Assembly: GCF_021228125.1 (NCBI RefSeq)
Contig: NZ_JAJQQS010000021.1
Span: 1-64,000, forward strand
Source: Streptomyces albireticuli
GTDB lineage: Bacteria; Actinomycetota; Actinomycetes; Streptomycetales; Streptomycetaceae
Reading direction: 5' to 3'
DNA: 64,000 nt
The translations under genes were made by a program, and so were the position numbers. Within the stretch, counting starts at the first letter, position 1, and each line of letters starts with the position of its first letter. The notes below the pieces were generated by a model that was not told where the DNA came from, ran no database searches, and was given only the letters and a program-made list of their open reading frames with translations. Positions 1-64,000 of this stretch are shown here, piece after piece.

Positions 1-53
1 CGACTGCACTCAAGTCTGGGCATGACCAGTCCCACCGAGTACGAAGCAGCACA

Positions 54-485
54 CTACGCTGACACAGAACCAGTAGCCGGCTGATCACCGGCCAACAAAC
101 CACCGGCAGGAAAGTCGGAACGGTTCATCCCGCTGGTGGGCACGCTCTGGCCACCGCCGCCGCCACCCGCCGGGGCGCCGGCCGTGTCGACACCCTTCAT
201 CGTTGCGGCGATCTCCGCGTCCGTGGCACCGGTGGAACGGTGCGTCAGGACCACGGCTTCGCGGACCTGGTCGACGAGGCGACGCACACGGTCGTGGTCG
301 TCGTTCAGGTCCATCTGAGCCTTGCGGAAGGCACGGTGGGCGTCACCCTTCCAGGAACCGCCGTCGAGCGTGGCGATGACGTTCGCGAGCTTGCGGAGGT
401 TCGCGGAGAAGTGGCCGGTGGTCAGGTCCATGGCGTCCGTGAATGCCTTGAACGCCTTGTCATCGACCTTTTGGTTGCTTGTCAT
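54..485 (-). CDS. WXG100-family type VII secretion protein
   Basis: A 143-aa protein with a helical N-terminal half and a W-K-G turn near residue 44 (GGSWKGDAHRAF), the signature of WXG100/ESX proteins, which form helical hairpins exported by the type VII machine. It is longer than the usual 100 aa because of a Gly/Pro/Ser-rich tail (from about residue 103). An AAAGGTGG ribosome site precedes the ATG. It is the last gene of a minus-strand operon behind a mycosin and two other helical proteins, which supports a secretion role. No clear YxxxD/E export tag is seen, so it may travel with a partner. A possible further start (ATG at 23, minus) runs off the left edge. Confidence 0.8.
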   Translation of the reverse strand: MTSNQKVDDKAFKAFTDAMDLTTGHFSANLRKLANVIATLDGGSWKGDAHRAFRKAQMDLNDDHDRVRRLVDQVREAVVLTHRSTGATDAEIAATMKGVDTAGAPAGGGGGGQSVPTSGMNRSDFPAGGLLAGDQPATGSVSA

Positions 486-586
486 GTTCCACCTTTCCCC
501 ACAAGGGGTTTTTCTTGGTGCGTGGTTGGTGCCGGACCGTGTTCAGCGGTTTGCCGCCGTTGACGGGCCAGACGTCCGATGAAGTA

Positions 587-1867
587 TTACTGCCCGCAGC
601 CCGGGCCGTACGGGGGTGGGGGCGGCGCTGTGGGGGAGTACGGGTCCGCGTACATCGCCTGAGCCGCCGCGCGCTTTCGCTGCCGCACGAGCGCGGCTGT
701 CGCCGCCCCTGCCACCACCACTGCGGCTCCTGCGCCGATACCGATCCAGAGGCCGGTGTTGCCGCTGCTTCCGCTCGCGTTTTCCGTCTTTTCGGGGGCC
801 GGGGCGTGGGCCTTGGAGTCGCTCTTCTTTTCCTGGGACGGCTGGGGGGACGGCTGCTTCGACGTGGACGCGCCGGCGGCCGCGAGGAGAGGATTCACGT
901 CGGCGGGGCCCGGGTCGCCCTCGCCGTCCACGAGGACCTTGCGTGGGCGGACGATGCCGTAGCCGATATAGATGCTGGGCACCTTTCCCGTGGTGGGCTT
1001 ACCCGCCGTGTCCATCATGACCCGGAGGACCTGGTTGTTGGTCCAGCCGGGGTGCTTGGCCCAGATGAGGGCTGCGCTGGCTGAGACGATGGCGGTGGCG
1101 GCGCTGGTTCCAGTCGTGGCACAGAACCCTTCGCTCTTCCTGCAACGGCCCGGAATCTCATCACCAGGGGCCGCGAGTGCCACGTTACTGGCGCTGTTCG
1201 ACCACTTGGTCACGGTGCCCGACTGATCGATCGCTCCTACCGAAACAACGCCGGGAATGGCTGCGGGAAAGTTCGTGAGGTTTCCGTCTTCCCCGTCATT
1301 TCCGGAACCTGCAAAGATCAGGCTTCCCTTGCTCAGGGCGTACTTCACCGCCGCCTCGGTCAGCGGTGAGTTTTCGAGATTTCCTGGCCCAGCCATCGAG
1401 ATATTGATTACTCGCGCACCGTTGTCCACCGCGTACCGAATCGCCTTACCCCACAGACGATCAGTGGTATCGGGGGCAGTCCTCACAGGGAGGATCTTGA
1501 CACCCGGCGCCAACCCGTGGATGCCCTCGCCAACCGCCTTGCCGGCGATCAGGGCGGCCATGCCCGTTCCGTGACCGTCCTGATCCTGATTGGCGTCCAG
1601 CGGCCTGACGGACATATCAACACCCTTCAGTACCTGGCCGTTCAGCTCGGGGACGGATGAGTCCACACCCGAGTCGAGAACCGCGACGGTCACGCCTTCT
1701 CCGCGACTGACCTTCCAAATGTCATCGGCTCGCATTGAGTCCAGGTACCACTGCCTCGCCCTCATGTCCTCCGCCGCAGCGGGAGTCGTGAAGCCCCCAG
1801 CCAAGACGGCAAGGGCGCCGAGCAGCGGCAGGGCACTGTGCAGCGCTCTACGGACCGGACGGGGCAT
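587..1867 (-). CDS. mycP: Type VII secretion mycosin (S8 serine protease)
   Basis: A 426-aa subtilisin-family protease of the mycosin type. Signal peptide at residues 1-32; catalytic Asp65 (VLDSGVD), His99 (GHGTG), oxyanion Asn189 and Ser254 (GTSAATA) are all present with normal spacing. A Pro/Ser/Lys-rich linker leads to a C-terminal membrane helix (about residues 370-393) followed by RQRKR, so the protease domain should face the outside. In mycobacteria mycosins are structural and proteolytic partners of the ESX membrane complex. It sits 44 bp downstream of a WXG100-like gene and 101 bp before the next. A second, different mycosin gene lies at 3910-5484. Confidence 0.92.
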   Translation of the reverse strand: MPRPVRRALHSALPLLGALAVLAGGFTTPAAAEDMRARQWYLDSMRADDIWKVSRGEGVTVAVLDSGVDSSVPELNGQVLKGVDMSVRPLDANQDQDGHGTGMAALIAGKAVGEGIHGLAPGVKILPVRTAPDTTDRLWGKAIRYAVDNGARVINISMAGPGNLENSPLTEAAVKYALSKGSLIFAGSGNDGEDGNLTNFPAAIPGVVSVGAIDQSGTVTKWSNSASNVALAAPGDEIPGRCRKSEGFCATTGTSAATAIVSASAALIWAKHPGWTNNQVLRVMMDTAGKPTTGKVPSIYIGYGIVRPRKVLVDGEGDPGPADVNPLLAAAGASTSKQPSPQPSQEKKSDSKAHAPAPEKTENASGSSGNTGLWIGIGAGAAVVVAGAATAALVRQRKRAAAQAMYADPYSPTAPPPPPYGPGCGQ

Positions 1868-1911
1868 AAGGGCGAGGTCTCCTTAGAATCTCGATGGTGC
1901 CGACAACAGAG

Positions 1912-3336
1912 TTACCCGATGACGGGTGGGACGGTATCGCGGCGTCCTTCTGTCCACGTTTCCTCGTCTTCGACGAGGTAATCAGGCCTCTTGCCGTTAC
2001 GGTGACGGGCGTCGTTACCCGAAGGGACGCCAGTGGGCGGCAACATTCCCATTCCCTGATTCCCCCGCACGAGGCCTGTACCGCCCGGGGTGAACTCCCC
2101 AGGCCCTCCACGTGGGGCACGAGGAGCACCAGCAGTGCCTCCCGGTTCGGTGGCCAGCCTGCGACCGGCAGCAGGAACCCGGTGACCTGGAGCCCCTCCG
2201 CCAGGGAGCCCGGAGAAGCCGCCCATTCCCATGGGGCCGCGGTTCATCGAGCCGCGCTCCTCTCCGATGACTGTGCCTCGAGGCAGCCTTGGCGCGACGG
2301 ACCCGGCGACGGGACGGGACGGCGTACCGCCCACAATCCCGTCACGCGCGCCGACGGGAGGCGTCGCACCAGGCCGAGGGCTCGGCAGTCCCCTCTCAGG
2401 GCGTGCTCCCGAATCGAAGCGGTGCGCCCCGCCCTCGGACGGAACACGGGGCAGAGCGAGGTTCGGCCCAAGCGTCACCGGTGGTGCGAGGGGACTGATG
2501 GATTGCCGCGAGGCGTCCAGTGGCGGCGTGGGGAGGTCCGGTCTGAGGATGCTCTCCGGCGGTGGTGCGATGCCTACTGAATCGATCCTCGTTTCCGGCG
2601 CCCGGCGGGGCCCTGAGCCCACAGCGCCAGAATCAGGTGCGCCCGGGTCCGGGTGCACCTCGATGCCAGAGCGCCCAGCCGTCCCTCCTGGCCCCTGGGG
2701 CAACAGAACCTCGTGTGTCCCATTTGATCCGACGGAGTTGGAGAAAGAGACTCCACGCGCTCCACCACCTACGCCGTCACCGGCAGAGCTGCCACCGCCG
2801 CCAGCCGACGTGCCGTAAGACCGCTCTGAACCGGTGATGGAGTTGTCTACGCCCGGCGGCGGCACGAACGTCGGCTCCTCCAGCTTCCTGAGGTCCTCGT
2901 TAACGATGCCGTAGTAGTTGTCCAGCCCGACCAGCAGATCCGCGGCCTCGTCGCGCTTCTTCAGCCGCGCCTTGTCCTTCTCCGGATCCGCGTAACACAT
3001 CATGTCCGGCTTCGGCATGGCGGACTTGGCCTTGGCGAGACCCTCGCCGGCCTTCTTCATCGCTTCGCCGGCGGATGACACGTAGTGGGCCAGCTTCGCG
3101 GTCTGCATGACCGTCTTCTCGCCCCACGTGTGGAACGCCTTGCCGCCCTCGCCCTCCAGCTTGACCTGGGTGAAGTACACCTTCAGGTCATTACTGATGG
3201 AGTCGAGCGCGCCGAATGCCTCCTCCAGCGCGTGCGCGACATCGCTCAGCCGGTCAGGGTTGGAGTTCGCCACCATCGCGTAGAGCTGATCGTGGCTGTA
3301 GTGGTCGAACTTGCCCTTGCTCTTGTCGTCGCTCAT
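1912..3336 (-). CDS. Long WXG100-like type VII substrate with Gly/Pro-rich tail
   Basis: A 474-aa protein. Residues 1-110 are helical and resemble a WXG100 hairpin (DRLSDVAHALEEAFGALDSI; a Trp-Gly at 71-72 near the turn). Y115-A-D-P-E fits the YxxxE export tag placed just after the hairpin. The rest (about residues 160-474) is low-complexity Gly/Pro/Arg/Ser and probably disordered. This layout of a short helical export module plus a long variable tail is like ESX effectors or PPE/Esp-type substrates. Translated 11 bp after the preceding gene with an AGGGG ribosome site. Function of the tail is unknown. Confidence 0.7.
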   Translation of the reverse strand: MSDDKSKGKFDHYSHDQLYAMVANSNPDRLSDVAHALEEAFGALDSISNDLKVYFTQVKLEGEGGKAFHTWGEKTVMQTAKLAHYVSSAGEAMKKAGEGLAKAKSAMPKPDMMCYADPEKDKARLKKRDEAADLLVGLDNYYGIVNEDLRKLEEPTFVPPPGVDNSITGSERSYGTSAGGGGSSAGDGVGGGARGVSFSNSVGSNGTHEVLLPQGPGGTAGRSGIEVHPDPGAPDSGAVGSGPRRAPETRIDSVGIAPPPESILRPDLPTPPLDASRQSISPLAPPVTLGPNLALPRVPSEGGAHRFDSGARPERGLPSPRPGATPPVGARDGIVGGTPSRPVAGSVAPRLPRGTVIGEERGSMNRGPMGMGGFSGLPGGGAPGHRVPAAGRRLATEPGGTAGAPRAPRGGPGEFTPGGTGLVRGNQGMGMLPPTGVPSGNDARHRNGKRPDYLVEDEETWTEGRRDTVPPVIG

Positions 3337-3347
3337 CTACTGATCCC

Positions 3348-3803
3348 CTAGAACCCGCCGTTGCCTCCGCTGGTGCCCTGTCCCCCTGGGGCACTCGCTT
3401 TCTGCGCGGCGGCCCGGTCACGCTCGTACTCCTGCGCACGCTTCTGAATGGCCCGCAGCTTCTCCGCCTCTTCGGCGTCGATGCCGTCGTAGCCGCGCTC
3501 GGCGATCACTGCCGCGAGACCTGTCGCCTCCAGCTGATCGCCGAATACCTTGGACAGCGCCAGCAGTCGCTCGTGGACCTTGTCGTAGAGGCCGGCCAGA
3601 TCCTTCGCCGACCCGAATCCGGTGCCGAAGGCTTCCGTCGACACCTTCTGGTCGCCCATGGACTTCGACGACGCCTTCGACTTCTCCAGCTTGTCGAGGA
3701 CGTCCTCGATACGGTCCTGGAACGACTTCAGCGTCTCGGGCTCCTTGGCGAGCTTGCCTGCCCCCGAAGGCGTGTACCCGCTGCCCTGATCCTGCCCTGT
3801 CAC
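3348..3803 (-). CDS. Small helical protein, first gene of ESX-linked operon
   Basis: A 151-aa mostly alpha-helical hydrophilic protein starting at GTG with an AGGGGGT ribosome site. Helices around residues 24-50 and 64-130 are rich in Ala, Lys, Glu and Leu, and the tail is Gly-rich. No WXG motif is visible, but size, composition and position in front of a WXG100-like gene suggest a partner of the 474-aa protein, as ESX proteins often work as heterodimers. I do not recognise a specific family. Confidence 0.6.
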   Translation of the reverse strand: MTGQDQGSGYTPSGAGKLAKEPETLKSFQDRIEDVLDKLEKSKASSKSMGDQKVSTEAFGTGFGSAKDLAGLYDKVHERLLALSKVFGDQLEATGLAAVIAERGYDGIDAEEAEKLRAIQKRAQEYERDRAAAQKASAPGGQGTSGGNGGF

Positions 3804-3881
3804 CCCGACCCCCTACCCGTGTAGCCCCCAAGGAGCGCCACAGTAACTGTAGTCACTGACATCCAGGGGCCCAACTGGATA

Positions 3882-3903
3882 CCCGTCAAGACCGTTTGAC
3901 GGG
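3882..3903 (-). terminator. Hairpin after the eccB-mycosin pair
   Basis: CCCGTCAA pairs with TTGACGGG around a 6-nt loop, 7 bp beyond the mycosin stop codon. It can end the eccB-mycosin transcript. The TTGACG of one arm could equally serve as a -35 box for the next operon (3348-3803 onward), but no convincing -10 follows. Confidence 0.5.
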
Positions 3904-3909
3904 CGGGCG

Positions 3910-5484
3910 TCACCCGCTCCGGGAAGCCCGTCGGCGGTGGTCGCGGAGTACCACGGCCGTTCCGGCGATCACCGCTACGAGTACTCCGGCGCCGCCCAGC
4001 ACGTACGTCGCCAGGCGCTCCTGGCGTTGCTGGGGGGTCTCGCCCAGGGGCAGGGCGGCGGCCTCGGGGGCTCGGACGTTTCGGGCGGCGGCCTTGTCGG
4101 GGGTGACCTTGTCGATGGGGTGGGCGTCCTCGGTGAGGGCGCGGACCGGGTCGACGACGCCCCAGCCGACGTAGCGGTCGTGACCGTTGACGGCGCGTTC
4201 GGCGGTCTGCTCGATCTGGGCGACGACCTGGTGCTGCTTCCAGTCCGGGTGCTTGGCACGGATGAGGGCCGCGACCCCGGCGACGTAGGGGGCGGAGAAG
4301 CTGGTGCCGTTGTCGACGCACTGGCCGCCGAGCGGGACGGTGGAGACCATCTCGACGCCGGGCGCGGCCACGCCGATGAACTCGCCGGGCTGGGAGAAGA
4401 CGGCGCGCTCGTTGTTGCGGTCCGAGGCGGCCACGGCCAGGACGCCCTTGTACGCGGCGGGGTACGTCTCCTTGACGTTGCCGTCCAGCCCGTCGTTGCC
4501 CGCGGAGGCCACGACGACGACGTCCTTCGCCAGCGCGTCCTTCACCGCCAGTTCGAGGTCGGAGTCGGGAAGCAGCGGTTTCGAGGTGTCCTGCGAGATG
4601 TTGATGACGCGGGCCCCCGCCGCCACGGCGTGGGTGATCCCCTGCGCGAGGGTCCGGGACGTACCCGTGCCCTTCTCGTCGTTCTGCCGGATCGGGATGA
4701 TGACGGATTCGGGGGCGATGCCGACGAATCCGCTGCCGGACGACGGGCGGGCGGCGATGATGCCGGCGACCTTCGTTCCGTGGCCCACGAGGTCGAGCGT
4801 GGGGTCGGTCTTCACCTCCGGGACCTGCTTTTCCTTCTCTTTCTCCTTCTGCCTCTCTTTCTCCTTCTCCTTCTCCTTTTCCCGCTCCTTCTCCTTCCGG
4901 CGCTCTTCCTCCTTCTTCCTCTCCTCCTCCCTCTTTCGTTCCTCTTCCTTGCTCTTCTCCGACGCCTTCGGCGACGGGCTGCCCGAGGGCTTCTTCTCCG
5001 GTGTCTTCTTCGCCGGGCTCGTCGGGTCGTCCTGCGGCCCGTCCTTCGTCGCCGCCCTGACGCTCGCCGCGCCCTCCTGGGGCGCTTCCTTCATCCCCGC
5101 GAGCAGGTCCACCCCACTCTTGGCGTCGACAGCGTCCTTGAGCTGCGGGTTCCTGACGTCGACACCCGTGTCGATGACGGCGATCCGCACCGGGTTGCCC
5201 TGGCTGTCACGGCCCTTGGTGTCCTGCCAGAGGCGGTCGAGGAGCACCCGCTGGAGTGACCAGGGCGTGCCCTTGATGGTCTTCGCCGGATAGCTCGTGC
5301 ACTCGCCGCTGCCGTCCAGGGCCACGGGGACCCCCGAGGGCCCGGCCGACGCGACCGGCGCGACCGACGCGACCGGCCCTACGGAGGCGGCGGCAGCCAT
5401 GGCCGGGGCGGACGACAGGGCGGTCAGCAAGGCGGCCGTCAGCGCGGCGGCCGAGGAGGTCGTGGTGCGCGGCATCGATGGCAT
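3910..5484 (-). CDS. mycP: Second mycosin, with a Lys/Glu-rich insert in the protease domain
   Basis: A 524-aa S8 protease. Signal peptide at residues 1-26, catalytic Asp105 (VIDTGVD), His235 (GHGTKVAG) and Ser395 (GTSFSAP), then a C-terminal membrane helix and DHRRR. The gap between Asp and His is 130 residues against 34 in the neighbouring mycosin. The extra sequence contains a run of Lys/Glu/Arg at about 176-219 that should form a charged helix. The start at 5484 lies 8 bp after the eccB stop (an ATG at 5475 is an alternative), so the two genes are coupled. A much longer upstream open frame overlaps eccB and is not coding. Confidence 0.9.
   Translation of the reverse strand: MPSMPRTTTSSAAALTAALLTALSSAPAMAAAASVGPVASVAPVASAGPSGVPVALDGSGECTSYPAKTIKGTPWSLQRVLLDRLWQDTKGRDSQGNPVRIAVIDTGVDVRNPQLKDAVDAKSGVDLLAGMKEAPQEGAASVRAATKDGPQDDPTSPAKKTPEKKPSGSPSPKASEKSKEEERKREEERKKEEERRKEKEREKEKEKEKERQKEKEKEKQVPEVKTDPTLDLVGHGTKVAGIIAARPSSGSGFVGIAPESVIIPIRQNDEKGTGTSRTLAQGITHAVAAGARVINISQDTSKPLLPDSDLELAVKDALAKDVVVVASAGNDGLDGNVKETYPAAYKGVLAVAASDRNNERAVFSQPGEFIGVAAPGVEMVSTVPLGGQCVDNGTSFSAPYVAGVAALIRAKHPDWKQHQVVAQIEQTAERAVNGHDRYVGWGVVDPVRALTEDAHPIDKVTPDKAAARNVRAPEAAALPLGETPQQRQERLATYVLGGAGVLVAVIAGTAVVLRDHRRRASRSG
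4828..4960. repeat. 133-bp polypyrimidine/polypurine tract inside mycosin gene
   Basis: The plus strand is C and T except for seven G residues over 133 bp and has no A. It encodes the Lys/Glu-rich insert of the mycosin on the minus strand. Its composition differs sharply from the surrounding GC-rich coding sequence. Such tracts expand and contract by slippage and can form triplex DNA. Confidence 0.9.
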
Positions 5485-5492
5485 CAGACGTC

Positions 5493-7085
5493 TCACGATC
5501 CCTGCGGCTGCCTGGCGCTGTTCGCGTCCAGTCGAGGCCCCGTCGGCAGGAACTGCGACCAGTTGGTCGGCACGGCCAGGGGGTTCACGTTCCGGTAGCC
5601 GAGCCTGATGCGGGCCTGGTCCGCCTCCGGCTGCGCGGCGGGCTGCGCCGGCTCCTGTGCCTCCGCCGTGCCCGGCGACGGCGCCGCGCTCTCGCCGATC
5701 TTCGACTTCCCGGCCGCGCTGTCGTTGTTGGACTGGACCGCGTAGCGCAGCCCGGTGTCCGTGACGAGGAAGACCGAGCCGCTGTTGGTCTGGCGGCCGG
5801 TGACCTGGCGGTAGAGGAGGCCCGAGCCGGGGGTGACGTACGCGCTGGTGGCGCCGTCGGGGATGGTGGCCGGGTACTCGGTGCCCGCCCAGGTGGCCAG
5901 TTCCGGGGTGCCGGAGGAGGACATGCCGCCGAAGATGCTGCACACGGTGTCCTTGGCCGCGGTGTTCGCGGTCGGGTTCACGCTGTTGACCTGCCGGGGG
6001 ACCCGGGAGGGCCAGCGGTACTGCCCGTAGAAGTCCTGGTCGTGCGGGGTGAAGGCGGCGGCGCTCACCCGCTCGGGCACTCCGGCCTGGCCCAGTGTGG
6101 TCAGCTTCCGGCTGTTGAGGAGCAGCTTGGCGACGAGCTCGGAGACGCGCCGCACCTGGCCGGGCAGCACCACGTAGTGCTGGGTGCCCGTGCCCGTGGG
6201 CGCTTCGAGGACCATGCCGACCCGGTTGGCCCGCGGCGGCAGGCTGGCCACGCCCGCGTTCGCGCCGACCTCGTCGCGCATCTCGGGGAAGACGATGGGC
6301 GTGCCCTCGTGGAAGGTGTCGAGCCAGTCCTTGGTGACGCGCTGCGGCTGGGCGCCGTCGCTGAACAGGGAGCGGAGGAGCAGGTTCTGGTCGGCGGCGT
6401 CGGCGGACTTCCAGTCGTTGCCGCCGAGCAGGTACTTCACGCCCTGGGGGTCGACGAGGTAGCGGGCGTCGTCGGGGCCCTGGACGTACAGCGCCTGGTT
6501 GCCGCGCAACCGCTGGTCGCCGGTGAGCTTCTTCAGCTTGGGGTCGTGGCCGGCGAAGAGGAAGACCGCTTTCTGGGTGGTCCGGCCGCCGGCGCCGGGC
6601 TGTTCGCAGACGGCCCACTGCTTCTGCTTGCCCGCCTCGGTGGCGCTGGGCATCCGGTCGGGGGCGTACGGGATGCCGACCGTCGGGCCGCGCGGGATGT
6701 GGCCGTTGTCGAGCTCGGATTCCTTCACCTTGATGACGGTGGACTTGTCGGGGGTGAGGAGGAGCTTCGCGGACGCGAAGTTGAGCACCGGGTGCAGCTG
6801 CTTCTTGCCGTCGGTCTTCAGGACGACGTAACGGGTGGTCGACTGGCTGCCGACGATGACGTGCGCGGCCTCGTCGTCCCAGCCCTTCGGCGCGGTCGGC
6901 CTGAACATGCCCCACGCGCCGAAGCCGGCGACCAGCACCGCGCCGACGATGATGCCGGGCAGCACCGCGCGCAGCGGGCGTGGAGCGCCTTCCTCCGTGC
7001 CGCTGGGCGAGGGTTGCAGGAACGCCGCGACCGTGCGCTTCTTCGCGAAGGTGTAGGCATTGAGCTCATCCCGCCGTGATGCCAT
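5493..7085 (-). CDS. eccB: Type VII secretion protein EccB
   Basis: A 530-aa protein matching the EccB family: short cytoplasmic N-terminus (MASRRDELNAYTFAKKR), one membrane helix at about residues 41-61, then a large extracytoplasmic domain with the family's repeated beta modules (for example GTQHYVVLPGQVRRV and GLLYRQVTGR). EccB is a core part of the ESX membrane channel with EccC, EccD and EccE. Two Cys (in VCEQP and TVCSIF) could form the stabilising disulfide seen in the family. It is followed after 8 bp by a mycosin gene and is divergent from eccE. Confidence 0.92.
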   Translation of the reverse strand: MASRRDELNAYTFAKKRTVAAFLQPSPSGTEEGAPRPLRAVLPGIIVGAVLVAGFGAWGMFRPTAPKGWDDEAAHVIVGSQSTTRYVVLKTDGKKQLHPVLNFASAKLLLTPDKSTVIKVKESELDNGHIPRGPTVGIPYAPDRMPSATEAGKQKQWAVCEQPGAGGRTTQKAVFLFAGHDPKLKKLTGDQRLRGNQALYVQGPDDARYLVDPQGVKYLLGGNDWKSADAADQNLLLRSLFSDGAQPQRVTKDWLDTFHEGTPIVFPEMRDEVGANAGVASLPPRANRVGMVLEAPTGTGTQHYVVLPGQVRRVSELVAKLLLNSRKLTTLGQAGVPERVSAAAFTPHDQDFYGQYRWPSRVPRQVNSVNPTANTAAKDTVCSIFGGMSSSGTPELATWAGTEYPATIPDGATSAYVTPGSGLLYRQVTGRQTNSGSVFLVTDTGLRYAVQSNNDSAAGKSKIGESAAPSPGTAEAQEPAQPAAQPEADQARIRLGYRNVNPLAVPTNWSQFLPTGPRLDANSARQPQGS

Positions 7086-7219
7086 GTGTAGCCGCTTCTC
7101 CCCAAGTCGTCGGCGTCGGTGGACAGGCGCTGCCCGCGGTCCGGTTGTCGTACCGGCCCCCTACTATGCCGGTAGCGATCGGCGCGCCCGTCAGGGGATG
7201 CCGCTGATCCGGGATGACG

Positions 7220-7237
7220 GTCACGGGTGTCCGTGAC
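7220..7237. promoter_or_regulatory. Inverted repeat between divergent eccB and eccE
   Basis: GTCACGG and CCGTGAC are separated by 4 nt in the 226-bp space shared by the two divergent T7SS transcripts. A dyad in this place could be an operator. No regulator is encoded nearby and no clear -10/-35 pair was found, so this is tentative. Confidence 0.3.
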
Positions 7238-7311
7238 GGGGACGAGGGCTTCGGCGCCGGGCCACGGAGGTGGCGGGGCGGCGGTCCGGTGACGATGGGG
7301 GCTTGACGGGC

Positions 7312-8595
7312 ATGGGTGCCGCAACGCGCGTACGGAACCCGGGAGCCGCCGGCTCCGGGGCGGGCGTGGTCGCGCCACGGCCCGTGGCACGGGCGGTGAG
7401 CGTGGGGCCCGTGCGGCTCCAGCAGTTGGTCCTGGTCGAGGTGGCCGCCGCCCTGGTGCTGGCCGCGTGGGTCTCCGGGCAGCCGCTGCTGATGGCGCCC
7501 GCGGTGGCCGCCGCCGCGCTGCTGGTGCTGCTCGCGGTGGTGCAGCTCGGTCAGCGGCCGGTCGCGGAGTGGCTGGTGGCGGCGGTGACGTTGCGGGGGC
7601 GCGCGCGGCGCGTGGCACCCGCGGGCGCGGGCACGGATCCGGGGATCGCCCCGGTCGTGGAGTGCGAACCGGCCTTGCGGACCCTTTCCTTCACCGACCG
7701 CGAGCGCCGTGAGATCGGTCTGGTCGGCGACGGCACGTTCGTGACGGCCGTGCTCCGGCTCGACGCCGTGGACGCGCCGCTGCGGCCGCTGCGGGTGGAG
7801 AAGGCGCTGCCGCTGGCCCTGCTGCGGGACGCGATGGACGTCGACGGGATCCGGCTGGAGTCCGTCCAGGTGGTGCAGAGCACCCTGCCCTCGCCCGCGC
7901 CGCACCTGCCCGCCGAGTCCCTGGCCGCGCGGAACTACGCGCCGTTGCAGGCCCAGTCGGGCTCCCCGGCGGTGCGGATGACGTGGGTGGCGCTGAAGCT
8001 CGACCCGGAGCTGTGCCCGGAGGCCGTCGAGGCCCGGGGCGGCGGCCAAGAAGGCGCACGGCGCTGTGTGCTGCGGACGGCGGACCAGCTCGTCAGCCGG
8101 TTGCAGGGCGCGGGCTTCCGCGCGGCGCCGCTGTCCGAGGAGGAGCTGACGGCCGCGATATCCACCGCCGCGAACGTCAACCCGGTGGCCTCCGCGCAGG
8201 CCGGGCGGGCCGGCGCGCCCGTACGGCGGACGCTGGAGACCGTGCGGGCCTGGCGCTGCGACGACCGCTGGCACACGACGTATTGGGTGGCGCGCTGGCC
8301 GCAGCTGGGCCCGACGGCCACTCCCCTGCCGCAGCTGGCCGCGCTGCTCACCTCGCTGCCCGCGCTGGCGACGACGCTCAGCCTCACACTCGGCCGCGGC
8401 GGCACCCGGGACGGACGGCACGCGCCGACGATGACGGCACACGTCCGGGTGACCGGCCGCAGCTCCGACGAACTGGCCGCGACGCGGCGGGACCTGGAGC
8501 GGGCGGCGCGGGCCGTACGGGCCGGGCTGATCCGGCTCGACCACGAGCAGGTGCCCGGAGTCCTCGCCACGCTGCCCCTGGGAGGTACGCGCTGA
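7312..8595 (+). CDS. eccE: Type VII secretion protein EccE
   Basis: About 427 aa. Two adjacent membrane helices near the N-terminus (about residues 36-53 and 57-77) are followed by a soluble domain, the layout of EccE. Domain sequence such as RGRARRVAP, ERREIGLVGDGTFVTAVLRLD and the closing AGLIRLDHEQVPGVLATLPLGG fits the family. EccE stabilises the ESX membrane complex at its edge. The ATG at 7312 is preferred because the helices then start at the usual distance. An ATG at 7270 in the same frame is possible but has no better ribosome site. Its TGA overlaps the ATG of the next gene. Confidence 0.85.
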   Translation: MGAATRVRNPGAAGSGAGVVAPRPVARAVSVGPVRLQQLVLVEVAAALVLAAWVSGQPLLMAPAVAAAALLVLLAVVQLGQRPVAEWLVAAVTLRGRARRVAPAGAGTDPGIAPVVECEPALRTLSFTDRERREIGLVGDGTFVTAVLRLDAVDAPLRPLRVEKALPLALLRDAMDVDGIRLESVQVVQSTLPSPAPHLPAESLAARNYAPLQAQSGSPAVRMTWVALKLDPELCPEAVEARGGGQEGARRCVLRTADQLVSRLQGAGFRAAPLSEEELTAAISTAANVNPVASAQAGRAGAPVRRTLETVRAWRCDDRWHTTYWVARWPQLGPTATPLPQLAALLTSLPALATTLSLTLGRGGTRDGRHAPTMTAHVRVTGRSSDELAATRRDLERAARAVRAGLIRLDHEQVPGVLATLPLGGTR

Positions 8596-9383
8596 TGTCC
8601 ACCGCCTCACCGACGACCGGACCCGCGACGGGACCGGTGCCCGGCACCGGGCCCGCGACCGCTCCCGTCCCCGCGCCCGGGCGGCGGCGCTTCGGGCTCG
8701 GCCTGCTCGGCCCCCGGCGCGGGCGGCACGAACTGTCGCCCGAACAGTTCGAGGCGCTGGCCCTGCCTGTCGGGGACGACGGCGTGGTCATCGGCGCCGA
8801 TCCGCGCGAAGCGCCCGCCGTCCTCGGCCTCGCCCGGTCCACGCCGTTCGACGCGGTGCTGATCGGCGGCGCGTGGACGGCGCAGGTCATCGCCCTGCGT
8901 ACGGTCGGCACGGGCGCCCGGGTGGCCGTCGAGACCGCCCGCCGCCAGCTGTGGACCGGGCTCGCCCAGGCCGCCAACGGCGGTCAGCAGTGCGTGACCC
9001 TGCACGACGTCGGCCGGGTGCCGCCGCAGGGGCCGACGGTGCACAGCCCCGTGCTGGTGGTGCGCGACTGCGGTGTGCGCCCGCCGCGCGGCCGGGTCGT
9101 CGCCGCCCCCTGGCAGCCCGTCCTGACCCTTCTCCCCTATCTGGGGCCCGAGGCCCCCCGGTTGATGGACAGCGCGGACCTCGTCGGCGTCCAGCGGGTC
9201 TCCCCGGAGGAGGCGCGCCATCTGGGCCGGCTCCTCGGGCTCCCGCAGGAGGACGTCGACGCCCTGCCCACCTTGCGGGACGGGCTCACGCTCTGGTGCG
9301 CGGGCGGCACGCGGATGTACGTGGACACCCGCGCGACCGAGCCGGAGACGGGGCTGCTGGGCGCCGCGCGCCGGATGGACTGA
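8595..9383 (+). CDS. Unknown protein coupled to eccE
   Basis: A 262-aa protein whose ATG overlaps the eccE stop (TGATG) behind a perfect GGAGGT at 8581-8586, so it is translated with eccE. It begins with a Pro/Thr/Gly-rich stretch and a basic patch (RRRFGLGLLGPRRGR), followed by a compact alpha/beta domain (ALPVGDDGVVIGADP, AVLIGGAWTAQVIALRTVG, SPVLVVRDCG). It has no signal peptide or membrane helix and no known catalytic motif. Strict coupling to eccE suggests a cytoplasmic accessory of the secretion system. Function unknown. Confidence 0.8.
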   Translation: MSTASPTTGPATGPVPGTGPATAPVPAPGRRRFGLGLLGPRRGRHELSPEQFEALALPVGDDGVVIGADPREAPAVLGLARSTPFDAVLIGGAWTAQVIALRTVGTGARVAVETARRQLWTGLAQAANGGQQCVTLHDVGRVPPQGPTVHSPVLVVRDCGVRPPRGRVVAAPWQPVLTLLPYLGPEAPRLMDSADLVGVQRVSPEEARHLGRLLGLPQEDVDALPTLRDGLTLWCAGGTRMYVDTRATEPETGLLGAARRMD

Positions 9384-9384
9384 G

Positions 9385-9542
9385 CGGATCGGTGGGCTGA
9401 CGGATCGGTGGGCTGACGGGCTGGTGGACTGGCGGGCCGGTGCGCTCACGGGCCGCCGAGATGCCGGACCGGTGGGCTGACGGATCGCCGGGACGTCGGC
9501 CCGACGGGCGGCTCTGCCCGGCATCGGGCAGGCATCGGGCAG
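9385..9542. repeat. 16-bp tandem array in the 406-bp gap after the eccE operon
   Basis: Units of 16 bp follow the stop codon directly: CGGATCGGTGGGCTGA at 9385 and 9401 are identical, with decayed copies at 9417, 9433, 9449, 9465 and 9481. An 11-bp repeat, GCATCGGGCAG, follows twice at 9521 and 9532. The rest of the gap (9543-9789) holds no gene that I can support. It leads into the ribosome site (AGGAGG) of the ATPase gene, so it should contain that gene's promoter. Confidence 0.85.
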
Positions 9543-9789
9543 GCATGTCGCGGCCGGTCCTGCCCCTGCCACGGCATGGCCGCAGGTGACGGAGGGTACG
9601 GCCGGTGGGCTCGGGACGGGCCTGCCGCGACGATGCGTATGACGATTAGTCTTGGTGGGTGTACGTACTGGAGACCCCATACCGGGCCTCTCCCGTCGCA
9701 CAAGGGGGAACCCCGGGCGGTCGGACGACGGGAACGGTCGGGCCCGACAGGCAATTCATGGGCGCTAGACCACACCAGCAGGAGGCAAT

Positions 9790-12700
9790 GTGAGCAGCGA
9801 TCGGGACGCGATCCGCGCGGGCGGGACAGCAGCCGGCGAGGAACGGTCCGACGCGGGCCACGAGAACGAGCCCGAGCAGACGGGCGAGTTCACGATCGAC
9901 TACACCCCGCCTGCCTGGTACACGCAGAACGCGGCGGCGCCTGCGGCGGGCCCGGACGGCGGTGCCGCGAGCGGCATGGACGTGGCGGCTCCGCCGCCGC
10001 CTTCGGGTGAACCCCTCGCGGCGTTCGCCGTGCCGGCGGACCCCGAGCCCGCGGCCGCCCCTGCCCCCTCCTCGCCCTTCTCCGGTTCCGTTCCCGGCGC
10101 TGGTGCGGACTCCGCCGGCGCCGAGCCGGTCGCCGGGCCGGACCTGACCGTGGGCCAGGTCGCGGATGCCGATGGGGCGGCCCCGGCGGCTCCTTCGGTT
10201 CCGGTGGCTCCGGCCGAGGAGCCGGTGCAGGTTCACGGTGCCGCGTCCGACGCGTCCGTCGATGCCCCGGGCCTGGTCACGGACATCGCCGCGGACGCGT
10301 CCGCCGGTGCGGTGACGGACTCCGCCACCGGTTCGGCCCCGGCCGTGGAGCCCGGCCCCGCCGGGGACTCCGTGGACGCCCCGGTCCCGGCCCCCGCCAC
10401 CGACGCATTCGCGGACTCGGCGTCGGCCGTGGCGCAGGACCCCGCCGACACGGCGAGCGGTGACGCGCGTCGCGAGGGCACCATGCGGTTCTCCGCGGCC
10501 GCCCTGCACGAAGAGATCGCGAACCGCGCGTCCGACGAACCGACGAGTGCTCCGGAGGCCCTTGTCCTTCCGGACGCTCCCGACGCCCCGGAGGCCCCGG
10601 ACACCGCAGAGGCCCCTACTCCAGAGGCCCTCGCTCCGGAGGTCCCGGACGCGCGGGCGCAGTGGACCCCTCCGGCGCCACCCGCGCTGCCCCCGCTGCC
10701 CCCGGACTTCCAGCCCGCCGTCGCGCCGCGGCCCGAGGCCGCTGCGGACCCCCAGGGTGGCTACGGCTATCCGCGCCCGGACACGCAGGAAGCTCCCCCG
10801 GCGGCTCCGGCGACGACACCGGCACCGGCACCGGCACCGCAAGGCGGCTACGGCTTCCCGAACCCGGACGCACAGGAAGCCCCCGCAGCGCCCCCCGTTC
10901 AGGCTCCCGCCCCGGCATCGCAAGGCGGCTACGGCTACCCCGGCCCGGACGCACCGGCGGTCCCCACACCCGCTCCCGCCCCCGCCCCGGTTCCGCAGGG
11001 CGGCTACGGCTACCCGCGCCCCGAACTCCACGGCGCACCGGCCTCGCAGGGCGAGCCCGTACCCGGCACCGCCACGCCCGCCACCGGCTACGGCTACCCC
11101 GGCCCCGGGCAGCACACCGCGCCCGCGCCCCAGGACGCCCCGCAGCCCACGGCCCCCGCGCCGGCGGCACAGGGCGGCTACGGCTACCCCGCCCCCGAGG
11201 CGACCGGCTTCCCGGCACCGCACACCGGTCAGCCCCTGAGCGGCCCCGGCGTTCCCGATGCCCAGGGCTTCCCGCCGCCCGCCTCGCAGGAGGCTCCCAC
11301 CGCACCGAGCGAGCCCGGTCCGGCGCAGGCGGCGGCCGGCTACGGCCATCCCCGTCCCGAGCTGCCGGCTCCGCACGCCGCCACCGATGGCCCCGGCACC
11401 GGCACCGGGGCACCCGGCGGCTACGGCTATCCGCGCCCCGACGCGCAGGCCGCTCCCCCGGCCGCCGCCCACCCGCAGGCGGCGGCGCACGGCGCGCCCG
11501 CGCCCCTGCCCGCGCTCGGCCCCGTCCCCGGCGCGGCACCCGCGCCGCAGGCCGTCCCGCCGACCGGCTATCCGCAGGCCGGTCACCCCCAGGCCGGCTA
11601 TCCGCAGGCCGCCCCGGCGCCCCTCCCGCCCGCCCTCGACGGCTTCGCCGCGCAGAGCGGGCACCCGCTGCCCGGCCAGCCGACCGGTCAGGCGCACCCC
11701 GCCGCCGCGGCCCTGCCCCCGGCCGTCGGGCCCGACGCGCACGCCGCTCAGGCGCCCGCGCCGCTCCCGCCGCTCGCCGAGGCCCCGCAGGACCGGGCGT
11801 ACGACCCGCGGGCCGACGCGGCCCAGGCCGCTCCCCAGGCGACCCCGCAGGCCGACGCGCACCCCGGGATGCCCGTCGACCCGCGCGCCGGCGGCTGGCC
11901 GACCGTCTCGCCCGAGCAGCGGCAGCGGTCCGTGCACGGCGCGCCGCTCGGCTTCACCGCCTCCATGGAGCTGTCGTCGGAGCGGCTGCTGCGCAGCAAG
12001 CCCAAGCCGAAGAAGCAGATCAGCACCAACCGCTTCAAGTTCGGCGGCAAGAAGGAGGAGGCGGAGCGGCAGCGGAAGCTGGAGCTGATCCGTACGCCGG
12101 TCCTCTCCTGCTACCGCATCGCCGTCATCAGCCTCAAGGGCGGCGTCGGCAAGACGACCACGACGACGGCCCTCGGCGCGACGCTCGCGAGCGAGCGCCA
12201 GGACAAGATCCTGGCCATCGACGCCAACCCGGACGCGGGCACGCTCGGCCGCCGCGTACGCCGTGAGACCGGCGCGACGATCCGCGACCTCGTCTCCGCG
12301 ATCCCCAGCCTGCACAGCTACATGGACATCCGCCGCTACACCTCGCAGGCGCCCTCCGGACTGGAGATCATCGCCAACGACGTGGACCCGGCGGTCTCCA
12401 CCACCTTCAACGACGAGGACTACCGGCGGGCGATAGACCTCCTCGGCAAGCAGTACCCGATCATCCTCACCGACTCGGGGACGGGCCTGCTCTACAGCGC
12501 CATGCGCGGCGTCCTGGACCTCGCCGACCAGCTGATCATCGTCTCGACGCCGTCCGTCGACGGCGCGAGCAGCGCCAGCACCACGCTCGACTGGCTGCAC
12601 GCGCACGGCTACGCCGACCTCGTCTCGCGCAGTGTCACCGTCATCTCGGGGGTCCGCGAGACCGGCAAGATGATCAAGGTGGAGGACATCGTCTCCCACT

Positions 12701-13098
12701 TCGAGACGCGCTGCCGCGGGGTCGTCGTCGTGCCGTTCGACGAGCACCTGGCCACGGGTGCGGAGGTCGATCTGGAGATGATGCGGCCGAAGACGCGGGA
12801 GGCGTACTTCAACCTGTCCACGCTGGTCGCGGAGGACTTCACGCGGGCGCAGCAGCAGCGTGGGCTGTGGACCGGGGAGAATCCGCCTGCGCATCAGGCG
12901 CCGCCGGTGCCGGGGGCGTACGCGCCGGAGCAGGCGGCTCAGCCGGGGACGTACGCGCCTGAGCACGCCGCTCAGCCGGGGCCCGCGGTGTACGGGTACG
13001 ACCCGTACACGGGGCAGCCGTTGACCCAGCCGCAGCCGGGGGCCTATCCGGCGCCCGGGCAAGGCGGGTGGCCTCAGCAGTACCCGCCGCAGCAGTGA
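9790..13098 (+). CDS. EspI-like protein: long repeat region plus MinD/ParA-type ATPase
   Basis: An 1102-aa protein starting at GTG 6 bp after AGGAGG. Residues 1-310 are Ala/Pro/Asp-rich. Residues about 322-545 carry eight degenerate GGYGYP repeats spaced 20-40 residues apart, then Tyr-Pro-Gln-Ala repeats. A basic hinge (KPKPKKQ, near 740) leads to an ATPase of the MinD/ParA/SIMIBI type: deviant Walker A KGGVGKT at 783-789, [11 protein letters not shown] and IILTDSGTG. The tail repeats YAPE(Q/H)AAQPG twice. Mycobacterial EspI, linked to ESX-1, has the same plan, and synteny with eccE supports a T7SS role, perhaps ATP-responsive control. Unlike partition ParA, it has no ParB partner here. Confidence 0.8.
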
Positions 13099-13119
13099 CG
13101 GTGAGGGGGCGGATGTGAG

Positions 13120-13153
13120 GGGGCGGGGTGGGGATTTTTCCCCACCCCGCCCC
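13120..13153. terminator. 15-bp stem terminator between converging genes
   Basis: GGGGCGGGGTGGGGA pairs perfectly with its complement around a TTTT loop. It lies 21 bp after the stop of the MinD-like gene and before the converging end of ribF, so it can stop transcription from both sides. Confidence 0.8.
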
Positions 13154-13252
13154 TTCCCGCCGCATCCGATGCGCGGCTCCGCCGCGTGAGGGGCTCCGCC
13201 CCGACCCCGGTCCTCAAACGCCGGACAGGCTGAAATCAGCCCGCCCGGCGTC
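13137..13252. repeat. MITE-like element, copy A (right end missing)
   Basis: Begins with the shared end TTTCCCCACCCCGCCCCTTC (13137 on), then GGGGCTCCGCCCC and the palindromic core CCTCAAACGCCGGACAGGCT to about 13252. The matching right-hand end seen in copies B, D and E is absent. Its left end doubles as one arm of the terminator at 13120-13153. Confidence 0.75.
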
Positions 13253-13273
13253 GGTCACCTCAAGAGCGGTGCG

Positions 13274-14239
13274 CTACCGCGCGACCACCTGCGACTCGTG
13301 TGCCGTCACCAGGTCGCGCGCCCGCTTCACATCGCCCGCCATGCACAGCAGCAGCGCCTCGATGGACTCGAACTTCTCCATGCCGCGCAGGTAGGCGAGG
13401 AAGTCCACGGCCACGTGGAGGCCGTACAGGTCGAGGTCCGTGCGGTCGATGGCGTAGGCCTCGACCGTGCGCTCGGTCGCGTCGAACTGGACGTTCGTGC
13501 CGACGGAGATCGCCGCGGGCATGGCCTCCTCGCCGACGACGAGCCAGCCGGCGTAGACGCCGTCGGCCGGGATCGCGGTGTGCGGGAGGGTCTCCACGTT
13601 GGCCGTGGGGTAGCCGAGCTCGCGGCCGCGCTGCGCGCCCTGGACGACGACGCCCTCGACGCGGTGCGGGCGGCCGAGGATCTCCATGGCGCCCGCGACG
13701 TCGCCCTCGGCGACCAGCCGGCGGGTCAGCGTGGACGAGAACGGCAGCCCGCCGCCCGCCTCACCGGTCACGTACAGGTCGATGACCTCGACGCCGTAGT
13801 CGTAGGTGGCGCCGAGCTCCTTGAGGAACTCCACGTCACCGGCGGCGCGGTGGCCGAAGCGGAAGTTGGGGCCCTCGACGACCAGCTTGGCGTGCAGCTT
13901 GTCGACCAGCACCTTCACCACGAAGTCGGCGGGCGAGAGCTTCGAGAACTCCGCCGTGAACGGCAGGATCAGCACCGCGTCCACGCCCAGCTCCGCCATC
14001 AGCTCCGCACGCCGGTGGTGCGGGGCCAGCAGCGGCGGGTGGCTGCCCGGCCGGACGACCTCGCTGGGGTGCGGGTCGAAGGTCACGACGACCGAGGGCA
14101 CGCCGAGCTCCCGCGCCCGCTCCACCGCGCGGCCGATGATCAGCTGGTGCCCCCGGTGCACCCCGTCGTACGAGCCGATGGTGACGACGCTGCGCCCCCA
14201 GTCCTGGGGGATGTCCTCCAAGCCACGCCAGCGCTGCAC
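13274..14239 (-). CDS. ribF: Bifunctional riboflavin kinase / FAD synthetase RibF
   Basis: A 321-aa protein making FMN from riboflavin and then FAD. The N-terminal FMN adenylyltransferase domain has the nucleotidyl-transferase signature GSYDGVHRGH at 22-31 and VVTFDPHP. The C-terminal riboflavin kinase domain has RELGYPTANV, PADGVYAGW and DLDLYGLHVAVDFLAYLRGMEKF. Length is normal for the bacterial two-domain enzyme. It is alone on the minus strand, between the NACHT-type gene (stop 51 bp upstream) and a bidirectional terminator. The link to truB-infB is typical of actinobacteria, although a large gene intervenes here. Confidence 0.97.
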   Translation of the reverse strand: MQRWRGLEDIPQDWGRSVVTIGSYDGVHRGHQLIIGRAVERARELGVPSVVVTFDPHPSEVVRPGSHPPLLAPHHRRAELMAELGVDAVLILPFTAEFSKLSPADFVVKVLVDKLHAKLVVEGPNFRFGHRAAGDVEFLKELGATYDYGVEVIDLYVTGEAGGGLPFSSTLTRRLVAEGDVAGAMEILGRPHRVEGVVVQGAQRGRELGYPTANVETLPHTAIPADGVYAGWLVVGEEAMPAAISVGTNVQFDATERTVEAYAIDRTDLDLYGLHVAVDFLAYLRGMEKFESIEALLLCMAGDVKRARDLVTAHESQVVAR

Positions 14240-14290
14240 TGTGCCCGCTCCTCGCCCGAACCCGAACTTTTGTCTGTCGATTACGCAGGT

Positions 14291-17200
14291 CTAAGAGTGC
14301 CATGCCGGTTCGCGCCGCTCAGCATCGGCCGGTCCACCGACTGTCAGATCTTCGTCATCTTCTTCCGCGGTCAGCCTGATCCGCGCCTGCGGGCCCACCA
14401 CGACGGCCCACTGCGCGGGCGCGGAGCGCAGCCAGCCGCGCACCTGGCCGCCGAACACGGGGGCCTCACGGGCCAGCTGGGTCAGCCTCCGGTCGAAGCA
14501 CGCCGCCCCTTCCGCGCTGCGGGCCATGAGCAGGCCGATGCGGTGCACCAGGTCGCGGGTGCGGGCCTCGGCCCGCTCGGCCGCGCCCGTGGCCACCGCG
14601 CGCAGCAGGGCGTCGAGGACGGTGATGTCCCGCTCGAAGGGGCCGTACTGCTCGCGCTCCAGCAGCACCTCCAGGAGCTCCTGGCGCAGGGGCCGCGAGA
14701 GGGGGGTGCCGGGGGCGGCGAGGACGGGCGCGAGGGCACGGCGGACCTGGGCGGAGCGGTTGCCCAGCAGCTGGACGACGAGCGGGAAGAGGACGGACCG
14801 TGCGGCGGGGCCCGCCTCCAGGCGCCGGTCCACGAAGGCCGCCGCGTGGCCGGCGCCCTCGGGGCGGTGCTCGACGTGCTCCCGGACGAGCGAGGCGGCG
14901 CGGCGGGCCAGGGCGGGGGTGGTGACGTCGGCGAGGGCGGCGAGGACCTCGCCGGGGCCGTCCCCCGGCTCGTACAGCCGGGCCCGGAAGACGGCGAGGA
15001 CGGGCTCGGGGTGGGTGGAGAGCGCGGCGGCGAGCGCGCGGGCGGGGACGTGGGCGTCGCCGGCGGCGAAGCGGACGAGGGCCTGCGGGAGGTATTTGCC
15101 GCGGGTCTCGTCGTCGCGGACGAGGAGGCAGAGCGCCGTGCCGTGCAGGGCGCCCTCGGCGGGCCGGGCCAGCAGGGCCAGCGCGGAGTAGCGCAGCAGC
15201 TCGCGGTCGGCGGTGGTGGTGACGTGGGGGGCCGTCTTGAGGGCGTAGGCGGCCGCGGCGACATGGCGTTCGACGCGGTCGTCGTGCGCCCAGCGGTCGA
15301 CGGCCCGGCAGATCGCGGACGGCTCGTCCTCGGCGAGGGCGACCAGGAGCTCGTCGGCCCGGGGGTGGCCCGCGTCGACGAGGGACTCGGCGAGGTCGTC
15401 GACGGCGTGGTGGCGGTGGGTGTGCAGGAGGACCTGGGCGGCGGTGGAGACCGTGGGGCGCACGCAGTCGCCGTAGGGCGGGCCCTGGAGGGGGCGCTCG
15501 TCGGCGAACCAGCGGCACAGGAGGGTCTGCGCGGCGCAGGGGTCCTCGGCGAGGACGGTGGCCACGGTGGGCAGGAAGCGGTCGCTCTGCGGCGGGTGGG
15601 CGGCGTGGTGCGCCTGCGGTTCGAGCTGCTGGGTCTGGGCGGCGCCGGGCGGCGGGCCGTCGGCGGGCACCAGCAGCCGGAGCAGGTCCAGGCGGTCGGC
15701 GAGGCCGAGGGGCAGCCGGAGCCAGAACCAGGGGCCGAACTCGGCGAGGCCGCCGAGGGAGCCCGCGGGGTCGCTGTCGAAGCCGCCGATGGCGAGCGAG
15801 CGGGTGGTCAGCCGCTCGGCCAGCAGCCGCAGGGTGTCCAGGTAAGGGGTGGCGTCGGGGACCCGCAGCAGCGTTTCGCCGAGGAGGTGCGCGGCCCACC
15901 AGGCGGGGTCGGGGAGCGCCGGGACGTGCTCGTCGGCCTCGGCGGACGGGCGGGGCGCGAGGGAGAGGGCCTCGGCGGCGTGGATCAGCCCGTCGAGGCG
16001 GGTGGCGAGCTCCTCGGGGCCGGAGCGGCGGCCGAGGAGCAGCAGCGCCTGAAGGACGGGGCCGATGCGGTGGCGCGGTACGGGCACGGGCTTGGGCCGC
16101 TCCTTGCCGCGCGCCCCGGCGCGGGTGCGGCGGCGGGCGGCCGCCGTTCTGGGCGGCCTGCTGGAGCCGGGCGGCGGCGGGACGTGGCCCTCGGGCGCGG
16201 GGCCGCCGCCCGGCCGGGACGGCAGCCGGGGCTCCGTCTCGGCGGGCGGGCCCTCCGGCTCGTACCAGCGGTGGACGAGGGTGTGCAGGGCGGCGTCGAG
16301 GTCGAGGTGCGCGCCTTGCAGCCAGTCGGCGAACTCCTCGTGACCGAAGCGGTAGCCCGTGCCGGCCGGGACGAGCATCCCTTCGGTGAGGACGGCGGAG
16401 GCCCAGCCGTTGCGCCAGGGGAACAGCTCCTCGAACGCCTCGCGGTCCAGCTCTCCCTGGCCCGGCCCCAGGCACCGCCGGGCGGCTTCGTGGAGCTGGC
16501 CCGCCACCCGGGCGGCCAGCCGGCGAACGGCGGTGCCGCGCAGCGGCGGCCTGCGGTCCGCCGAGAGCCTTACGGCGATCCGGAGGCAGATCAGGTCGAG
16601 GTAGGCGGCGAAGACACCCCAGCGGTCGGGGGGCGGGGCGGAGCCGTCCTCGCTCCCGTCGGGGACGTCTCCCCCGGCCGCCCAGGCCCGTCCCCCGTGG
16701 ACCGGGAGGGCCGCCCGGACCTCGGCGAGGAGGCGCAGGGCGAGCGGGTGGGCGGCGTCGGCCTCCTGGATCGCCTCGGCGGGGACGCCGTAGACGGCGC
16801 GGGCCTGGGCGGCCTGGCAGGGCGTGAGGTCGGTGAGCCGGACGCAGGCCGGCAGGCCGCGGTGGACGGCCGTGTCCAGGGGGGTGTGGAGGGCGGCGCG
16901 CGGGAAGAGGGCTCCGGCGGTCTCCCAGTGCTCCGGGCGGCAGGCGACGACGAGCCGGGCCGCCGTACTGTCCAGCCATTCGGCCGTCGCCGCCGTCCAC
17001 GACGGCAGGGCGTGGGCGAGGACGGGCGGCACCTCCTCGGGGCCGTCGAGGACGACGAGGAGCGGCCGGCCGACCCGCTGGGCGAGGGCGGCGACGGCTT
17101 CCGGGGTGGCCTCCGCCGGGTCGCCGACCGTGCCCGCGGCGCCCGCCGAGGCGGTGACGATCCGGCCGGCCGCCTCCAGGGCACGGGCCACGGCGTCCCG

Positions 17201-18481
17201 CACGCTCTCGTCGCCGTCCTCCAGGTCGGCGCCGCGCAGCCAGATCGTGGGCGCGGGCTCCGGGCCCCGGGCGCGGCGGGTGGCGAGCGCGCCGAGCTCG
17301 GTGGTGCGGCCCGTGCCGGGGCCGCCGACGAGGCCGAGGACCCGGGCCCCGGGCGGGCGGCCTCCCTCCGGGTCCTCCGCGCTCTCCGCTCCCGCCCCGT
17401 CCTCCTCCGGTGCGTCGTCCGGGGGGACCTCGCCGGGCGTGGCGCCCGTGTCGCCCTGTACGGGGCTTCCGGGGGCGTACGAGGCGTCGGCGCCGCGCCC
17501 GTACGGCTCCTCCGGCTCGTACGGCCCCTCAGCACCGTACGAGCCCTCCGAGCCGTACGGGCCTGCCACCCCGTACGGCCCCTCAGCGCCGTACGCAGCG
17601 GCGTCGGGGCCGCCGCAGGTCTCCGCGGGCAGGCCGGGCGCCGGGCCCGCCGCGACGGTCACCTCGCCGTGGACGTCGTGGTCGAGCCCGCAGGGCACCC
17701 GCTCGCGCGGGCGCCGGCCGGTGTCCAGGAAACGGGCGAATTCGCGGGCGACCTCGGGGCGGTCGACGGGGTCGCGCCAGACGCGGGAGGTGGTGACGGG
17801 GCCGAGCGAGGTCGCCGTGAGCTGGAGGGCGCCCGCGAGGTTGAGGTCGGGGCCGTAGGCCGGGACGGTGGCGCCGTTGTGTTCCAGGAGGCGGGCCAGG
17901 GGGCCGTCCGGGCAGGCCAGGGCGGCGGCCCGGAGGGGGATGGCGAAGCCGCCGGAGCGGCGCTCGGCGTGCAGCGCGGTACCGAGGACGGCGACGACGG
18001 TGCCGGTGCGGGCGTCGAGGACGGGGCCGCCCGTGGCCTCCTCGCCCAGGCGCAGGCCGTCCCGCTCGCCGACGGAGAGCTCCACGGCGGCGTCGAGCAG
18101 ATGGAAGCGGTCGGTGGCGGTGTACGTGACCAGGGCCTCGCCGACGATCCGGGCGTTCTGCCAGCGGCCGGCCCGCAGCCGGACCTCCGCGCCGTCCTCC
18201 AGATACTCCGCGGCGGCGACGGGGAGCGGCTGGACGCCGAGGCCCTCGGTCCGCACCAGCGCGAGATCGGATCCCGGCAGCGGGGTGACGGCCTCGGCCC
18301 CGACGAGGCAGGTGCGCTCCCCGGGCGCGAGCAGGACCAGGCGGGCGAGGCCGTCGACCGCCTCATGGCTTGTGATCATGGTGCCGCGGTCGTCCGCGAG
18401 GAAACCCGTGCCGCGCGGACGCCCGGCGAGGTCTCTGATGCGCACCAAGTTCTCGTCCGCATCGGTCCGTCGACCGCTCAT
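14291..18481 (-). CDS. Trypsin-like domain fused to a NACHT/STAND-type NTPase
   Basis: A 1396-aa protein. Residues 1-190 have a trypsin/HtrA-like fold pattern: His39 (ITSHEAVDG), Asp72 (GSDLALV) and the loop EEATGGPVLD, where Thr150 stands at the place of the catalytic Ser. A linker at about 297-330 repeats GPYG. The NTPase has Walker A GGPGTGRTT (386-394) and Walker B LLVVLDG (474-480). The remaining 900 residues are Ala/Leu/Arg-rich helical repeats. The ATG at 18481 has a strong GGGGAGG site; a GTG at 18505 does not. Such protease-NTPase fusions are known in signalling and in defence, but no target can be read here. Confidence 0.75.
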   Translation of the reverse strand: MSGRRTDADENLVRIRDLAGRPRGTGFLADDRGTMITSHEAVDGLARLVLLAPGERTCLVGAEAVTPLPGSDLALVRTEGLGVQPLPVAAAEYLEDGAEVRLRAGRWQNARIVGEALVTYTATDRFHLLDAAVELSVGERDGLRLGEEATGGPVLDARTGTVVAVLGTALHAERRSGGFAIPLRAAALACPDGPLARLLEHNGATVPAYGPDLNLAGALQLTATSLGPVTTSRVWRDPVDRPEVAREFARFLDTGRRPRERVPCGLDHDVHGEVTVAAGPAPGLPAETCGGPDAAAYGAEGPYGVAGPYGSEGSYGAEGPYEPEEPYGRGADASYAPGSPVQGDTGATPGEVPPDDAPEEDGAGAESAEDPEGGRPPGARVLGLVGGPGTGRTTELGALATRRARGPEPAPTIWLRGADLEDGDESVRDAVARALEAAGRIVTASAGAAGTVGDPAEATPEAVAALAQRVGRPLLVVLDGPEEVPPVLAHALPSWTAATAEWLDSTAARLVVACRPEHWETAGALFPRAALHTPLDTAVHRGLPACVRLTDLTPCQAAQARAVYGVPAEAIQEADAAHPLALRLLAEVRAALPVHGGRAWAAGGDVPDGSEDGSAPPPDRWGVFAAYLDLICLRIAVRLSADRRPPLRGTAVRRLAARVAGQLHEAARRCLGPGQGELDREAFEELFPWRNGWASAVLTEGMLVPAGTGYRFGHEEFADWLQGAHLDLDAALHTLVHRWYEPEGPPAETEPRLPSRPGGGPAPEGHVPPPPGSSRPPRTAAARRRTRAGARGKERPKPVPVPRHRIGPVLQALLLLGRRSGPEELATRLDGLIHAAEALSLAPRPSAEADEHVPALPDPAWWAAHLLGETLLRVPDATPYLDTLRLLAERLTTRSLAIGGFDSDPAGSLGGLAEFGPWFWLRLPLGLADRLDLLRLLVPADGPPPGAAQTQQLEPQAHHAAHPPQSDRFLPTVATVLAEDPCAAQTLLCRWFADERPLQGPPYGDCVRPTVSTAAQVLLHTHRHHAVDDLAESLVDAGHPRADELLVALAEDEPSAICRAVDRWAHDDRVERHVAAAAYALKTAPHVTTTADRELLRYSALALLARPAEGALHGTALCLLVRDDETRGKYLPQALVRFAAGDAHVPARALAAALSTHPEPVLAVFRARLYEPGDGPGEVLAALADVTTPALARRAASLVREHVEHRPEGAGHAAAFVDRRLEAGPAARSVLFPLVVQLLGNRSAQVRRALAPVLAAPGTPLSRPLRQELLEVLLEREQYGPFERDITVLDALLRAVATGAAERAEARTRDLVHRIGLLMARSAEGAACFDRRLTQLAREAPVFGGQVRGWLRSAPAQWAVVVGPQARIRLTAEEDDEDLTVGGPADAERREPAWHS

Positions 18482-18651
18482 CCGCCGAACCTCCCCGCCG
18501 TGCACTTACTGCGACGGTAGGCAGCGGATGATCGGCAGGACAGATCGCACCAGGAACGCGCCCCCTTCCACCCCCTCGGTTCACTCCGAGCGCCTGCCCA
18601 ATGGGGTGAATCCTCAGCACGGGATGGATAGAGAACCGGAGGGAGGGGGAT

Positions 18652-18693
18652 CGTGGGGCGGGAGCGTGTCGCGAAGCGGGCTCCCGCCCCACG
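18652..18693. terminator. 14-bp stem hairpin
   Basis: CGTGGGGCGGGAGC pairs with GCTCCCGCCCCACG around a 14-nt loop. It is the second hairpin met by transcripts leaving truB and may be a backup terminator. Confidence 0.5.
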
Positions 18694-18809
18694 GTGAGGC
18701 CGGCGCCGCCAAGATCACAGCCCCGGTTGCCCGGCCCACCGCCTGGCCCCGCCGTTGAACGCCTCAGGCGCGGCGGAGCGCCCGGAGACAGCGGAACGGA
18801 GACAGCGGA

Positions 18810-18845
18810 ACGCCCCCGGGCGGTCGGAAGACCGCCCGGGGGCGT
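18810..18845 (-). terminator. Perfect 16-bp terminator after truB
   Basis: ACGCCCCCGGGCGGTC pairs perfectly with its complement around GGAA, 30 bp beyond the truB stop. It marks the end of the long rimP-to-truB transcription unit. Confidence 0.8.
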
Positions 18846-18874
18846 CCGGACATCGTGTGGTGCCGCCGGCCGGC

Positions 18875-19777
18875 TCAGCCGAAGACGGCCAGGCTCTTGG
18901 CCCGCCCGCCCTGGTTCTCGATCAGCACCAGGAAGCGCCCGTCCGGACCGAAGACCGCTATCGGGCCCTTGGTCTCGAAGAGCGGCATCCTGACCCGGAC
19001 GCCGTTGGCGAGCAGGCGCGCCTGCTCCTCCGTGACGTCCCAGCGCGTGAAGGCCGCCTCGGCCGCCTCCGCCACGGGCATGATCGTCAGCTCCTCCTGG
19101 AGCTGGTCCAGCGTGCGGGCCTCGCCCAGCCCGTACGGGCCGACGCGGGTGCGCCGCAGCGCCGTCAGATGGCCGCCGACGCCCGTGTCCGCGCCCAGGT
19201 CGCGGGCGAGGGCACGGACGTACGTACCGGAGGAGCAGACGACGGAGACCAGCAGGTCCTGCACCGGGGTGCCGTCCGCCGCCTCCGCCGGGTGCACCGC
19301 GTGCACGGCGAAGGAGGAGACCGTCACCGGACGGGCCGGGATCTCGAAGTCCTCGCCCTCACGGGCCCGCGCGTACGACCGCTTGCCGTCGATCTTGATC
19401 GCGCTGACCTTCGACGGCACCTGCATGATGTCGCCGGTGAGCTTGGCCACGCCCGCGTCGATCGCCTCGCGGGTGACGCCGGAGGCGTCGGCGGACGAGG
19501 TGATCTCGCCCTCCGCGTCGTCCGTCACGGTGTTCTGGCCGAGCCGGATCGTCGCGACGTACTCCTTCTCGGTCAGCGCGAGGTGACCGAGCAGCTTGGT
19601 CGCCCGCTCGATCCCGAGGACGAGCACACCGGTCGCCATCGGGTCGAGCGTCCCCGCGTGGCCGACGCGCCGGGTCCGCGCGATGCCGCGCATCTTCGCG
19701 ACGACGTCGTGCGAGGTGAAACCGGCCGGCTTGTCGACGATGACCAGGCCGTCCGGCGGGGTCTCCTTGTGCTTCAT
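18875..19777 (-). CDS. truB: tRNA pseudouridine-55 synthase TruB
   Basis: A 300-aa enzyme converting U55 to pseudouridine in the T-loop of tRNAs. The TruB signature GHAGTLDPMATG is at 39-50 with catalytic Asp45. VDKPAGFTSHDVV at 14-26, KSYARARE-type KRSYARARE and the C-terminal PUA-like domain (ARLLANGVRVR) are present. The start ATG overlaps the rbfA stop (ATGA), so the two are translated together. Last gene of the infB superoperon, followed by a strong terminator. Confidence 0.97.
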   Translation of the reverse strand: MKHKETPPDGLVIVDKPAGFTSHDVVAKMRGIARTRRVGHAGTLDPMATGVLVLGIERATKLLGHLALTEKEYVATIRLGQNTVTDDAEGEITSSADASGVTREAIDAGVAKLTGDIMQVPSKVSAIKIDGKRSYARAREGEDFEIPARPVTVSSFAVHAVHPAEAADGTPVQDLLVSVVCSSGTYVRALARDLGADTGVGGHLTALRRTRVGPYGLGEARTLDQLQEELTIMPVAEAAEAAFTRWDVTEEQARLLANGVRVRMPLFETKGPIAVFGPDGRFLVLIENQGGRAKSLAVFG

Positions 19778-20226
19778 TCGGCGGCGGCGTCCTTCTCGTC
19801 CTCGTCGCCCGGCTTGCGGTACGGGTCGGCGTCGCCCGCGTACGTGGCGCCCGAGGACGCCTCGCGCACCTGCTGGTCCGATGCGCGCGCCTTGTCGAGC
19901 AGGTCCTCGATCGTCCGGGCGGTGTCCGGGAGGGCGTCGGCCACGAACGTCAGCGTCGGCGTGAACTTGATGCCGGCGGCACGGCCGACCTCGGAGCGCA
20001 GGATGCCCTTGGCGCTCTCCAGGCCGGCGGCGGCGCTGGCACGGTCCTCGTCGTCGCCGTAGACCGTGTAGAAGACCGTAGCCTCCCGCAGGTCGCCGGT
20101 GACCCGGGTGTCCGTGATGGTCACGTGCGTACCGAGCCGCGGGTCCTTGATGCCGCGCTGAAGCTTCTGGGCGATCACCTCGCGGATGAGGTCCGCCAGC
20201 CTCTTCGCCCGCGCGTTGTCGGCCAC
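19774..20226 (-). CDS. rbfA: 30S ribosome-binding factor RbfA
   Basis: A 150-aa protein with the RbfA KH-like domain (RAKRLADLIREVIAQKLQRGIKDPR, VTITDTRVTGDLREATVFYTVYGD). It assists late maturation of the 16S rRNA 5' end and is needed in the cold. The GTG start has an AAGGAG site 8 bp away. The acidic tail (KPGDEDEKDAAAE) is common in actinobacteria. Coupled to truB by a 4-bp overlap and 51 bp behind ylxP. Confidence 0.96.
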   Translation of the reverse strand: MADNARAKRLADLIREVIAQKLQRGIKDPRLGTHVTITDTRVTGDLREATVFYTVYGDDEDRASAAAGLESAKGILRSEVGRAAGIKFTPTLTFVADALPDTARTIEDLLDKARASDQQVREASSGATYAGDADPYRKPGDEDEKDAAAE

Positions 20227-20277
20227 TGGTCCGTCTCCTTCTTGTTGTCCATTGTGCTTGTGACGCCCCTGCCGCGC

Positions 20278-20574
20278 TCAGTCGTCATGGGCGCCGTGGA
20301 ACCGCCGCCTGACCGAGAGCAGCTCCACTTCGGGCCGCCCGGCGACAAAGCGCTCGCAGCGGTCCAGCAGGTCGGTGAGGTGCCCCGGATCCCCGGAGAC
20401 CGCCGCCAGGCCGATCTCGGCCCGGCGGTAGAGGTCCTGGTCGCCCACCTCCGCCACACTGACCGCGAACTTGCGGTGCAGCTCGGCGACGATCGGTCGG
20501 ACGACGGAGCGCTTCTCCTTCAGCGACCGTACGTCGCCGAGGAGGAGGTCGAAGGACAGCGTCCCTACATACAT
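20278..20574 (-). CDS. ylxP: DUF503 (YlxP) family protein
   Basis: A 98-aa protein beginning MYVGTLSFDLLLGDVRSLKEKRS, the typical start of DUF503/YlxP, small proteins encoded between infB and rbfA in many Gram-positives and thought to assist ribosome assembly. The frame stays open up to a GTG at 20652, but that extension crosses the GTACAC repeats and lacks family similarity, so the ATG at 20574 is chosen. Confidence 0.92.
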   Translation of the reverse strand: MYVGTLSFDLLLGDVRSLKEKRSVVRPIVAELHRKFAVSVAEVGDQDLYRRAEIGLAAVSGDPGHLTDLLDRCERFVAGRPEVELLSVRRRFHGAHDD

Positions 20575-20608
20575 GCGTGACGGGTGAAGCCCACCCGGGA
20601 GGCGTGAG

Positions 20609-20652
20609 GTGTACAGCGTGTACGTGGTGTACGAGCTCTTCGAACCGTACAC
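20609..20652. repeat. GTGTAC motifs in exact 9-bp steps upstream of ylxP
   Basis: GTGTAC occurs at 20609, 20618 and 20627, and its complement GTACAC at 20647. The regular helical-face-shifting spacing and one inverted copy look like a binding-site cluster or a slipped repeat in the 144-bp infB-ylxP spacer. Confidence 0.5.
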
Positions 20653-20660
20653 GTAACGGC

Positions 20661-20702
20661 CGGGGCCGATCGACGGAAATTACTCCCCGCCGACCGGCCC
20701 CG
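20661..20702 (-). terminator. Intercistronic hairpin after infB
   Basis: CGGGGCCGATCG pairs with CGACCGGCCCCG with one mismatch and an 18-nt loop, 17 bp beyond the infB stop. As rbfA and truB lie downstream, it may be a partial terminator or an mRNA-end stabiliser rather than a full stop. Confidence 0.55.
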
Positions 20703-20718
20703 AAACGTTCTGCGCAGA

Positions 20719-23700
20719 TCAGCCGCGCGGCTTCTCCCGCATCTCGTACGTCGCGATGACGTCGTCGATCTTGATGTCGTTGAAGTTTCCGAGGTTGATA
20801 CCACCCTCGTAGCCTTCGCGGATCTCGGTGACGTCGTCCTTGAAGCGGCGCAGACCCTGGATCGTGAGGTCCTCCGCGATGACCTTGCCGTCGCGGATGA
20901 GGCGCGCCTTGGTGTTGCGCTTGACCTCGCCCGAGCGGATGAGGACACCCGCGATGTTGCCCAGCTTGGACGAGCGGTAGATCTCGCGGATCTCCGCCGT
21001 ACCGAGCTCGACCTCTTCGTACTCGGGCTTCAGCATGCCCTTGAGGGCCGCCTCGATCTCCTCGATCGCCTGGTAGATGACCGAGTAGTACCGGACGTCG
21101 ACACCCTCGCGGTCGGCCATCTGCGTGGCACGGCCTTCCGCACGGACGTTGAAGCCGATGACGATCGCGTCGGAGCCGGACGCCAGGTTGATGTCGGACT
21201 CGGTGACCGCACCCACGCCACGGTGCAGCACGCGGATGTCGACCTCCTCGCCCACATCGAGCTGGAGCAGCGAGGACTCGAGAGCCTCGACCGAACCGGA
21301 CGCGTCACCCTTGATGATGAGGTTGAGCTGCTGGATCTCGCCGGCCTTGAGCACCTTGTCGAGGTCCTCGAGGGACACCCGGCGGGTGCGCTTGGCGAAG
21401 GCGGCGTTGCGCTCGCGCGCCGCGCGCTTCTCGGCGATCTGGCGGGCCGTGCGGTCCTCGTCGACGACGAGGAAGTTGTCGCCGGCGCCCGGGACGTTGG
21501 TCAGACCGAGGACGAGGACCGGGGTCGACGGACCCGCCTCTTCCACGTTCTGGCCCTTGTCGTCGAGCATCGCGCGGACACGGCCGTAGGCGTCACCGGC
21601 GACCATCGTGTCACCGACGCGGAGGGTACCGCGCTGGACGAGCACGGTGGCCACGGCGCCGCGGCCACGGTCGAGGTGGGCCTCGATGGCGATACCCTGC
21701 GCGTCCTGCTCCGCGTTGGCGCGCAGGTCGAGCGAGGCGTCCGCGGTGAGGACCACGGCCTCCAGCAGGCTGTCGATGTGCAGACCCTGCTTGGCGGAGA
21801 TGTCGACGAACATGGTGTCGCCGCCGTACTCCTCGGCCACCAGACCGAACTCGGTGAGCTGTCCGCGCACCTTGGTCGGGTCGGCGCCCTCGACGTCGAT
21901 CTTGTTGACCGCGACCACGATCGGCACGTCGGCCGCCTTGGCGTGGTTCAGCGCCTCGATCGTCTGCGGCATGACACCGTCGTTGGCCGCCACCACGAGG
22001 ATCGCGATGTCGGTCGACTTGGCACCACGGGCACGCATGGCGGTGAACGCCTCGTGACCCGGGGTGTCGATGAAGGTGATCGCGCGCTCTTCGCCGTTGA
22101 CCTCGGTGGCGACCTGGTACGCACCGATGTGCTGCGTGATACCGCCGGCCTCGCCCGCGATGACGTTCGTCTTGCGGATGGCGTCGAGCAGTCGGGTCTT
22201 ACCGTGGTCGACGTGACCCATGACGGTGACGACCGGGGGACGGGAGACGAGCATCTCCTCGCCGCCCTCGTTCTCACCGAACTCGATGGAGAACGACTCG
22301 AGCAGCTCGCGGTCCTCCTCCTCGGGGCTGACGATCTGAACGGTGTAGTTCATCTCGTCGCCGAGGAGCTGCAGGGTCTCGTCGGAGACCGACTGCGTGG
22401 CCGTGACCATCTCGCCGAGGTTCATCATCACGGCGACGAGCGACGCCGGGTTGGCGCCGATCTTCTCCGCGAAGTCGGTGAGGGAGGCACCACGGGACAG
22501 GCGAATGGTCTCGCCGCCACCGCGGGGCAGCATCACGCCGCCGACGGACGGGGCCTGCATGGCCTCGTACTCCTGGCGCCTCTGCCGCTTCGACTTGCGG
22601 CCACGACGCGCCGGACCGCCGGGACGGCCGAACGCGCCCTGCGTGCCACCACGGGCACCGGGACCGCCGGGACGGCCACCGAAGCCGGGACGACCGCCGA
22701 AGCCGCCGCCACCGCCGGGAGCGCCACCGCCACCGGGACGACCGGCGAAGCCGCCGCCGCCACCGGGACGACCGCCGCCACCGGGACCGGCCGGACGGCC
22801 GGCGAAGCCGCCGCCGGGACGACCGGCACCGCCGGGACGACCCGCGCCGCCGCCGGGACCGCGACCGCCGCCACCGGGGCCCGGACGCGGGCCGGCAGCC
22901 GGACGCTGCGGCATCATGCCCGGGTTCGGGCGGTTACCCGCGGGACCGCCGCCGGGACGCGGAGCGCCACCGGGACCGCCCTGCGGACGAGGCATGCCAC
23001 CGGGGGTCGGACGGGCGCCGCCCTGACCCTGGGGACGCGGGGCACCACCCGGGCCGCCCTGCGGACGCGGAGCGCCCGGGGCACCCTGGCCGCCGGGGCG
23101 CGGCGCGCCACCGGGACGAGGGGCCTGCGGACGGGCCATGCCCGTGGAGCCACCGGAGGTGAAGGGGTTGTTGCCCGGACGGGGACCGGCCGGACGGGCG
23201 CCACCGGGGCGCGGGGCACCCTGGCCCTGGCCGCCGGGGCGCGGACCGCGCTCGGGACGGCCGCCGTCACGCTGACCGCCGTCACGACCGGCGGGCGCCG
23301 GACGGGCCGGACGCGGGCCGGGGGTGGCGCCGGGGCGCGGGCCGGAGGGGGCCTGCTGGGCCGGGGCGGCCGGAGCCGGCGCGGAGAACTCCGCGGCGGG
23401 CACCGGGGTGACCGGCGCGGGCTTGGCCGGAGCCGCCGGAGCGGGCTTCGGGCCGGGGCGCGGGCCGGGGGTCGGCGCGGCACCTGCCGGCTTGGGGGTG
23501 CTGGGGGTCTCCGCCGCCGGCTTCGGGGCCGGTGCGGCGGGACGGGGGGCGCCCGGAGTGGGGGCACCCGGCTTGGCGGGCGCGGCCTTGCGCGGCGCCG
23601 CCGGCTTCGCAGCGGACTTGGCGTTGCCGCCCGGCCCCTGCAATGCGTCAGTCAACTTGCGGACGACCGGCGCCTCGATGGTCGAGGACGCCGAACGGAC

Positions 23701-23790
23701 GAATTCACCAAGTTCTTGGAGCTTGGCCATGACGACCTTGCTCTCCACTCCGAACTCCTTGGCGAGTTCGTATACCCGGACCTTAGCCAC
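20719..23790 (-). CDS. infB: Translation initiation factor IF-2
   Basis: A 1023-aa GTPase that places initiator tRNA on the 30S subunit. An N-terminal IF2_N helix bundle ([20 protein letters not shown]) is followed by about 330 residues of Gly/Pro/Arg-rich low-complexity sequence (many RPGG and GGG repeats), much longer than in enterobacteria but usual in Streptomyces. G1 is GHVDHGKT at 525-532, then DTPGHE and NKID, and the C1/C2 domains close the protein. The GTG start follows AAGGAG. Its leader holds three mini-ORFs (see 23829-23871). Confidence 0.98.
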
Positions 23791-23828
23791 TTCGCTCCTT
23801 CTAGGTCCGGGTGTCCACCGGACCGTCG

Positions 23829-23871
23829 CTACTTCATGGGCGTACTCATCGCGTACTCATCGAGTGCTCAT
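23829..23871 (-). promoter_or_regulatory. Three overlapping mini-ORFs in the infB leader
   Basis: An 11-bp unit (CGATGAGTACG on the minus strand) is repeated three times. It creates three tiny frames: MSTR at 23871-23857, MSTR at 23860-23846 and MSTPMK at 23849-23829. Each stop overlaps the next start as ATGA. They end 38 bp before the infB GTG. No strong ribosome site precedes the first. They could couple or restrain ribosome flow into infB, or may be a chance product of repeat duplication. Confidence 0.45.
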
Positions 23872-23949
23872 CGCAATCTCGACCTACTTCCAACTCGCGA
23901 GGTACCTGACCGCACGGTTTCCCGTGACGTTCTTACTTACGGTGGGGCC

Positions 23950-23969
23950 ATCCCCGCATGCGCGGGGAT
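23950..23969 (-). terminator. Hairpin at the end of ylxR
   Basis: ATCCCCGC and GCGGGGAT pair around ATGC, immediately after the ylxR stop at 23970. It probably marks the 3' end of a processed or terminated ylxR transcript. Its sequence resembles a type I-E CRISPR repeat, but only one copy exists. Confidence 0.5.
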
Positions 23970-24248
23970 CTATTCCTCGGCCCGTTCGATGTACTGGCGC
24001 AGTTCCGCGGTGCCGAGCGGACCCGGGCTTTTGAAGGCCCGGGGGAACGCCCGACGGCGGACCGCCAGGTCGAGACAGACCAGTGTGGGGTGCACGGAGG
24101 CACCCCGGCCGGGCAGCGTACCGCGAGGATCGGGGACGCACTCGCCCTCGATCTTCACGATCCGCAACAGATCGCCCTTGGCCGCTCGCTCCCGGCATCC
24201 CACGCAGGTTCGCTCAGGGCATGCGCGGGCATGCGTCCGGCCAGACAC
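23970..24248 (-). CDS. ylxR: YlxR (DUF448) RNA-binding protein
   Basis: A 92-aa protein with the YlxR hallmark PERTCVGCRERAAKGDLLRIV and the closing RGASVHPTLVCLDLAVRRRAFPRAF. YlxR proteins are small nucleic-acid-binding factors between nusA and infB; in Bacillus and Clostridium they affect transcription and RNase P activity. It lies 207 bp after nusA and 179 bp before infB, both spacers carrying hairpins, so its level may be set separately from its neighbours. Confidence 0.95.
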   Translation of the reverse strand: MSGRTHARACPERTCVGCRERAAKGDLLRIVKIEGECVPDPRGTLPGRGASVHPTLVCLDLAVRRRAFPRAFKSPGPLGTAELRQYIERAEE

Positions 24249-24412
24249 TGATTAAGTCTACCTCCCCGCACCGACCCCACCCCTGGGGGGCAGTGATCGG
24301 GCACGTATACGTTTCGGCCACTCTGCGCGGCCCGGTCGGGGCCCGCCGTGGCGGGCCCGCCGTGGATCATGCGGGATCCCGGCCCCGGCCCGGTGGGATT
24401 CCCCGGGCCGGG

Positions 24413-24450
24413 CCCTGGTTCCGGCCCTGATCACAGGGTCGGAACCAGGG
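24413..24450 (-). terminator. 17-bp stem hairpin directly after nusA
   Basis: A stem from CCCTGGTTCCGGCCCTG to CAGGGTCGGAACCAGGG with one G-U pair and an ATCA loop begins 6 bp after the nusA stop. With ylxR-infB downstream it is likely a leaky terminator or attenuator. NusA itself can alter hairpin termination, so autogenous control is conceivable. More GC-rich dyads follow in 24340-24410. Confidence 0.65.
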
Positions 24451-24455
24451 TGGGA

Positions 24456-25445
24456 TCAGTCCTGTTCCGGCTGCTCGGTGTCCGGCCGGATGTCGATGCG
24501 CCAGCCGGTGAGGCGGGCGGCGAGACGAGCGTTCTGGCCTTCCTTGCCGATGGCGAGGGAGAGCTGGTAGTCCGGCACCGTCACCCGTGCGGAGCGCGCG
24601 CCGAAGTCCACGACCTCGACCTTGCTCACCCGCGCGGGGGACAGCGCGTGCGCCACCAGCTCGGCCGGGTCGTCCGACCAGTCGACGATGTCGATCTTCT
24701 CGCCGTGCAGCTCGGCCATGACGGCGCGGACGCGGCCGCCCATCGGGCCGATGCAGGCGCCCTTGGCGTTGAGCCCGGAGCGGGTCGACCGCACCGCGAT
24801 CTTGGTGCGGTGGCCTGCCTCGCGGGCGATGGCGGCGATCTCCACCGAACCGTCGGCGATCTCCGGCACCTCCATGGCGAAGAGCTTCTTCACCAGGCTG
24901 GGGTGCGTGCGCGACAGCGTCACGGACGGGCCGCGGACGCCCTTGGCCACCCGGACGACGTACGTGCGCAGGCGGGTGCCGTGCTTGTACTCCTCGCCGG
25001 GGACCTGCTCCTGCACCGGCAGGATGGCCTCCAGCTTGCCGATGTCGACCAGGACGTTCTTGGGGTCCTTGCCCTGCTGGACGATGCCCGCGACGACGTC
25101 ACCCTCGCGACCCGCGAACTCACCGAAAGTGATCTCGTCCTCGGCGTCGCGCAGACGCTGGAGGATGACCTGCTTGGCGGTGGTCGCGGCGATCCGGCCG
25201 AAACCGGACGGCGTGTCGTCGAACTCGCGGGCCTCCTCGCCCTCCTCCAGGTCCTGCGGGTCCTCCTTGGCCCAGACCGTCACATGGCCGGAGGCCCGGT
25301 CCAGCTCGACCCGCGCGCGGCGGCGGCTTCCCTCGGTGCGGTGGTACGCGATGAGGAGGGCCGACTCGATCGCCTCGACCAACAGGTCGAAGGAGATCTC
25401 CTTCTCTCGCACCAGACCCCGCAGGGCACTCATGTCGATGTCCAC
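24456..25445 (-). CDS. nusA: Transcription termination/antitermination factor NusA
   Basis: A 329-aa RNA-polymerase-binding factor. The N-terminal domain ([30 protein letters not shown]), S1 domain ([22 protein letters not shown]), and two KH domains ([45 protein letters not shown]) are in order. It stops after KH2 and lacks the C-terminal acidic repeats of E. coli NusA, which is normal for actinobacteria. It follows rimP by only 2 bp. Confidence 0.97.
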
Positions 25446-25447
25446 GG

Positions 25448-25981
25448 CTACGCCTCCTCTTGGCTCTCGTCGGATTCGTCAGCGGCCTTCTCGGCCTTCT
25501 CGACGGACTTACGGTTGAACTCGATCTCCACACGCGCCTTGGCGATCTCGCCGAAGGCCAGCCGGCGGGCGGTGGGCTTGCGCCCCTTCACGCCGGGCAC
25601 CTCCAGGTCGAGCCCCTCGTCGTCCACCGCGACGATGCGGGCGACGAGCTCGCCGCCCTCGGTCAGCTGCGCCTTGAGCAGGCGGCCGGTGGCCCGGACG
25701 TAGTGCCGGTGCTCGGTCAGGGGGCGGTCCGCGCCGGGGGAGGTGACCTCCAGGACGTACGGGGCGCCGCCCATGGCGTCGGTCTCGTCGAGCTTCTCGG
25801 AGACGGCGCGGCTGACCTCGGCGCACTCGTCCAGCTCCACGCCCGCGTCGGAGTCCACCACGATGCGCAGCACTCGCCGCTTGCCCGCGGTGGTCACGTC
25901 GACCTCTTCCAGATCCAGCTCTCGCGCGCTGACGAGAGGGGCCAGCAGCTCGCGCAGCCTCTCGCTCTGGGTGGTGCTCAT
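25448..25981 (-). CDS. rimP: Ribosome maturation factor RimP
   Basis: A 177-aa RimP protein that helps assemble the head of the 30S subunit. [26 protein letters not shown] and [29 protein letters not shown] are characteristic. A charged C-terminal tail ([10 protein letters not shown]) extends beyond the domain. First gene of the nusA-infB superoperon; the promoter should lie in 25982-26100, divergent from the lipoprotein gene. Confidence 0.95.
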
Positions 25982-26161
25982 CCGGGTGACTCCTCGGCCG
26001 CGTGTGCTGTTGTGGGAAAGTCGCGTGTCAGGTCAAAGCCTATCTGTTCCGGCAGGCGACTGACGATTCGGTGCCTGGTCCCCGGCCGTGGTGCCGCGCG
26101 CCGGTACGCTCGCGTGCGGTGATCATGACCGGACCTGGCGGAACCTGGCGGAAAGAGGATC

Positions 26162-26713
26162 GTGGCGCGCACGACGACGACGCGGGGCGCTGCCGGCCCG
26201 CGCAGACGCAGCGTACTGGCAGGGGGCGCGGCGGCCCTCACGGCGGGTGCGGCGACGCTGCTGACCGGGTGCTCGGACGGCGCCGCCGGACGGGACGGTG
26301 CGGCGGACGCCGAGCGCGGCGCCACGGCGGAGCGGCTGCGGGCCGCCGCAGGACGTGACTCGGTGGCCCTGCTGGAGCGGTACGACGCGACGGTCCGCGC
26401 GCACGACGGGCTCGCGGAGCGGCTCCGGCCGCTGCGGGACGGTACCGCACGCCACGCGGAGGCGTTCGGGGTGACGGCGCCGGGGCCGGCCCGCTCCGGG
26501 GGGACGGCCGGTGCGCCCGCCTCCTCCGGGGCAACGGCCGGCGTGCCCGGCGACGAGAAGGCCGCCCTGGCCGCGCTCGCCGCGGCCGAGCGGCGCACCG
26601 CCGACGCCCGGACGGCCGCCCTGACCGGGGCACCGCCCGAACTGGCCCGGCTGCTCGCCTCCGTCGCGGCCGCGGGCGCGGCCCACGCCTACCTGCTCGG
26701 CGGTGACGCGTGA
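26162..26713 (+). CDS. Putative Tat-type lipoprotein
   Basis: A 183-aa protein with a twin-arginine start (PRRRSVLAGG), a hydrophobic segment and a lipobox LLTGC (Cys about residue 38), so it is probably exported folded and lipid-anchored. The mature part is an Ala-rich helical domain without Cys or known motifs (RAAAGRDSVALLERYDATV). GTG start with AAAGAGG upstream; two direct copies of ACCTGGCGGA precede it (26133-26152). Its stop overlaps the next gene's start (GTGA). The helical pattern suggests a distant ferritin-like relation to its neighbour. Confidence 0.75.
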   Translation: MARTTTTRGAAGPRRRSVLAGGAAALTAGAATLLTGCSDGAAGRDGAADAERGATAERLRAAAGRDSVALLERYDATVRAHDGLAERLRPLRDGTARHAEAFGVTAPGPARSGGTAGAPASSGATAGVPGDEKAALAALAAAERRTADARTAALTGAPPELARLLASVAAAGAAHAYLLGGDA

Positions 26714-27201
26714 GCGCCGCCGTGCGAGCGGCGGGCGCCCGGGCGCTGGAGGCGGCGCAGGCCGCGCTCGGGGCCGAGCACGCGACCGTGTACGGGTACG
26801 GGGTCGTCGGCGCCCGGGTCGGCGAGGAGCGCGCGGCGGAGGCCCGCGAGGCGTTCGACGCGCACCGGGCCCGGCGCGACGCGATGCGCCGCGCGGTCCG
26901 CGAGCTGGGCGGCGAGCCGGAGGCCGGGGCCGCCGGGTACGCGCTGCCGTTCCCGGTGCCGGACGAGGCGGCGGCGGTGCGGCTGGCGGCGGAGCTGGAG
27001 AGCCGGGCCGCGGGGGTCTACGCGGATCTCGTACGGGCCGCGACGGGCGCCCTGCGCCGGGACGCGGCGGCGGCGCTGCGGGACGCGGCGGTGCGGTCGG
27101 TGCGGTGGCGCGGCGACGGCGTAGCCTTCCCTGGGCTCGCCGAGCGGGCCGCGGCGGCCGGGCCGGACGCCTCGCCGAGCGGTTCGCCGGACCGGTCCTG
27201 A
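26710..27201 (+). CDS. DUF4439 ferritin-like protein
   Basis: A 163-aa helical protein (ALEAAQAALGAEHATVYGYGVVGARVG, AHRARRDAMRRAVRELGGEPE, ELESRAAGVYADLVRAA) matching the DUF4439 ferritin-like family of actinobacteria. Few carboxylate/His metal ligands are apparent, so a redox-active di-iron site is unlikely. Translationally coupled to the lipoprotein gene by a GTGA overlap; the pair is found next to rimP in streptomycetes. Role unknown. Confidence 0.75.
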   Translation: MSAAVRAAGARALEAAQAALGAEHATVYGYGVVGARVGEERAAEAREAFDAHRARRDAMRRAVRELGGEPEAGAAGYALPFPVPDEAAAVRLAAELESRAAGVYADLVRAATGALRRDAAAALRDAAVRSVRWRGDGVAFPGLAERAAAAGPDASPSGSPDRS

Positions 27202-27231
27202 CCAGCGGAAGAAGAAAAGGACAGCGCAGGG

Positions 27232-28197
27232 ATGAACAACGCGAACTACCGCCTCGAACCGCCGGAGCGGCTGGTGCGCACCCTGAGCTCGCGGCCCGCG
27301 GACGGGGTGGCCCGCCGGTGGCTGGCGACGCTGCCGGAGACCGTCCAGGAGTACCTCACCCGTTGGGAGCTGACGCCCGAAAGGGTGCAGACGCCGGGTG
27401 GGCGGACCAGCGTCGTGATCCTGGTGCGCCGGGCCGACGGCACGCCCGCCGCGCTCAAGCTCTGCCCTCCCGACGGCACGGCCGCGCTCGAACACGCGGC
27501 GCTGGAGCGGTGGGACGGCCGGTGCGCGGTGCGGGTGCTGCGGGCGGACGCGGGGGCGCTGCTCCTGGAGCGGCTGCACGGTGACATCAGCCTGCGCTCG
27601 CTGGCCGAGGCGAAGGCCCAGCTGGAGGCCGCGGCGGTGCTCCAGCGGCTGTGGGTGCCGCCTGTCGGTGCTGCCGGTGCTGCCGGTGCTGCCGGTGCTG
27701 CCGATGGGCACCCGTTCCCCGAGGTGACCGCGCACGCCGCCGGCCTGGTGGAGACCCTGCGCGAGCGCCGCGACGCGCCCGCGGCGGCGGACGCGCGGGC
27801 GCTGGTCGACGAGGCGCTGGAGCTGGCGTCCGGCCTGGTCGGGAGCGCCGGCGCGGGCGGTGACGCGGTGCTGCTGCACGGCGAGTACCACCAGGGCACG
27901 GTCCTGGCCGGCGACCGCGCGCCGTGGCTGGCGGTCGCCCCCCGCCCGCTGGTCGGCGAGCGCGCGTACGACCTGGCCTGGCTGGTCCGCGACCGTGCCG
28001 ACACCCTCCTCGCCTCCCCCGGCGCGGCGGCCGCGGCGCGGCGGCGGGTCGCCAAGCTGGCGGACTCGCTGGAGGTGGACGCGGAACGGTTGCGGGGGTG
28101 GGCGGTGTTCCGGGCGGTGTCGGAGGGGGTCGGGGAGTTGTCGGTGGGGTCGCGTGGGCGGGGTGAGCTTTTGCTGGAGTTCGCGGGTTTGTTGTGA
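27232..28197 (+). CDS. Degenerate aminoglycoside-phosphotransferase-like protein
   Basis: A 321-aa protein of the APH(6)/streptomycin-kinase-like fold. Lys76 (AALKL) fits the nucleotide Lys. The catalytic loop that should read HGDxHxxN reads HGEYHQGT (216-223), and the metal-binding Asp of the IDP motif is Ala236 (LAVAPRPLVGE). Thus base, Asn and metal Asp are all changed, pointing to a pseudokinase or a very altered enzyme. The frame is intact and codon bias normal, so it is probably still made. It contains a GAA tandem repeat (residues about 146-157). Confidence 0.7.
   Translation: MNNANYRLEPPERLVRTLSSRPADGVARRWLATLPETVQEYLTRWELTPERVQTPGGRTSVVILVRRADGTPAALKLCPPDGTAALEHAALERWDGRCAVRVLRADAGALLLERLHGDISLRSLAEAKAQLEAAAVLQRLWVPPVGAAGAAGAAGAADGHPFPEVTAHAAGLVETLRERRDAPAAADARALVDEALELASGLVGSAGAGGDAVLLHGEYHQGTVLAGDRAPWLAVAPRPLVGERAYDLAWLVRDRADTLLASPGAAAAARRRVAKLADSLEVDAERLRGWAVFRAVSEGVGELSVGSRGRGELLLEFAGLL
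27667..27702 (+). repeat. Four 9-bp tandem repeats
   Basis: GGTGCTGCC is repeated four times exactly, encoding Gly-Ala-Ala units in a loop of the APH-like protein. In-frame copy-number changes would be tolerated. Confidence 0.9.
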
Positions 28198-28246
28198 CGG
28201 GTGCGGGTGCGGGTGGGGCGGGGCGGGGTGCCGCTGCGCGGGGCTT

Positions 28247-28393
28247 TTTCCCCTACCCGCCCCTTCCCGGAACCGGGGGCTTCGCCCCCGGGCCCCCTTT
28301 TCCGCGCTCCGCGCGGTGGCCTCAAACGCCGGCCGGGCTGATTTCAGCCCGTCCGGCGCTTGAGGACATTCGGGAAGGGGCGGGTCGGGGAAA
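28247..28393. repeat. MITE-like element, copy B (complete, short form)
   Basis: A 147-bp element between converging genes. Its ends (28247-28269 and 28371-28393) are 23-bp inverted repeats with a single mismatch, beginning TTTCCCC and ending CCCCTTCCCG. Inside are GGGGGCTTCGCCCCC and a long dyad (28320-28365) pairing CCTCAAACGCCGGCCGGGCT with its near complement. It can act as a bidirectional terminator for the APH-like gene and proS. Confidence 0.8.
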
Positions 28394-28418
28394 GACCCGC
28401 CGTCAGGCGCCCGGCGCC

Positions 28419-30116
28419 TCAGACCCGCGCCGTCAGCCGCTCCACCGCCTCCGCCACCGTCAGTTCCTCCCGCTCCCCCGTCCGGCGGTCCTTCAGCTCC
28501 ACCACTCCGGAAGCCGCCCCACGGCCCACCACCAGAATCGTCGGCACACCGATCAGCTCCGCGTCCGTGAACTTCACGCCCGGGGAGACCCCGGCCCGGT
28601 CGTCGACCAGTACGCGCACGCCCGCCGCGCCCAGCTTCTCCGCGAGTTCCAGGGCGAGTTCGGTCTGGAGGGCCTTGCCGGCCGCGACGACGTGGACGTC
28701 CGCCGGGGCGACCTCGCGGGGCCAGCACAGGCCCGAGGCGTCGTGGGTCTGCTCGGCGAGGGCGGCCACGGCGCGCGAGACGCCGATGCCGTACGAGCCC
28801 ATGGTGACCCGGACCGGCTTGCCCTGGGGGCCGAGGACGTCGAGGCCGAACGCGTCCGCGTACTTGCGGCCGAGCTGGAAGATGTGGCCGATCTCGATCG
28901 CGCGGCCGATCTCCAGGCCGGCGCCGCAGCGGGGGCAGGGGTCGCCCTGCTCGACCACGACGACGTCGAGGTACTGGTCGACCTCGAAGTCGCGGCCGCA
29001 GACCACGTTCCGGGCGTGTGTGTCGGGCTTGTTGGCGCCGGTGACCCAGGCCGTGCCGGGGGCCACGCGCGGGTCGGCGAGGTAACGCAGCTTCAGGCCC
29101 TGCGGGCCGACGTAGCCGCGGACGAGGTCGGGCCGGCCGGCGAAGTCCTCGGCCGTCACCAACTCGACGACGGCGGGCGCCAGGTGCTCGCCCAGCTTGC
29201 CGAGGTCGACCTCGCGGTCGCCGGGCACGCCGATGGCCGTGATCTCGCCGTCGATCTTGACGAGGAGGTTCTTCAGGGTGGCCGAGGCGGGCACGCCGAG
29301 GTGCTCGGCGAGGGACTCGATGGTCGGGGTGTCGGGGGTGTCGAGCTCCTCGACGGGGCCGTGCTCCGCGGCGTCCGCGGGGGCGACGACGGCGGTGACG
29401 GCCTCCGTGTTGGCCGCGTAGTCGCACGCGGGGCAGTCGACGAAGGTGTCCTCGCCGGCCGCGGCCGGGGCGAGGAACTCCTCGGAGGCGGAGCCGCCCA
29501 TCGCGCCCGAGACGGCGGAGACGACGCGGTAGTCGAGGCCGAGCCGCTCGAAGATCCGGGTGTACGCCTCGCGGTGCAGGCGGTAGGACTCGGCGAGGCC
29601 CTCGTCCGTGGTGTCGAAGGAGTAGGAGTCCTTCATCTGGAACTCGCGGCCGCGCAGAACGCCCGAGCGGGGGCGCGCCTCGTCCCGGTACTTGGTCTGG
29701 ATCTGATAGAGCATCACGGGCAGGTCCTTGTAGGACGTGCACTGGTCCTTGACCGTGAGGGTGAAGATCTCCTCGTGGGTCGGCCCGAGCAGGTACTCGG
29801 CGCCCTTGCGGTCCTTGAGGCGGAAGAGGAGGTCGCCGTACTCCTCCCAGCGGCCGCTCGTCTCGTAGGGCTCCTTGGGCAGCAGGGCGGGGAGGAGGAC
29901 CTCCTGGCCGCCGATGGCGTCCATCTCCTCGCGGACGACGCGGGAGACGTTCTCCAGCACCTTCTTGCCCATCGGGAGCCAGGTCCAGACCCCCGCGGAG
30001 GTGCGGCGGACGTACCCGGCGCGGACCAGCAGCTTGTGGCTCGCGGTCTCGGCGTCGGCCGGGTCGTCACGCAGGGTTTTCAGCATGGTCGTGGACATGC
30101 GCTGGACGGGGGCCAT
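28419..30116 (-). CDS. proS: Prolyl-tRNA synthetase
   Basis: A 565-aa bacterial-type class II synthetase charging tRNA-Pro. Motif 2 ([20 protein letters not shown]), motif 3 ([11 protein letters not shown]) and an editing insertion domain ([31 protein letters not shown]) between them are present, with the anticodon-binding domain at the end. A CPAC and a CPRCG pair may bind zinc. The ATG has AGGAGA 5 bp upstream; this ribosome site lies in an inverted repeat (30120-30153). Confidence 0.97.
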
Positions 30117-30119
30117 CAG

Positions 30120-30153
30120 ATCTCCTGCGGGCTCGGTGGGAATCCCAGGAGAT
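30120..30153 (-). promoter_or_regulatory. Dyad covering the proS ribosome site
   Basis: In mRNA sense, ATCTCCTG is followed after 18 nt by CAGGAGAT, which contains the Shine-Dalgarno AGGAGA of proS. Pairing would hide the ribosome site. Whether the first arm is transcribed depends on the start point, because a possible promoter sits just upstream (30152-30180). Confidence 0.45.
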
Positions 30154-30180
30154 TATCGGCAGCCGCCGGTGGGACGAAAA
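30152..30180 (-). promoter_or_regulatory. Candidate proS promoter
   Basis: On the minus strand TTTTCG (30180-30175), a 17-bp spacer and GATAAT (30157-30152) fit a sigma-70-type promoter with a weak -35. It lies directly after the end of the acetyltransferase gene and 36 bp before the proS ATG. Confidence 0.4.
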
Positions 30181-30187
30181 CGGGTTC

Positions 30188-30727
30188 TCACGGCCGCTCG
30201 CGGAGCGGCAGCGGCGCCCCCATCACCACATACGGGCTCGGCGCGCTGGGGAAGATCACCGGGCGTGCGAGGTCGCGGTAGCCGAGGGTGCGGTAGAGGG
30301 CGCGGGCCGGGCTCTCCACGTCGATGGCGGAGAGGATGCTGCGCGGCTCGGTCGCGCTCCCGGTGATCGTGGTGATGAGGGCCCGGCCGATGCCCCGCTT
30401 CTGGAAGTCGGGGTGGACGTGCAGCTCGGTGATGACGAAGGCGTTGTCGAGCCAGCCGTCGGAGCCGGTGGCGCGCAGATACGGTTCGACGACGCCGGAC
30501 CACCAGTGGGTGCGGTCGTTGGGCATGCCGTAGACGAAGCCGACGAGCCGGCCGGCCGCCGTGGTGGCCCCGAGGGCCCGTGCGCCCGGTGAGGCGAGGT
30601 GCCGGAGCACGATGTGGCGCCGTACCGCGATCTCTTCGTCGCTGAGCCCGAAGGCCAGTGCCTGCACGGCCAGCGCGTCGTCCACCCGCGCGGCGAGGTC
30701 GAGGGTCCCGACCGCGATGTCATCCAT
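30188..30727 (-). CDS. GNAT-family N-acetyltransferase
   Basis: A 179-aa protein with the GNAT acetyl-CoA loop VHPDFQKRGIGRALITTITG, preceded by VITELHV and followed by the beta-bulge region DVESPARALYRTLGYRDL. Substrate cannot be read from sequence. It ends 71 bp before proS and starts 42 bp after the end of another GNAT gene on the same strand, so the three may share transcripts. Confidence 0.88.
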   Translation of the reverse strand: MDDIAVGTLDLAARVDDALAVQALAFGLSDEEIAVRRHIVLRHLASPGARALGATTAAGRLVGFVYGMPNDRTHWWSGVVEPYLRATGSDGWLDNAFVITELHVHPDFQKRGIGRALITTITGSATEPRSILSAIDVESPARALYRTLGYRDLARPVIFPSAPSPYVVMGAPLPLRERP

Positions 30728-30769
30728 GCCGGGAGGCTACCCGGGCGGGGCCGCCGAGCGGCGGTCCGG

Positions 30770-31615
30770 TCAGAACAGGACGCTCATGAACGCGCCGACT
30801 TCCCGGAAGCCGACGCGGCGGTAGGCGGCGCGGGCCGCGGTGTTGTAGTCGTTCACATAGAGGCTGGCCACCGGGGAGACCTCGCGCAGGGCGTACCGCA
30901 GCACGGCGGCCATGCCGGTCTCGGAGAGGCCGCGGCCGCGGTACTCGGGGGCGACCCAGACGCCCTGGATCTGGCAGGCGTGGGTGGTGGCGGCGCCGAT
31001 CTCGGCCTTGAAGACGACCCGGCCGTCCTCGATCCGGGCGAAGGAGCGGCCGGCGCCGACGAGCTCGGCGACGCGGGCCTGGTAGAGGAGCCCGCCGTCA
31101 CCGGCGAGCGGGGAGACCCCGACCTCCTCGGTGAACATCGCCACGCAGGCCGGCATGATCACGTCCATCTCGTCCTTGCGGATGCGGCGGACGTGCGGGT
31201 CGGGCCGGATGTCCGCGGGCACGGCGTGCGCGACCATCAGCGGCTGGTGGGCGCGGACCTCGCGGGCGGGGCCCCAGTGCGGTTCGAGCAGGGACCACAG
31301 CTCGGCGGTGGCCTCGGCCGGGCCGACGATGGAGGAGCAGCGGCGGCCGGCGCGGCGGGCGCGGTCGGCGAAGGCGCGGACGGCCTCGGGGCCGGCGCAG
31401 ATGGGGACGAGGTTGGCTCCGGCGTAGCACAGGGATTCGAGGCGGCCGCCGGCGTACCAGCCCCACATCTCGCCGCCGAGCCGCCAGGGGTCGAGGCCCG
31501 CGACCTGGACACGCGCGGCGACGAAGGCGTTGGCGACGGGCTCGCGGTCGAGGACGGCGAGAGCGGCGTCGAGTTCGCCGGGCTCCAGGACCTTGGTGGT
31601 GGTCGTCGTCAACAC
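30770..31615 (-). CDS. DUF4081-type GNAT N-acetyltransferase
   Basis: About 281 aa. The C-terminal half is a GNAT domain (QIQGVWVAPEYRGRGLSETGMAAVL, VNDYNTAARAAYRRVGF). The N-terminal half (VANAFVAARVQVAGLDPWRLGGEMWGWYAGGRL) is a DUF4081-like module found in actinobacteria. GTG at 31615 (then TTG) is chosen as start; upstream sequence in frame is Ser/Pro/Arg-rich noise crossing the ispG terminator. It lies downstream of ispG. Confidence 0.85.
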   Translation of the reverse strand: MLTTTTTKVLEPGELDAALAVLDREPVANAFVAARVQVAGLDPWRLGGEMWGWYAGGRLESLCYAGANLVPICAGPEAVRAFADRARRAGRRCSSIVGPAEATAELWSLLEPHWGPAREVRAHQPLMVAHAVPADIRPDPHVRRIRKDEMDVIMPACVAMFTEEVGVSPLAGDGGLLYQARVAELVGAGRSFARIEDGRVVFKAEIGAATTHACQIQGVWVAPEYRGRGLSETGMAAVLRYALREVSPVASLYVNDYNTAARAAYRRVGFREVGAFMSVLF

Positions 31616-31728
31616 GTGTGGGTAAGCCTCACCGTCGCGGGCCGGTGGCCATGGGAACAGGTCTTGGAACTGTACCTCTCCGGGTCCGCGCACACCTCCC
31701 CCGCCGGATGCGGACACATCCGGACACG

Positions 31729-31759
31729 ACGATGCCCCGCCGGTGGGGCGGGGCATCGT
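31729..31759 (-). terminator. Terminator after ispG
   Basis: ACGATGCCCCGCC pairs with GGCGGGGCATCGT around a 5-nt loop, 22 bp after the ispG stop. Flanking CGGACA/TGTCCG extends the dyad. It ends the dxr-rseP-ispG unit. Confidence 0.75.
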
Positions 31760-31781
31760 GATGTCCGGAAGGGGACGGGGC

Positions 31782-32939
31782 TCAGCCGCTGACGCTGATC
31801 TCGGGCTCGCCGGAGGCGACGCCGTCCTTCTCCATCTGCTCGGCCAGCTTGAGGGCCTCCTCGATGAGGGTCTCGACGATCTTGGACTCGGGGACGGTCT
31901 TGATGACCTCGCCCTTGACGAAGATCTGGCCCTTGCCGTTGCCGGACGCGACACCGAGGTCGGCCTCACGGGCCTCACCCGGACCGTTCACGACACAGCC
32001 CATGACCGCCACGCGCAGCGGCACCTCCATGCCCTCCAGACCGGCGGAGACCTGGTCGGCGAGCTTGTAGACGTCGACCTGGGCGCGGCCGCAGGACGGG
32101 CAGGAGACGATCTCCAGACGGCGCTGGCGCAGCCCCAGGGACTCCAGGATCTGCATGCCGACCTTGATCTCCTCGGCCGGCGGGGCCGACAGGGAGACGC
32201 GGATGGTGTCGCCGATACCCTCGGACAGCAGCGCGCCGAAGGCCACGGCGGACTTGATCGTGCCCTGGAAGGCCGGGCCCGCCTCGGTGACACCGAGGTG
32301 CAGGGGGTAGTCGCACTGAGCGGCCAGCTGGCGGTAGGCGTTGACCATCACGACCGGGTCGTTGTGCTTGACCGAGATCTTGATGTCACGGAAACCGTGC
32401 TCCTCGAAGAGCGACGCCTCCCAGAGGGCGGACTCGACGAGCGCCTCCGGAGTGGCCTTGCCGTACTTGGCCAGCAGGCGGGCGTCGAGGGAGCCGGCGT
32501 TGACGCCGATGCGGATCGGGGTGCCGGTCTCGCCGGCGGCCTTCGCGATCTCCTTGACCTTGTCGTCGAACTGCTTGATATTGCCCGGGTTCACCCGGAC
32601 CGCGGCGCAGCCGGCGTCGATGGCGGCGAAGACGTACTTCGGCTGGAAGTGGATGTCGGCGATCACCGGGATCTGCGACTTCTTCGCGATGACCGGCAGC
32701 GCGTCGGCGTCGTCCTGGGTCGGGCAGGCCACCCGGACGATCTGGCAGCCGGAGGCGGTGAGCTCGGCGATCTGCTGGAGCGTCGCGCCGATGTCCGAGG
32801 TCCTGGTCGTCGTCATCGACTGCACCGACACGGGTGCGTCGCCTCCGACGGCCACGGAACCGACCTGGATCTTGCGGCTGACCCTGCGGTCGGCGAGCTT
32901 GATCGGAACGGAAGGCATTCCAAGCGAAATCGCAGTCAT
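31782..32939 (-). CDS. ispG: 4-hydroxy-3-methylbut-2-en-1-yl diphosphate synthase IspG
   Basis: A 385-aa iron-sulfur enzyme making HMBPP from MEcPP in the MEP isoprenoid pathway. The TIM-barrel part has [22 protein letters not shown] and VRVNPGNIK; the cluster ligands are in [11 protein letters not shown] and [10 protein letters not shown]. Another Met at residue 8 is an alternative start. It shares the minus strand with dxr, another enzyme of the same pathway, separated by rseP and a repeat element. Confidence 0.97.
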
Positions 32940-33126
32940 CTGGCGAGCAACCCCAAGGTGTGAATCAAGGTCCCGAGATCGGCGGGCTCCGGCCTTCGAG
33001 GTTACGGCACCCGGCCCCTTCGGGGCACATTGCGCTGTGGGGACCGGGGTGGTCCCGGGCGTGAACGGTGGGTCTTCGGCCGCGGCCGGTCATTGCCGGC
33101 CGTGGCGGCGGGCGTCCCGCGGACGC

Positions 33127-33195
33127 GTCCTCAAGCTCCCCCGGCTACCGCTGGGAGGTGCCCCCGGACGGGCTGGAATCAGCCCGTCCGGCGCA
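33127..33195. repeat. MITE-like element, copy C (core only, with module)
   Basis: Contains the core CCTCAAG then the 30-bp module (33136-33165, key CCGGCTACCGCTGGGAGG) and the dyad CCGGACGGGCTG/CAGCCCGTCCGG (33164-33191). The terminal repeats seen in B, D and E are missing. The dyad, 30 bp beyond the rseP stop, can act as a terminator. The rest of 32940-33219 holds no gene. Confidence 0.75.
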
Positions 33196-33219
33196 CCCAC
33201 GCGCCCCGCCGGCCAGGTG

Positions 33220-34521
33220 TTACGTCAGCCGCACCGGGTTCACCACGTCCGCGATGAGGACCAGCAGCGTGAAGCAGATGAAGATGCCGGCCACCACATA
33301 GGCGACGGGCATCAGCTTCGCCACGTCGAACGGGCCCGGGTCGGGCCGGCGGAAGACCTTGGCGAAGGCCCGCCGCACGGACTCCCACAGCGCCCCCGCG
33401 ATGTGCCCGCCGTCCAGCGGCAGCAGCGGCAGCATGTTGAAGAGGAACAGGGAGAGGTTGAAGCCCGCGACCAGGAAGAGCATGGTCGCGATCTGCTGCG
33501 ACGGCGGGATGTCGAGGTTGAAGACCTCGCCGCCGACGCGGGCGGCGCCGACCACGCCCATCGGGGAGTCCGCCTTGCGCTCGCCGCCGTCGAAGGCTGC
33601 GTTCCACAGGTCGGGGATCTTGCTGGGCAGGGCGATCAGCGACTCCACGCCCGACTGGACCATGTCACCCATACGGTCGACCGACTGCCCGAAGGACTGG
33701 GGGACGACGCCGGTGGCCGGGGTGAAGCCCAGGAAGCCCGCGGTGACGTACTCGCCCTTGAGGGGGGTGCCCTTGCCGTCGTACTTCTGGACCTGGTTGG
33801 AGATCAGGTTCGCGTGGAGGGTCTTGCGGGTGCCGTCCCGCTCGACGGTGAGGGTGGCGGGGCCGGTGGTCCTGCGGATGTCCTTCTGGAGGGTGGACCA
33901 GTCGTCGACCTTGTGGCCGTTGAAGGCGACGATCTTGTCGCGCGGCTGGAGTCCGGCGGCCTTGGCCGGGGAGTCCTTGGCGCCCGGGGAGCACTTGTCC
34001 GTCTTGTCCGTGGCCTTGACCACACAGTCCGAGACCGTGGAGACCTGGGTCGTCTGCGTGTTGATGCCGAAGGACATCATCACACCGAGGAAGATCACCA
34101 CGGCCAGGACCAGGTTCATAAACGGTCCGGCGAACATCACGATCACGCGCTTCCAGGGCTTGCGCGTGTAGAAGAGCCGGGACTCGTCGCCGGGCTGGAG
34201 CTCCTCGAAGGCCGCCGAGCGGGCGTCCTCGATCATGCCTCGCCAGGGCGAGGTGGAGCGTGCGGCGATCTTCCCGTCCGCGCCGGGCGGGAACATGCCG
34301 ATCATGCGGATGTAGCCGCCGAGCGGGATGGCCTTGATGCCGTACTCGGTGTCGCCCTTGCGCCGCGAGAACAGCGTCGGCCCGAAGCCGACCATGTACT
34401 GCGGCACCCGGATGCCGAAGAGCTTCGCGGTGGACAGGTGTCCCAGTTCGTGCCAGGCGATCGAGAAGAGCAGGCCCACCACGAAGACGACTATCCCGAG
34501 GACCGTCATCAGTGTTGTCAT
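33220..34521 (-). CDS. rseP: RseP-type site-2 membrane metalloprotease
   Basis: A 433-aa M50 protease. The zinc motif HELGH is at 24-28 in the first membrane helix, and the third ligand region is [21 protein letters not shown] domain (about residues 180-260, [18 protein letters not shown]) lies between membrane segments. Such enzymes cut membrane-bound anti-sigma factors and remnant peptides. The start overlaps the dxr stop (ATGA), an arrangement common in actinobacteria. Confidence 0.94.
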
Positions 34522-35798
34522 GCGCGGGCCTCCGAGGTTGTCTTCACCGTACGGGCCGCCTTGCGGGCGGCCAGTTCACGGGCCCGGGCGCGGGCCCAGG
34601 TCTCCGCTTGCAGGACGTCCGGGACCGTCAGCCGGGTTCCCGAGGCGGGGGTGCCGTGTTCCGCCACCACCTCGGCGACGGTATCGACAATCCCATTGAA
34701 CGGCAGCGCGCCGGCCAGGAAGGCGTCGACGCACTCCTCGTTGGCCGCGTTGAAGACGGCGGGCGCCGTGCCGCCGAGGCCGCCGACGTGCCGGGCGAGG
34801 CCGACGGAGGGGAACGCCTCCTCGTCGAGCGGGAAGAACTCCCAGGTGGAGGCCTTGGACCAGTCGAAGGCCGGGGCCGCGTCCGGGATCCGCTCGGGCC
34901 AGCCGAGGCCGATGGCGATGGGGCCGCGCATATCGGGCGGGGTCGCCTGGGCGAGCGTGGAGCCGTCCGTGAACTCCACCATCGAGTGGACGTAGGACTG
35001 CGGGTGGACGACGACCTCGATGCGGTCGAAGGGGATGTCGTAGAGCAGGTGCGCCTCGATCACCTCCAGACCCTTGTTGACCAGGGTGGCGGAGTTGATC
35101 GTGATCACCGGGCCCATGGACCAGGTCGGGTGCGCGAGGGCGTCCGAAGGGGTGACGGAGGCCAGCTCCGCCTTCGTCCGGCCGCGGAAGGGGCCGCCCG
35201 AGGCGGTGACGACCAGCTTGCGGACCTCGGCGCGGGTGCCGCCGAGCAGGGCCTGGAAGAGCGCGGCGTGCTCGGAGTCGACCGGGATGATCTGCCCCGG
35301 CTTGGCCAGCGCCTTGACCAGCGGGCCGCCGACGATCAGCGACTCCTTGTTGGCCAGTGCCAGGGTGCGGCCCGCTTCCAGGGCGGCGAGGGTCGGCGCG
35401 AGGCCGATGGAGCCGGTGATGCCGTTGAGGACGGTGTGGCACTCGCTGCGGGCGAGCTCGGTGGCCGCCTCGGGGCCCGCGAGGATCTCGGGCAGCGGCT
35501 CGGTCCCGTACTGCGCGGCCAGCGCCTCGCGCAGCGCGGGCACCTTGTCGGCCTGCGCGACGGCGACGGCGCGGACCCGCAGCCGCCGGGCCTGCTCGGC
35601 CAGGAGCCCCACCCGGCCGCCGGCGGCGGACAGGGCCGTCACCGTGAAGCGGCCGGGGTTGCGGAGCACGAGGTCGATGGCCTGGGTGCCGATCGAGCCG
35701 GTCGAGCCGAGGATCACGATCTCGCGCGGCGCCCCGGGGGCGGTGGGGGCGGAGTAGCGCAGATGCGGGTCAGCGAGGGAGTCCGTCATGGGCTCCAT
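34518..35798 (-). CDS. dxr: 1-deoxy-D-xylulose 5-phosphate reductoisomerase
   Basis: A 426-aa NADPH-dependent enzyme for the first committed MEP-pathway step. NADPH motif [12 protein letters not shown] near residue 30, [22 protein letters not shown] and TASGGPFRG are all diagnostic, and the Asp/Glu metal ligands fall within them. ATG at 35798 has GGAAGA upstream; a second ATG lies 9 bp later. Overlaps rseP by 4 bp. Confidence 0.97.
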
Positions 35799-35867
35799 TG
35801 TTACGTCTTCCGGCCGGTGGGCGGACAGGGATCCCCCCGCCCGCCCGCTGTGGCGGAACTTTTACGT

Positions 35868-35905
35868 CCGGCGGGCGCCCCGGTCTGCTACCGGGGCCCC
35901 GCCGG
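35868..35905 (-). terminator. Terminator after the acyl-CoA dehydrogenase gene
   Basis: CCGGCGGG and CCCGCCGG form an outer stem, and GCCCCGGT/ACCGGGGC an inner stem with a CTGCT loop; one C is bulged between them. It starts 4 bp past the gene's stop. Confidence 0.75.
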
Positions 35906-35908
35906 GTC

Positions 35909-37843
35909 TCAGCGGATGGGCCGGTGGACGTTGTCGGTGGTGGCGGGGCCCGGGGTGGCGTCCGCGATCCAGGGACCGTCGCCGGAGGGGTCGACGATGC
36001 CCGCCTCCAGCCATTCGTACGACCCCGAGAGCACTCCGGAGACGAGCTTGCGGTCGAGGTCGTCGGTGTTGGTCCACAGCCGTCCGAAGAGCTCCTCGAC
36101 GCGGATCCTGGCCTGCCGGCAGAAGACGTCGGCCAGCTCATACGCCTCGTGGCCGTGCTCGCCCTCGGTGCGCAGCCGCTCGGCGCGCACGCACGCGGCG
36201 CTCATGGCGAAGAGCTCGGCGCCGATGTCGACGACGCGGCCGAGGAAGCCTTGCTTGGTCTCCATCCGGCCCTGCCAGCGCGACATGGCGTAGAAGGTCG
36301 AGCGGGCGAGCTTGCGCGAGGAGCGCTCGACGTAGCGCAGGTGGCCGGCCAGGTCGCGGTGGCCGGCCGGGCGGAATTCGGCGTACGTGGTGGGCAGCTG
36401 GCCGGGGCCCGCCACGAGCTTGGGCAGCCAGCGGGCGTAGAAGCCGCCGGCGCGGGCTCCGGCGCGGGCCTTGTCGCCGAGGGACTTCTCGGGGTCGATG
36501 AGGTCACCGGCGACCGAGAGGTGGGCGTCGACGGCCTCGCGGGCGATGAGCAGGTGCATGATCTCGGTGGAGCCCTCGAAGATGCGGTTGATGCGGGAGT
36601 CGCGCAGCATCTGCTCGGCGGGGACGGCGCGCTCGCCGCGGGCGGCCAGCGAGGCGGCGGTCTCGTAACCCCGGCCGCCGCGGATCTGGACCAGCTCGTC
36701 CATCATCAGCCAGGCCATCTCGCTGGAGTAGAGCTTGGCGAGGGCGGCCTCGATGCGGATGTCGTTGCGGTTCTCGTCGGCCATCTGGCCGGAGAGGTCG
36801 AGGACCGCCTCCAGGGCGAAGGTCGTCGCGGCGATGAAGGAGATCTTGGCGCCCACGGCCTCGTGCCGGGCGATGGACTTGCCCCACTGCTCGCGCGTCT
36901 CCGACCACTCGCGGGCGATCTTCAGCGCCCACTTGCCGCCGGCGACGCACATGGCGGGGATGGAGAGGCGGCCGGTGTTGAGCGTGGTCAGGGCGATCTT
37001 CAGGCCGGCGCCCTCGGGGCCGATGCGGTGCGCCGCGGGCACGCGGACCCGGTGGAAGCGGGTGACGCCGTTCTCGATGCCGCGCAGGCCCATGAAGGCG
37101 TTGCGGTGCTCGACGGTGACGCCCTCGGCGGCGGCCTCGACGACGAAGGCCGTGATGCCGCCCTTGTGGCCCTCGCTCTTCGGGACCCTGGCCATCACGA
37201 CGAGGAGGTCGGCGACGACGCCGTTGGTGGTCCAGAGCTTGACGCCGTCCAGGACGTAGTCGTCGCCGTCGGGGACGGCGGAGGTGGCCAGCCGCGCGGG
37301 GTCGGAGCCCACGTCCGGCTCGGTCAGCAGGAAGGCCGTGATGTCGGTGCGGGCGCAGCGCGGCAGGAAGGCGTCCTTCTGCTCCTGGGTGCCGAAGAGC
37401 TTCAGCGGCTGGGGGACGCCGATGGACTGGTGCGCGGAGAGCAGCGCGCCGACGGCGGGGCTGACGGAGCCGACCAGGGCGAGGGCCTTGTTGTAGTAGA
37501 CGGAGGTGAGGCCCAGCCCGCCGTACTTGGTGTCGATCTTCATGCCGAGGGCGCCGAGCTCCTTGAGCCCGTTCACCGTCTCGTCCGGGATCTTCGCCTC
37601 GCGCTCGATGCGGGCGCCGTCGATGCGGGTCTCGCAGAAGTCGCGGAGCTTGGTGAGGAACTCCTCGCCGCGCCGGACGTCCTCCAGCGCGGGCGTGGGG
37701 TGCGGGTGGATCAGGTCGAGGCGGAACCGGCCGAGGAAGAGCTCCTTGGCGAAACTGGGCTTCTTCCAGTCCTGTTCCCGGGCCGCTTCGGCGACCTGTC
37801 GTGCTTCGCGTTCGGAGACCGGTCGTACGGATGGTGCGGTCAT
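35909..37843 (-). CDS. Acyl-CoA dehydrogenase, long VLCAD-like form
   Basis: A 644-aa flavoenzyme for the first step of fatty-acid beta-oxidation. AFLLTEPDVGSDP and WTTNGVVADLLVVMA bind FAD; IFEGSTEIMHL carries the expected catalytic Glu. A C-terminal helical extension of about 170 residues (LPTTYAEFRPAGHRDLAGHL) makes it resemble membrane-associated VLCAD/ACAD9-type enzymes rather than 380-aa short-chain forms. GAGGTG ribosome site. A strong inverted repeat lies 32 bp upstream of the start. Confidence 0.92.
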   Translation of the reverse strand: MTAPSVRPVSEREARQVAEAAREQDWKKPSFAKELFLGRFRLDLIHPHPTPALEDVRRGEEFLTKLRDFCETRIDGARIEREAKIPDETVNGLKELGALGMKIDTKYGGLGLTSVYYNKALALVGSVSPAVGALLSAHQSIGVPQPLKLFGTQEQKDAFLPRCARTDITAFLLTEPDVGSDPARLATSAVPDGDDYVLDGVKLWTTNGVVADLLVVMARVPKSEGHKGGITAFVVEAAAEGVTVEHRNAFMGLRGIENGVTRFHRVRVPAAHRIGPEGAGLKIALTTLNTGRLSIPAMCVAGGKWALKIAREWSETREQWGKSIARHEAVGAKISFIAATTFALEAVLDLSGQMADENRNDIRIEAALAKLYSSEMAWLMMDELVQIRGGRGYETAASLAARGERAVPAEQMLRDSRINRIFEGSTEIMHLLIAREAVDAHLSVAGDLIDPEKSLGDKARAGARAGGFYARWLPKLVAGPGQLPTTYAEFRPAGHRDLAGHLRYVERSSRKLARSTFYAMSRWQGRMETKQGFLGRVVDIGAELFAMSAACVRAERLRTEGEHGHEAYELADVFCRQARIRVEELFGRLWTNTDDLDRKLVSGVLSGSYEWLEAGIVDPSGDGPWIADATPGPATTDNVHRPIR

Positions 37844-37874
37844 GAGGCACCTCGCCGCGTGAGTCGGGGCCGTC

Positions 37875-37893
37875 CCGGTCGGCTACCGACCGG
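37875..37893. promoter_or_regulatory. Palindromic operator candidate upstream of the dehydrogenase
   Basis: CCGGTCGG-CTA-CCGACCGG is a perfect 8-bp dyad, 32 bp before the acyl-CoA dehydrogenase ATG. ACCGACCGGT-type sites are typical of TetR-family repressors of fatty-acid genes. TAGATA just upstream on the minus strand could be a -10. No TetR gene is in the window. Confidence 0.45.
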
Positions 37894-37947
37894 TGCTACT
37901 CGACCGTATCTACCCGATTCGACGTACCTCTACCAGTCCTCGCGCAA

Positions 37948-37995
37948 CGATCCGGCCCCTCACCCGATCAGGCGATCGAGTGAGGGGCCGGATCG
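37948..37995 (-). terminator. Perfect 16-bp stem terminator
   Basis: CGATCCGGCCCCTCAC pairs perfectly with its complement around a 16-nt loop, 16 bp after the stop of the quinone-reductase-like gene. Confidence 0.75.
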
Positions 37996-38010
37996 CGGCT
38001 CCCCGTGCCG

Positions 38011-38973
38011 TCAGTCGACGGACAGGACGATCTTTCCGGTGGTGCGGCCGGTCTCCCCCAGCCGGTGGGCCTCGGCCGCGTCGGCCAGCGGCAGGACGGT
38101 GGCGACCTCGGTCCGCAGCCGGCCGGACTCGACCAGCTCGGTGATGCCGCGCAGGCCGCCGAGGTCGGGCTCGACCATGATGCGGGTGGCGCGCACCCCG
38201 CGCTCACGGGCCGCCGCGAGCACCGGCTCGGCCAGGGGCAGCAGGGAGACGAGGGTGCCGCCGGGGCGCAGGGTGGTCAGGGAACGGAGGGGGTAGTCAC
38301 CGCTGATGGCCTCCAGGACGACATCGACGTCGGCCACGGCCTCGGCGAAGTCCCGCTCGCGGTAGTCGATCAGCTCGTCGGCGCCCAGGCCGCGCAGGAA
38401 GTCGTGCTTGGCGGTGCTCGCCGTGCCGATGACGTACGCGCCGCGGGCCTTGGCGATCTGCACGGCCAGGTGGCCGACCCCGCCGGCCGCCGCGTGGATC
38501 AGGACGCGCTGCCCCTCGGACACCCCGGCCGTGTCGACGAGCGCCTGCCAGGCCGTCAGCGCGGCCAGCGGCAGGGCGGCGGCCCGGACGTGGTCGAGGC
38601 CGCGCGGCCGGGGCGCGAAGTGCCGGGCGGGAGCGGTGACGTACTGGGCGTACGCTCCGGCCGGGTGCGGGAAGCGGGGCATGCCGTAGACCTCGTCGCC
38701 CGGCGCGTGGACGGTCACGCCGTCGCCGACCGCCTCGACCGTGCCGGAGACGTCGTAGCCGAGACCGAACGGCGGGGTCTGGCCGGTGTAGTAGAAGCCG
38801 CGGGCCCGGGTCTTCCAGTCGACCGGGTTGACCCCGGCGGCACGCACCCGCACCAGGACCTCGCCCACGTTGGGCACGGGGCGGTCGGTCTCGACCAGCT
38901 TCAGCACCTCGGGGCCGCCGGCGGTCTCCTGGCGGACGGCGAGCATGCGGGCGGGGGCGGCGGTGTCGTTCAT
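38011..38973 (-). CDS. NADP-dependent quinone oxidoreductase-like MDR protein
   Basis: A 320-aa member of the zinc-free medium-chain reductase family. Entry domain VRVRAAGVNPVDWKTRARG, hinge GYDVSGTVEAVG, and the NADPH-binding AAAGGVGHLAVQIAKARGAYVIGTAS are clear. No zinc Cys cluster is present. Start at 38973 has AAGGAG at 9 bp. It likely reduces quinones or enones; substrate unknown. Single gene flanked by terminators. Confidence 0.88.
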   Translation of the reverse strand: MNDTAAPARMLAVRQETAGGPEVLKLVETDRPVPNVGEVLVRVRAAGVNPVDWKTRARGFYYTGQTPPFGLGYDVSGTVEAVGDGVTVHAPGDEVYGMPRFPHPAGAYAQYVTAPARHFAPRPRGLDHVRAAALPLAALTAWQALVDTAGVSEGQRVLIHAAAGGVGHLAVQIAKARGAYVIGTASTAKHDFLRGLGADELIDYRERDFAEAVADVDVVLEAISGDYPLRSLTTLRPGGTLVSLLPLAEPVLAAARERGVRATRIMVEPDLGGLRGITELVESGRLRTEVATVLPLADAAEAHRLGETGRTTGKIVLSVD

Positions 38974-39104
38974 GAGGGGTGGCTCCTTGCGGTCCGGACC
39001 GTTCGATGGCTCCAGACTTCCGGAGGCGGCACCGGCCGACGAGTGGCCTGACTGCCATGTAGCGCAAGGATCGGGCCACGTCCCGAAGGTGCCGCGGGAA
39101 ACGC

Positions 39105-39149
39105 GGACGGCCGGTTCGGCACCCACCCGGGGTGCCGAACCGGCCGTCC
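39105..39149 (-). terminator. Perfect 20-bp stem terminator
   Basis: GGACGGCCGGTTCGGCACCC pairs without mismatch around ACCCG, 41 bp beyond the aldehyde dehydrogenase stop. It is the longest perfect stem seen in the window. Confidence 0.85.
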
Positions 39150-39190
39150 TGCTCATGCTCCCGTGCCGTCCGGCGCGGGCTCCTACAGGG

Positions 39191-40636
39191 TCAGAGGGCC
39201 AGGCCCGTCAGGACCAGCACCCGCTCGTAGGTGTAGTCGTCCATCGCGTAGCGGACGCCCTCGCGGCCGACGCCGGACTGCTTGGCACCGCCGTAAGGCA
39301 TCTGGTCGGCGCGGTAGGAGGGCACATCGCCGATGATCACGCCGCCGGTCTCCAGCGCGCGGTGGGCGCGGAAGGCCGTCTGGAGGTCGTGCGTGAAGAC
39401 GCCGGCCTGGAGACCGTAAGGCGAGTCGTTGACGGCGGCGAAGGCGGCCGCCTCGCCGTCCACGCGGGAGAGGGTGAGGACCGGTCCGAAGACCTCCTCG
39501 CACGCGATGGTCACGCCGGCCGGGACGTCCGCGAGGACGGTCGGGGCGTAGGTGGCGCCGTCGCGCTTGCCGCCCGCGAGCAGCGTGGCACCGGCGGCGA
39601 CCGCCTCGTCAACCCAGGACTCGACGCGCTTGGCGGCGTCCTCGCTGACCAGCGGGCCGACGTCGGTGGCCGCGTCGGACGGGTCACCGGTGACCTGCGC
39701 CTCGACGGCCGCGACGACCTTCGGGACCAGGCGCTCGTACAGCGAGGCGTCGGCGATGACGCGCTGCACGGAGATGCAGGACTGGCCGCCCTGGTAGTTG
39801 GAGAAGGTGGCGATGCGCTGTGCCGCCCAGTCGAGGTCTTCCTCGGAGGACCAGTCGGCGAGGACGACGGCCGCGCCGTTGCCGCCGAGCTCCAGGGTGA
39901 CGTGCTTGCGCGGCGCGGAGTCGAGGATCGACCAGCCGACGGGGCCGGAGCCGGTGAAGGAGATGACCGGCAGGCGCTCGTCCTGGACCAGGGCGGGCAT
40001 CCGGTCGTTCGGGACCGGCAGCACGCTCCAGGAACCGGCCGGCAGGTCGGTCTCGGCGAGGATCTCGCCCAGGACCAGGGAGGAGATCGGCGTCGCCGGC
40101 GCGGGCTTGAGGATGATCGGGGCGCCGACGGCGATGGCCGGGGCGACCTTGTGCGCGCTCAGGTTGAGCGGGAAGTTGAAGGGCGCGATGCCGAGGACGG
40201 TGCCGCGCGGGAAGCGGCGCGTCAGGGCGAGGCGGCCGGTGCCGCCGGCGTCGGTGTCCAGGCGCTGGGCGTCGCCGGCGTTGAACCGGCGGGCCTCCTC
40301 GGCGGCCCAGCGGAAGACGGAGACGGCGCGGCCGACCTCACCGCGCGCCCACTTGATGGGCTTGCCGTTCTCGGCGGAGATCAGCTGGGCGATCTCCTCG
40401 GTGCGCTCGGTGAGCCGTGCGGCGACATGGTCGAGGGCGGCGGTGCGGACGTGCGCGGGCGTGGCGGCGAACTCGTCACGGACGGCGTGCGCGGCGGCGA
40501 CGGCCTCCTCGACCTGCGCCTCGGTGGGCACGCTCACGGTGCCGACGAGACGGCCGTCCCAGGAGTTCGTGACGTCGAAGGTCTCCTCGCCGGTGGCCTC
40601 GCGGCCGGCCAGCCAGAACGCGTGGGGAGCAGTCAC
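39191..40636 (-). CDS. NAD(P)-dependent aldehyde dehydrogenase
   Basis: A 481-aa ALDH. Catalytic Glu in VTLELGGNGAA and Cys in YQGGQSCISVQR, NAD-binding FTGSGPVG, and PFNFPLNLSAHKVAPAIAVG identify the family. Divergence from GABA-type dehydrogenases and similarity to the succinate-semialdehyde/lactaldehyde group suggest an aldehyde acid-forming role; succinate-semialdehyde is an attractive substrate given the PucR regulator next door and gabT 5 kb away. GTG start with GGAGGG 6 bp upstream. Confidence 0.88.
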   Translation of the reverse strand: MTAPHAFWLAGREATGEETFDVTNSWDGRLVGTVSVPTEAQVEEAVAAAHAVRDEFAATPAHVRTAALDHVAARLTERTEEIAQLISAENGKPIKWARGEVGRAVSVFRWAAEEARRFNAGDAQRLDTDAGGTGRLALTRRFPRGTVLGIAPFNFPLNLSAHKVAPAIAVGAPIILKPAPATPISSLVLGEILAETDLPAGSWSVLPVPNDRMPALVQDERLPVISFTGSGPVGWSILDSAPRKHVTLELGGNGAAVVLADWSSEEDLDWAAQRIATFSNYQGGQSCISVQRVIADASLYERLVPKVVAAVEAQVTGDPSDAATDVGPLVSEDAAKRVESWVDEAVAAGATLLAGGKRDGATYAPTVLADVPAGVTIACEEVFGPVLTLSRVDGEAAAFAAVNDSPYGLQAGVFTHDLQTAFRAHRALETGGVIIGDVPSYRADQMPYGGAKQSGVGREGVRYAMDDYTYERVLVLTGLAL

Positions 40637-40769
40637 GGTTTTCCCTCCCGGGAGGTGTGGGTGATTACGGCTCCCTCACCGTAGAGGGGGCGGGTCTCGG
40701 GGGCCGTTGTCCGGGATGGAGTACGGGTGGGGGTGGGCGCGCCGCAATGGCGGGGTGGGATTGGGTTTT

Positions 40770-41037
40770 TTTCCCCGCCCCGCCCCTTCCCGATACCGGG
40801 GCTCCGCCCCGGGCCCCCTTCGGCGCTCCGCGCGGTGGCCTCGAACTCCCCCGGCTACCGCTGGGAGGTGCCCCCAGCCGGGCTGGATTTCGCCCCTGCC
40901 CGAGGCCCGCCTTTCCGGCCCGGTTCCGGGCGGCAACTCAGTCCGTCCGGCGTTTGAGGACCGGGGTCCGGGGCGGAGCCCCGCCACGCGGCGGAGCCAC
41001 ACATCCAGCGCGGCGGAAGGGAGCGGGGCCGGGGCGA
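40770..41037. repeat. MITE-like element, copy D (long form), filling a 406-bp gap
   Basis: Ends at 40770-40792 (TTTCCCCGCCCCGCCCCTTC start) and about 41014-41037 are imperfect inverted repeats. Inside lie GGGGCTCCGCCCC, the 30-bp module (40846-40875) and, reversed, the CGTTTGAGGACCGGGGTCCG half of the core. It occupies most of the gap between the PucR gene end and the aldehyde dehydrogenase start (40637-41042); no gene is supported there. The dehydrogenase promoter probably lies in 40640-40765. Confidence 0.8.
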
Positions 41038-41042
41038 AGCCC

Positions 41043-42701
41043 CTACTGCTGCTGCCCCGATGTCGTCTTCAAGGCCAGCCACAGCTCCATCCGCGCATCC
41101 GGGTCGTCCAGCGACCGGCCCAGGATCTCCTCCACCCTCCGCATCCGGTAGCGCAGCGTATGGCGGTGGACGCCCAGGTCCGCCGCCGCCGCGTCCCACT
41201 GGCCGTGGCGGGAGAGCCAGGCCCGGAGGGAGGCGACCAGGTCGCCGCGGCCCGTGGCGTCGTGCTCGTACAGGGCGCGCAGCAGGCCGTCGGCGAAGGC
41301 GCGGACCGCGTCGTCGGCGAGGAGGGGGAGCACCGACCCGGCGGCGAGCTCCTCGTGCTCCACGAGGACGCGGCCGCGGCGGCGGGCCACCGACAGGGCC
41401 TGTTCGGCCTGCCGGTAGGCGGCCGCGGCGGCGATCGGCCCGGCGGGGGCCGACAGACCGACGACGAGGTCGCAGGGGGGCGCCGCCGCGCTGCGGTCCC
41501 GCGGCCGGGACTTGGTCCCCCGGCGGGCCTCTATCCCGCGCGCGTGCTCCGCGCAGGCCGCGACCGCCGCGCCGCCGTCGGGCGCGAGGACGATGAGCCG
41601 CTCGCCGTCCGGCACGGTCAGCACCGCCTCGGCCACCCGGCCCGCGGCCGTCTCGACCGCGTCCGCGAGGAGGCCCAGCGGGTCGGCCGGGGGCGGCGCG
41701 GCCTCGCCCGCCGGCTCGGCGGTCTCCTCGGCGGCGGGCGGCTCGGTCACGGCCTCGGCGACCAGCACGCGGAACGGCGCGTCCAGCAGTCCGCCGTAGA
41801 GGTCGCCGGCGACGGCCCGCGCGTGGTCCGGCTCGCCGGCCAGCAGCATCCGCAGCACCGCCGCGCCGAGGCGCTGCTCGGCGTCCTGGAGGGCGCGGGA
41901 GCGCTCGGTGGTGAGGGTGAGGAGGGCGATCGCCGACTGGACGGCGTAGCGCTCGGCGGTGCCCAGGGGGGCGGCCGTACCGACGGCGAGGACGCCCCTG
42001 GCCCGGCGGCCGGAGCCGAGGGACTGGAGCTCGACGCGGTCCGCGCCCTCCTCGGCGGGGTCGCTGCCCAGGACGGCGGTCGCGGGCGCGGGGCGCTCGC
42101 GGAGCCGCTCGACGTCCCGGCCCAGCCGGGCGGCGCGGCGGGCCGCCCAGTCCGGGGCGGCCGCGACGACGGCGCCGGACGCGTCGTAGAGCGCGGCCCA
42201 GCCGTCCAGGTGCGCGGCGAGCCGGGCCAGCAGCGCGGCCGGGCCCTCGGCGCCGACGGCCGCCCGGGTCAGTTCGCGCTGGGCCTCGAAGCCCGCGGTG
42301 ACCGCGCGGTACTGGTCGGCGGCGATGGCGGCCGACACGGCCTTGCTGATGGCGAGGAACGGTGTGCGGCGCGGCACCTCCAGCAGCGGCAGCCCCTCCG
42401 CCGCGGCGGCCTCGATCAGCGCCTCGGGCACCTGCTCGTAGTTGACGCCGACGGCGAACCCGAGCCCCACGACACCGGCGCGGACCAGCCGGCGCACGTA
42501 CCGGCGCATCTCCTGCCGGTCCTCCGCGTCGATCTTCATCGCGGTGATCAGCAGGAGTTCCCCGCCGTCCATCCACGGCACGGGGTCGGCCAGCTCGCTG
42601 ACGTGCGCCCAGCGGACGGGGGTGTCCAGCCGGTCCTCCCCCGCGAGCACGGCGAGCTTGAGCGCGGAGTGGTGGACGAGGGAGGCGAGCGTAGGAGGCA
42701 T
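41043..42701 (-). CDS. PucR-family transcriptional regulator
   Basis: A 552-aa regulator. The N-terminal PucR sensor domain (SALKLAVLAGEDRLDTPVRWAHVSELADPVPWMDGGELLL) is followed by a GGDEF-like middle and a C-terminal helix-turn-helix (WDAAAADLGVHRHTLRYRMRRVEEILGRSLDDPDARMELWLAL). PucR proteins control purine, amino-acid or GABA use; some activate gabT genes. The ATG at 42701 gives the family's N-terminus; the frame upstream is unrelated. Neighbours (aldehyde dehydrogenase, gabT) suggest GABA or aldehyde catabolism as target. Confidence 0.92.
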   Translation of the reverse strand: MPPTLASLVHHSALKLAVLAGEDRLDTPVRWAHVSELADPVPWMDGGELLLITAMKIDAEDRQEMRRYVRRLVRAGVVGLGFAVGVNYEQVPEALIEAAAAEGLPLLEVPRRTPFLAISKAVSAAIAADQYRAVTAGFEAQRELTRAAVGAEGPAALLARLAAHLDGWAALYDASGAVVAAAPDWAARRAARLGRDVERLRERPAPATAVLGSDPAEEGADRVELQSLGSGRRARGVLAVGTAAPLGTAERYAVQSAIALLTLTTERSRALQDAEQRLGAAVLRMLLAGEPDHARAVAGDLYGGLLDAPFRVLVAEAVTEPPAAEETAEPAGEAAPPPADPLGLLADAVETAAGRVAEAVLTVPDGERLIVLAPDGGAAVAACAEHARGIEARRGTKSRPRDRSAAAPPCDLVVGLSAPAGPIAAAAAYRQAEQALSVARRRGRVLVEHEELAAGSVLPLLADDAVRAFADGLLRALYEHDATGRGDLVASLRAWLSRHGQWDAAAADLGVHRHTLRYRMRRVEEILGRSLDDPDARMELWLALKTTSGQQQ

Positions 42702-42798
42702 GACACCTTCGGGAGGGCCGACGACTGCGCCGTCCCGTATGAACGGCTGCTCCCGATTCTGCCTCAGTGGAGGATTCACCGGGCACGCGAACGCGCCC

Positions 42799-42835
42799 TG
42801 ACGGCCCGGCCCCGAGGAGCCGGGCGGGGCCGTCA
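42799..42835 (-). terminator. Hairpin overlapping the end of the membrane ATPase gene
   Basis: TGACGGCCC and GGGCCGTCA form the outer stem, with a GC-rich inner stem. One arm includes the stop codon of the 840-aa protein gene. Confidence 0.6.
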
Positions 42836-45355
42836 GCGCATCAGGTCGACCAGCACCGGCGGCGCGCTCGCGCCGCGCACGGACGTCACGGACAGCACGG
42901 CGTGCCCGGGGGGCACCATGTGGGCCAGCTCCGAGGCGGACCAGCGCTCCCGCTCGACCTTGCGGACGGTCACGGACTGGGCGGTGACGGCCCGGCCGGT
43001 GACGGCGCGGCGGAGCAGGTGCGTGGCCCGGGTCAGCGGTTCATGGGCGATGACCTGGCGATCGGTGATGTCACGGGCCTCCACCCACTCCTTGCCCCAG
43101 ACCTCCGCGAAGCGGGCGCCGTCCCAGGTGGTGACACCGGAGAACGCCATCCGGCAGCCGACGGAGCCGAGCAGGGCGCTGCGCAGCGACTCCGGCACGT
43201 CGTCGAGCGTGCGCAGGGTGAGGACGGCCCCGGCGTTGGCCGAGCGCAGCCGGCCGAGGCCGCGGACGGCCTCGGGCGTGACGGCGTGGGTGGCGTCGTC
43301 GAGGACGAGGCAGGCGAAGAGCGAGCGGTCGGCGCGGGCGACGGTGGACTCGGTGAACTGGGCGAGGACGAGCCGGGCGAGCATCCGGGACGCCTCGGCG
43401 TGGCCGCGCTCGGGCAGGTCGATGCGGACGCGCAGCGGGTGTTCGAGGGTGCGGAGGGAGAAGGTGCGGCCGGGCCGGGTGGTGTCGAAGAAGCGGGCGA
43501 AGGCGGGCCGGTCGAGGAGCGCGAGCCGGTCGGCGAGGAGGGGGCCCGCGTCGCCGGGGCGGTGCGCCTGCCGTTCGCGCGCGTCGAGCTCCCGGGCGAG
43601 CGCGTCGTGGCCGCCGGCGGCGAGCCCGGCGCGCAGCGCGGCGACGGCCTCGGCCGAGCCGTCGAGGAGCTCCCGAAGCTCCGGCACGGACGGGAAGCGT
43701 CCGTGGACCGCGTGGTACGGGCCGAGGATCTGGGCCAGCGCCATCGCGGCCCGCCGGGAGCCCTCCCCGGGCAGGCCGGCGGCGACGTCGCCGATGAGGC
43801 CCTCGGCGAGGACGGCGGCGGCCTCGTCGGGGTCCTCCGTGCCGCCGTACAGGTCCAGGTCGTAGGCGGAGTCCGGGCGTCCGATCTTCACCACGATGTC
43901 GAACGCCTCGTCCGGGGCGAGCCCCTCCCCCGCCGCGCCGACGGCGACGACGGCCGTGCGGCCGGCGAGCGCCTGGAGGCAGAGCGACTCCAGCACGGGC
44001 CGCACCAGGCGGTCCGTCTTCCCGGAGCCGGGCGGCCCGACGGCCAGCAGGGAGGTGCCGAGCAGCCCGGGGTCGAGGGCGCAGCCCGCGCCGCGGTGCT
44101 CGTGGGGGTTGCGGTCGTCGTCGGCGGCGGTGCCGATCCGCACCTGGCGGGTGACGAGGTCGTGCCGGGCGACGCGGACGGGCAGGTCGCGGGCGCCGGA
44201 GGGGTGCGCGCAGGCGGCGGCGCCGTGGCGCAGCACGGTCTCGGTGAACGCGGCCAGCCGGCCCGGCCGGGTGTGCACCGACTGCCAGGCGCGCTCGATG
44301 CGGGAGTGGTCGACGTCGTTCATGGCGCCGGCGTGTGCCTCGGCCGCCAGCCGTTCGGCGGCGTCGTGGGCTCCGGCGGCGCGCAGCTGGGGCCAGTCGG
44401 CGGGGTCGCCCTGCGGCTCGGGGGCGCCTGTTCCCAGGGGCCCGGGGGCGTCCGGGGCACCGGGCGGTACGGGGCCGGGCCGCTCGGCGGCGGCGCGGCC
44501 GGCCGGTCCGTAGCGGCGCCGGAGCTCCGGCCAGCAGCCGACGCGGCCGGCCACGGCGAGGAGGAAGCCGGCGAAGAGGACGTAGTAGGTGTAGGTGGCG
44601 TAGAACGACTCGGGGATCTGCCCCTGCCAGGACTCCGGGGTCAGGTGGAAGAGCGGCCACAGCCACACCCCGCCGAACGCGCCGTTCCAGCACAGCGTCC
44701 ACACGGTCACGGCGCCGGCCGCGGCCAGGGCGCCGCGGCGGACCAGCACGGGTGCCGGGAGGCGTTCCGGCTCGGGCGGGCGGAGGAAGGCGGGGGCCGG
44801 GCGCCAGAGCCGGTCCCACAAGGGCGCGCCGTAGCGGCGCCAGAGCTCCGGCCACCGGCCGATCCGGCCGAAGCCGACCGCGAGGGCGCCCACGCAGAGG
44901 GCGTAGTAGATGTACGAGGCCGCGAGCCACTCCTGGGTGCCTTCGGGCCACACGTCGAGGAACATGGCGCGCAGCGGCCAGCGCCAGTACGGCCCGAGGT
45001 AGCCGTGCCACAGCAGGGACCACAGGAGCCAGCCGCACAGGAACGCGATCATGGCGCCGACCAGCAGCTGCCGGGTCGGCACCCGGCTGTGGTCCTCGGG
45101 CGTCCGGGGCCGGTGGCCGAAGGCCCAGACGCCCGGCCGGGTGGCGGGGCGGGGGGTGCGCAGCCAGGTGACGAAGGGCGCTTCCCGGCCGCCGTCGCGG
45201 GCCGGAGCCGCGGGTGGGGCGGCCGCCGGTACGGGGGGTGCGACGAACCGCGGCGGTTCGGCGGGGCGGGGGGGCACGGCCCCGTGGCCCGGCGGTCCCC
45301 CCTGTCCCCCCGCACCCCATGTCCCGGGTGCGTCGTACGTGCCCTCTGCGTCCAT
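42833..45355 (-). CDS. TraG/VirD4-like membrane ATPase
   Basis: An 840-aa protein. A Pro/Gly-rich N-terminus precedes two similar membrane modules (about residues 90-180 and 195-290), each ending RWPELWRRYG or CWPELRRRYG, so the membrane part arose by duplication. The ATPase has Walker A GPPGSGKTD (Lys446) and Walker B CLVLDD (Asp686-687), with a TraG/TraD-like layout (LLAVGPPGSGKTDRLVRPVL). It resembles coupling ATPases that feed DNA or protein to membrane machines, but no relaxase or channel genes are near. ATG with AAGGGG. Substrate unknown. Confidence 0.75.
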   Translation of the reverse strand: MDAEGTYDAPGTWGAGGQGGPPGHGAVPPRPAEPPRFVAPPVPAAAPPAAPARDGGREAPFVTWLRTPRPATRPGVWAFGHRPRTPEDHSRVPTRQLLVGAMIAFLCGWLLWSLLWHGYLGPYWRWPLRAMFLDVWPEGTQEWLAASYIYYALCVGALAVGFGRIGRWPELWRRYGAPLWDRLWRPAPAFLRPPEPERLPAPVLVRRGALAAAGAVTVWTLCWNGAFGGVWLWPLFHLTPESWQGQIPESFYATYTYYVLFAGFLLAVAGRVGCWPELRRRYGPAGRAAAERPGPVPPGAPDAPGPLGTGAPEPQGDPADWPQLRAAGAHDAAERLAAEAHAGAMNDVDHSRIERAWQSVHTRPGRLAAFTETVLRHGAAACAHPSGARDLPVRVARHDLVTRQVRIGTAADDDRNPHEHRGAGCALDPGLLGTSLLAVGPPGSGKTDRLVRPVLESLCLQALAGRTAVVAVGAAGEGLAPDEAFDIVVKIGRPDSAYDLDLYGGTEDPDEAAAVLAEGLIGDVAAGLPGEGSRRAAMALAQILGPYHAVHGRFPSVPELRELLDGSAEAVAALRAGLAAGGHDALARELDARERQAHRPGDAGPLLADRLALLDRPAFARFFDTTRPGRTFSLRTLEHPLRVRIDLPERGHAEASRMLARLVLAQFTESTVARADRSLFACLVLDDATHAVTPEAVRGLGRLRSANAGAVLTLRTLDDVPESLRSALLGSVGCRMAFSGVTTWDGARFAEVWGKEWVEARDITDRQVIAHEPLTRATHLLRRAVTGRAVTAQSVTVRKVERERWSASELAHMVPPGHAVLSVTSVRGASAPPVLVDLMR

Positions 45356-45561
45356 CGCTGCCCCTTGCCCCCACCAGCCGCGGTCGTCGGCGCCACGCCT
45401 GCGCGCCGCCGCTCAATGTAGTGGCGGGAGCCCCGCCATGTCCGGTACGGACAAGGCGGCACGCGCACTTCTCCCTTCCGGAACATGCCGGGGGCGTGAT
45501 TTCGCCCCTAGCCTGCGACTAAAAGTCCGAATGCCGCACCGTTCCCCCCTGGAGCCCACTC

Positions 45562-46920
45562 ATGACCGAACTGACCGGAGGCCCGTCCCTCCCCCAGGAG
45601 CGCCGCATCGTCACGGCGATCCCCGGCCCCAAGTCGCTTGAGCTTCAGGCCCGCCGGACGGCGACGGTCGCGGCGGGCGTGGGCTCGACGCTCCCGGTGT
45701 TCACCGCGCGCGCCGGCGGCGGCGTGATCGAGGACATCGACGGCAACTCCCTCATCGACTTCGGCTCGGGCATCGCCGTGACCTCGGTGGGCTCCAGCGC
45801 GGAGGCCGTCGTGCGCCGCGCGTCCGCGCAGCTCGCCGACTTCACCCACACCTGTTTCATGGTGACCCCGTACGAGGGCTACGTGGAGGTCTGTGAGCAG
45901 CTCGCCGAGCTGACCCCGGGCGACCACGCCAAGAAGTCCGCGCTCTTCAACTCGGGCGCCGAGGCCGTCGAGAACGCCGTCAAGATCGCCCGCGCGTACA
46001 CCAAGCGCCAGGCCGTCGTCGTCTTCGACCACGGCTACCACGGCCGCACCAACCTGACGATGGCGCTGACGGCGAAGAACATGCCGTACAAGCAGGGCTT
46101 CGGGCCGTTCGCGCCCGAGGTCTACCGGGTGCCGGTGGCCTACGGCTACCGCTGGCCGACCGGTCCGGAGAACTGTGGCGCCGAGGCGTCCGCCCAGGCC
46201 ATCGACCAGATCACCAAGCAGATCGGCGCGGAGAACGTCGCCGCGATCATCATCGAGCCGGTGCTCGGCGAGGGCGGCTTCATCGAGCCGGCCAAGGGCT
46301 TCCTGCCCGCCATCGCGCAGTTCGCGAAGGACAACGGCATCGTCTTCGTCGCCGACGAGATCCAGTCCGGCTTCTGCCGTACGGGCCAGTGGTTCGCGTG
46401 CGAGGACGAGGGCATCGTCCCGGACCTGATCACGACGGCCAAGGGCATCGCGGGCGGTCTGCCGCTCGCCGCCGTCACGGGCCGCGCGGAGATCATGGAC
46501 GCCCCGCACGCGGGTGGCCTCGGCGGCACCTACGGCGGTAACCCGGTGGCGTGCGCCGCGGCGCTCGGCTCCATCGAGACCATGCGCGAGATGGACCTCA
46601 ACGCCAAGGCGAAGCGCATCGAGGAGGTCATGAAGGGCCGCCTCGCCGAGATGCAGGCCAAGCTGGACAACGGCGCGATCATCGGTGACATCCGCGGTCG
46701 TGGCGCGATGATCGCGATCGAGCTGGTCGAGCCGGGCACCAAGACCCCGAACGCGGCCGCCGCCGGCGCGCTCGCCAAGGCCTGCCACGCGGAGGGTCTG
46801 CTCGTCCTCACCTGCGGCACCTACGGCAACGTGCTGCGCTTCCTGCCGCCGCTGGTCATCGGCGAGGACCTGCTGAACGAGGGCCTGGACATCATCGAGG
46901 CCGCGTTCGCCCGGCTGTGA
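45562..46920 (+). CDS. gabT: 4-aminobutyrate aminotransferase
   Basis: A 452-aa PLP enzyme transferring the GABA amino group to 2-oxoglutarate, giving succinate semialdehyde. NSGAEAVENAVKIARAYT, FDHGYHGRTN, VADEIQSGFCRTG and the PLP lysine in TTAKGIAGGLPLAAV are diagnostic. GGAG lies 8 bp before the ATG. Divergent from the TraG-like gene. It completes the putrescine-to-succinate route with the genes at 48.5-54.6 kb. Confidence 0.93.
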   Translation: MTELTGGPSLPQERRIVTAIPGPKSLELQARRTATVAAGVGSTLPVFTARAGGGVIEDIDGNSLIDFGSGIAVTSVGSSAEAVVRRASAQLADFTHTCFMVTPYEGYVEVCEQLAELTPGDHAKKSALFNSGAEAVENAVKIARAYTKRQAVVVFDHGYHGRTNLTMALTAKNMPYKQGFGPFAPEVYRVPVAYGYRWPTGPENCGAEASAQAIDQITKQIGAENVAAIIIEPVLGEGGFIEPAKGFLPAIAQFAKDNGIVFVADEIQSGFCRTGQWFACEDEGIVPDLITTAKGIAGGLPLAAVTGRAEIMDAPHAGGLGGTYGGNPVACAAALGSIETMREMDLNAKAKRIEEVMKGRLAEMQAKLDNGAIIGDIRGRGAMIAIELVEPGTKTPNAAAAGALAKACHAEGLLVLTCGTYGNVLRFLPPLVIGEDLLNEGLDIIEAAFARL

Positions 46921-47053
46921 CCCCTTTCGCCGTAACCCCGGGTATCGGTTACCGCAGGTAAGGGATGCGCGGAGTGAAGAACCTGTGCGGGGCGGGTGGT
47001 GGACGAGTGATCCGGCTGTTCGGGGCGCTCGACCTGCCGTACGGTTTCTTCAG

Positions 47054-47932
47054 ATGAACGCAACACCCCGTCCGCAGGCGACTGCGGACACCGCCGCGCC
47101 GGCGCGTCCCCAGCTCCGGTCCGGCCGTGCCTTCGCGCACACCACTGGAGCCTCCGGCTCCGGACATCCTCACCGATCGGATGGCCGCTCGCCCCATACC
47201 CCCCGGGGCGCGCGGCACCCCGGTCCCCACGGCGGCCCCGGAACCACCCCCCCTGTTCCGGGGCCGCCGGCATGGACCCGGCCCCGTCGCGGGCTCTTCC
47301 CGGCGCTGTGCGTCCTGCTCCTCGCCCTCCTCACCTGGCAGACCGCCGCCCACGGCCCGCTGCGCGCCCTCGACGAGCGGCTCGGCCGTACGGTCGCGGG
47401 CTCCGGCTTCCCCGGCGGCCTCGCCCGCTTCCTCTCCGACCTCGGCAACGTCACGGTCGCCCTGCCCGTATTGCTGGCGGCGATCGCCGTGTCCGCGGTC
47501 ACCACGGCGCGGGCCCGCCGCGTCCGCCGGTGGTGGGCGCCGGCGCTCGGAGCCGCCCTCGCGATGGCCGCCGTGCCGGCCCTGGTCGTCCCCCTCAAGT
47601 CCTGGGTCGGCCGCCCGGGGCCGCCCGAGACGGCGGCCTCCGGCGCGCACGACGGCTTCTTCCCCTCCGGGCACACCGCCACGGCCGCCGTCGCCTACGG
47701 CGCCGCGACGCTGCTCGTCCTGACCGCCTGCCGCCCCGGCCGCCGCCCGCGTGTCCTGGCCCTCTGCGCGTACGTACTGCTCAACGCCGGTGTGGGCATC
47801 GGCCTGGTGCGGTGCGGATACCACTGGCCGCTGGACGTCATGGGCGCCTGGTGCCTGTCCGGCGTGGTGCTGTGGGCCCTGGCCCTCGCGGTCGCCCGCG
47901 TCACCCGGGCGGATCCGCCTCCCGGACCGTGA
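47054..47932 (+). CDS. PAP2-family membrane phosphatase
   Basis: About 292 aa. A disordered Pro/His/Arg-rich N-terminus (first 70 residues) precedes five to six membrane helices. PAP2 motif 1 (KSWVGRPGPP) and motif 2 (FFPSGHTAT) are intact. Motif 3 reads VRCGYHWPLDV, in which the Arg sits two positions nearer the His than in the standard SRx5Hx3D. It probably dephosphorylates a lipid phosphate at the outer face. The start is uncertain because no clear ribosome site precedes the ATG. It converges with and overlaps the next gene by 32 bp. Confidence 0.8.
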   Translation: MNATPRPQATADTAAPARPQLRSGRAFAHTTGASGSGHPHRSDGRSPHTPRGARHPGPHGGPGTTPPVPGPPAWTRPRRGLFPALCVLLLALLTWQTAAHGPLRALDERLGRTVAGSGFPGGLARFLSDLGNVTVALPVLLAAIAVSAVTTARARRVRRWWAPALGAALAMAAVPALVVPLKSWVGRPGPPETAASGAHDGFFPSGHTATAAVAYGAATLLVLTACRPGRRPRVLALCAYVLLNAGVGIGLVRCGYHWPLDVMGAWCLSGVVLWALALAVARVTRADPPPGP

Positions 47933-48407
47933 AGTCCCCGGGGCGGTCCGCGCCGGCGAGGTTCGCGGCCGCCTCGTGCATCGCCAGCTCCAGCGCCGCC
48001 GGGTCCGTCAGCGTCCCCGTACCGTCGGGCGGCACGACCCAGCGGACCCCGGAGGTGTGCCGGCCGGGGTGCGGCACCACCACCCAGCTGCCGAGGCCCG
48101 CGCCCCGGACGCCGGTGGCGAGCCAGCCCGCCGCGGTGCCCGGCGGCACGAAGAACCCCATGCGGCTGTCGCCGAAGTCGGCGAGGACCGGGCCCAGCCG
48201 GTCGGTGCACCGGCTCAGCACGTCCAGGGTCGGATAGCCGAGGCCGCTGGAGAGGACGAGGACGTCCCAGACCCGGCCCGCGGGCAGGAGCGCCACCCCG
48301 AGGGGGTTGCGCTCCCACTCCCACCGGCACGTTCCGGGGTCGGGTGCCGCCGACGCCAGCCACTCCACCGCGCTCCTCCTCGCGTGGTTCCCGGTATCGC
48401 CATTCAT
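47901..48407 (-). CDS. Unknown streptomycete protein
   Basis: A 168-aa soluble protein (VEWLASAAPDPGTCRWEW, FFVPPGTAAGWLATGVRG, LGSWVVVPHPGRHTSGVRWVVPPDGTGTLTDP). The pattern resembles the small bifunctional primase/polymerase-N-like or DUF proteins common in Streptomyces, but no catalytic acids are placed convincingly. It overlaps the end of the PAP2 gene tail to tail. Function not recognised. Confidence 0.7.
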   Translation of the reverse strand: MNGDTGNHARRSAVEWLASAAPDPGTCRWEWERNPLGVALLPAGRVWDVLVLSSGLGYPTLDVLSRCTDRLGPVLADFGDSRMGFFVPPGTAAGWLATGVRGAGLGSWVVVPHPGRHTSGVRWVVPPDGTGTLTDPAALELAMHEAAANLAGADRPGDFTVREADPPG

Positions 48408-48567
48408 GTGCGTTCCTCCGTTCCGTGTGCGCTCGTTCTGCGTTCACGGATGAGAGGCCGCGGGCGGCGGATCATTACGCGGGTTCCCGGCACTGGGGGC
48501 GTGCGTAGGTGTGGCGGGGGCGCGGGGGCGCGCTCACGGCCCGTCGGCCGTGGCACACCGCCGGGCG

Positions 48568-49980
48568 TCAGCTGTCGAAGCCGAGCCCGACCTTGTCCAT
48601 GGCCTTGAGCCAGAGGTTGCGGCGGCCGCCGTTCTCGTCGGCGCGGGTCATCGACCACTGGGTGATGCCGATGCCCATGGACCGCACGGGCTCGGGCGGG
48701 AACGGCAGCGGCCTGCTGCGCACCATGTCCAGCTCGGTCCGCTCGGTGCGCTCCCCGGCGAGCAGGTCGAGCATGACGTCCGCGCCGAAGCGGCTGGCTC
48801 CGACGCCGAGGCCGGTGTAGCCGAGCGCGTAGGCGACGCGCCCGCCGTGCGCGGTGCCGAAGAAGGCCGAGAACCGGGAGCAGGTGTCGATGGCGCCGCC
48901 CCAGTTGTGGGTGAAGCGCAGGCCCTCCAACTGGGGGAAGCAGTGGAAGAAGTGCTCGGCGAGCTTGCGGTAGGTCGCCGGGTGGTGGTCGTACTCGGAC
49001 CGGACGCCGCCGCCGTAGTGGTGGACGATGTCGTATCCGCCCCACAGGATGCGGTGGTCGGGCGTGATCCGGAAGTAGTGGAAGTGGTTGGCGGCGTCGC
49101 CGAGCCCCTGCCGGCGCCGCCAGCCGACGGCGTCGCGCTGCTCGGGGCTGAGCGGCTCGGTCATCAGGGCGTAGTCGTAGACCGGGGCGATGTACGGGCG
49201 TACGCGCTTGACCAGCGAGGGGAAGGCGTTGGTGCCGAGCGCGGCGTGCCGGGCGAAGATCCGCCCGTAGGGGGTGCGGACGGCGACGCCCGGGCCCTGT
49301 GCGGACAGTTCGGTGCCGGGCGTGTGCTCGTAGATCCGCACGCCGAGGTCGAGGCAGGCCCGCTTGAGGCCCCAGGCGAGCCGGGCGGGGTGCAGCATGG
49401 CGACGCCGGTGCGGTCCCAGAGTCCGGCGAGGAAGGTCGGGGAGTCGACCTCGGCGCGCAGGGCGTCCTGGTCGAGGTACTCGTAGTCGGGGAGGCCGAG
49501 CCCGGCCACCTCGTCGGCGGCCTCGCGCAGCTCGGCGACCTGGTGCGGGGCGGTGGCGATGTCGATCTCGCCGGTGCGCTCGAAGCCGCAGTCGATGCCG
49601 TGTCGGGCCACGGTGGCCTCGATCGCGTCGAGGTTGCGGCGGCCGAGCCGCTCCAGGGCGGCCAGCTCCTGGGGCCAGCGGGACAGGCCGTTGGCCCAGC
49701 CGTGGGTGAGGGAGGAGGAGCAGAAGCCTCCGTTGCGGCCGGAGGCGGCCCAGCCGGTCTCCTGGGCCTCGATGAGGACGACGTCGCGGGCGGGGTCGCG
49801 CTCCTTGGCCAGGAGCGCGGTCCACAGTCCGGAGTAGCCGCCGCCGACGACGAGCAGTTCGCACCGCTCGTCGCCGACGAGGGCGGGGAGGGCCGCCGGG
49901 CGGCCGGGGTCGTCGAGCCAGTAGGGCCGGGGTGCGGCGTCGGAGAGTGATTTGGCAGGGTTCATGGCACGAGCGGCCAT
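48568..49980 (-). CDS. FAD-dependent amine oxidase-like protein (PuuB-type)
   Basis: A 470-aa flavoprotein of the DAO family. FAD motif VVGGGYSGLWTALLAKE, then AASGRNGGFCSSSL and the closing FSAFFGTAHGGRVAYALGYTGLGVGASRFGAD match gamma-glutamylputrescine oxidoreductases. The enzyme would oxidise (gamma-glutamyl)putrescine to the aldehyde handled by the dehydrogenase at 53079. Start at 49980 with AAGGAG at 9 bp; MNPAK 15 bp on is an alternative. It lies 4 bp after the permease gene and is the end of the transporter operon. A small CACGGCC/GGCCGTG hairpin (48535-48552) follows. Confidence 0.88.
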   Translation of the reverse strand: MAARAMNPAKSLSDAAPRPYWLDDPGRPAALPALVGDERCELLVVGGGYSGLWTALLAKERDPARDVVLIEAQETGWAASGRNGGFCSSSLTHGWANGLSRWPQELAALERLGRRNLDAIEATVARHGIDCGFERTGEIDIATAPHQVAELREAADEVAGLGLPDYEYLDQDALRAEVDSPTFLAGLWDRTGVAMLHPARLAWGLKRACLDLGVRIYEHTPGTELSAQGPGVAVRTPYGRIFARHAALGTNAFPSLVKRVRPYIAPVYDYALMTEPLSPEQRDAVGWRRRQGLGDAANHFHYFRITPDHRILWGGYDIVHHYGGGVRSEYDHHPATYRKLAEHFFHCFPQLEGLRFTHNWGGAIDTCSRFSAFFGTAHGGRVAYALGYTGLGVGASRFGADVMLDLLAGERTERTELDMVRSRPLPFPPEPVRSMGIGITQWSMTRADENGGRRNLWLKAMDKVGLGFDS

Positions 49981-49984
49981 GGTC

Positions 49985-50839
49985 TCAGCTCCTTTTACGG
50001 CGCCCGCCGACCAGCTGACCGACGAGGACGCACAGCACGGCGATGCCGAACATCGCCGTTCCGATGACATTGATTTGAACGGGTGTGCCCCGTTGTGCGG
50101 CTCCCCAGACGAACATGGGGAAGGTCACAGTCGAGCCCGCGTTGAAGTTCGTGATGATGAAGTCGTCGAACGACAGCGCGAAGGCGAGCAGGGCGCCCGC
50201 CGCGATGCCGGGGGCGGCGATCGGGAGGGTCACCCGCAGGAAGGTCTGGAGCGGGGTGGCGTAGAGGTCCTGGGCGGCCTGTTCCAGGCGGGGGTCCATG
50301 GACATGACCCGGGCCTTGACCGCCGTGACCACGAAGCTCAGGCAGAACATGATGTGGGCGATCAGCACGGTCCAGAAGCCGAAGGTGACGCCCATGTTGA
50401 GGAAGAGGGTGGCCAGCGAGGCGGCCATGACGACCTCGGGCATGGCCATCGGCAGGAAGAGCAGGGTGCTCACCGAGGAACGGGCGCGGAAGCGGTAGCG
50501 GGCGAGCGCGAAGGCGATCATCGTGCCGAGGACGGTCGCGCCGACGGTGGACCAGAAGGCGATCTCCAGGCTCAGGGAGAGCGAGCCGCACAGGTCGGCG
50601 ACGCCGCAGGGGTCGGTCCAGGCGTCGGTGGAGAAGCGCTGCCACTCGTAGTTGAAGCGGCCGTTGGGCTTGTTGAAGGAGAAGACCGTGACGACGGCGT
50701 TGGGCAGGATCAGATAGCCGAGGGTGGCCAGGCCCGCGAGGACGACGAGGTTGCGGCGCAGCCAGCGCGACGTCCTGCCGGGCGCCCTGGTGGGCTTCCC
50801 CGCGGGCGTCCCCGCGGGCTTCTTGGTGAGGGCGGCCAT
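49985..50839 (-). CDS. potC: Polyamine-type ABC transporter permease (PotC-like)
   Basis: A 284-aa permease with six membrane helices and the EAA loop LEQAAQDLYATPLQTFLRVTLPIAAPGI. LSFDDFIITNFNAGSTVTFPMFVWG is typical of PotC. Its start overlaps the stop of the PotB-like gene by one base (TGATG). Works with the PotB- and PotA-like proteins for putrescine/spermidine uptake. Confidence 0.9.
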   Translation of the reverse strand: MAALTKKPAGTPAGKPTRAPGRTSRWLRRNLVVLAGLATLGYLILPNAVVTVFSFNKPNGRFNYEWQRFSTDAWTDPCGVADLCGSLSLSLEIAFWSTVGATVLGTMIAFALARYRFRARSSVSTLLFLPMAMPEVVMAASLATLFLNMGVTFGFWTVLIAHIMFCLSFVVTAVKARVMSMDPRLEQAAQDLYATPLQTFLRVTLPIAAPGIAAGALLAFALSFDDFIITNFNAGSTVTFPMFVWGAAQRGTPVQINVIGTAMFGIAVLCVLVGQLVGGRRKRS

Positions 50840-51765
50840 CAGACCAGGTCCTCCGTTCCGGACTTGCGGATATAGAGGGTGACCATGGCGAGGATGGCGG
50901 CCATGAGGATGAAGGAGAGGGCGGCGGCCGTCGGGTAGTCCAGGACGCGCAGGAACTGCGACTGGATGACGTTGCCGATCATCTTCTGGTCGGTGGAGCC
51001 GAGCAGCTCGGCGTTGATGTAGTCACCGGTGGCCGGGATGAAGGTGAGCAGGGTGCCGGCCACGACACCGGGCATGGAGAGCGGGAAGGTCACCTTGCGG
51101 AAGGTGGTGAGGGGCCTCGCGTAGAGGTCTCCGGCCGCCTCGTGGAGCCTGGGGTCGATGCGTTCGAGGGAACCGTAGAGCGGCAGGATCATGAAGGGCA
51201 GGAAGTTGTAGGTCAGGCCGCAGACGACGGCGAGCGGGGTGGCGAGGACGCGCTGTCCCTCGGTGACGCCGAGCGCGTCGGTGAGGTCGAGGACGTGCAG
51301 GGCGCCCAGGGCGGAGACGACGGGGCCGCCGTCGGACAGGATCGTCTTCCAGGCGAGGGTGCGGATCAGGAAGCTGGTGAAGAACGGCGCGATGACGAGG
51401 ACCATCAGGACGTGGCGCCAGCGGCCGGCCCGGAAGGCGATGAGGTAGGCGAGCGGGTAGCCGAGGGCGAGGCAGAGCGCGGTGGCGGTCGCGGCGTAGG
51501 CGACGGAGCGCAGGAACTGCGGGTAGTACTCGGTCAGCGCGTCCCAGTAGGTGGCGAGGTGCCAGGTGACCCGGAATCCCTCTTCGAGGGAGCCGGTCTG
51601 CACGGACGTGGACGCCTGGTAGACGAGGGGGGCCGCGAAGAAGACGAGCAGCCAGAGGATGCCGGGGAGCAGCAGCCAGTAGGGGGTGAGCTTTCCGCGG
51701 CGGCCGGCGGCGGCCGGCGCGGGGGTGACGGCGGGGGGTTCTTCCTGGGTGCCGATCAGTGCCAT
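50839..51765 (-). CDS. potB: Polyamine-type ABC transporter permease (PotB-like)
   Basis: A 308-aa permease: LTPYWLLLPGILWLLVFFAAPLVY opens the membrane domain; the EAA loop is LHEAAGDLYARPLTTFRKVTFPLSMPGV. FIPATGDYINAELLGSTDQKMIGNVIQ is a PotB signature. Start overlaps the ATPase gene's stop by one base. Confidence 0.9.
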   Translation of the reverse strand: MALIGTQEEPPAVTPAPAAAGRRGKLTPYWLLLPGILWLLVFFAAPLVYQASTSVQTGSLEEGFRVTWHLATYWDALTEYYPQFLRSVAYAATATALCLALGYPLAYLIAFRAGRWRHVLMVLVIAPFFTSFLIRTLAWKTILSDGGPVVSALGALHVLDLTDALGVTEGQRVLATPLAVVCGLTYNFLPFMILPLYGSLERIDPRLHEAAGDLYARPLTTFRKVTFPLSMPGVVAGTLLTFIPATGDYINAELLGSTDQKMIGNVIQSQFLRVLDYPTAAALSFILMAAILAMVTLYIRKSGTEDLV

Positions 51766-52940
51766 CAGGTGCCCTCCCCCGCGTCCGTGCCGGCCTCGAT
51801 GCTCTGCGCGGCGTCCAGGCCGAAGCTGTGGCCCGGGTTCCAGTGCAGGACGACGTCGGCGCCGGGGACGAGGCGGCCGTCGCGCTCGATGTTCTGCTCG
51901 TAGACGGACAGACCGGTGCCCACGGGGCCGTCGACGAGGTACTGGGTGGAGACGCCGGTGAACCCGGCCTCGGTGATGCGGCCGCGGACGCGGTTGCGGC
52001 CGTCAGGGATGGTGCCCGCGTCGTCGGCGTGGGTCAGGGTGATCTTCTCGGGCCGTATCCCGACGATGAGTTTCTCGCCCGTCCGGGCGGTGGCGGTACA
52101 TCGGTGCGCGGGCAGGGCGAGTTTGGAGTCGGCCGCGCGCAGGACGATGTCGTCGCCGGAGGTGTCCAGGACGTCGGCGGTGATGAGGTTGGAGGTGCCC
52201 AGGAAGTTGGCGACGAAGGTGGTACGGGGGGTGTCGTAGAGGTCGGCGGGGGCGCCCATCTGCTCGACCCGGCCGCCGTTCATGACCGCGACCGTGTCGG
52301 CCATGGTCATGGCCTCCTCCTGGTCGTGGGTGACGTGCACGAAGGTGATGCCGACCTCGGTCTGGATGCGCTTGAGCTCCAGTTGCATCTGGCGGCGCAG
52401 CTTGAGGTCGAGGGCGCCGAGGGGCTCGTCGAGGAGGAGCACCTGGGGGTGGTTGATCAGGGCGCGGGCGACGGCGACGCGCTGCTGCTGGCCGCCGGAG
52501 AGCTGCTGGGGCTTGCGGCGGGCGAAGTCGCCGAGCTGGACGAGGTCGAGCATGTCGCCGACCTGCTTCTTGACGGACTTCACCCCGCGGCGGCGCAGGC
52601 CGAAGGCGACGTTCTCGTAGATGTCGAGGTGCGGGAAGAGCGCGTAGCTCTGGAAGACCGTGTTGACGGGCCGCTTGTACGGGGGCAGACCGGTGACGTC
52701 CTTGCCGCCGAGCCGGACGGTGCCGGTGCTGGGGTCCTCCAGGCCGGCGATCATGCGCAGGGTGGTGGTCTTGCCGCAGCCGGAGGCACCGAGGAGGGCG
52801 AAGAAGGAGCCGCCGGGGACGGCCAGGTCGAGCGGGTGCACGGCGGTGAAGGCGCCGTAGCGCTTGCTGATGCCGGTGAGGCGGACGTCCGTGCCGCTGC
52901 TGTCGCTGCTCGGGGTGCCGGTCGGGGCGGTTGTTGTCAT
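51765..52940 (-). CDS. potA: Polyamine-type ABC transporter ATPase (PotA-like)
   Basis: A 391-aa ATP-binding subunit: Walker [11 protein letters not shown]-loop FQSYALFPH, signature LSGGQQQR, Walker B VLLLDEP and H-loop THD. The C-terminal TOBE domain ([25 protein letters not shown]) is regulatory. First gene of the transporter operon. Normally a PotD binding-protein gene lies beside it; the 138 bp between it and the dehydrogenase gene hold none. Confidence 0.93.
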
Positions 52941-53078
52941 GGGTCTGGTCCAGGGGTGTCGGGGGCGTGAGCACGTACGGCACGTACAGCCGCGTACGTT
53001 CTCATATGTCCGGGGTCGGGCGCCGCGCCGGTGGCCCGTTCGGCGGGGACCAGAAGATTGTCGCTAATGCGGGGGTGC

Positions 53079-54593
53079 TCAGCGCCCACCGAAGACGGTG
53101 CGGTGCCAGTCCTTCCGGGCGACCGCGGTGTTGTCGGACATCACATGCTTGACCTGCGTGTACTCCTCGAAGGAGTAGGCCGACATGTCCTTGCCGTAGC
53201 CGGAGGCGCGGTAGCCGCCGTGCGGCATCTCGCTGACGATCGGGATGTGGTCGTTGACCCAGACGCAGCCGGCCCTGAGTTCCCTGGTGGCGCGGCCGGT
53301 GCGGTAGACGTCCCGGCTCCAGACGGAGGCGGCCAGGCCGTAGGGGGTGTCGCCGGCGAGCGCCAGGCCCTCGTCGTCGCCGTCGAAGGGCAGCACGACC
53401 AGGACGGGGCCGAAGATCTCCCGCTGGACGGCCTCGCTGTCCTGCGGGGCGCCGGTGAGGAGGGTGGGGAGGTAGTAGGCGCCCTCGGCGAGCGCGCCGG
53501 CGGGGGCCGCGCCGCCGGTGACGACGGTGGCGTAGGAGCGGGCGCGGTCGACGAAGTCGGCGACGCGGTCGCGGTGGGCGTGGGAGATGAGGGGGCCGAG
53601 GTCGGTGGCGGGGTCGAAGGGGTCGCCGGGACGGACGGTGGTCATGAGGTCGGCGACCCCGGCCACGAACGCCTCGTAGAGGGGTCGCTGGACATAGGCG
53701 CGGGTCGCGGCGGTGCAGTCCTGGCCGGCGTTGATGAGCGAACCGGCGACGGCGCCGTGGACGGCGGCCTCCAGGTCGGCGTCGTCGAAGACGAGGAAGG
53801 GGGCCTTCCCGCCGAGTTCGAGGTGGAGCCGCTTGACCGTGCGGGTGGCGATCTCCGCGACGCGCCTGCCGACGGGCGTGGAGCCGGTGAAGGAGGTCAT
53901 GGCGACGGACGGATGGCCGACGAGGTGCTCCCCCGCGTCCTCGCCCGCGCCGCTGACGACGTTCACCACACCGTCGGGGACGCCCGCGTCGGAGGCGGCC
54001 TGGGCGAACATCAGGGAGGTGAGCGGGGTGAGCTCGGAGGGTTTGAGGACGATGGTGTTGCCGGCGGCGATCGCCGGCAGGACCTTCCAGGCGGCCATCT
54101 GGAGCGGGTAGTTCCAGGGCGCGATCGAGCCCACGACGCCGATCGGCTCGCGGCGGACGTACGAGGTGTGGTCGGCGCTGTACTCGCCGGCGGAGCGGCC
54201 CTCCAGGTGCCGGGCGGCGCCCGCGAAGAAGGAGGTGTTGTCGATCGTGCCCGGGACGTCGAACTCGGTGCTGAGCCGGATGGGCTTGCCGCACTGGGCG
54301 GTCTCGGTGCGTGCGAGGTCCCCGGCCCGTTCGGCCAGGACGTCCGCGAAGCGGTGCAGCGCGCCGGCGCGCTCGCCGGGGGTGGCCCCGGCCCAGCCGG
54401 GCAGGGCCCGCCGGGCGGCGGTCACCGCGGCGTCGACGTCGGCGGGCCCCGCCGGTTCGTAGCCGAGGAGTTCGGCTCCGGTGGCCGGGTCGACGACCGC
54501 GTGCCGACGGCCGGAGGTGCCGGCCCGCAACCGGCCGCCGATGTACTGCGCGCCGTCGGCGAACCGCTCCGTCACATCGAACCGCTGGGCCAT
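53079..54593 (-). CDS. Gamma-aminobutyraldehyde dehydrogenase
   Basis: A 504-aa ALDH close to PatD/PuuC: PWNYPLQMAAWKVLPAIAAGN, catalytic Glu in LHLELGGKAPF and Cys in NAGQDCTAATR, FGPVLVV and the closing SGYGKDMSAYSFEEYTQVKHVM. It oxidises 4-aminobutyraldehyde (or its gamma-glutamyl form) to GABA, the substrate of GabT. Start with GAGGAG at 6 bp. It precedes the transporter genes on the same strand; the 138-bp gap has several GTACG motifs (52974-52999) but no terminator hairpin, so cotranscription is possible. Confidence 0.92.
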   Translation of the reverse strand: MAQRFDVTERFADGAQYIGGRLRAGTSGRRHAVVDPATGAELLGYEPAGPADVDAAVTAARRALPGWAGATPGERAGALHRFADVLAERAGDLARTETAQCGKPIRLSTEFDVPGTIDNTSFFAGAARHLEGRSAGEYSADHTSYVRREPIGVVGSIAPWNYPLQMAAWKVLPAIAAGNTIVLKPSELTPLTSLMFAQAASDAGVPDGVVNVVSGAGEDAGEHLVGHPSVAMTSFTGSTPVGRRVAEIATRTVKRLHLELGGKAPFLVFDDADLEAAVHGAVAGSLINAGQDCTAATRAYVQRPLYEAFVAGVADLMTTVRPGDPFDPATDLGPLISHAHRDRVADFVDRARSYATVVTGGAAPAGALAEGAYYLPTLLTGAPQDSEAVQREIFGPVLVVLPFDGDDEGLALAGDTPYGLAASVWSRDVYRTGRATRELRAGCVWVNDHIPIVSEMPHGGYRASGYGKDMSAYSFEEYTQVKHVMSDNTAVARKDWHRTVFGGR

Positions 54594-54714
54594 CGCACAC
54601 TCCTCGACCGATCGCGTTGGTTGCAGATCTTGGCAGAGGAGAGGGTCAGCAACAAGGGATTCCGTCGCGGTGTTTTGTCATCACGACGGATTCGGTGACT
54701 TAGCGGCCGGACCG

Positions 54715-55152
54715 TCACGCCCCCCAGGAACTGGCGGTGAGGAGGCTCGCGAAGAGCGCGACCCACAGGATGAGGATCACGAGGGCCGCGACGCCGAGCA
54801 CGATTCCGGCGGTGGCGGCCTGGCGGTTGGTCGCCTCCCCCTTCGTCACCTTGGAGCGGCCGACGGCGCCGAAGATGATGCCGAGGATGCCCAGGACCAG
54901 GCCGAAGAACCACAGGAAGACCAGCAGACTGCAGACCGTGCCGACGATTCCGCAGACCAGACCGGCGGTGCCCGTGCCGTTGTTGGGCTGCATCGGTGCG
55001 GCGTAACCGACGGGGTAGGGCTGGACCGGGGGCGCGGTCGGGTAGCCGCCCTGCGCGGGGTAACCCTGGTTCTGACCCTGCGTGGGGTAGCCGTACCCCG
55101 GCGACTGCGGCTGCTGGGGCGCGCCGTAAGGATTCTGCTGGTAATCAGACAT
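54715..55152 (-). CDS. DUF4190 membrane protein, Tyr/Pro/Gln-rich start
   Basis: A 145-aa protein. Residues 1-60 are Gln/Pro/Gly/Tyr-rich with SPGYGYPTQGQ; two membrane helices follow around GTAGLVCGIVGTVCSLLVFLWFFGLVLGILGIIFGAVGRSK and TAGIVLGVAALVILILWVALFASLL, separated by a short basic loop, the DUF4190 pattern. GGAGGGG ribosome site. Function unknown; a larger paralogue is at 56140. Confidence 0.85.
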   Translation of the reverse strand: MSDYQQNPYGAPQQPQSPGYGYPTQGQNQGYPAQGGYPTAPPVQPYPVGYAAPMQPNNGTGTAGLVCGIVGTVCSLLVFLWFFGLVLGILGIIFGAVGRSKVTKGEATNRQAATAGIVLGVAALVILILWVALFASLLTASSWGA

Positions 55153-55255
55153 AAAGATGTCCCCTCCGTTGGACTGCGTCGGGCAATGCTATGGGGAAGA
55201 TTTGACGGTCAGTAATTGAGTTCACTCTCGGTGTCCGGCTTGTCAGAATGGCCGG

Positions 55256-55852
55256 ATGACGATCAATGGGGAGACCGGGACGGCGGGCCGCGCGGACGGG
55301 CCTCGCACGGTGGCGGAGCTGACGGCCGCCCTGGAGCAGGGCGAGCGGGTCAAGTACGTCTACTTCTGGGGGCACCGGCCGAGGCGCGACGGCGGCATCG
55401 GAGCGAGCTGTTTCAGCCAGTGGTGGCCGTCACCGTTCACGGTGGACGGCACCGCGTACGCCACGGCCGAACACTGGATGATGGCGGGCAAGGCCCGGCT
55501 GTTCGACGACGCCGAGGCGGAGGCCCGGGTCCTCGCGGCCACGCACCCCAAGCAGGCCAAGGACGCGGGCCGCACGGTGCGCGGCTTCGACGAGGAGCGC
55601 TGGCGCGCCCACCGCTTCGACCTGGTCGTCGAGGGCAGCGTGCACAAGTTCGGGCAGGACCCGGCGCTCCGCGACTACCTGCTGGGCACGGGCGGGAGGG
55701 TGCTCGTGGAGGCGAGCCCGCTGGACCGGATATGGGGCATCGGCCTCGCGGCCGACGACGAACGGGCGGGGGACCCGGAGCGGTGGCGCGGCGAGAACCT
55801 GCTGGGCTTCGCGCTGATGGCGGCACGGCAGCGGCTGGCGGAGGGGGCCTAG
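55256..55852 (+). CDS. NADAR-domain protein
   Basis: A 198-aa protein of the NADAR (YbiA-like) family: FWGHRP, CFSQWWPSPF, TAEHWMMAGKARLF, HPKQAKDAGRTVRGFD, LVEASPLDRIWGIGL and NLLGFALMAARQRL are all in family order, with the conserved Glu (TAEHW), Lys (AGKA) and Trp-Gly. NADAR domains are linked to NAD/ADP-ribose chemistry; some remove ADP-ribose from guanine opposite DarT1-type toxins. No toxin gene is adjacent. A MITE-like element begins right after its TAG. Confidence 0.88.
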   Translation: MTINGETGTAGRADGPRTVAELTAALEQGERVKYVYFWGHRPRRDGGIGASCFSQWWPSPFTVDGTAYATAEHWMMAGKARLFDDAEAEARVLAATHPKQAKDAGRTVRGFDEERWRAHRFDLVVEGSVHKFGQDPALRDYLLGTGGRVLVEASPLDRIWGIGLAADDERAGDPERWRGENLLGFALMAARQRLAEGA

Positions 55853-56110
55853 TTTCCCCTGCCCGCCCCTTCCCGTGACCGGAGGCTGCGCCCCCGGACC
55901 CCCGGTCGCGCTGACGCGCGGTGGCCCCGAGCGCCGGCCGGGCTGGATTTTTTTCCCGTTCGAGGCCGCCTTTCCCGCCCGGTTGCGGGCAACGACTCGG
56001 CCCGTCCGGGGGCGCCTCCTGGGGGCACCCCCAGCGGTAGCCGGGGTAGTTCGAGGACCGGGGTCCGGGGCGGAGCCCCCCGGTTTCAGGAAGGGGCGGG
56101 GCCGGGGAAA
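55853..56110. repeat. MITE-like element, copy E (long form, module inverted)
   Basis: Inverted ends at 55853-55875 and 56087-56110 share the TTTCCCC...CCCCTTCCCG consensus. The 30-bp module is present in the opposite orientation (56021-56049) relative to copies C and D. The left end abuts the NADAR stop codon, so the element serves as its 3' end and separates it from the converging DUF4190 gene. Confidence 0.8.
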
Positions 56111-56139
56111 GGCCGCCCGCCGGGCACACCAGGCGGGGC

Positions 56140-57018
56140 TCAGCGGCCCGCGCCCGCGCCCCCGCCCCCCGGCCACAACGGCGCCGACACATACGCCCCG
56201 TACGTCGCCCCCGGATCCTCCTCCGGCACGTTCCCGTCCTCCTCGTCCGCCACGCTGATGTAGACGAAGAGCATCACCGCCGACAGCACGAACGCCAGCG
56301 CCCCGAGTATCAGCCCGGTCAGCGCCTGACCGCCGTTGAACGCCCGGCCGCTCTTCACCTTGGCCCGGCCTATCGCGCCGAAGACGACGCCGAGGATGCC
56401 GAGCAGCGCCCCGAAGAGCACCGTGACGGACATGACCGTGCCGACGATGCCGAGCACCAGGGCGGCTATGCCGAAGCCGCTGTCCGAACCCAGGGTGCGC
56501 GGGTCCTCGCCGTAGAACGGCACGGGGTAGCCGTACGAGCCCGGCTGGTACGGGATCTGACCGTAGGGCACGGGCCCGCCGTAGGGCGGTGCGCCGTAGG
56601 GGACCTGGCCGCCGGGGGCCGCGGGGTAGCCGTAGCCGGTCGTGGCGTAGGGGGCGTGAGGGTACCGAGGGTCCTGCGGGTGGACACCTTGGGCGTACGG
56701 GCCCGGCCCGTAGGGACCACCCGGATACGCGCTCGGCGTCCCGGGACCCGTCGGCGCGGGAGGCACCGGCGGCACCGCGGAGGACACCGGCGCGACCGGC
56801 GGCCCGGCACGGTGGGCGGGAGGCGCCGCGGCGTGCGGCGGCACCGAGTGGCCCGGTCGCGCCGGCGCGGCGGCCGTCCGCTGCTCGGGCACCGCCTCGG
56901 TCGTCGGTTTGTCCAGCGGCACCCGCCGCTCCGGCGGCGCCCAGGGGTCGCGGTCCCGCGACTCGGGCTGCTCGTCGGCCGTGGCGGCCCCGTCGGCGCG
57001 GTCGGCCCTCTCGGACAT
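56140..57018 (-). CDS. DUF4190 membrane protein with long Pro/Tyr-rich N-terminus
   Basis: About 292 aa. Roughly 180 N-terminal residues are Pro/Ala/Gly/Tyr-rich with repeated GPYGP, PYGAPPYGG and TGYGYP. Then come the two DUF4190 helices (ALVLGIVGTVMSVTVLFGALLGILGVVFGAIGR and LTGLILGALAFVLSAVMLFVYI). The short acidic tail probably lies outside. Start is either ATG 57018 (GGGGAGGG close upstream) or ATG 57045. Paralogue of the 54715 gene. Role unknown. Confidence 0.8.
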   Translation of the reverse strand: MSERADRADGAATADEQPESRDRDPWAPPERRVPLDKPTTEAVPEQRTAAAPARPGHSVPPHAAAPPAHRAGPPVAPVSSAVPPVPPAPTGPGTPSAYPGGPYGPGPYAQGVHPQDPRYPHAPYATTGYGYPAAPGGQVPYGAPPYGGPVPYGQIPYQPGSYGYPVPFYGEDPRTLGSDSGFGIAALVLGIVGTVMSVTVLFGALLGILGVVFGAIGRAKVKSGRAFNGGQALTGLILGALAFVLSAVMLFVYISVADEEDGNVPEEDPGATYGAYVSAPLWPGGGGAGAGR

Positions 57019-57124
57019 GGCCCTCCCCAGTCGGTACTCCGTCATGCTAAGGCCTGAGCACGGCCCCCGTACCCGCCGCGCATACGATGATCACCCCGTC
57101 GTCCGAGCAGCCCTGGAGGCGCGC

Positions 57125-58147
57125 ATGTCCGTTCTCGACTCGTTCATCGCCGGGCTCCCCAAGGCGGAGCTGCACGTCCACCACGTCGGCTCCGCGTCCC
57201 CGCGGATCGTCGCCGAGCTGGCCGCCCGGCACCCGGACTCCCCGGTGCCCACCGACCCCGAGGCGCTCGCCGACTTCTTCACCTTCCGCGACTTCGCCCA
57301 CTTCATCGAGGTCTACCTCTCGGTGGTCGACCTGATCCGCGACGCCCAGGACGTTCGGCTGCTGACGTACGAGGTCGCGCGCGACATGGCCCGGCAGAAC
57401 ATCCGCTACGCCGAGCTGACCGTGACCCCGTACAGCTCGACCCGGCGCGGCATCCCCGACGTCGCGTTCGTCGAGGCGATCGAGGACGCCCGCAAGGCGG
57501 CGGAGGCGGAGCTGGGCGTCGTGCTGCGCTGGTGCTTCGACATCCCCGGCGAGGCCGGGCTGGAGGCCGCCGAGGAGACGGCCCGGATCGCCTGCGAGCT
57601 CAAGCCGGAGGGCCTGGTCTCCTTCGGGCTGGGCGGCCCCGAGATCGGTGTGCCCCGGCCGCAGTTCAAGCCCTACTTCGACCGGGCGATCGCCGCCGGT
57701 CTGCACAGCGTCCCGCACGCCGGGGAGACCACGGGCCCGCAGACGATCTGGGACGCGCTGACCGAGCTGCGCGCGGAGCGCGTCGGGCACGGCACGAGCG
57801 CCACCCAGGACCCGGCGCTGCTGGCCCACCTCGCCGAGCACCGGATCCCGCTGGAGGTCTGCCCGACCTCCAACCTCGCCACCCGGGCCGTGACCGACCT
57901 CGACGCGCACCCCCTCAAGGAGATGGTGGCCGCGGGCGTACTGGTCACGATCAACAGCGACGACCCGCCGATGTTCGGCACCGACCTCAACCGGGAGTAC
58001 GGGGTCGCGGCCCGGCTGCTGGACCTCGACGCCCGGGGCGTCGCCGAGCTCGCCAAGAACGCGGTCGAGGCGTCCTTCATGGACGAGGCGGGCAAGAGGG
58101 CGCTGCGCGCGGAGATCGACGAGTACACGGCGGCCTGGCGGGGCTGA
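57125..58147 (+). CDS. Adenosine-deaminase family; probable aminodeoxyfutalosine deaminase
   Basis: A 340-aa amidohydrolase. Metal ligands His17/His19 (LHVHH), a later His in SVPHAGETTGP, catalytic region RVGHGTSA and Asp pair NSDDPPMFGTDLN are intact. After the HxH the sequence is HVGSASP rather than the HLEGA of adenosine deaminases, and DFAHFIEVYLSVVDLIR is characteristic of a streptomycete group that deaminates 6-aminodeoxyfutalosine in the futalosine menaquinone route. This assignment is by family memory; adenosine remains possible. GGAGG lies 5 bp before the ATG. Confidence 0.8.
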   Translation: MSVLDSFIAGLPKAELHVHHVGSASPRIVAELAARHPDSPVPTDPEALADFFTFRDFAHFIEVYLSVVDLIRDAQDVRLLTYEVARDMARQNIRYAELTVTPYSSTRRGIPDVAFVEAIEDARKAAEAELGVVLRWCFDIPGEAGLEAAEETARIACELKPEGLVSFGLGGPEIGVPRPQFKPYFDRAIAAGLHSVPHAGETTGPQTIWDALTELRAERVGHGTSATQDPALLAHLAEHRIPLEVCPTSNLATRAVTDLDAHPLKEMVAAGVLVTINSDDPPMFGTDLNREYGVAARLLDLDARGVAELAKNAVEASFMDEAGKRALRAEIDEYTAAWRG

Positions 58148-58264
58148 GCGGTGCGGGGCGCGTCCGGGTCCGGGGCTGAGTCCGGGTCCGGGCCGGAGCG
58201 GCGCTGAACGAGGCGGCGCACGACCGGGGCAGGGCCCGACGGGGGCGGCGCGGGCCGGGACGGT

Positions 58265-58327
58265 GCGCGGCCGGGACGAGCCGGGGCGCGGCCTGGACGA
58301 GCCAGCGCGCGGCCGGGATCCCGGCGG
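58265..58327. repeat. Three 21-bp tandem repeats
   Basis: Units starting GCGCGGCCGGGACGAGCC at 58265, 58286 and 58307, the last decayed, followed by two copies of CGGCGGGCCGCC. They lie in the 270-bp gap (58148-58417) between two plus-strand genes, which holds nothing else recognisable. Confidence 0.75.
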
Positions 58328-58417
58328 GCCGCCCGGCGGGCCGCCCGCGGACCGGCGGCCCCTCCTTCCACCGGTCCTGACGCGGCCCCGGCGGGGACCG
58401 GCGGTGAGAATGGCCCC

Positions 58418-59152
58418 ATGTCCTATCCGACGCGCGCAGGCGCGGCCGCGACCGCGGCCCCCGAGTTCACCGCCGTCGCCCACCGCGGCGACCCGTACGT
58501 ACACCGTGAGAACACCCTCGCCTCCCTCGGCTCGGCGCTCCGGGCAGGGGCGGGCGCGGTGGAGGCCGACGTCCGGCTGACGCGGGACGGCGTGCCCGTC
58601 CTGCTGCACGACACGACACTGGAACGGCTGTGGGGCCGTACCCGGCTGCTGGACTCCCTGTCGGCCGGGGAGCTGGACGAGCTGACGGGTGGTGGGGTGC
58701 CCACCCTGCGCGAGGCGCTCGCGCTGTTCGAGGACGGCGGGGCGACGGCTCCGGCGCCACGTCTGTTCGTCGACCTTCCCGATCCCGCCGCCACGGAGGC
58801 GGCGGTCGCCGAGGTCCACGCGAGCGGCGCGGCCGGGCGGGTGTACTACTGCGGCGGCCCCACGGCGATGCTCGCCGTGCGCCGCGCGGACCCCGACGCC
58901 GAGATCGCGCTCACCTGGACGACGCTCGTGCCGCCCCGCGCGGAGCTGCTCGCCGCGGTCCGGCCGCGCTGGATGAACTACCGCTTCGGGCTGGTGAGCC
59001 CGGAGCTGGTCGCCCGCGACCACGCCGCGGGCATGCTGGTCTCCGCGTGGACGGCGGACACCCGCTTCACCATGCGGCGGCTGCTCGCCGCGGGCGTCGA
59101 CGCGATCACCACGAACCGCATCGACGCCCTGCGGTCACTGCTGCCCCGCTGA
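58418..59152 (+). CDS. Glycerophosphodiester phosphodiesterase family protein
   Basis: A 244-aa GDPD-fold enzyme: AHRGDPYVHRENTLASL, VEADVRLTRDGVPVLLHDTTLERLWG and the late VSAWTADTRFTMRRLLAAGVDAITTNRID contain the His pair and metal Glu/Asp. No signal peptide, so cytoplasmic. It hydrolyses glycerophosphodiesters or a related phosphodiester. It overlaps the converging EamA gene by 18 bp. Confidence 0.9.
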   Translation: MSYPTRAGAAATAAPEFTAVAHRGDPYVHRENTLASLGSALRAGAGAVEADVRLTRDGVPVLLHDTTLERLWGRTRLLDSLSAGELDELTGGGVPTLREALALFEDGGATAPAPRLFVDLPDPAATEAAVAEVHASGAAGRVYYCGGPTAMLAVRRADPDAEIALTWTTLVPPRAELLAAVRPRWMNYRFGLVSPELVARDHAAGMLVSAWTADTRFTMRRLLAAGVDAITTNRIDALRSLLPR

Positions 59153-60118
59153 CCTCCCGGTGGGGACGGCGGCACCGTCCCCGCTCAGCGGTTTCTCCGC
59201 GTCCTCCGGCGTGGCGTCCCCTTCCGTCGTGGAGAACACCACGACCGCTCCGACGATCAGCACGGCGCCGGCGAGTGCCGCGCCCGTCAGCCGCTCGCCG
59301 AGGAGGACCACGGCGCAGGCGACGCCGAAGACGGGGATGAGGTTGAGGACCATCGCCGCCGTCGTGGCCCGTACGGCCTTGATCGCGTAGTTGTAGAGCA
59401 GGAAGCTGGCGGCGTAGCCGACGACTCCGGACAGCGCGGCCGCGGCCCAGGCCCCGGCCGAGGCGTCCGTGGGCAGGGACTCCGCGCCGGACGCCCAGCG
59501 CGTCACCGCGAACGGCAGGGTGAACAGCAGCCCGGAAGAGAACTGGTACGCCGTCATGGTCAGCGCGTCCACGTGCTCGGCGGTCCGCGCGGCCAGCATG
59601 ACGTAGCTCGCCGCGCAGACCACCCCGGCGAGCACCAGTCCGTCCCCCGGGTGCGGCGCGAAGCCCGAGCCGAGCCCCTCCAGCGTGGCCACCCCCGCCA
59701 GGGCCAGGACCAGGGCAGCGCAGGCCCGGCCGGTGAGCTTCTCGCGCAGGAAGAGACAGGCCATGCCGATGGCGAAGAACGACTCCAGGCCGGTGAGCAG
59801 GGAGGCGTTGGACGCCGTGGTGCGGGTGAGTCCGAAGGTGAAGAACGCGTAGGCGAGGGCGGGTTCGAGCAGGCCCAGGAGGCCGAGGCGGACGACCCAC
59901 TTCCGGCCGGGTGGGCGCCGTGGGCCGCGGATCAGGAGCACCGCCCAGAGCACGGCCGTCGCCGACGCCAGCTGGATCACCAGCAGCGTCAGCGGCGGCA
60001 CCGCGTCCAGCGCGGACTTGGTGAAGGTGGCCGAGCCGCCCCAGAAGAGGGCGGCCGACACCAGCGCCACCTGGTGGCGCGAGAGCCGGGCGAGGCGCGC
60101 GGGCAGCGGAGGGTTCAC
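59135..60118 (-). CDS. EamA-family (DMT) transporter
   Basis: About 327 aa with ten membrane helices in two EamA halves (LVSAALFWGGSATFTKSALDAVPPL; GVVGYAASFLLYNYAIKAVRATTAAMVLNLIPVFGV). Such proteins export small metabolites or amino acids. GTG at 60118 overlaps the SIS gene's stop as GTGA; an ATG at 60142 would give 8 more residues. Neither has a strong ribosome site, so translation probably depends on coupling. The transport substrate is unknown. Confidence 0.85.
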   Translation of the reverse strand: MNPPLPARLARLSRHQVALVSAALFWGGSATFTKSALDAVPPLTLLVIQLASATAVLWAVLLIRGPRRPPGRKWVVRLGLLGLLEPALAYAFFTFGLTRTTASNASLLTGLESFFAIGMACLFLREKLTGRACAALVLALAGVATLEGLGSGFAPHPGDGLVLAGVVCAASYVMLAARTAEHVDALTMTAYQFSSGLLFTLPFAVTRWASGAESLPTDASAGAWAAAALSGVVGYAASFLLYNYAIKAVRATTAAMVLNLIPVFGVACAVVLLGERLTGAALAGAVLIVGAVVVFSTTEGDATPEDAEKPLSGDGAAVPTGRSAGQQ

Positions 60119-61092
60119 CGGCCCGGGGTACCCATCCGCCACAGCGCGCTGTCCGCCCAGGCGCCGACGATGGCCTCGTCGGGGTCCTGGCCGCGCAGGG
60201 CGGCGTAGCGGTCGGCCAGCAGCTGGAGGCGTACGGTCATGGGGATCTGGGCGAGGAGCGGCGGCAGCGGGTCACCGCCGGGCGCCTCCAGGGTGGCGGT
60301 CGCGATGCCCTCGCGCCGGGCGGCGTCCGCGAGGGCCGCGGTCAGCCCGTCGGGGTCGGCGGCCGGTTCGAGGACGACGAGGCCGTCGGCGGCGGTGTAG
60401 GGCACGGCCGAACCGTGCAGGAAGCGGTCGGAGTCGAAGCCCTCCGCGAGGATCCGGGCCCCCTCGCGGATCTTCAGGGCGCCCTCGCGGGCGGTGACGC
60501 CCCAGGGGCCGCAGCCGATGACCGCGAGGCTGCGCGCGGGGACGGCGATGTGGCCGACGCCAGGCTCGGCGCAGACGGCGCGCACCTGCTCCGCCGTGCG
60601 GCGGAGGTCGTCGGCGGAGCCCTCGGGGGCGCCGGCGAGGTGGGCGAGGCGGGCGAGGACGCCCAGCGCGGAGGTGTAGCTGACGGTGTAGGTCTCGGAC
60701 TCCTCGGGGGCGACCGTCCCGATCGCCTCCGGCCAGCTCCGGCCCGTGCCGGTGACGGAGACGACGGGCACCCCGGCCTCCTGGGCCGCGGCCCGCGCGC
60801 GGACCGCGAAGGCGGTCTCCGCGGTGTGGGTGATGACCAGGAGGACGTCACCGGGCCGGTGGCCCGCGCTCCAGCGGGACCACTGGACGGCGGGCACCCA
60901 GCGGGCGTCGAGGCCGGCCCGCTCCAGCATCGCGGCACCGAGCTCGGCGGCGTGCTGGCTGGTTCCGGTGCCGGTGACGACGACCCGGCGGGCGGCGGCG
61001 AGGACGGCGGCCCGCTCGGCCAGGTCGAGGCCCGCGACGTGCTCGAGGGCGGCGGCCTGCTGGTTGATCATGCGGTGGAGTGCGGTCGGCAT
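60115..61092 (-). CDS. SIS-domain sugar isomerase-like protein
   Basis: A 325-aa double-SIS protein related to the isomerase half of GlmS (VVTGTGTSQHAAELGAAMLE, LLVITHTAETAFAVRARAAAQ, LAVIGCGPWGVTAREGALKIREGARILAEGFDSDRFLHG). It has no glutaminase domain. It likely isomerises, deaminates or senses a phosphosugar. The chosen ATG excludes an upstream Thr/Ser/Pro reading of the TGACGTCA array. It is coupled to the EamA exporter gene. Confidence 0.85.
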   Translation of the reverse strand: MPTALHRMINQQAAALEHVAGLDLAERAAVLAAARRVVVTGTGTSQHAAELGAAMLERAGLDARWVPAVQWSRWSAGHRPGDVLLVITHTAETAFAVRARAAAQEAGVPVVSVTGTGRSWPEAIGTVAPEESETYTVSYTSALGVLARLAHLAGAPEGSADDLRRTAEQVRAVCAEPGVGHIAVPARSLAVIGCGPWGVTAREGALKIREGARILAEGFDSDRFLHGSAVPYTAADGLVVLEPAADPDGLTAALADAARREGIATATLEAPGGDPLPPLLAQIPMTVRLQLLADRYAALRGQDPDEAIVGAWADSALWRMGTPGR

Positions 61093-61122
61093 GGTGATCG
61101 GATCGCCAATCGTGAGGTGAGG

Positions 61123-61187
61123 TGACGTCAGGGGCGTGACGTCCGAGGGAGACGTCAGAGGGTCTGACGTCAGGGGGTGTGACGTCA
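61123..61187. repeat. Array of five GACGTC palindromes upstream of the SIS gene
   Basis: TGACGTCA occurs at 61123, 61165 and 61180, with TGACGTCC at 61137 and AGACGTCA at 61150. Start-to-start steps are 14, 13, 15 and 15 bp. The array fills the 163-bp space before the SIS gene and ends 30 bp from its ATG. A second small repeat (GGGACTTCC twice, near 61227-61244) lies beyond. It looks like a multi-site operator or a decayed tandem repeat. Confidence 0.7.
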
Positions 61188-61255
61188 GGGGTGTGCGGCC
61201 TTGAGAGGGATTCCGGGGCTCACGGGACTTCCGGGACTTCCCGGACTCAGGGGTT

Positions 61256-62677
61256 TCAGAGGGCGGGTGGGGCCGAGGCGAGGACGACGACGCTGGGCGC
61301 GTGGACGGTGAACGGCGAGCGGTCGTAGTCCCCGTGCACCGCCTCCACACGGAGCCCGGCGGCCCGCAGCATGCCCACGAGCTCGTGGGCGCTGAAGACG
61401 CGGTAGTCGGCGGTGGACGAGCGCCCGGTGGCGGGCTCGGTCACGGTCCAGCGGATGCGGCTGGTCAGCGGGTCGAAGACCTCCTCGTGGAGGAACGTCC
61501 GGCCGGTGGAGCTGTCGAAGTTGCGGATGACGTACTGGTCCTCGGGGACGCCGAAGACCTCGCTGGTCTGCCGGAGGAAGGCGTCCCGGTTGACGACGTC
61601 GAGCAGGAAGCGGCCACCGGGCGCCAGCACCCGGCGCACCTCGTGGAGGACGCGCATGTCCTCGGCGCCGTCGTGGAAGAAGCCGAAGCTCGTGTGGAGG
61701 TTGGTCACGGCGTCGAAGGAGCCGTCGGGGAAGGCGCCGAGGTCCCGCATGTCGGCCCGTACGAAGGCGACGTCGCGCCCGGCGGCCGCGGCGCGGCGGC
61801 GCGCCTGACCGAGATAGTCGGCCGACAGGTCGGCCCCGGTGACGCGGTAGCCGGCGCCCGCGAGCGGCACGGCGTGGCGGCCGGTGCCGCAGGCGAGGTC
61901 GAGCAGGCGGTGGTGGGTGGCGGGCGGCACCAGCGCGGTGACGCAGTCGACCATGGCGCGGGTGAGGCCCGGGTCCTGCTGTTCGATGTCGGAGTCGGTG
62001 TAGATGTCGCCGAAGAAGGCGGTCCACCAGTCGCCGGGCTCCGCGGTCCCGCCGGCCTCTCCGGCCCCTTCGTCCTCTCCGGACCCGTCCTCAAGGGCCT
62101 CCGCGCCGCCCAACGGTGTCCCGACACCCACGAGCCAGGGTCCTTCCGGGCTGAAGCGGGCCGCGGCGACCCGCCCTTCCGGGCCCTCGTACTCACGGTG
62201 GACCAGGCGGCCGGCGGCCGGCAGGTCCAGGCCGAACCGGCCCTCCGTCACATAGCGGGCCGCACCGCGCGCCGTCTCGGTCAGGACCGCGCCGCGCAGC
62301 GTGGCGGACGCGAGGTCGAAGCCCGCCGTGGTCGCCTCGGAGCGCCGCCAGAGCGAGAGGCGGGGGTCGCCGCCCAGGGTCTCGACGGCCAGCCAGGACG
62401 TCTCCGAACCGTCTTCCAGCAGGACTTCGAGCCAGGTCTCCTCGTGATCGGTGGCCACCACCCGGCCGGCGACCCGCCACTTCCGGCCCCGTACGGCCAC
62501 GTCGGCGCCGGGCGTCAGCCGGTCGGCGACGGCGGCGCAGACGGGTGTCCAGGGGTGCCGGGGGTATTCCCGCTCCCGCCCGTCCTCCCGCCGGGTTTCG
62601 CCCGCGATTTCGCCTGCGTGCGAGGGCTCGTACGCGGCCTCGTACAGCCGCTCGTCTGGGTGTCGCTGCTCGCTCAT
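61256..62677 (-). CDS. DUF4178-like domain fused to SAM methyltransferase
   Basis: A 473-aa protein. Residues about 40-150 (VRGRKWRVAGRVVATDHEETWLEVLLEDGSETSWLAVE) resemble a DUF4178 beta-barrel. An acidic Gly/Glu linker follows, then a class I methyltransferase: motif I LLDLACGTGRHAVPL (about 256-270), VTGADLSADYLGQARRR, FVRADMRDLG and VRRVLAPGGRFLLDVVN. GGGAGA 8 bp before the ATG, which overlaps the oxidase gene's stop (ATGA). The methyl acceptor is unknown. Confidence 0.8.
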   Translation of the reverse strand: MSEQRHPDERLYEAAYEPSHAGEIAGETRREDGREREYPRHPWTPVCAAVADRLTPGADVAVRGRKWRVAGRVVATDHEETWLEVLLEDGSETSWLAVETLGGDPRLSLWRRSEATTAGFDLASATLRGAVLTETARGAARYVTEGRFGLDLPAAGRLVHREYEGPEGRVAAARFSPEGPWLVGVGTPLGGAEALEDGSGEDEGAGEAGGTAEPGDWWTAFFGDIYTDSDIEQQDPGLTRAMVDCVTALVPPATHHRLLDLACGTGRHAVPLAGAGYRVTGADLSADYLGQARRRAAAAGRDVAFVRADMRDLGAFPDGSFDAVTNLHTSFGFFHDGAEDMRVLHEVRRVLAPGGRFLLDVVNRDAFLRQTSEVFGVPEDQYVIRNFDSSTGRTFLHEEVFDPLTSRIRWTVTEPATGRSSTADYRVFSAHELVGMLRAAGLRVEAVHGDYDRSPFTVHAPSVVVLASAPPAL

Positions 62678-63873
62678 GACTGTTCTCCCGGTGGTTCTCG
62701 GTGTGCCCCCGGCGCCGCGGGGGCCCCGCGCAGGGCGAAGCGCGGGAGCGGCTCGGCCGTCCCGTCGAGGACGTCGGCCACATGACGGGCCCAGGCCGGC
62801 CCGTGTTTGAAGCCGTGTCCGGAGTCGCCGCCGACCAGCCAGCCGGCGCGGGTGCCGGGCAGGCGGTCGAGGATGAAGTGCTCGTCGGGCGACCAGGCAT
62901 ACGCGCACTCCTCGCGCCGCTCGACGGGCGCCTCGGCGAGGGCGGGGAAGCGGGTCGTGACGTAGCGCCGCGCGTGCGCGGGGAGTTCGGCGGCGGCCGC
63001 GGAGGCGTCGAGGCGCGCGGGATCCGCCGTGGCACCGTCCGGCACGAGGCGTGCGGGATCCGGCACGACGCCGTACGGCACGAGGTGCGCGGCATCCGGC
63101 ACCACGCCGTCCGGCACGATCTTCACGGTGGCCGCGCCGCCGAGCGCCGGCACGCCGTACATCTCCGCCGAGCGGTCGATCCAGGCGGGCCCGCCGCCCG
63201 TCGCCCAGGGGCCGCGCGCGGTGAGCCAGTAGCTGTCCTGCCGTTCGGAGACGACCCCGGTGAGGCCGGGGAAGAGCGTGGGCAGGGCGGGGCCCACGGC
63301 CCAGACGACCAGGTCGGCGGTGTACGTCCGGCCGTCGACGCGGGCGCCGTCGCCGTCGGGCACGGCGGTGCCCACGGTGGTGCGGACGCCGCGCCGCGCG
63401 GCGGAGGCGGCGAGGGCGCGCATGGCCGTACGGGCCGCGAGCACGGCGCCGCCGGGTTCGTGGACGGCGAAGGAGACATCGTGGGCGGTGAACCCGGGGA
63501 AGCGGCCGGGCAGGGCGGCGGCCGGCACGTGTTCCACGGGGATGCCGAGGTCGCGCAGGGTGTCGAGGCCCGCGCGCTCCCAGCCGGTGTCGGGTCCGGT
63601 GGCGAGCAGCAGCGCTCCGGTGGGGTGGAGGAACCGCTCGCCGGTCTCGGCCTCCAGCTCCCGCCAGAGCGTCCGGGCCCGCCAGGCGGAGCGGGCGTAG
63701 AAGCGGTCGGGGCCGTGGGCGCAGCGCAGGATGCGGGTGTCGGCGTAGGAGGGGCCGCTGCCCGCGCCGGCCGGGCAGGGGTCGACGAGGTGGACGGAAC
63801 GGCCCCGGCCCGCGAGTTCGCGGGCGAGGGACAGGCCGAAGACCCCGGCGCCGATGACGAGTGCGCGGCTCAT
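62674..63873 (-). CDS. Monomeric sarcosine-oxidase-like flavoprotein
   Basis: A 399-aa FAD oxidase: dinucleotide motif VIGAGVFGLSLARELAGRG at 6-24, and Cys323 in EECAYAWSPDEHFILD at the position where monomeric sarcosine oxidase binds FAD covalently. GDSGHGFKHGPAWARHVADVL closes the fold. It likely oxidises an N-methyl or secondary amine, producing formaldehyde or an aldehyde and peroxide. An insert with DPARLVPDG-type repeats (about residues 260-290) is unusual. Coupled to the methyltransferase gene. Confidence 0.87.
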   Translation of the reverse strand: MSRALVIGAGVFGLSLARELAGRGRSVHLVDPCPAGAGSGPSYADTRILRCAHGPDRFYARSAWRARTLWRELEAETGERFLHPTGALLLATGPDTGWERAGLDTLRDLGIPVEHVPAAALPGRFPGFTAHDVSFAVHEPGGAVLAARTAMRALAASAARRGVRTTVGTAVPDGDGARVDGRTYTADLVVWAVGPALPTLFPGLTGVVSERQDSYWLTARGPWATGGGPAWIDRSAEMYGVPALGGAATVKIVPDGVVPDAAHLVPYGVVPDPARLVPDGATADPARLDASAAAAELPAHARRYVTTRFPALAEAPVERREECAYAWSPDEHFILDRLPGTRAGWLVGGDSGHGFKHGPAWARHVADVLDGTAEPLPRFALRGAPAAPGAHREPPGEQS

Positions 63874-63886
63874 GCGCGGGTCCGGG

Positions 63887-64000
63887 TCATCCGCCCATCA
63901 CCCGGGTGTCGATGTCGGCGGGCAGCGGGGTGAAGAAGGTGTGGGGGCCTGGGGCGACGGGGTGGGACCCGGTGCCGGGGAGCTCGGCCCGCGCGGCGTC
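63887..64000 (-). CDS. C-terminal end of an unidentified protein
   Basis: The last 37 codons of a gene entering from the right edge, ending TFFTPLPADIDTRVMGG and TGA, 13 bp before the oxidase ATG. GC at third positions is high and the spacing fits an operon. Too short for family assignment. Confidence 0.6.
   Translation of the reverse strand, partial: DAARAELPGTGSHPVAPGPHTFFTPLPADIDTRVMGG

Follow-up and report, generated by a model that had tools for sequence, protein, structure and literature searches.

An NLR-like protein with a degenerate protease domain, conserved between truB and ribF in Streptomycetaceae

We analyzed a 64,000-nucleotide stretch of a Streptomyces albireticuli contig (the window) and within it a gene that encodes a protease-like N-terminal domain, a central NACHT module and a helical C-terminal part. 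Built on the plan of animal and bacterial immune receptors, this large protein is probably a core-genome NLR-like nucleotide switch of the Streptomycetaceae, having a non-catalytic N-terminal domain that probably binds protein. A protease-shaped domain devoid of cutting residues, together with ordinary chromosomal inheritance between housekeeping genes, makes a regulatory switch more probable than an enzyme. Bacterial NLR-like proteins have chiefly been studied as antiphage systems.

Results

The gene and its locus

The minus strand from 14291 to 18481 reads as a single open frame of 1396 codons plus a stop, with an RBS-like GGGGAGG eight bases 5' of the ATG (Table 1). An alternative in-frame GTG start is possible at 18505. 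The plus strand holds a 1740-residue frame (13298-18520), which we took to be a high-GC artefact because the family sits on the minus strand. From its position we take the gene to be, probably, SCO5710 of S. coelicolor. None of the papers searched mentions SCO5710 or describes this protein, and the gene is a conserved orphan.

The relatives compared were the best 80 of 165 confirmed loci, which belong to Streptomyces, Streptantibioticus, Actinacidiphila or '[Kitasatospora] papulosa' and have best-segment identities of 50-91%, far beyond chance. Three of them (L018, L021 and L025) match only up to residue 1264-1297, and another copy (L061) is split across two frames. truB, the gene and ribF lay in that order on the same strand in every one of the 72 loci with both flanks, the remaining eight of the 80 ending at contig ends. 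In one locus (L035) a 1.4-kb gap precedes the gene, the truB and ribF neighbors being otherwise kept. Hence, a preliminary sequence-only reading misleads where it has the gene breaking up a usual adjacency of truB and ribF, as the three-gene order is the standing one.

A MinD-like neighbor was found downstream in 22 of the 74 loci that extend over 2.5 kb past ribF. No MoxR or vWA gene was present among the 10 window frames scanned, four of which matched no family. A tie to type VII secretion genes close by was rejected, since it is not conserved within the span of the loci.

Table 1 Features of the gene, its protein and its flanks in the window
Feature	Position	Strand	Basis or remark
Whole gene, pseudoprotease-NACHT-solenoid protein, 1396 aa	14291..18481	-	ATG at 18481, stop 14291-14293; open frame
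truB, upstream neighbor	18875..19777	-	Pfam TruB_N
ribF, downstream neighbor	13274..14239	-	Pfam FAD_syn + Flavokinase
Perfect 15-bp GC hairpin following truB, probably a terminator that separates truB from the gene	18811..18844	-	Folding of 81-nt stretch
HtrA/S1C-like chymotrypsin-fold domain, residues 12-190, degenerate active site	17912..18448	-	Pfam Trypsin_2, AF2 and fold comparison
His39, one residue before the catalytic His position	18365..18367	-	Invariant, 76/76 rows
Glu40, putative catalytic His position	18362..18364	-	Column E51 Q25 of 76
Asp72, catalytic Asp position	18266..18268	-	Column G48 D25 A2 N2 of 77
EATGGP, with Glu148 at the oxyanion-Gly position and Thr150 at the nucleophile position	18023..18040	-	Column counts, MamO comparison
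NACHT module (NBD-HD1-WHD-HD2) with preceding helices and linker, residues about 208-933	15683..17860	-	L074 model mapped to the window
Low-complexity Gly/Pro/Tyr/Glu-rich linker, residues 241-372	17366..17761	-	Columns filled in 13/81 rows on average
Walker A-like GGPGTGRT, residues 386-393	17303..17326	-	Arg392 (17306-17308) in place of Lys
Walker B LVVLDGPEE, residues 475-483	17033..17059	-	D479, E482 and E483 in 80/80 rows
CRPE, residues 514-517	16931..16942	-	Sensor-1-like Arg515, 80/80 rows
Winged-helix motif GYRFGHEE, residues 709-716	16334..16357	-	His714, 78/80 rows
Helical (HEAT/ARM-like) solenoid, residues about 934-1374	14360..15682	-	L074 AF2 helices; Foldseek importin-beta/Kap95

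Domain architecture

Structure prediction, proposed earlier as a check on the first 190 residues, was done on residues 1-205 and gave an HtrA-like predicted fold (AF2; pLDDT 89.3, pTM 0.90). This chymotrypsin-type model aligned with M. tuberculosis HtrA (7w22) at VIA Z 19.3 over 180 residues with an rmsd of 3.4, and with the pseudoprotease MamO at VIA Z 18.5. By sequence, Pfam Trypsin_2 matched residues 24-165 with an E value of 7.6e-06 and 27.2 bits, slightly below the cut-off of 27.6. Two plasmid trypsin-like peptidases matched the N-terminal part at 27% identity under a lax threshold (E 6e-3 and 2e-2), and an NCBIfam search gave nothing useful.

The full-length model is that of an orthologue (L074, pTM 0.75). 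Its residues 208-727 aligned with NLRP3 (7alv) at Z 18.6 (399 aligned residues, rmsd 4.1) and with NOD2 at Z 17.3 over 399 residues, and the architecture proposed from the letters, a protease-fold domain followed by a STAND/NACHT NTPase and a helical tail, is supported. Pfam NACHT scored 14.3 bits on the window protein against a cut-off of 26.7, and 34 of 60 members matched at E <= 1, the best at 3.6e-05. A profile of the NACHT part run against the PDB found no NLR by sequence, only P-loop and chance rows, and there was no Avs or bNACHT structure among the fold matches listed.

Walker A and Walker B had both been noticed earlier and both are seen, but the loss of the Walker A lysine had gone unmentioned: the GxxxxGK[ST] consensus is broken by an arginine in 76 of 77 rows and by a proline in the other (L070). 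The winged-helix histidine of the GYRFxHEE pattern, which by analogy may contact the nucleotide, is missing in two rows (L010 and L041). The tail, described earlier as 900 residues of helical repeat, is indeed helical in the prediction, but its first part is HD1, WHD and HD2 of the NACHT module.

The highest 19-residue hydropathy mean was 1.87, and none of the 81 rows reached 1.9; a membrane or secreted protein was rejected in view of this lack of a hydrophobic stretch.

The window protein has four lysines in 1396 residues, and the median is three among the 76 rows longer than 1050 residues, a set that includes the window protein and a few partial or frameshifted copies. Equally lysine-poor were 13 of 268 crudely called genes in 620 kb of the same genome and one of the 35 having at least 700 residues. 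A GC1/GC2 fit predicted 0.38% lysine versus 0.29% seen. With same-genome genes and the fit this near, lysine avoidance as an adaptation was not supported; only the longest lysine-free run stands out (792 residues, the next being 571). Lysine deserts of at least half the protein length are given for 35.4% of the S. coelicolor sequences analyzed in PMC10665810.

Inheritance and selection

A gene tree was built without eight partial or frameshifted loci, and alignments A1-A3 were made without nine loci. In a comparison of 71 rows limited to supported splits, none conflicted with the truB+ribF tree. Of the 24 supported splits in this flank tree 22 were shared (38 of 68 when all splits were counted), and the Mantel r against truB+ribF was 0.674, with 0 of 999 permutations as high. 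Searching the same genome gave one match, as expected of a single-copy gene. No match was found in the phage records searched, none was confirmed in viral contigs, and one 103-residue fragment was the sole match among 72,556 plasmid records. For the gene-bearing loci to which these data refer, neither the congruence of supported splits nor the rarity in plasmid, phage and viral records describes a patchy, mobile distribution.

These findings bear directly on an antiphage role of the bNACHT/Avs type, in which the solenoid would sense phage, the NACHT module would oligomerize and the protease-like domain would serve as a decoy or act through a partner. The tripartite plan is shared with bNACHT proteins as described in PMC12169576, inactive peptidase domains are, according to PMC7159879, widespread in the conflict systems predicted for multicellular bacteria, and PADLOC gave weak matches to OloA (E 7.5e-4, residues 1015-1295), to mad8 in 16 of 60 members (best 1.4e-4) and to Avs2 in one of 60. 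Core synteny, congruence with truB+ribF, the single copy and the scarcity in plasmid, phage and viral records all argue against it. We consider this role, which the sequence-only reading had raised, unlikely.

Regulation of the neighbors, either flavin synthesis (ribF) or tRNA and ribosome maturation (truB, rbfA), would suit the fixed position of the gene and the 51 bp that separate its stop from ribF in the window. However, adjacency by itself proves no function, and strong hairpins part the gene from truB in the window (the 81-nt stretch folds at -53 kcal/mol, z -5.17) and in three of the four other loci folded, making this explanation quite unlikely.

The gene is under purifying selection. 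Measured against the nearest relative dN/dS was 0.22 for the whole gene and 0.11 for the protease-like part, and overall values against three other relatives were 0.29-0.44. The median for the protease-like domain was 0.23-0.31 and was alike in the clades having Thr, Ala or Val/Ile at residue 150. Across 71 rows 142 columns are invariant. That the gene is a decaying remnant of an earlier protease-STAND fusion, retaining little function, might be read from the decayed active site (below), the variable linker and the split L061 copy, but given these constraints and the identical position in every locus having both flanks we regard this as very improbable.

Catalytic positions of the protease-like domain

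Columns were counted over all 81 rows (the window protein plus the best 80 of 165 relatives), gaps aside. Gapless alignments set TSHEAV of the family over TNAHVV of HhoA, TNYHVI of Deg1 and TNYHVV of T. maritima HtrA. This register would put His39 on the Ala or Tyr and Glu40 on the catalytic His, and it agrees with the predicted secondary structure, a strand spanning 34-38 and then a helical turn at 39-41. The earlier assignment of His39 as the triad histidine thus appears to be one residue off, and none of the 76 rows has a His at position 40. The other two assignments stand: Asp72 aligns with the Asp of HhoA DLAV, and Thr150 (codon 18032-18034) takes the place of the Ser of HhoA SGGP.

Position 150 is variable (A22 T18 V17 I11 S9 in 77 rows), 50 rows having Ala, Val or Ile. 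The oxyanion glycine two residues before it is found in four of 77 rows, all four with Ala150; the window protein has Glu148, as do 17 of the 18 Thr150 rows, the remaining one having Tyr. The window protein would therefore present Glu40-Asp72-Thr150 in place of the His-Asp-Ser triad, and even if His39 is counted, His, Asp and Ser occur together in only two of 76 rows. Serine at 150, which the earlier reading had named, together with normal activity, as an observation that would refute it, does occur in nine of 77 rows, but in none with the catalytic His. A motif search of the fetched loci for an active trypsin-type protease to serve as a local yardstick found none.

As position 40 is Glu or Gln, position 150 is variable and Asp72 is present in 25 of 77 rows, the whole family appears to be a pseudoprotease with an HtrA-like predicted fold. 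The protein has the attributes of a MamO-like trypsin-fold pseudoprotease: the fold is kept, the catalytic residues are lost and constraint is kept. The suggestion of a pseudo-protease is thereby upheld, and that of a pseudo-protease sensor is supported in kind. Two observations might point to catalysis by a Thr150 nucleophile in the window protein's clade: Asp72 and Thr150 occur together in 15 rows, and of the 15 Thr rows that the tree includes 14 form one clade, whose protease-like domain is constrained. Such catalysis is nevertheless hardly credible given that none of the 76 rows has a catalytic-position His, and given the Glu or Tyr at the oxyanion position of the Thr rows, the Asn replacing Asp72 in two rows of that clade, the equal constraint in clades lacking a hydroxyl and the case of MamO, where the same Glu/Thr pair accompanies an inactive site and T225A gave no defect in the work reported (PMC4794232).

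Discussion

The window protein resembles several known systems in part. MamO, the Magnetospirillum HtrA-type pseudoprotease (5hma/5hm9), has an HtrA-like fold in common with it; E223 and T225 of MamO correspond to E148 and T150, and the Asp is kept in both. However, MamO retains the catalytic His (H116) where the window protein has Glu40, and PMC4794232 presents MamO in terms of magnetosome formation and metal binding, not as an NTPase fusion, whereas the window protein is a NACHT fusion. The likeness to NLRP3 and NOD2 lies in the NBD-HD1-WHD-HD2 arrangement, a DGxxE-type Walker B, the sensor-1-like Arg and the WHD His; the differences are the Arg in place of the P-loop Lys and the presence of a pseudoprotease and a HEAT-like solenoid. 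Animal NLRs have a death-fold domain in place of the pseudoprotease and an LRR in place of the HEAT-like solenoid.

The antiphage STAND proteins (bNACHT/Avs) likewise have an N-terminal domain, a central NACHT/STAND and a C-terminal sensor-like part, but the window protein has no active effector, occupies a core locus and turns up almost nowhere in the plasmid, phage and viral records searched. In the iSTAND/VMAP members of MoxR-vWA ternary systems an N-terminal trypsin-like domain sits on a degenerate STAND protein and peptidase domains are often inactive (Kaur et al. 2020, PMC7159879); that report has iSTAND almost absent from actinobacteria. In contrast, no MoxR or vWA gene lies among the immediate neighbors of our gene, and Walker B and the sensors are intact.

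Our preferred reading is that of an NLR-like STAND protein of the Streptomycetaceae which is inherited vertically as a single copy and is cytoplasmic, as no membrane segment was found. By sequence and prediction, the N-terminal domain has the HtrA/trypsin fold without its chemistry, and its most likely task is to bind a peptide or another protein as partner. Conservation of Walker B, of the sensor-1-like Arg and of the WHD His suggests that the NACHT module binds nucleotide and toggles between closed and open states. The P-loop Arg probably slows or abolishes hydrolysis, in which case the switch may run on binding or exchange rather than turnover; as lysine to arginine retains the charge, hydrolysis may survive. 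By analogy with NLRs, the C-terminal solenoid would probably sense the ligand, and activation would lead to oligomerization and the showing of clustered pseudoprotease domains to a partner. Vertical inheritance points to a role in a conserved Streptomyces process rather than in defense against particular phages.

More tentatively, and with the odds against it, a former conflict-type protease-NLR may have been domesticated into the Streptomycetaceae core as a non-enzymatic receptor, its triad dismantled, its P-loop Arg fixed and its lysine nearly purged. The His position would have become fixed as Glu or Gln, leaving the nucleophile position free to drift. These changes would allow the protein to act as a nucleotide-binding sensor with a long life, being difficult to tag for the Pup-proteasome.

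If the reading of a core NLR-like switch is true, the protein would be a natural example of immune-receptor architecture repurposed for housekeeping signaling and a model of a NACHT switch operating without the Walker A lysine. A conserved orphan gene thereby gains a testable mechanism.

Fold and active site of the protease-like domain

AlphaFold2 modeled residues 1-205 of X (72 rows; pLDDT 89.3, pTM 0.90), and by Foldseek and VIA-align the structural neighbors of this domain were HtrA/Deg proteases. VIA-align gave Z 19.3 against 7w22 (180 residues, rmsd 3.4) and Z 18.5 against the MamO structure 5hma (177 residues, rmsd 2.8). The nearest solved relative by sequence was HhoA (E 4.7e-06 alone and 5.2e-07 by profile). 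In sequence alignments Thr150 was paired with the SGGP Ser and Asp72 with the DLAV Asp, and TSHEAV aligned without gaps with HhoA TNAHVV, Deg1 TNYHVI and T. maritima HtrA TNYHVV. Thus, Glu40 rather than His39 is placed at the predicted catalytic His position, and a helical turn at 39-41 following strand 34-38 in the model is consistent with this register. The sequence-only reading had taken His39, Asp72 and Thr150 (within EATGGP) as triad positions; all three residues are present as named, but the assignment of His39 was off by one.

We counted active site residues in the window protein plus the best 80 loci of the 165 relatives confirmed by a species-level genome scan, with gapped rows set aside. 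Position 40 was Glu in 51 and Gln in 25 of 76 rows, and His39 was present in 76 of 76. Position 72 was Gly (48), Asp (25), Ala (2) or Asn (2) in 77 rows. Position 150 was Ala (22), Thr (18), Val (17), Ile (11) or Ser (9) in 77 rows and ranked 15th in variability among the 172 domain positions, with Gly151 and Pro153 invariant. A quick tree of 73 rows, rooted at the midpoint, required at least 10 changes for these five states, with Ser found in two places. The oxyanion position, 148, was Gly in 4 of 77 rows, every one of which had Ala150. Even with His39 counted as catalytic, His, Asp and Ser occurred together in only 2 of 76 rows (loci L016 and L079), and neither had Gly148. Thr150 as the nucleophile, which the earlier reading had offered as one option, was rejected.

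MamO has a similarly altered site, in which Thr225 replaces Ser and Glu223 replaces the oxyanion Gly (PMC4794232), as Thr150 and Glu148 do in the window protein, which additionally lacks His at the catalytic position. The MamO structure was reported to be sterically barred from the active conformation, the T225A protein had no defect, and the defects of H116A and D149A were temperature-dependent (PMC4794232). Because His39 is invariant next to this inactive site, the residue may serve in structure or binding.

Constraint and composition

Compared with its nearest relative X had a dN/dS of 0.22 over the whole gene and of 0.11 for the protease-like domain; comparison with three other relatives gave overall values of 0.29-0.44. 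Within-clade medians for the protease-like domain (NG86, with pairs that are not independent) were 0.27 for Thr, 0.31 for Ala, 0.24 for Val/Ile and 0.23 for Val, and 0.12 and 0.30 for the two Ser groups. Constraint on the domain is kept with or without a hydroxyl at position 150.

The X protein has 4 Lys and 139 Arg among its 1396 residues, with a longest lysine-free run of 792, and Lys is absent altogether from 9 of the 76 long rows. Base composition partly explains this scarcity.

The NACHT-like module and solenoid

At full length, an orthologue, L074 (1139 residues), was modeled in place of the window protein (pLDDT 89.6, pTM 0.75). VIA-align matched L074 residues 208-727, which correspond to window residues 208-933, to NLRP3 (7alv; Z 18.6, 399 aligned, rmsd 4.1), and residues 208-752 to NOD2 (5irn; Z 17.3, 399 aligned, rmsd 4.6). 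No NLR was among the hits when PDB sequences were searched with a profile. Pfam NACHT matched 34 members of a 60-row set (best E 3.6e-05), and the window protein scored 14.3 bits, below the cut-off of 26.7. The Walker B residues and a sensor-1-like Arg were conserved in all 80 rows and the WHD His was conserved in 78 of them, and the position of the Walker A Lys was Arg in 76 of 77 rows and Pro in the other. The predicted nucleotide pocket is thus strongly constrained, and its P-loop is altered. In NLRP3, K232A reduced hydrolysis to roughly one-third and removed most signaling, and sensor mutants were likewise impaired (PMC9633759); in bNACHT25 the NACHT domain substitution H506L was hyperactive (PMC12169576). 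X is NLR-like by architecture, and as the defining Walker A Lys is absent, we class it as a NACHT-like variant rather than a standard member.

Past residue ~934 L074 is modeled as a helical solenoid, for which the Foldseek matches listed include importin-beta/Kap95 and NLRP9; by analogy, it may be a ligand sensor. In L018, L021 and L025 (Streptantibioticus and a relative) the match ends at window residue 1264-1297, and the last part of the solenoid is seemingly missing. The linker between the pseudoprotease and NACHT carries GPYG/EGPY-like repeats and is highly variable across species.

The X locus

Features of the window and of two relatives' loci
Feature	Positions	Sequence	Strand	Detail
X gene, 1396-codon open frame	14291-18481	window	minus	ATG at 18481, GGGGAGG 8 bases upstream
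Pseudoprotease-NACHT linker	17366-17761	window	minus	
Strong GC hairpin after truB, no U tract	18811-18844	window		RNA folding
EccE, MinD/ParA-like ATPase, subtilisin-type peptidase	7270-13098 and 590-1867	window		
Wide truB-X interval	4612-6000	L035		Actinacidiphila glaucinigra
X copy spread over two frames	9270-10496	L061		S. triculaminicus; sequencing error or broken gene

In the window rbfA and truB lie upstream of X on the same strand, and ribF lies 51 bp downstream. A long plus-strand frame overlapping X was taken as a high-GC artefact. A strong hairpin 3' of truB, differing in sequence from that of the window, was found at three of four other loci folded (L002, L009 and L022) and was absent from the stretch folded for L035. 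Given these hairpins, X and ribF are probably a unit of their own, apart from truB. A promoter and terminator scan gave no prediction, which is weakly informative in a GC-rich genome. The genes for EccE, the ATPase (whose N-terminal part is long and Pro-rich) and the peptidase probably belong to a type VII secretion cluster beside ribF; the MinD-like gene was near in 22 of 74 loci. As S. coelicolor truB is SCO5709 (PMC6344877) and ribF is SCO5711 (PMC9282665), SCO5710 is, by position, the likely orthologue of X.

Among the best 80 of the 165 relatives, truB was upstream in 73, ribF downstream in 78 and both in 72, in every case on the strand of X; the eight loci without both flanks were at contig ends. 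L035, one of the 72, has ~1.4 kb between truB and X, wider than the other loci. X was the single match within its own genome. Annotated phage records gave no match, and none of 20 matches to two peptide patterns in viral contigs was confirmed as a relative. Plasmid records gave one match, a 103-residue fragment on a 2.8-Mb replicon.

Inheritance and role

Predicted conflict systems have been described in which STAND proteins carry trypsin domains and inactive peptidases are frequent (Kaur et al. 2020, PMC7159879), and the kind of protein is therefore already known; our literature search found no paper on a core-genome, doubly altered version. The earlier proposal of a pseudo-protease sensor was right in kind, to a degree that its original evidence could not have justified.

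In the 71 rows having all three genes, distances for X and for TruB plus RibF were correlated (Mantel r 0.674, a value reached in none of 999 permutations). Supported splits numbered 45 for X and 24 for the flanks, with 22 common and none conflicting; with support disregarded, 38 of 68 splits were common. An antiphage role is less likely, because core synteny and congruent trees are not typical of mobile defence genes. A conserved cellular role for X is the likelier one.
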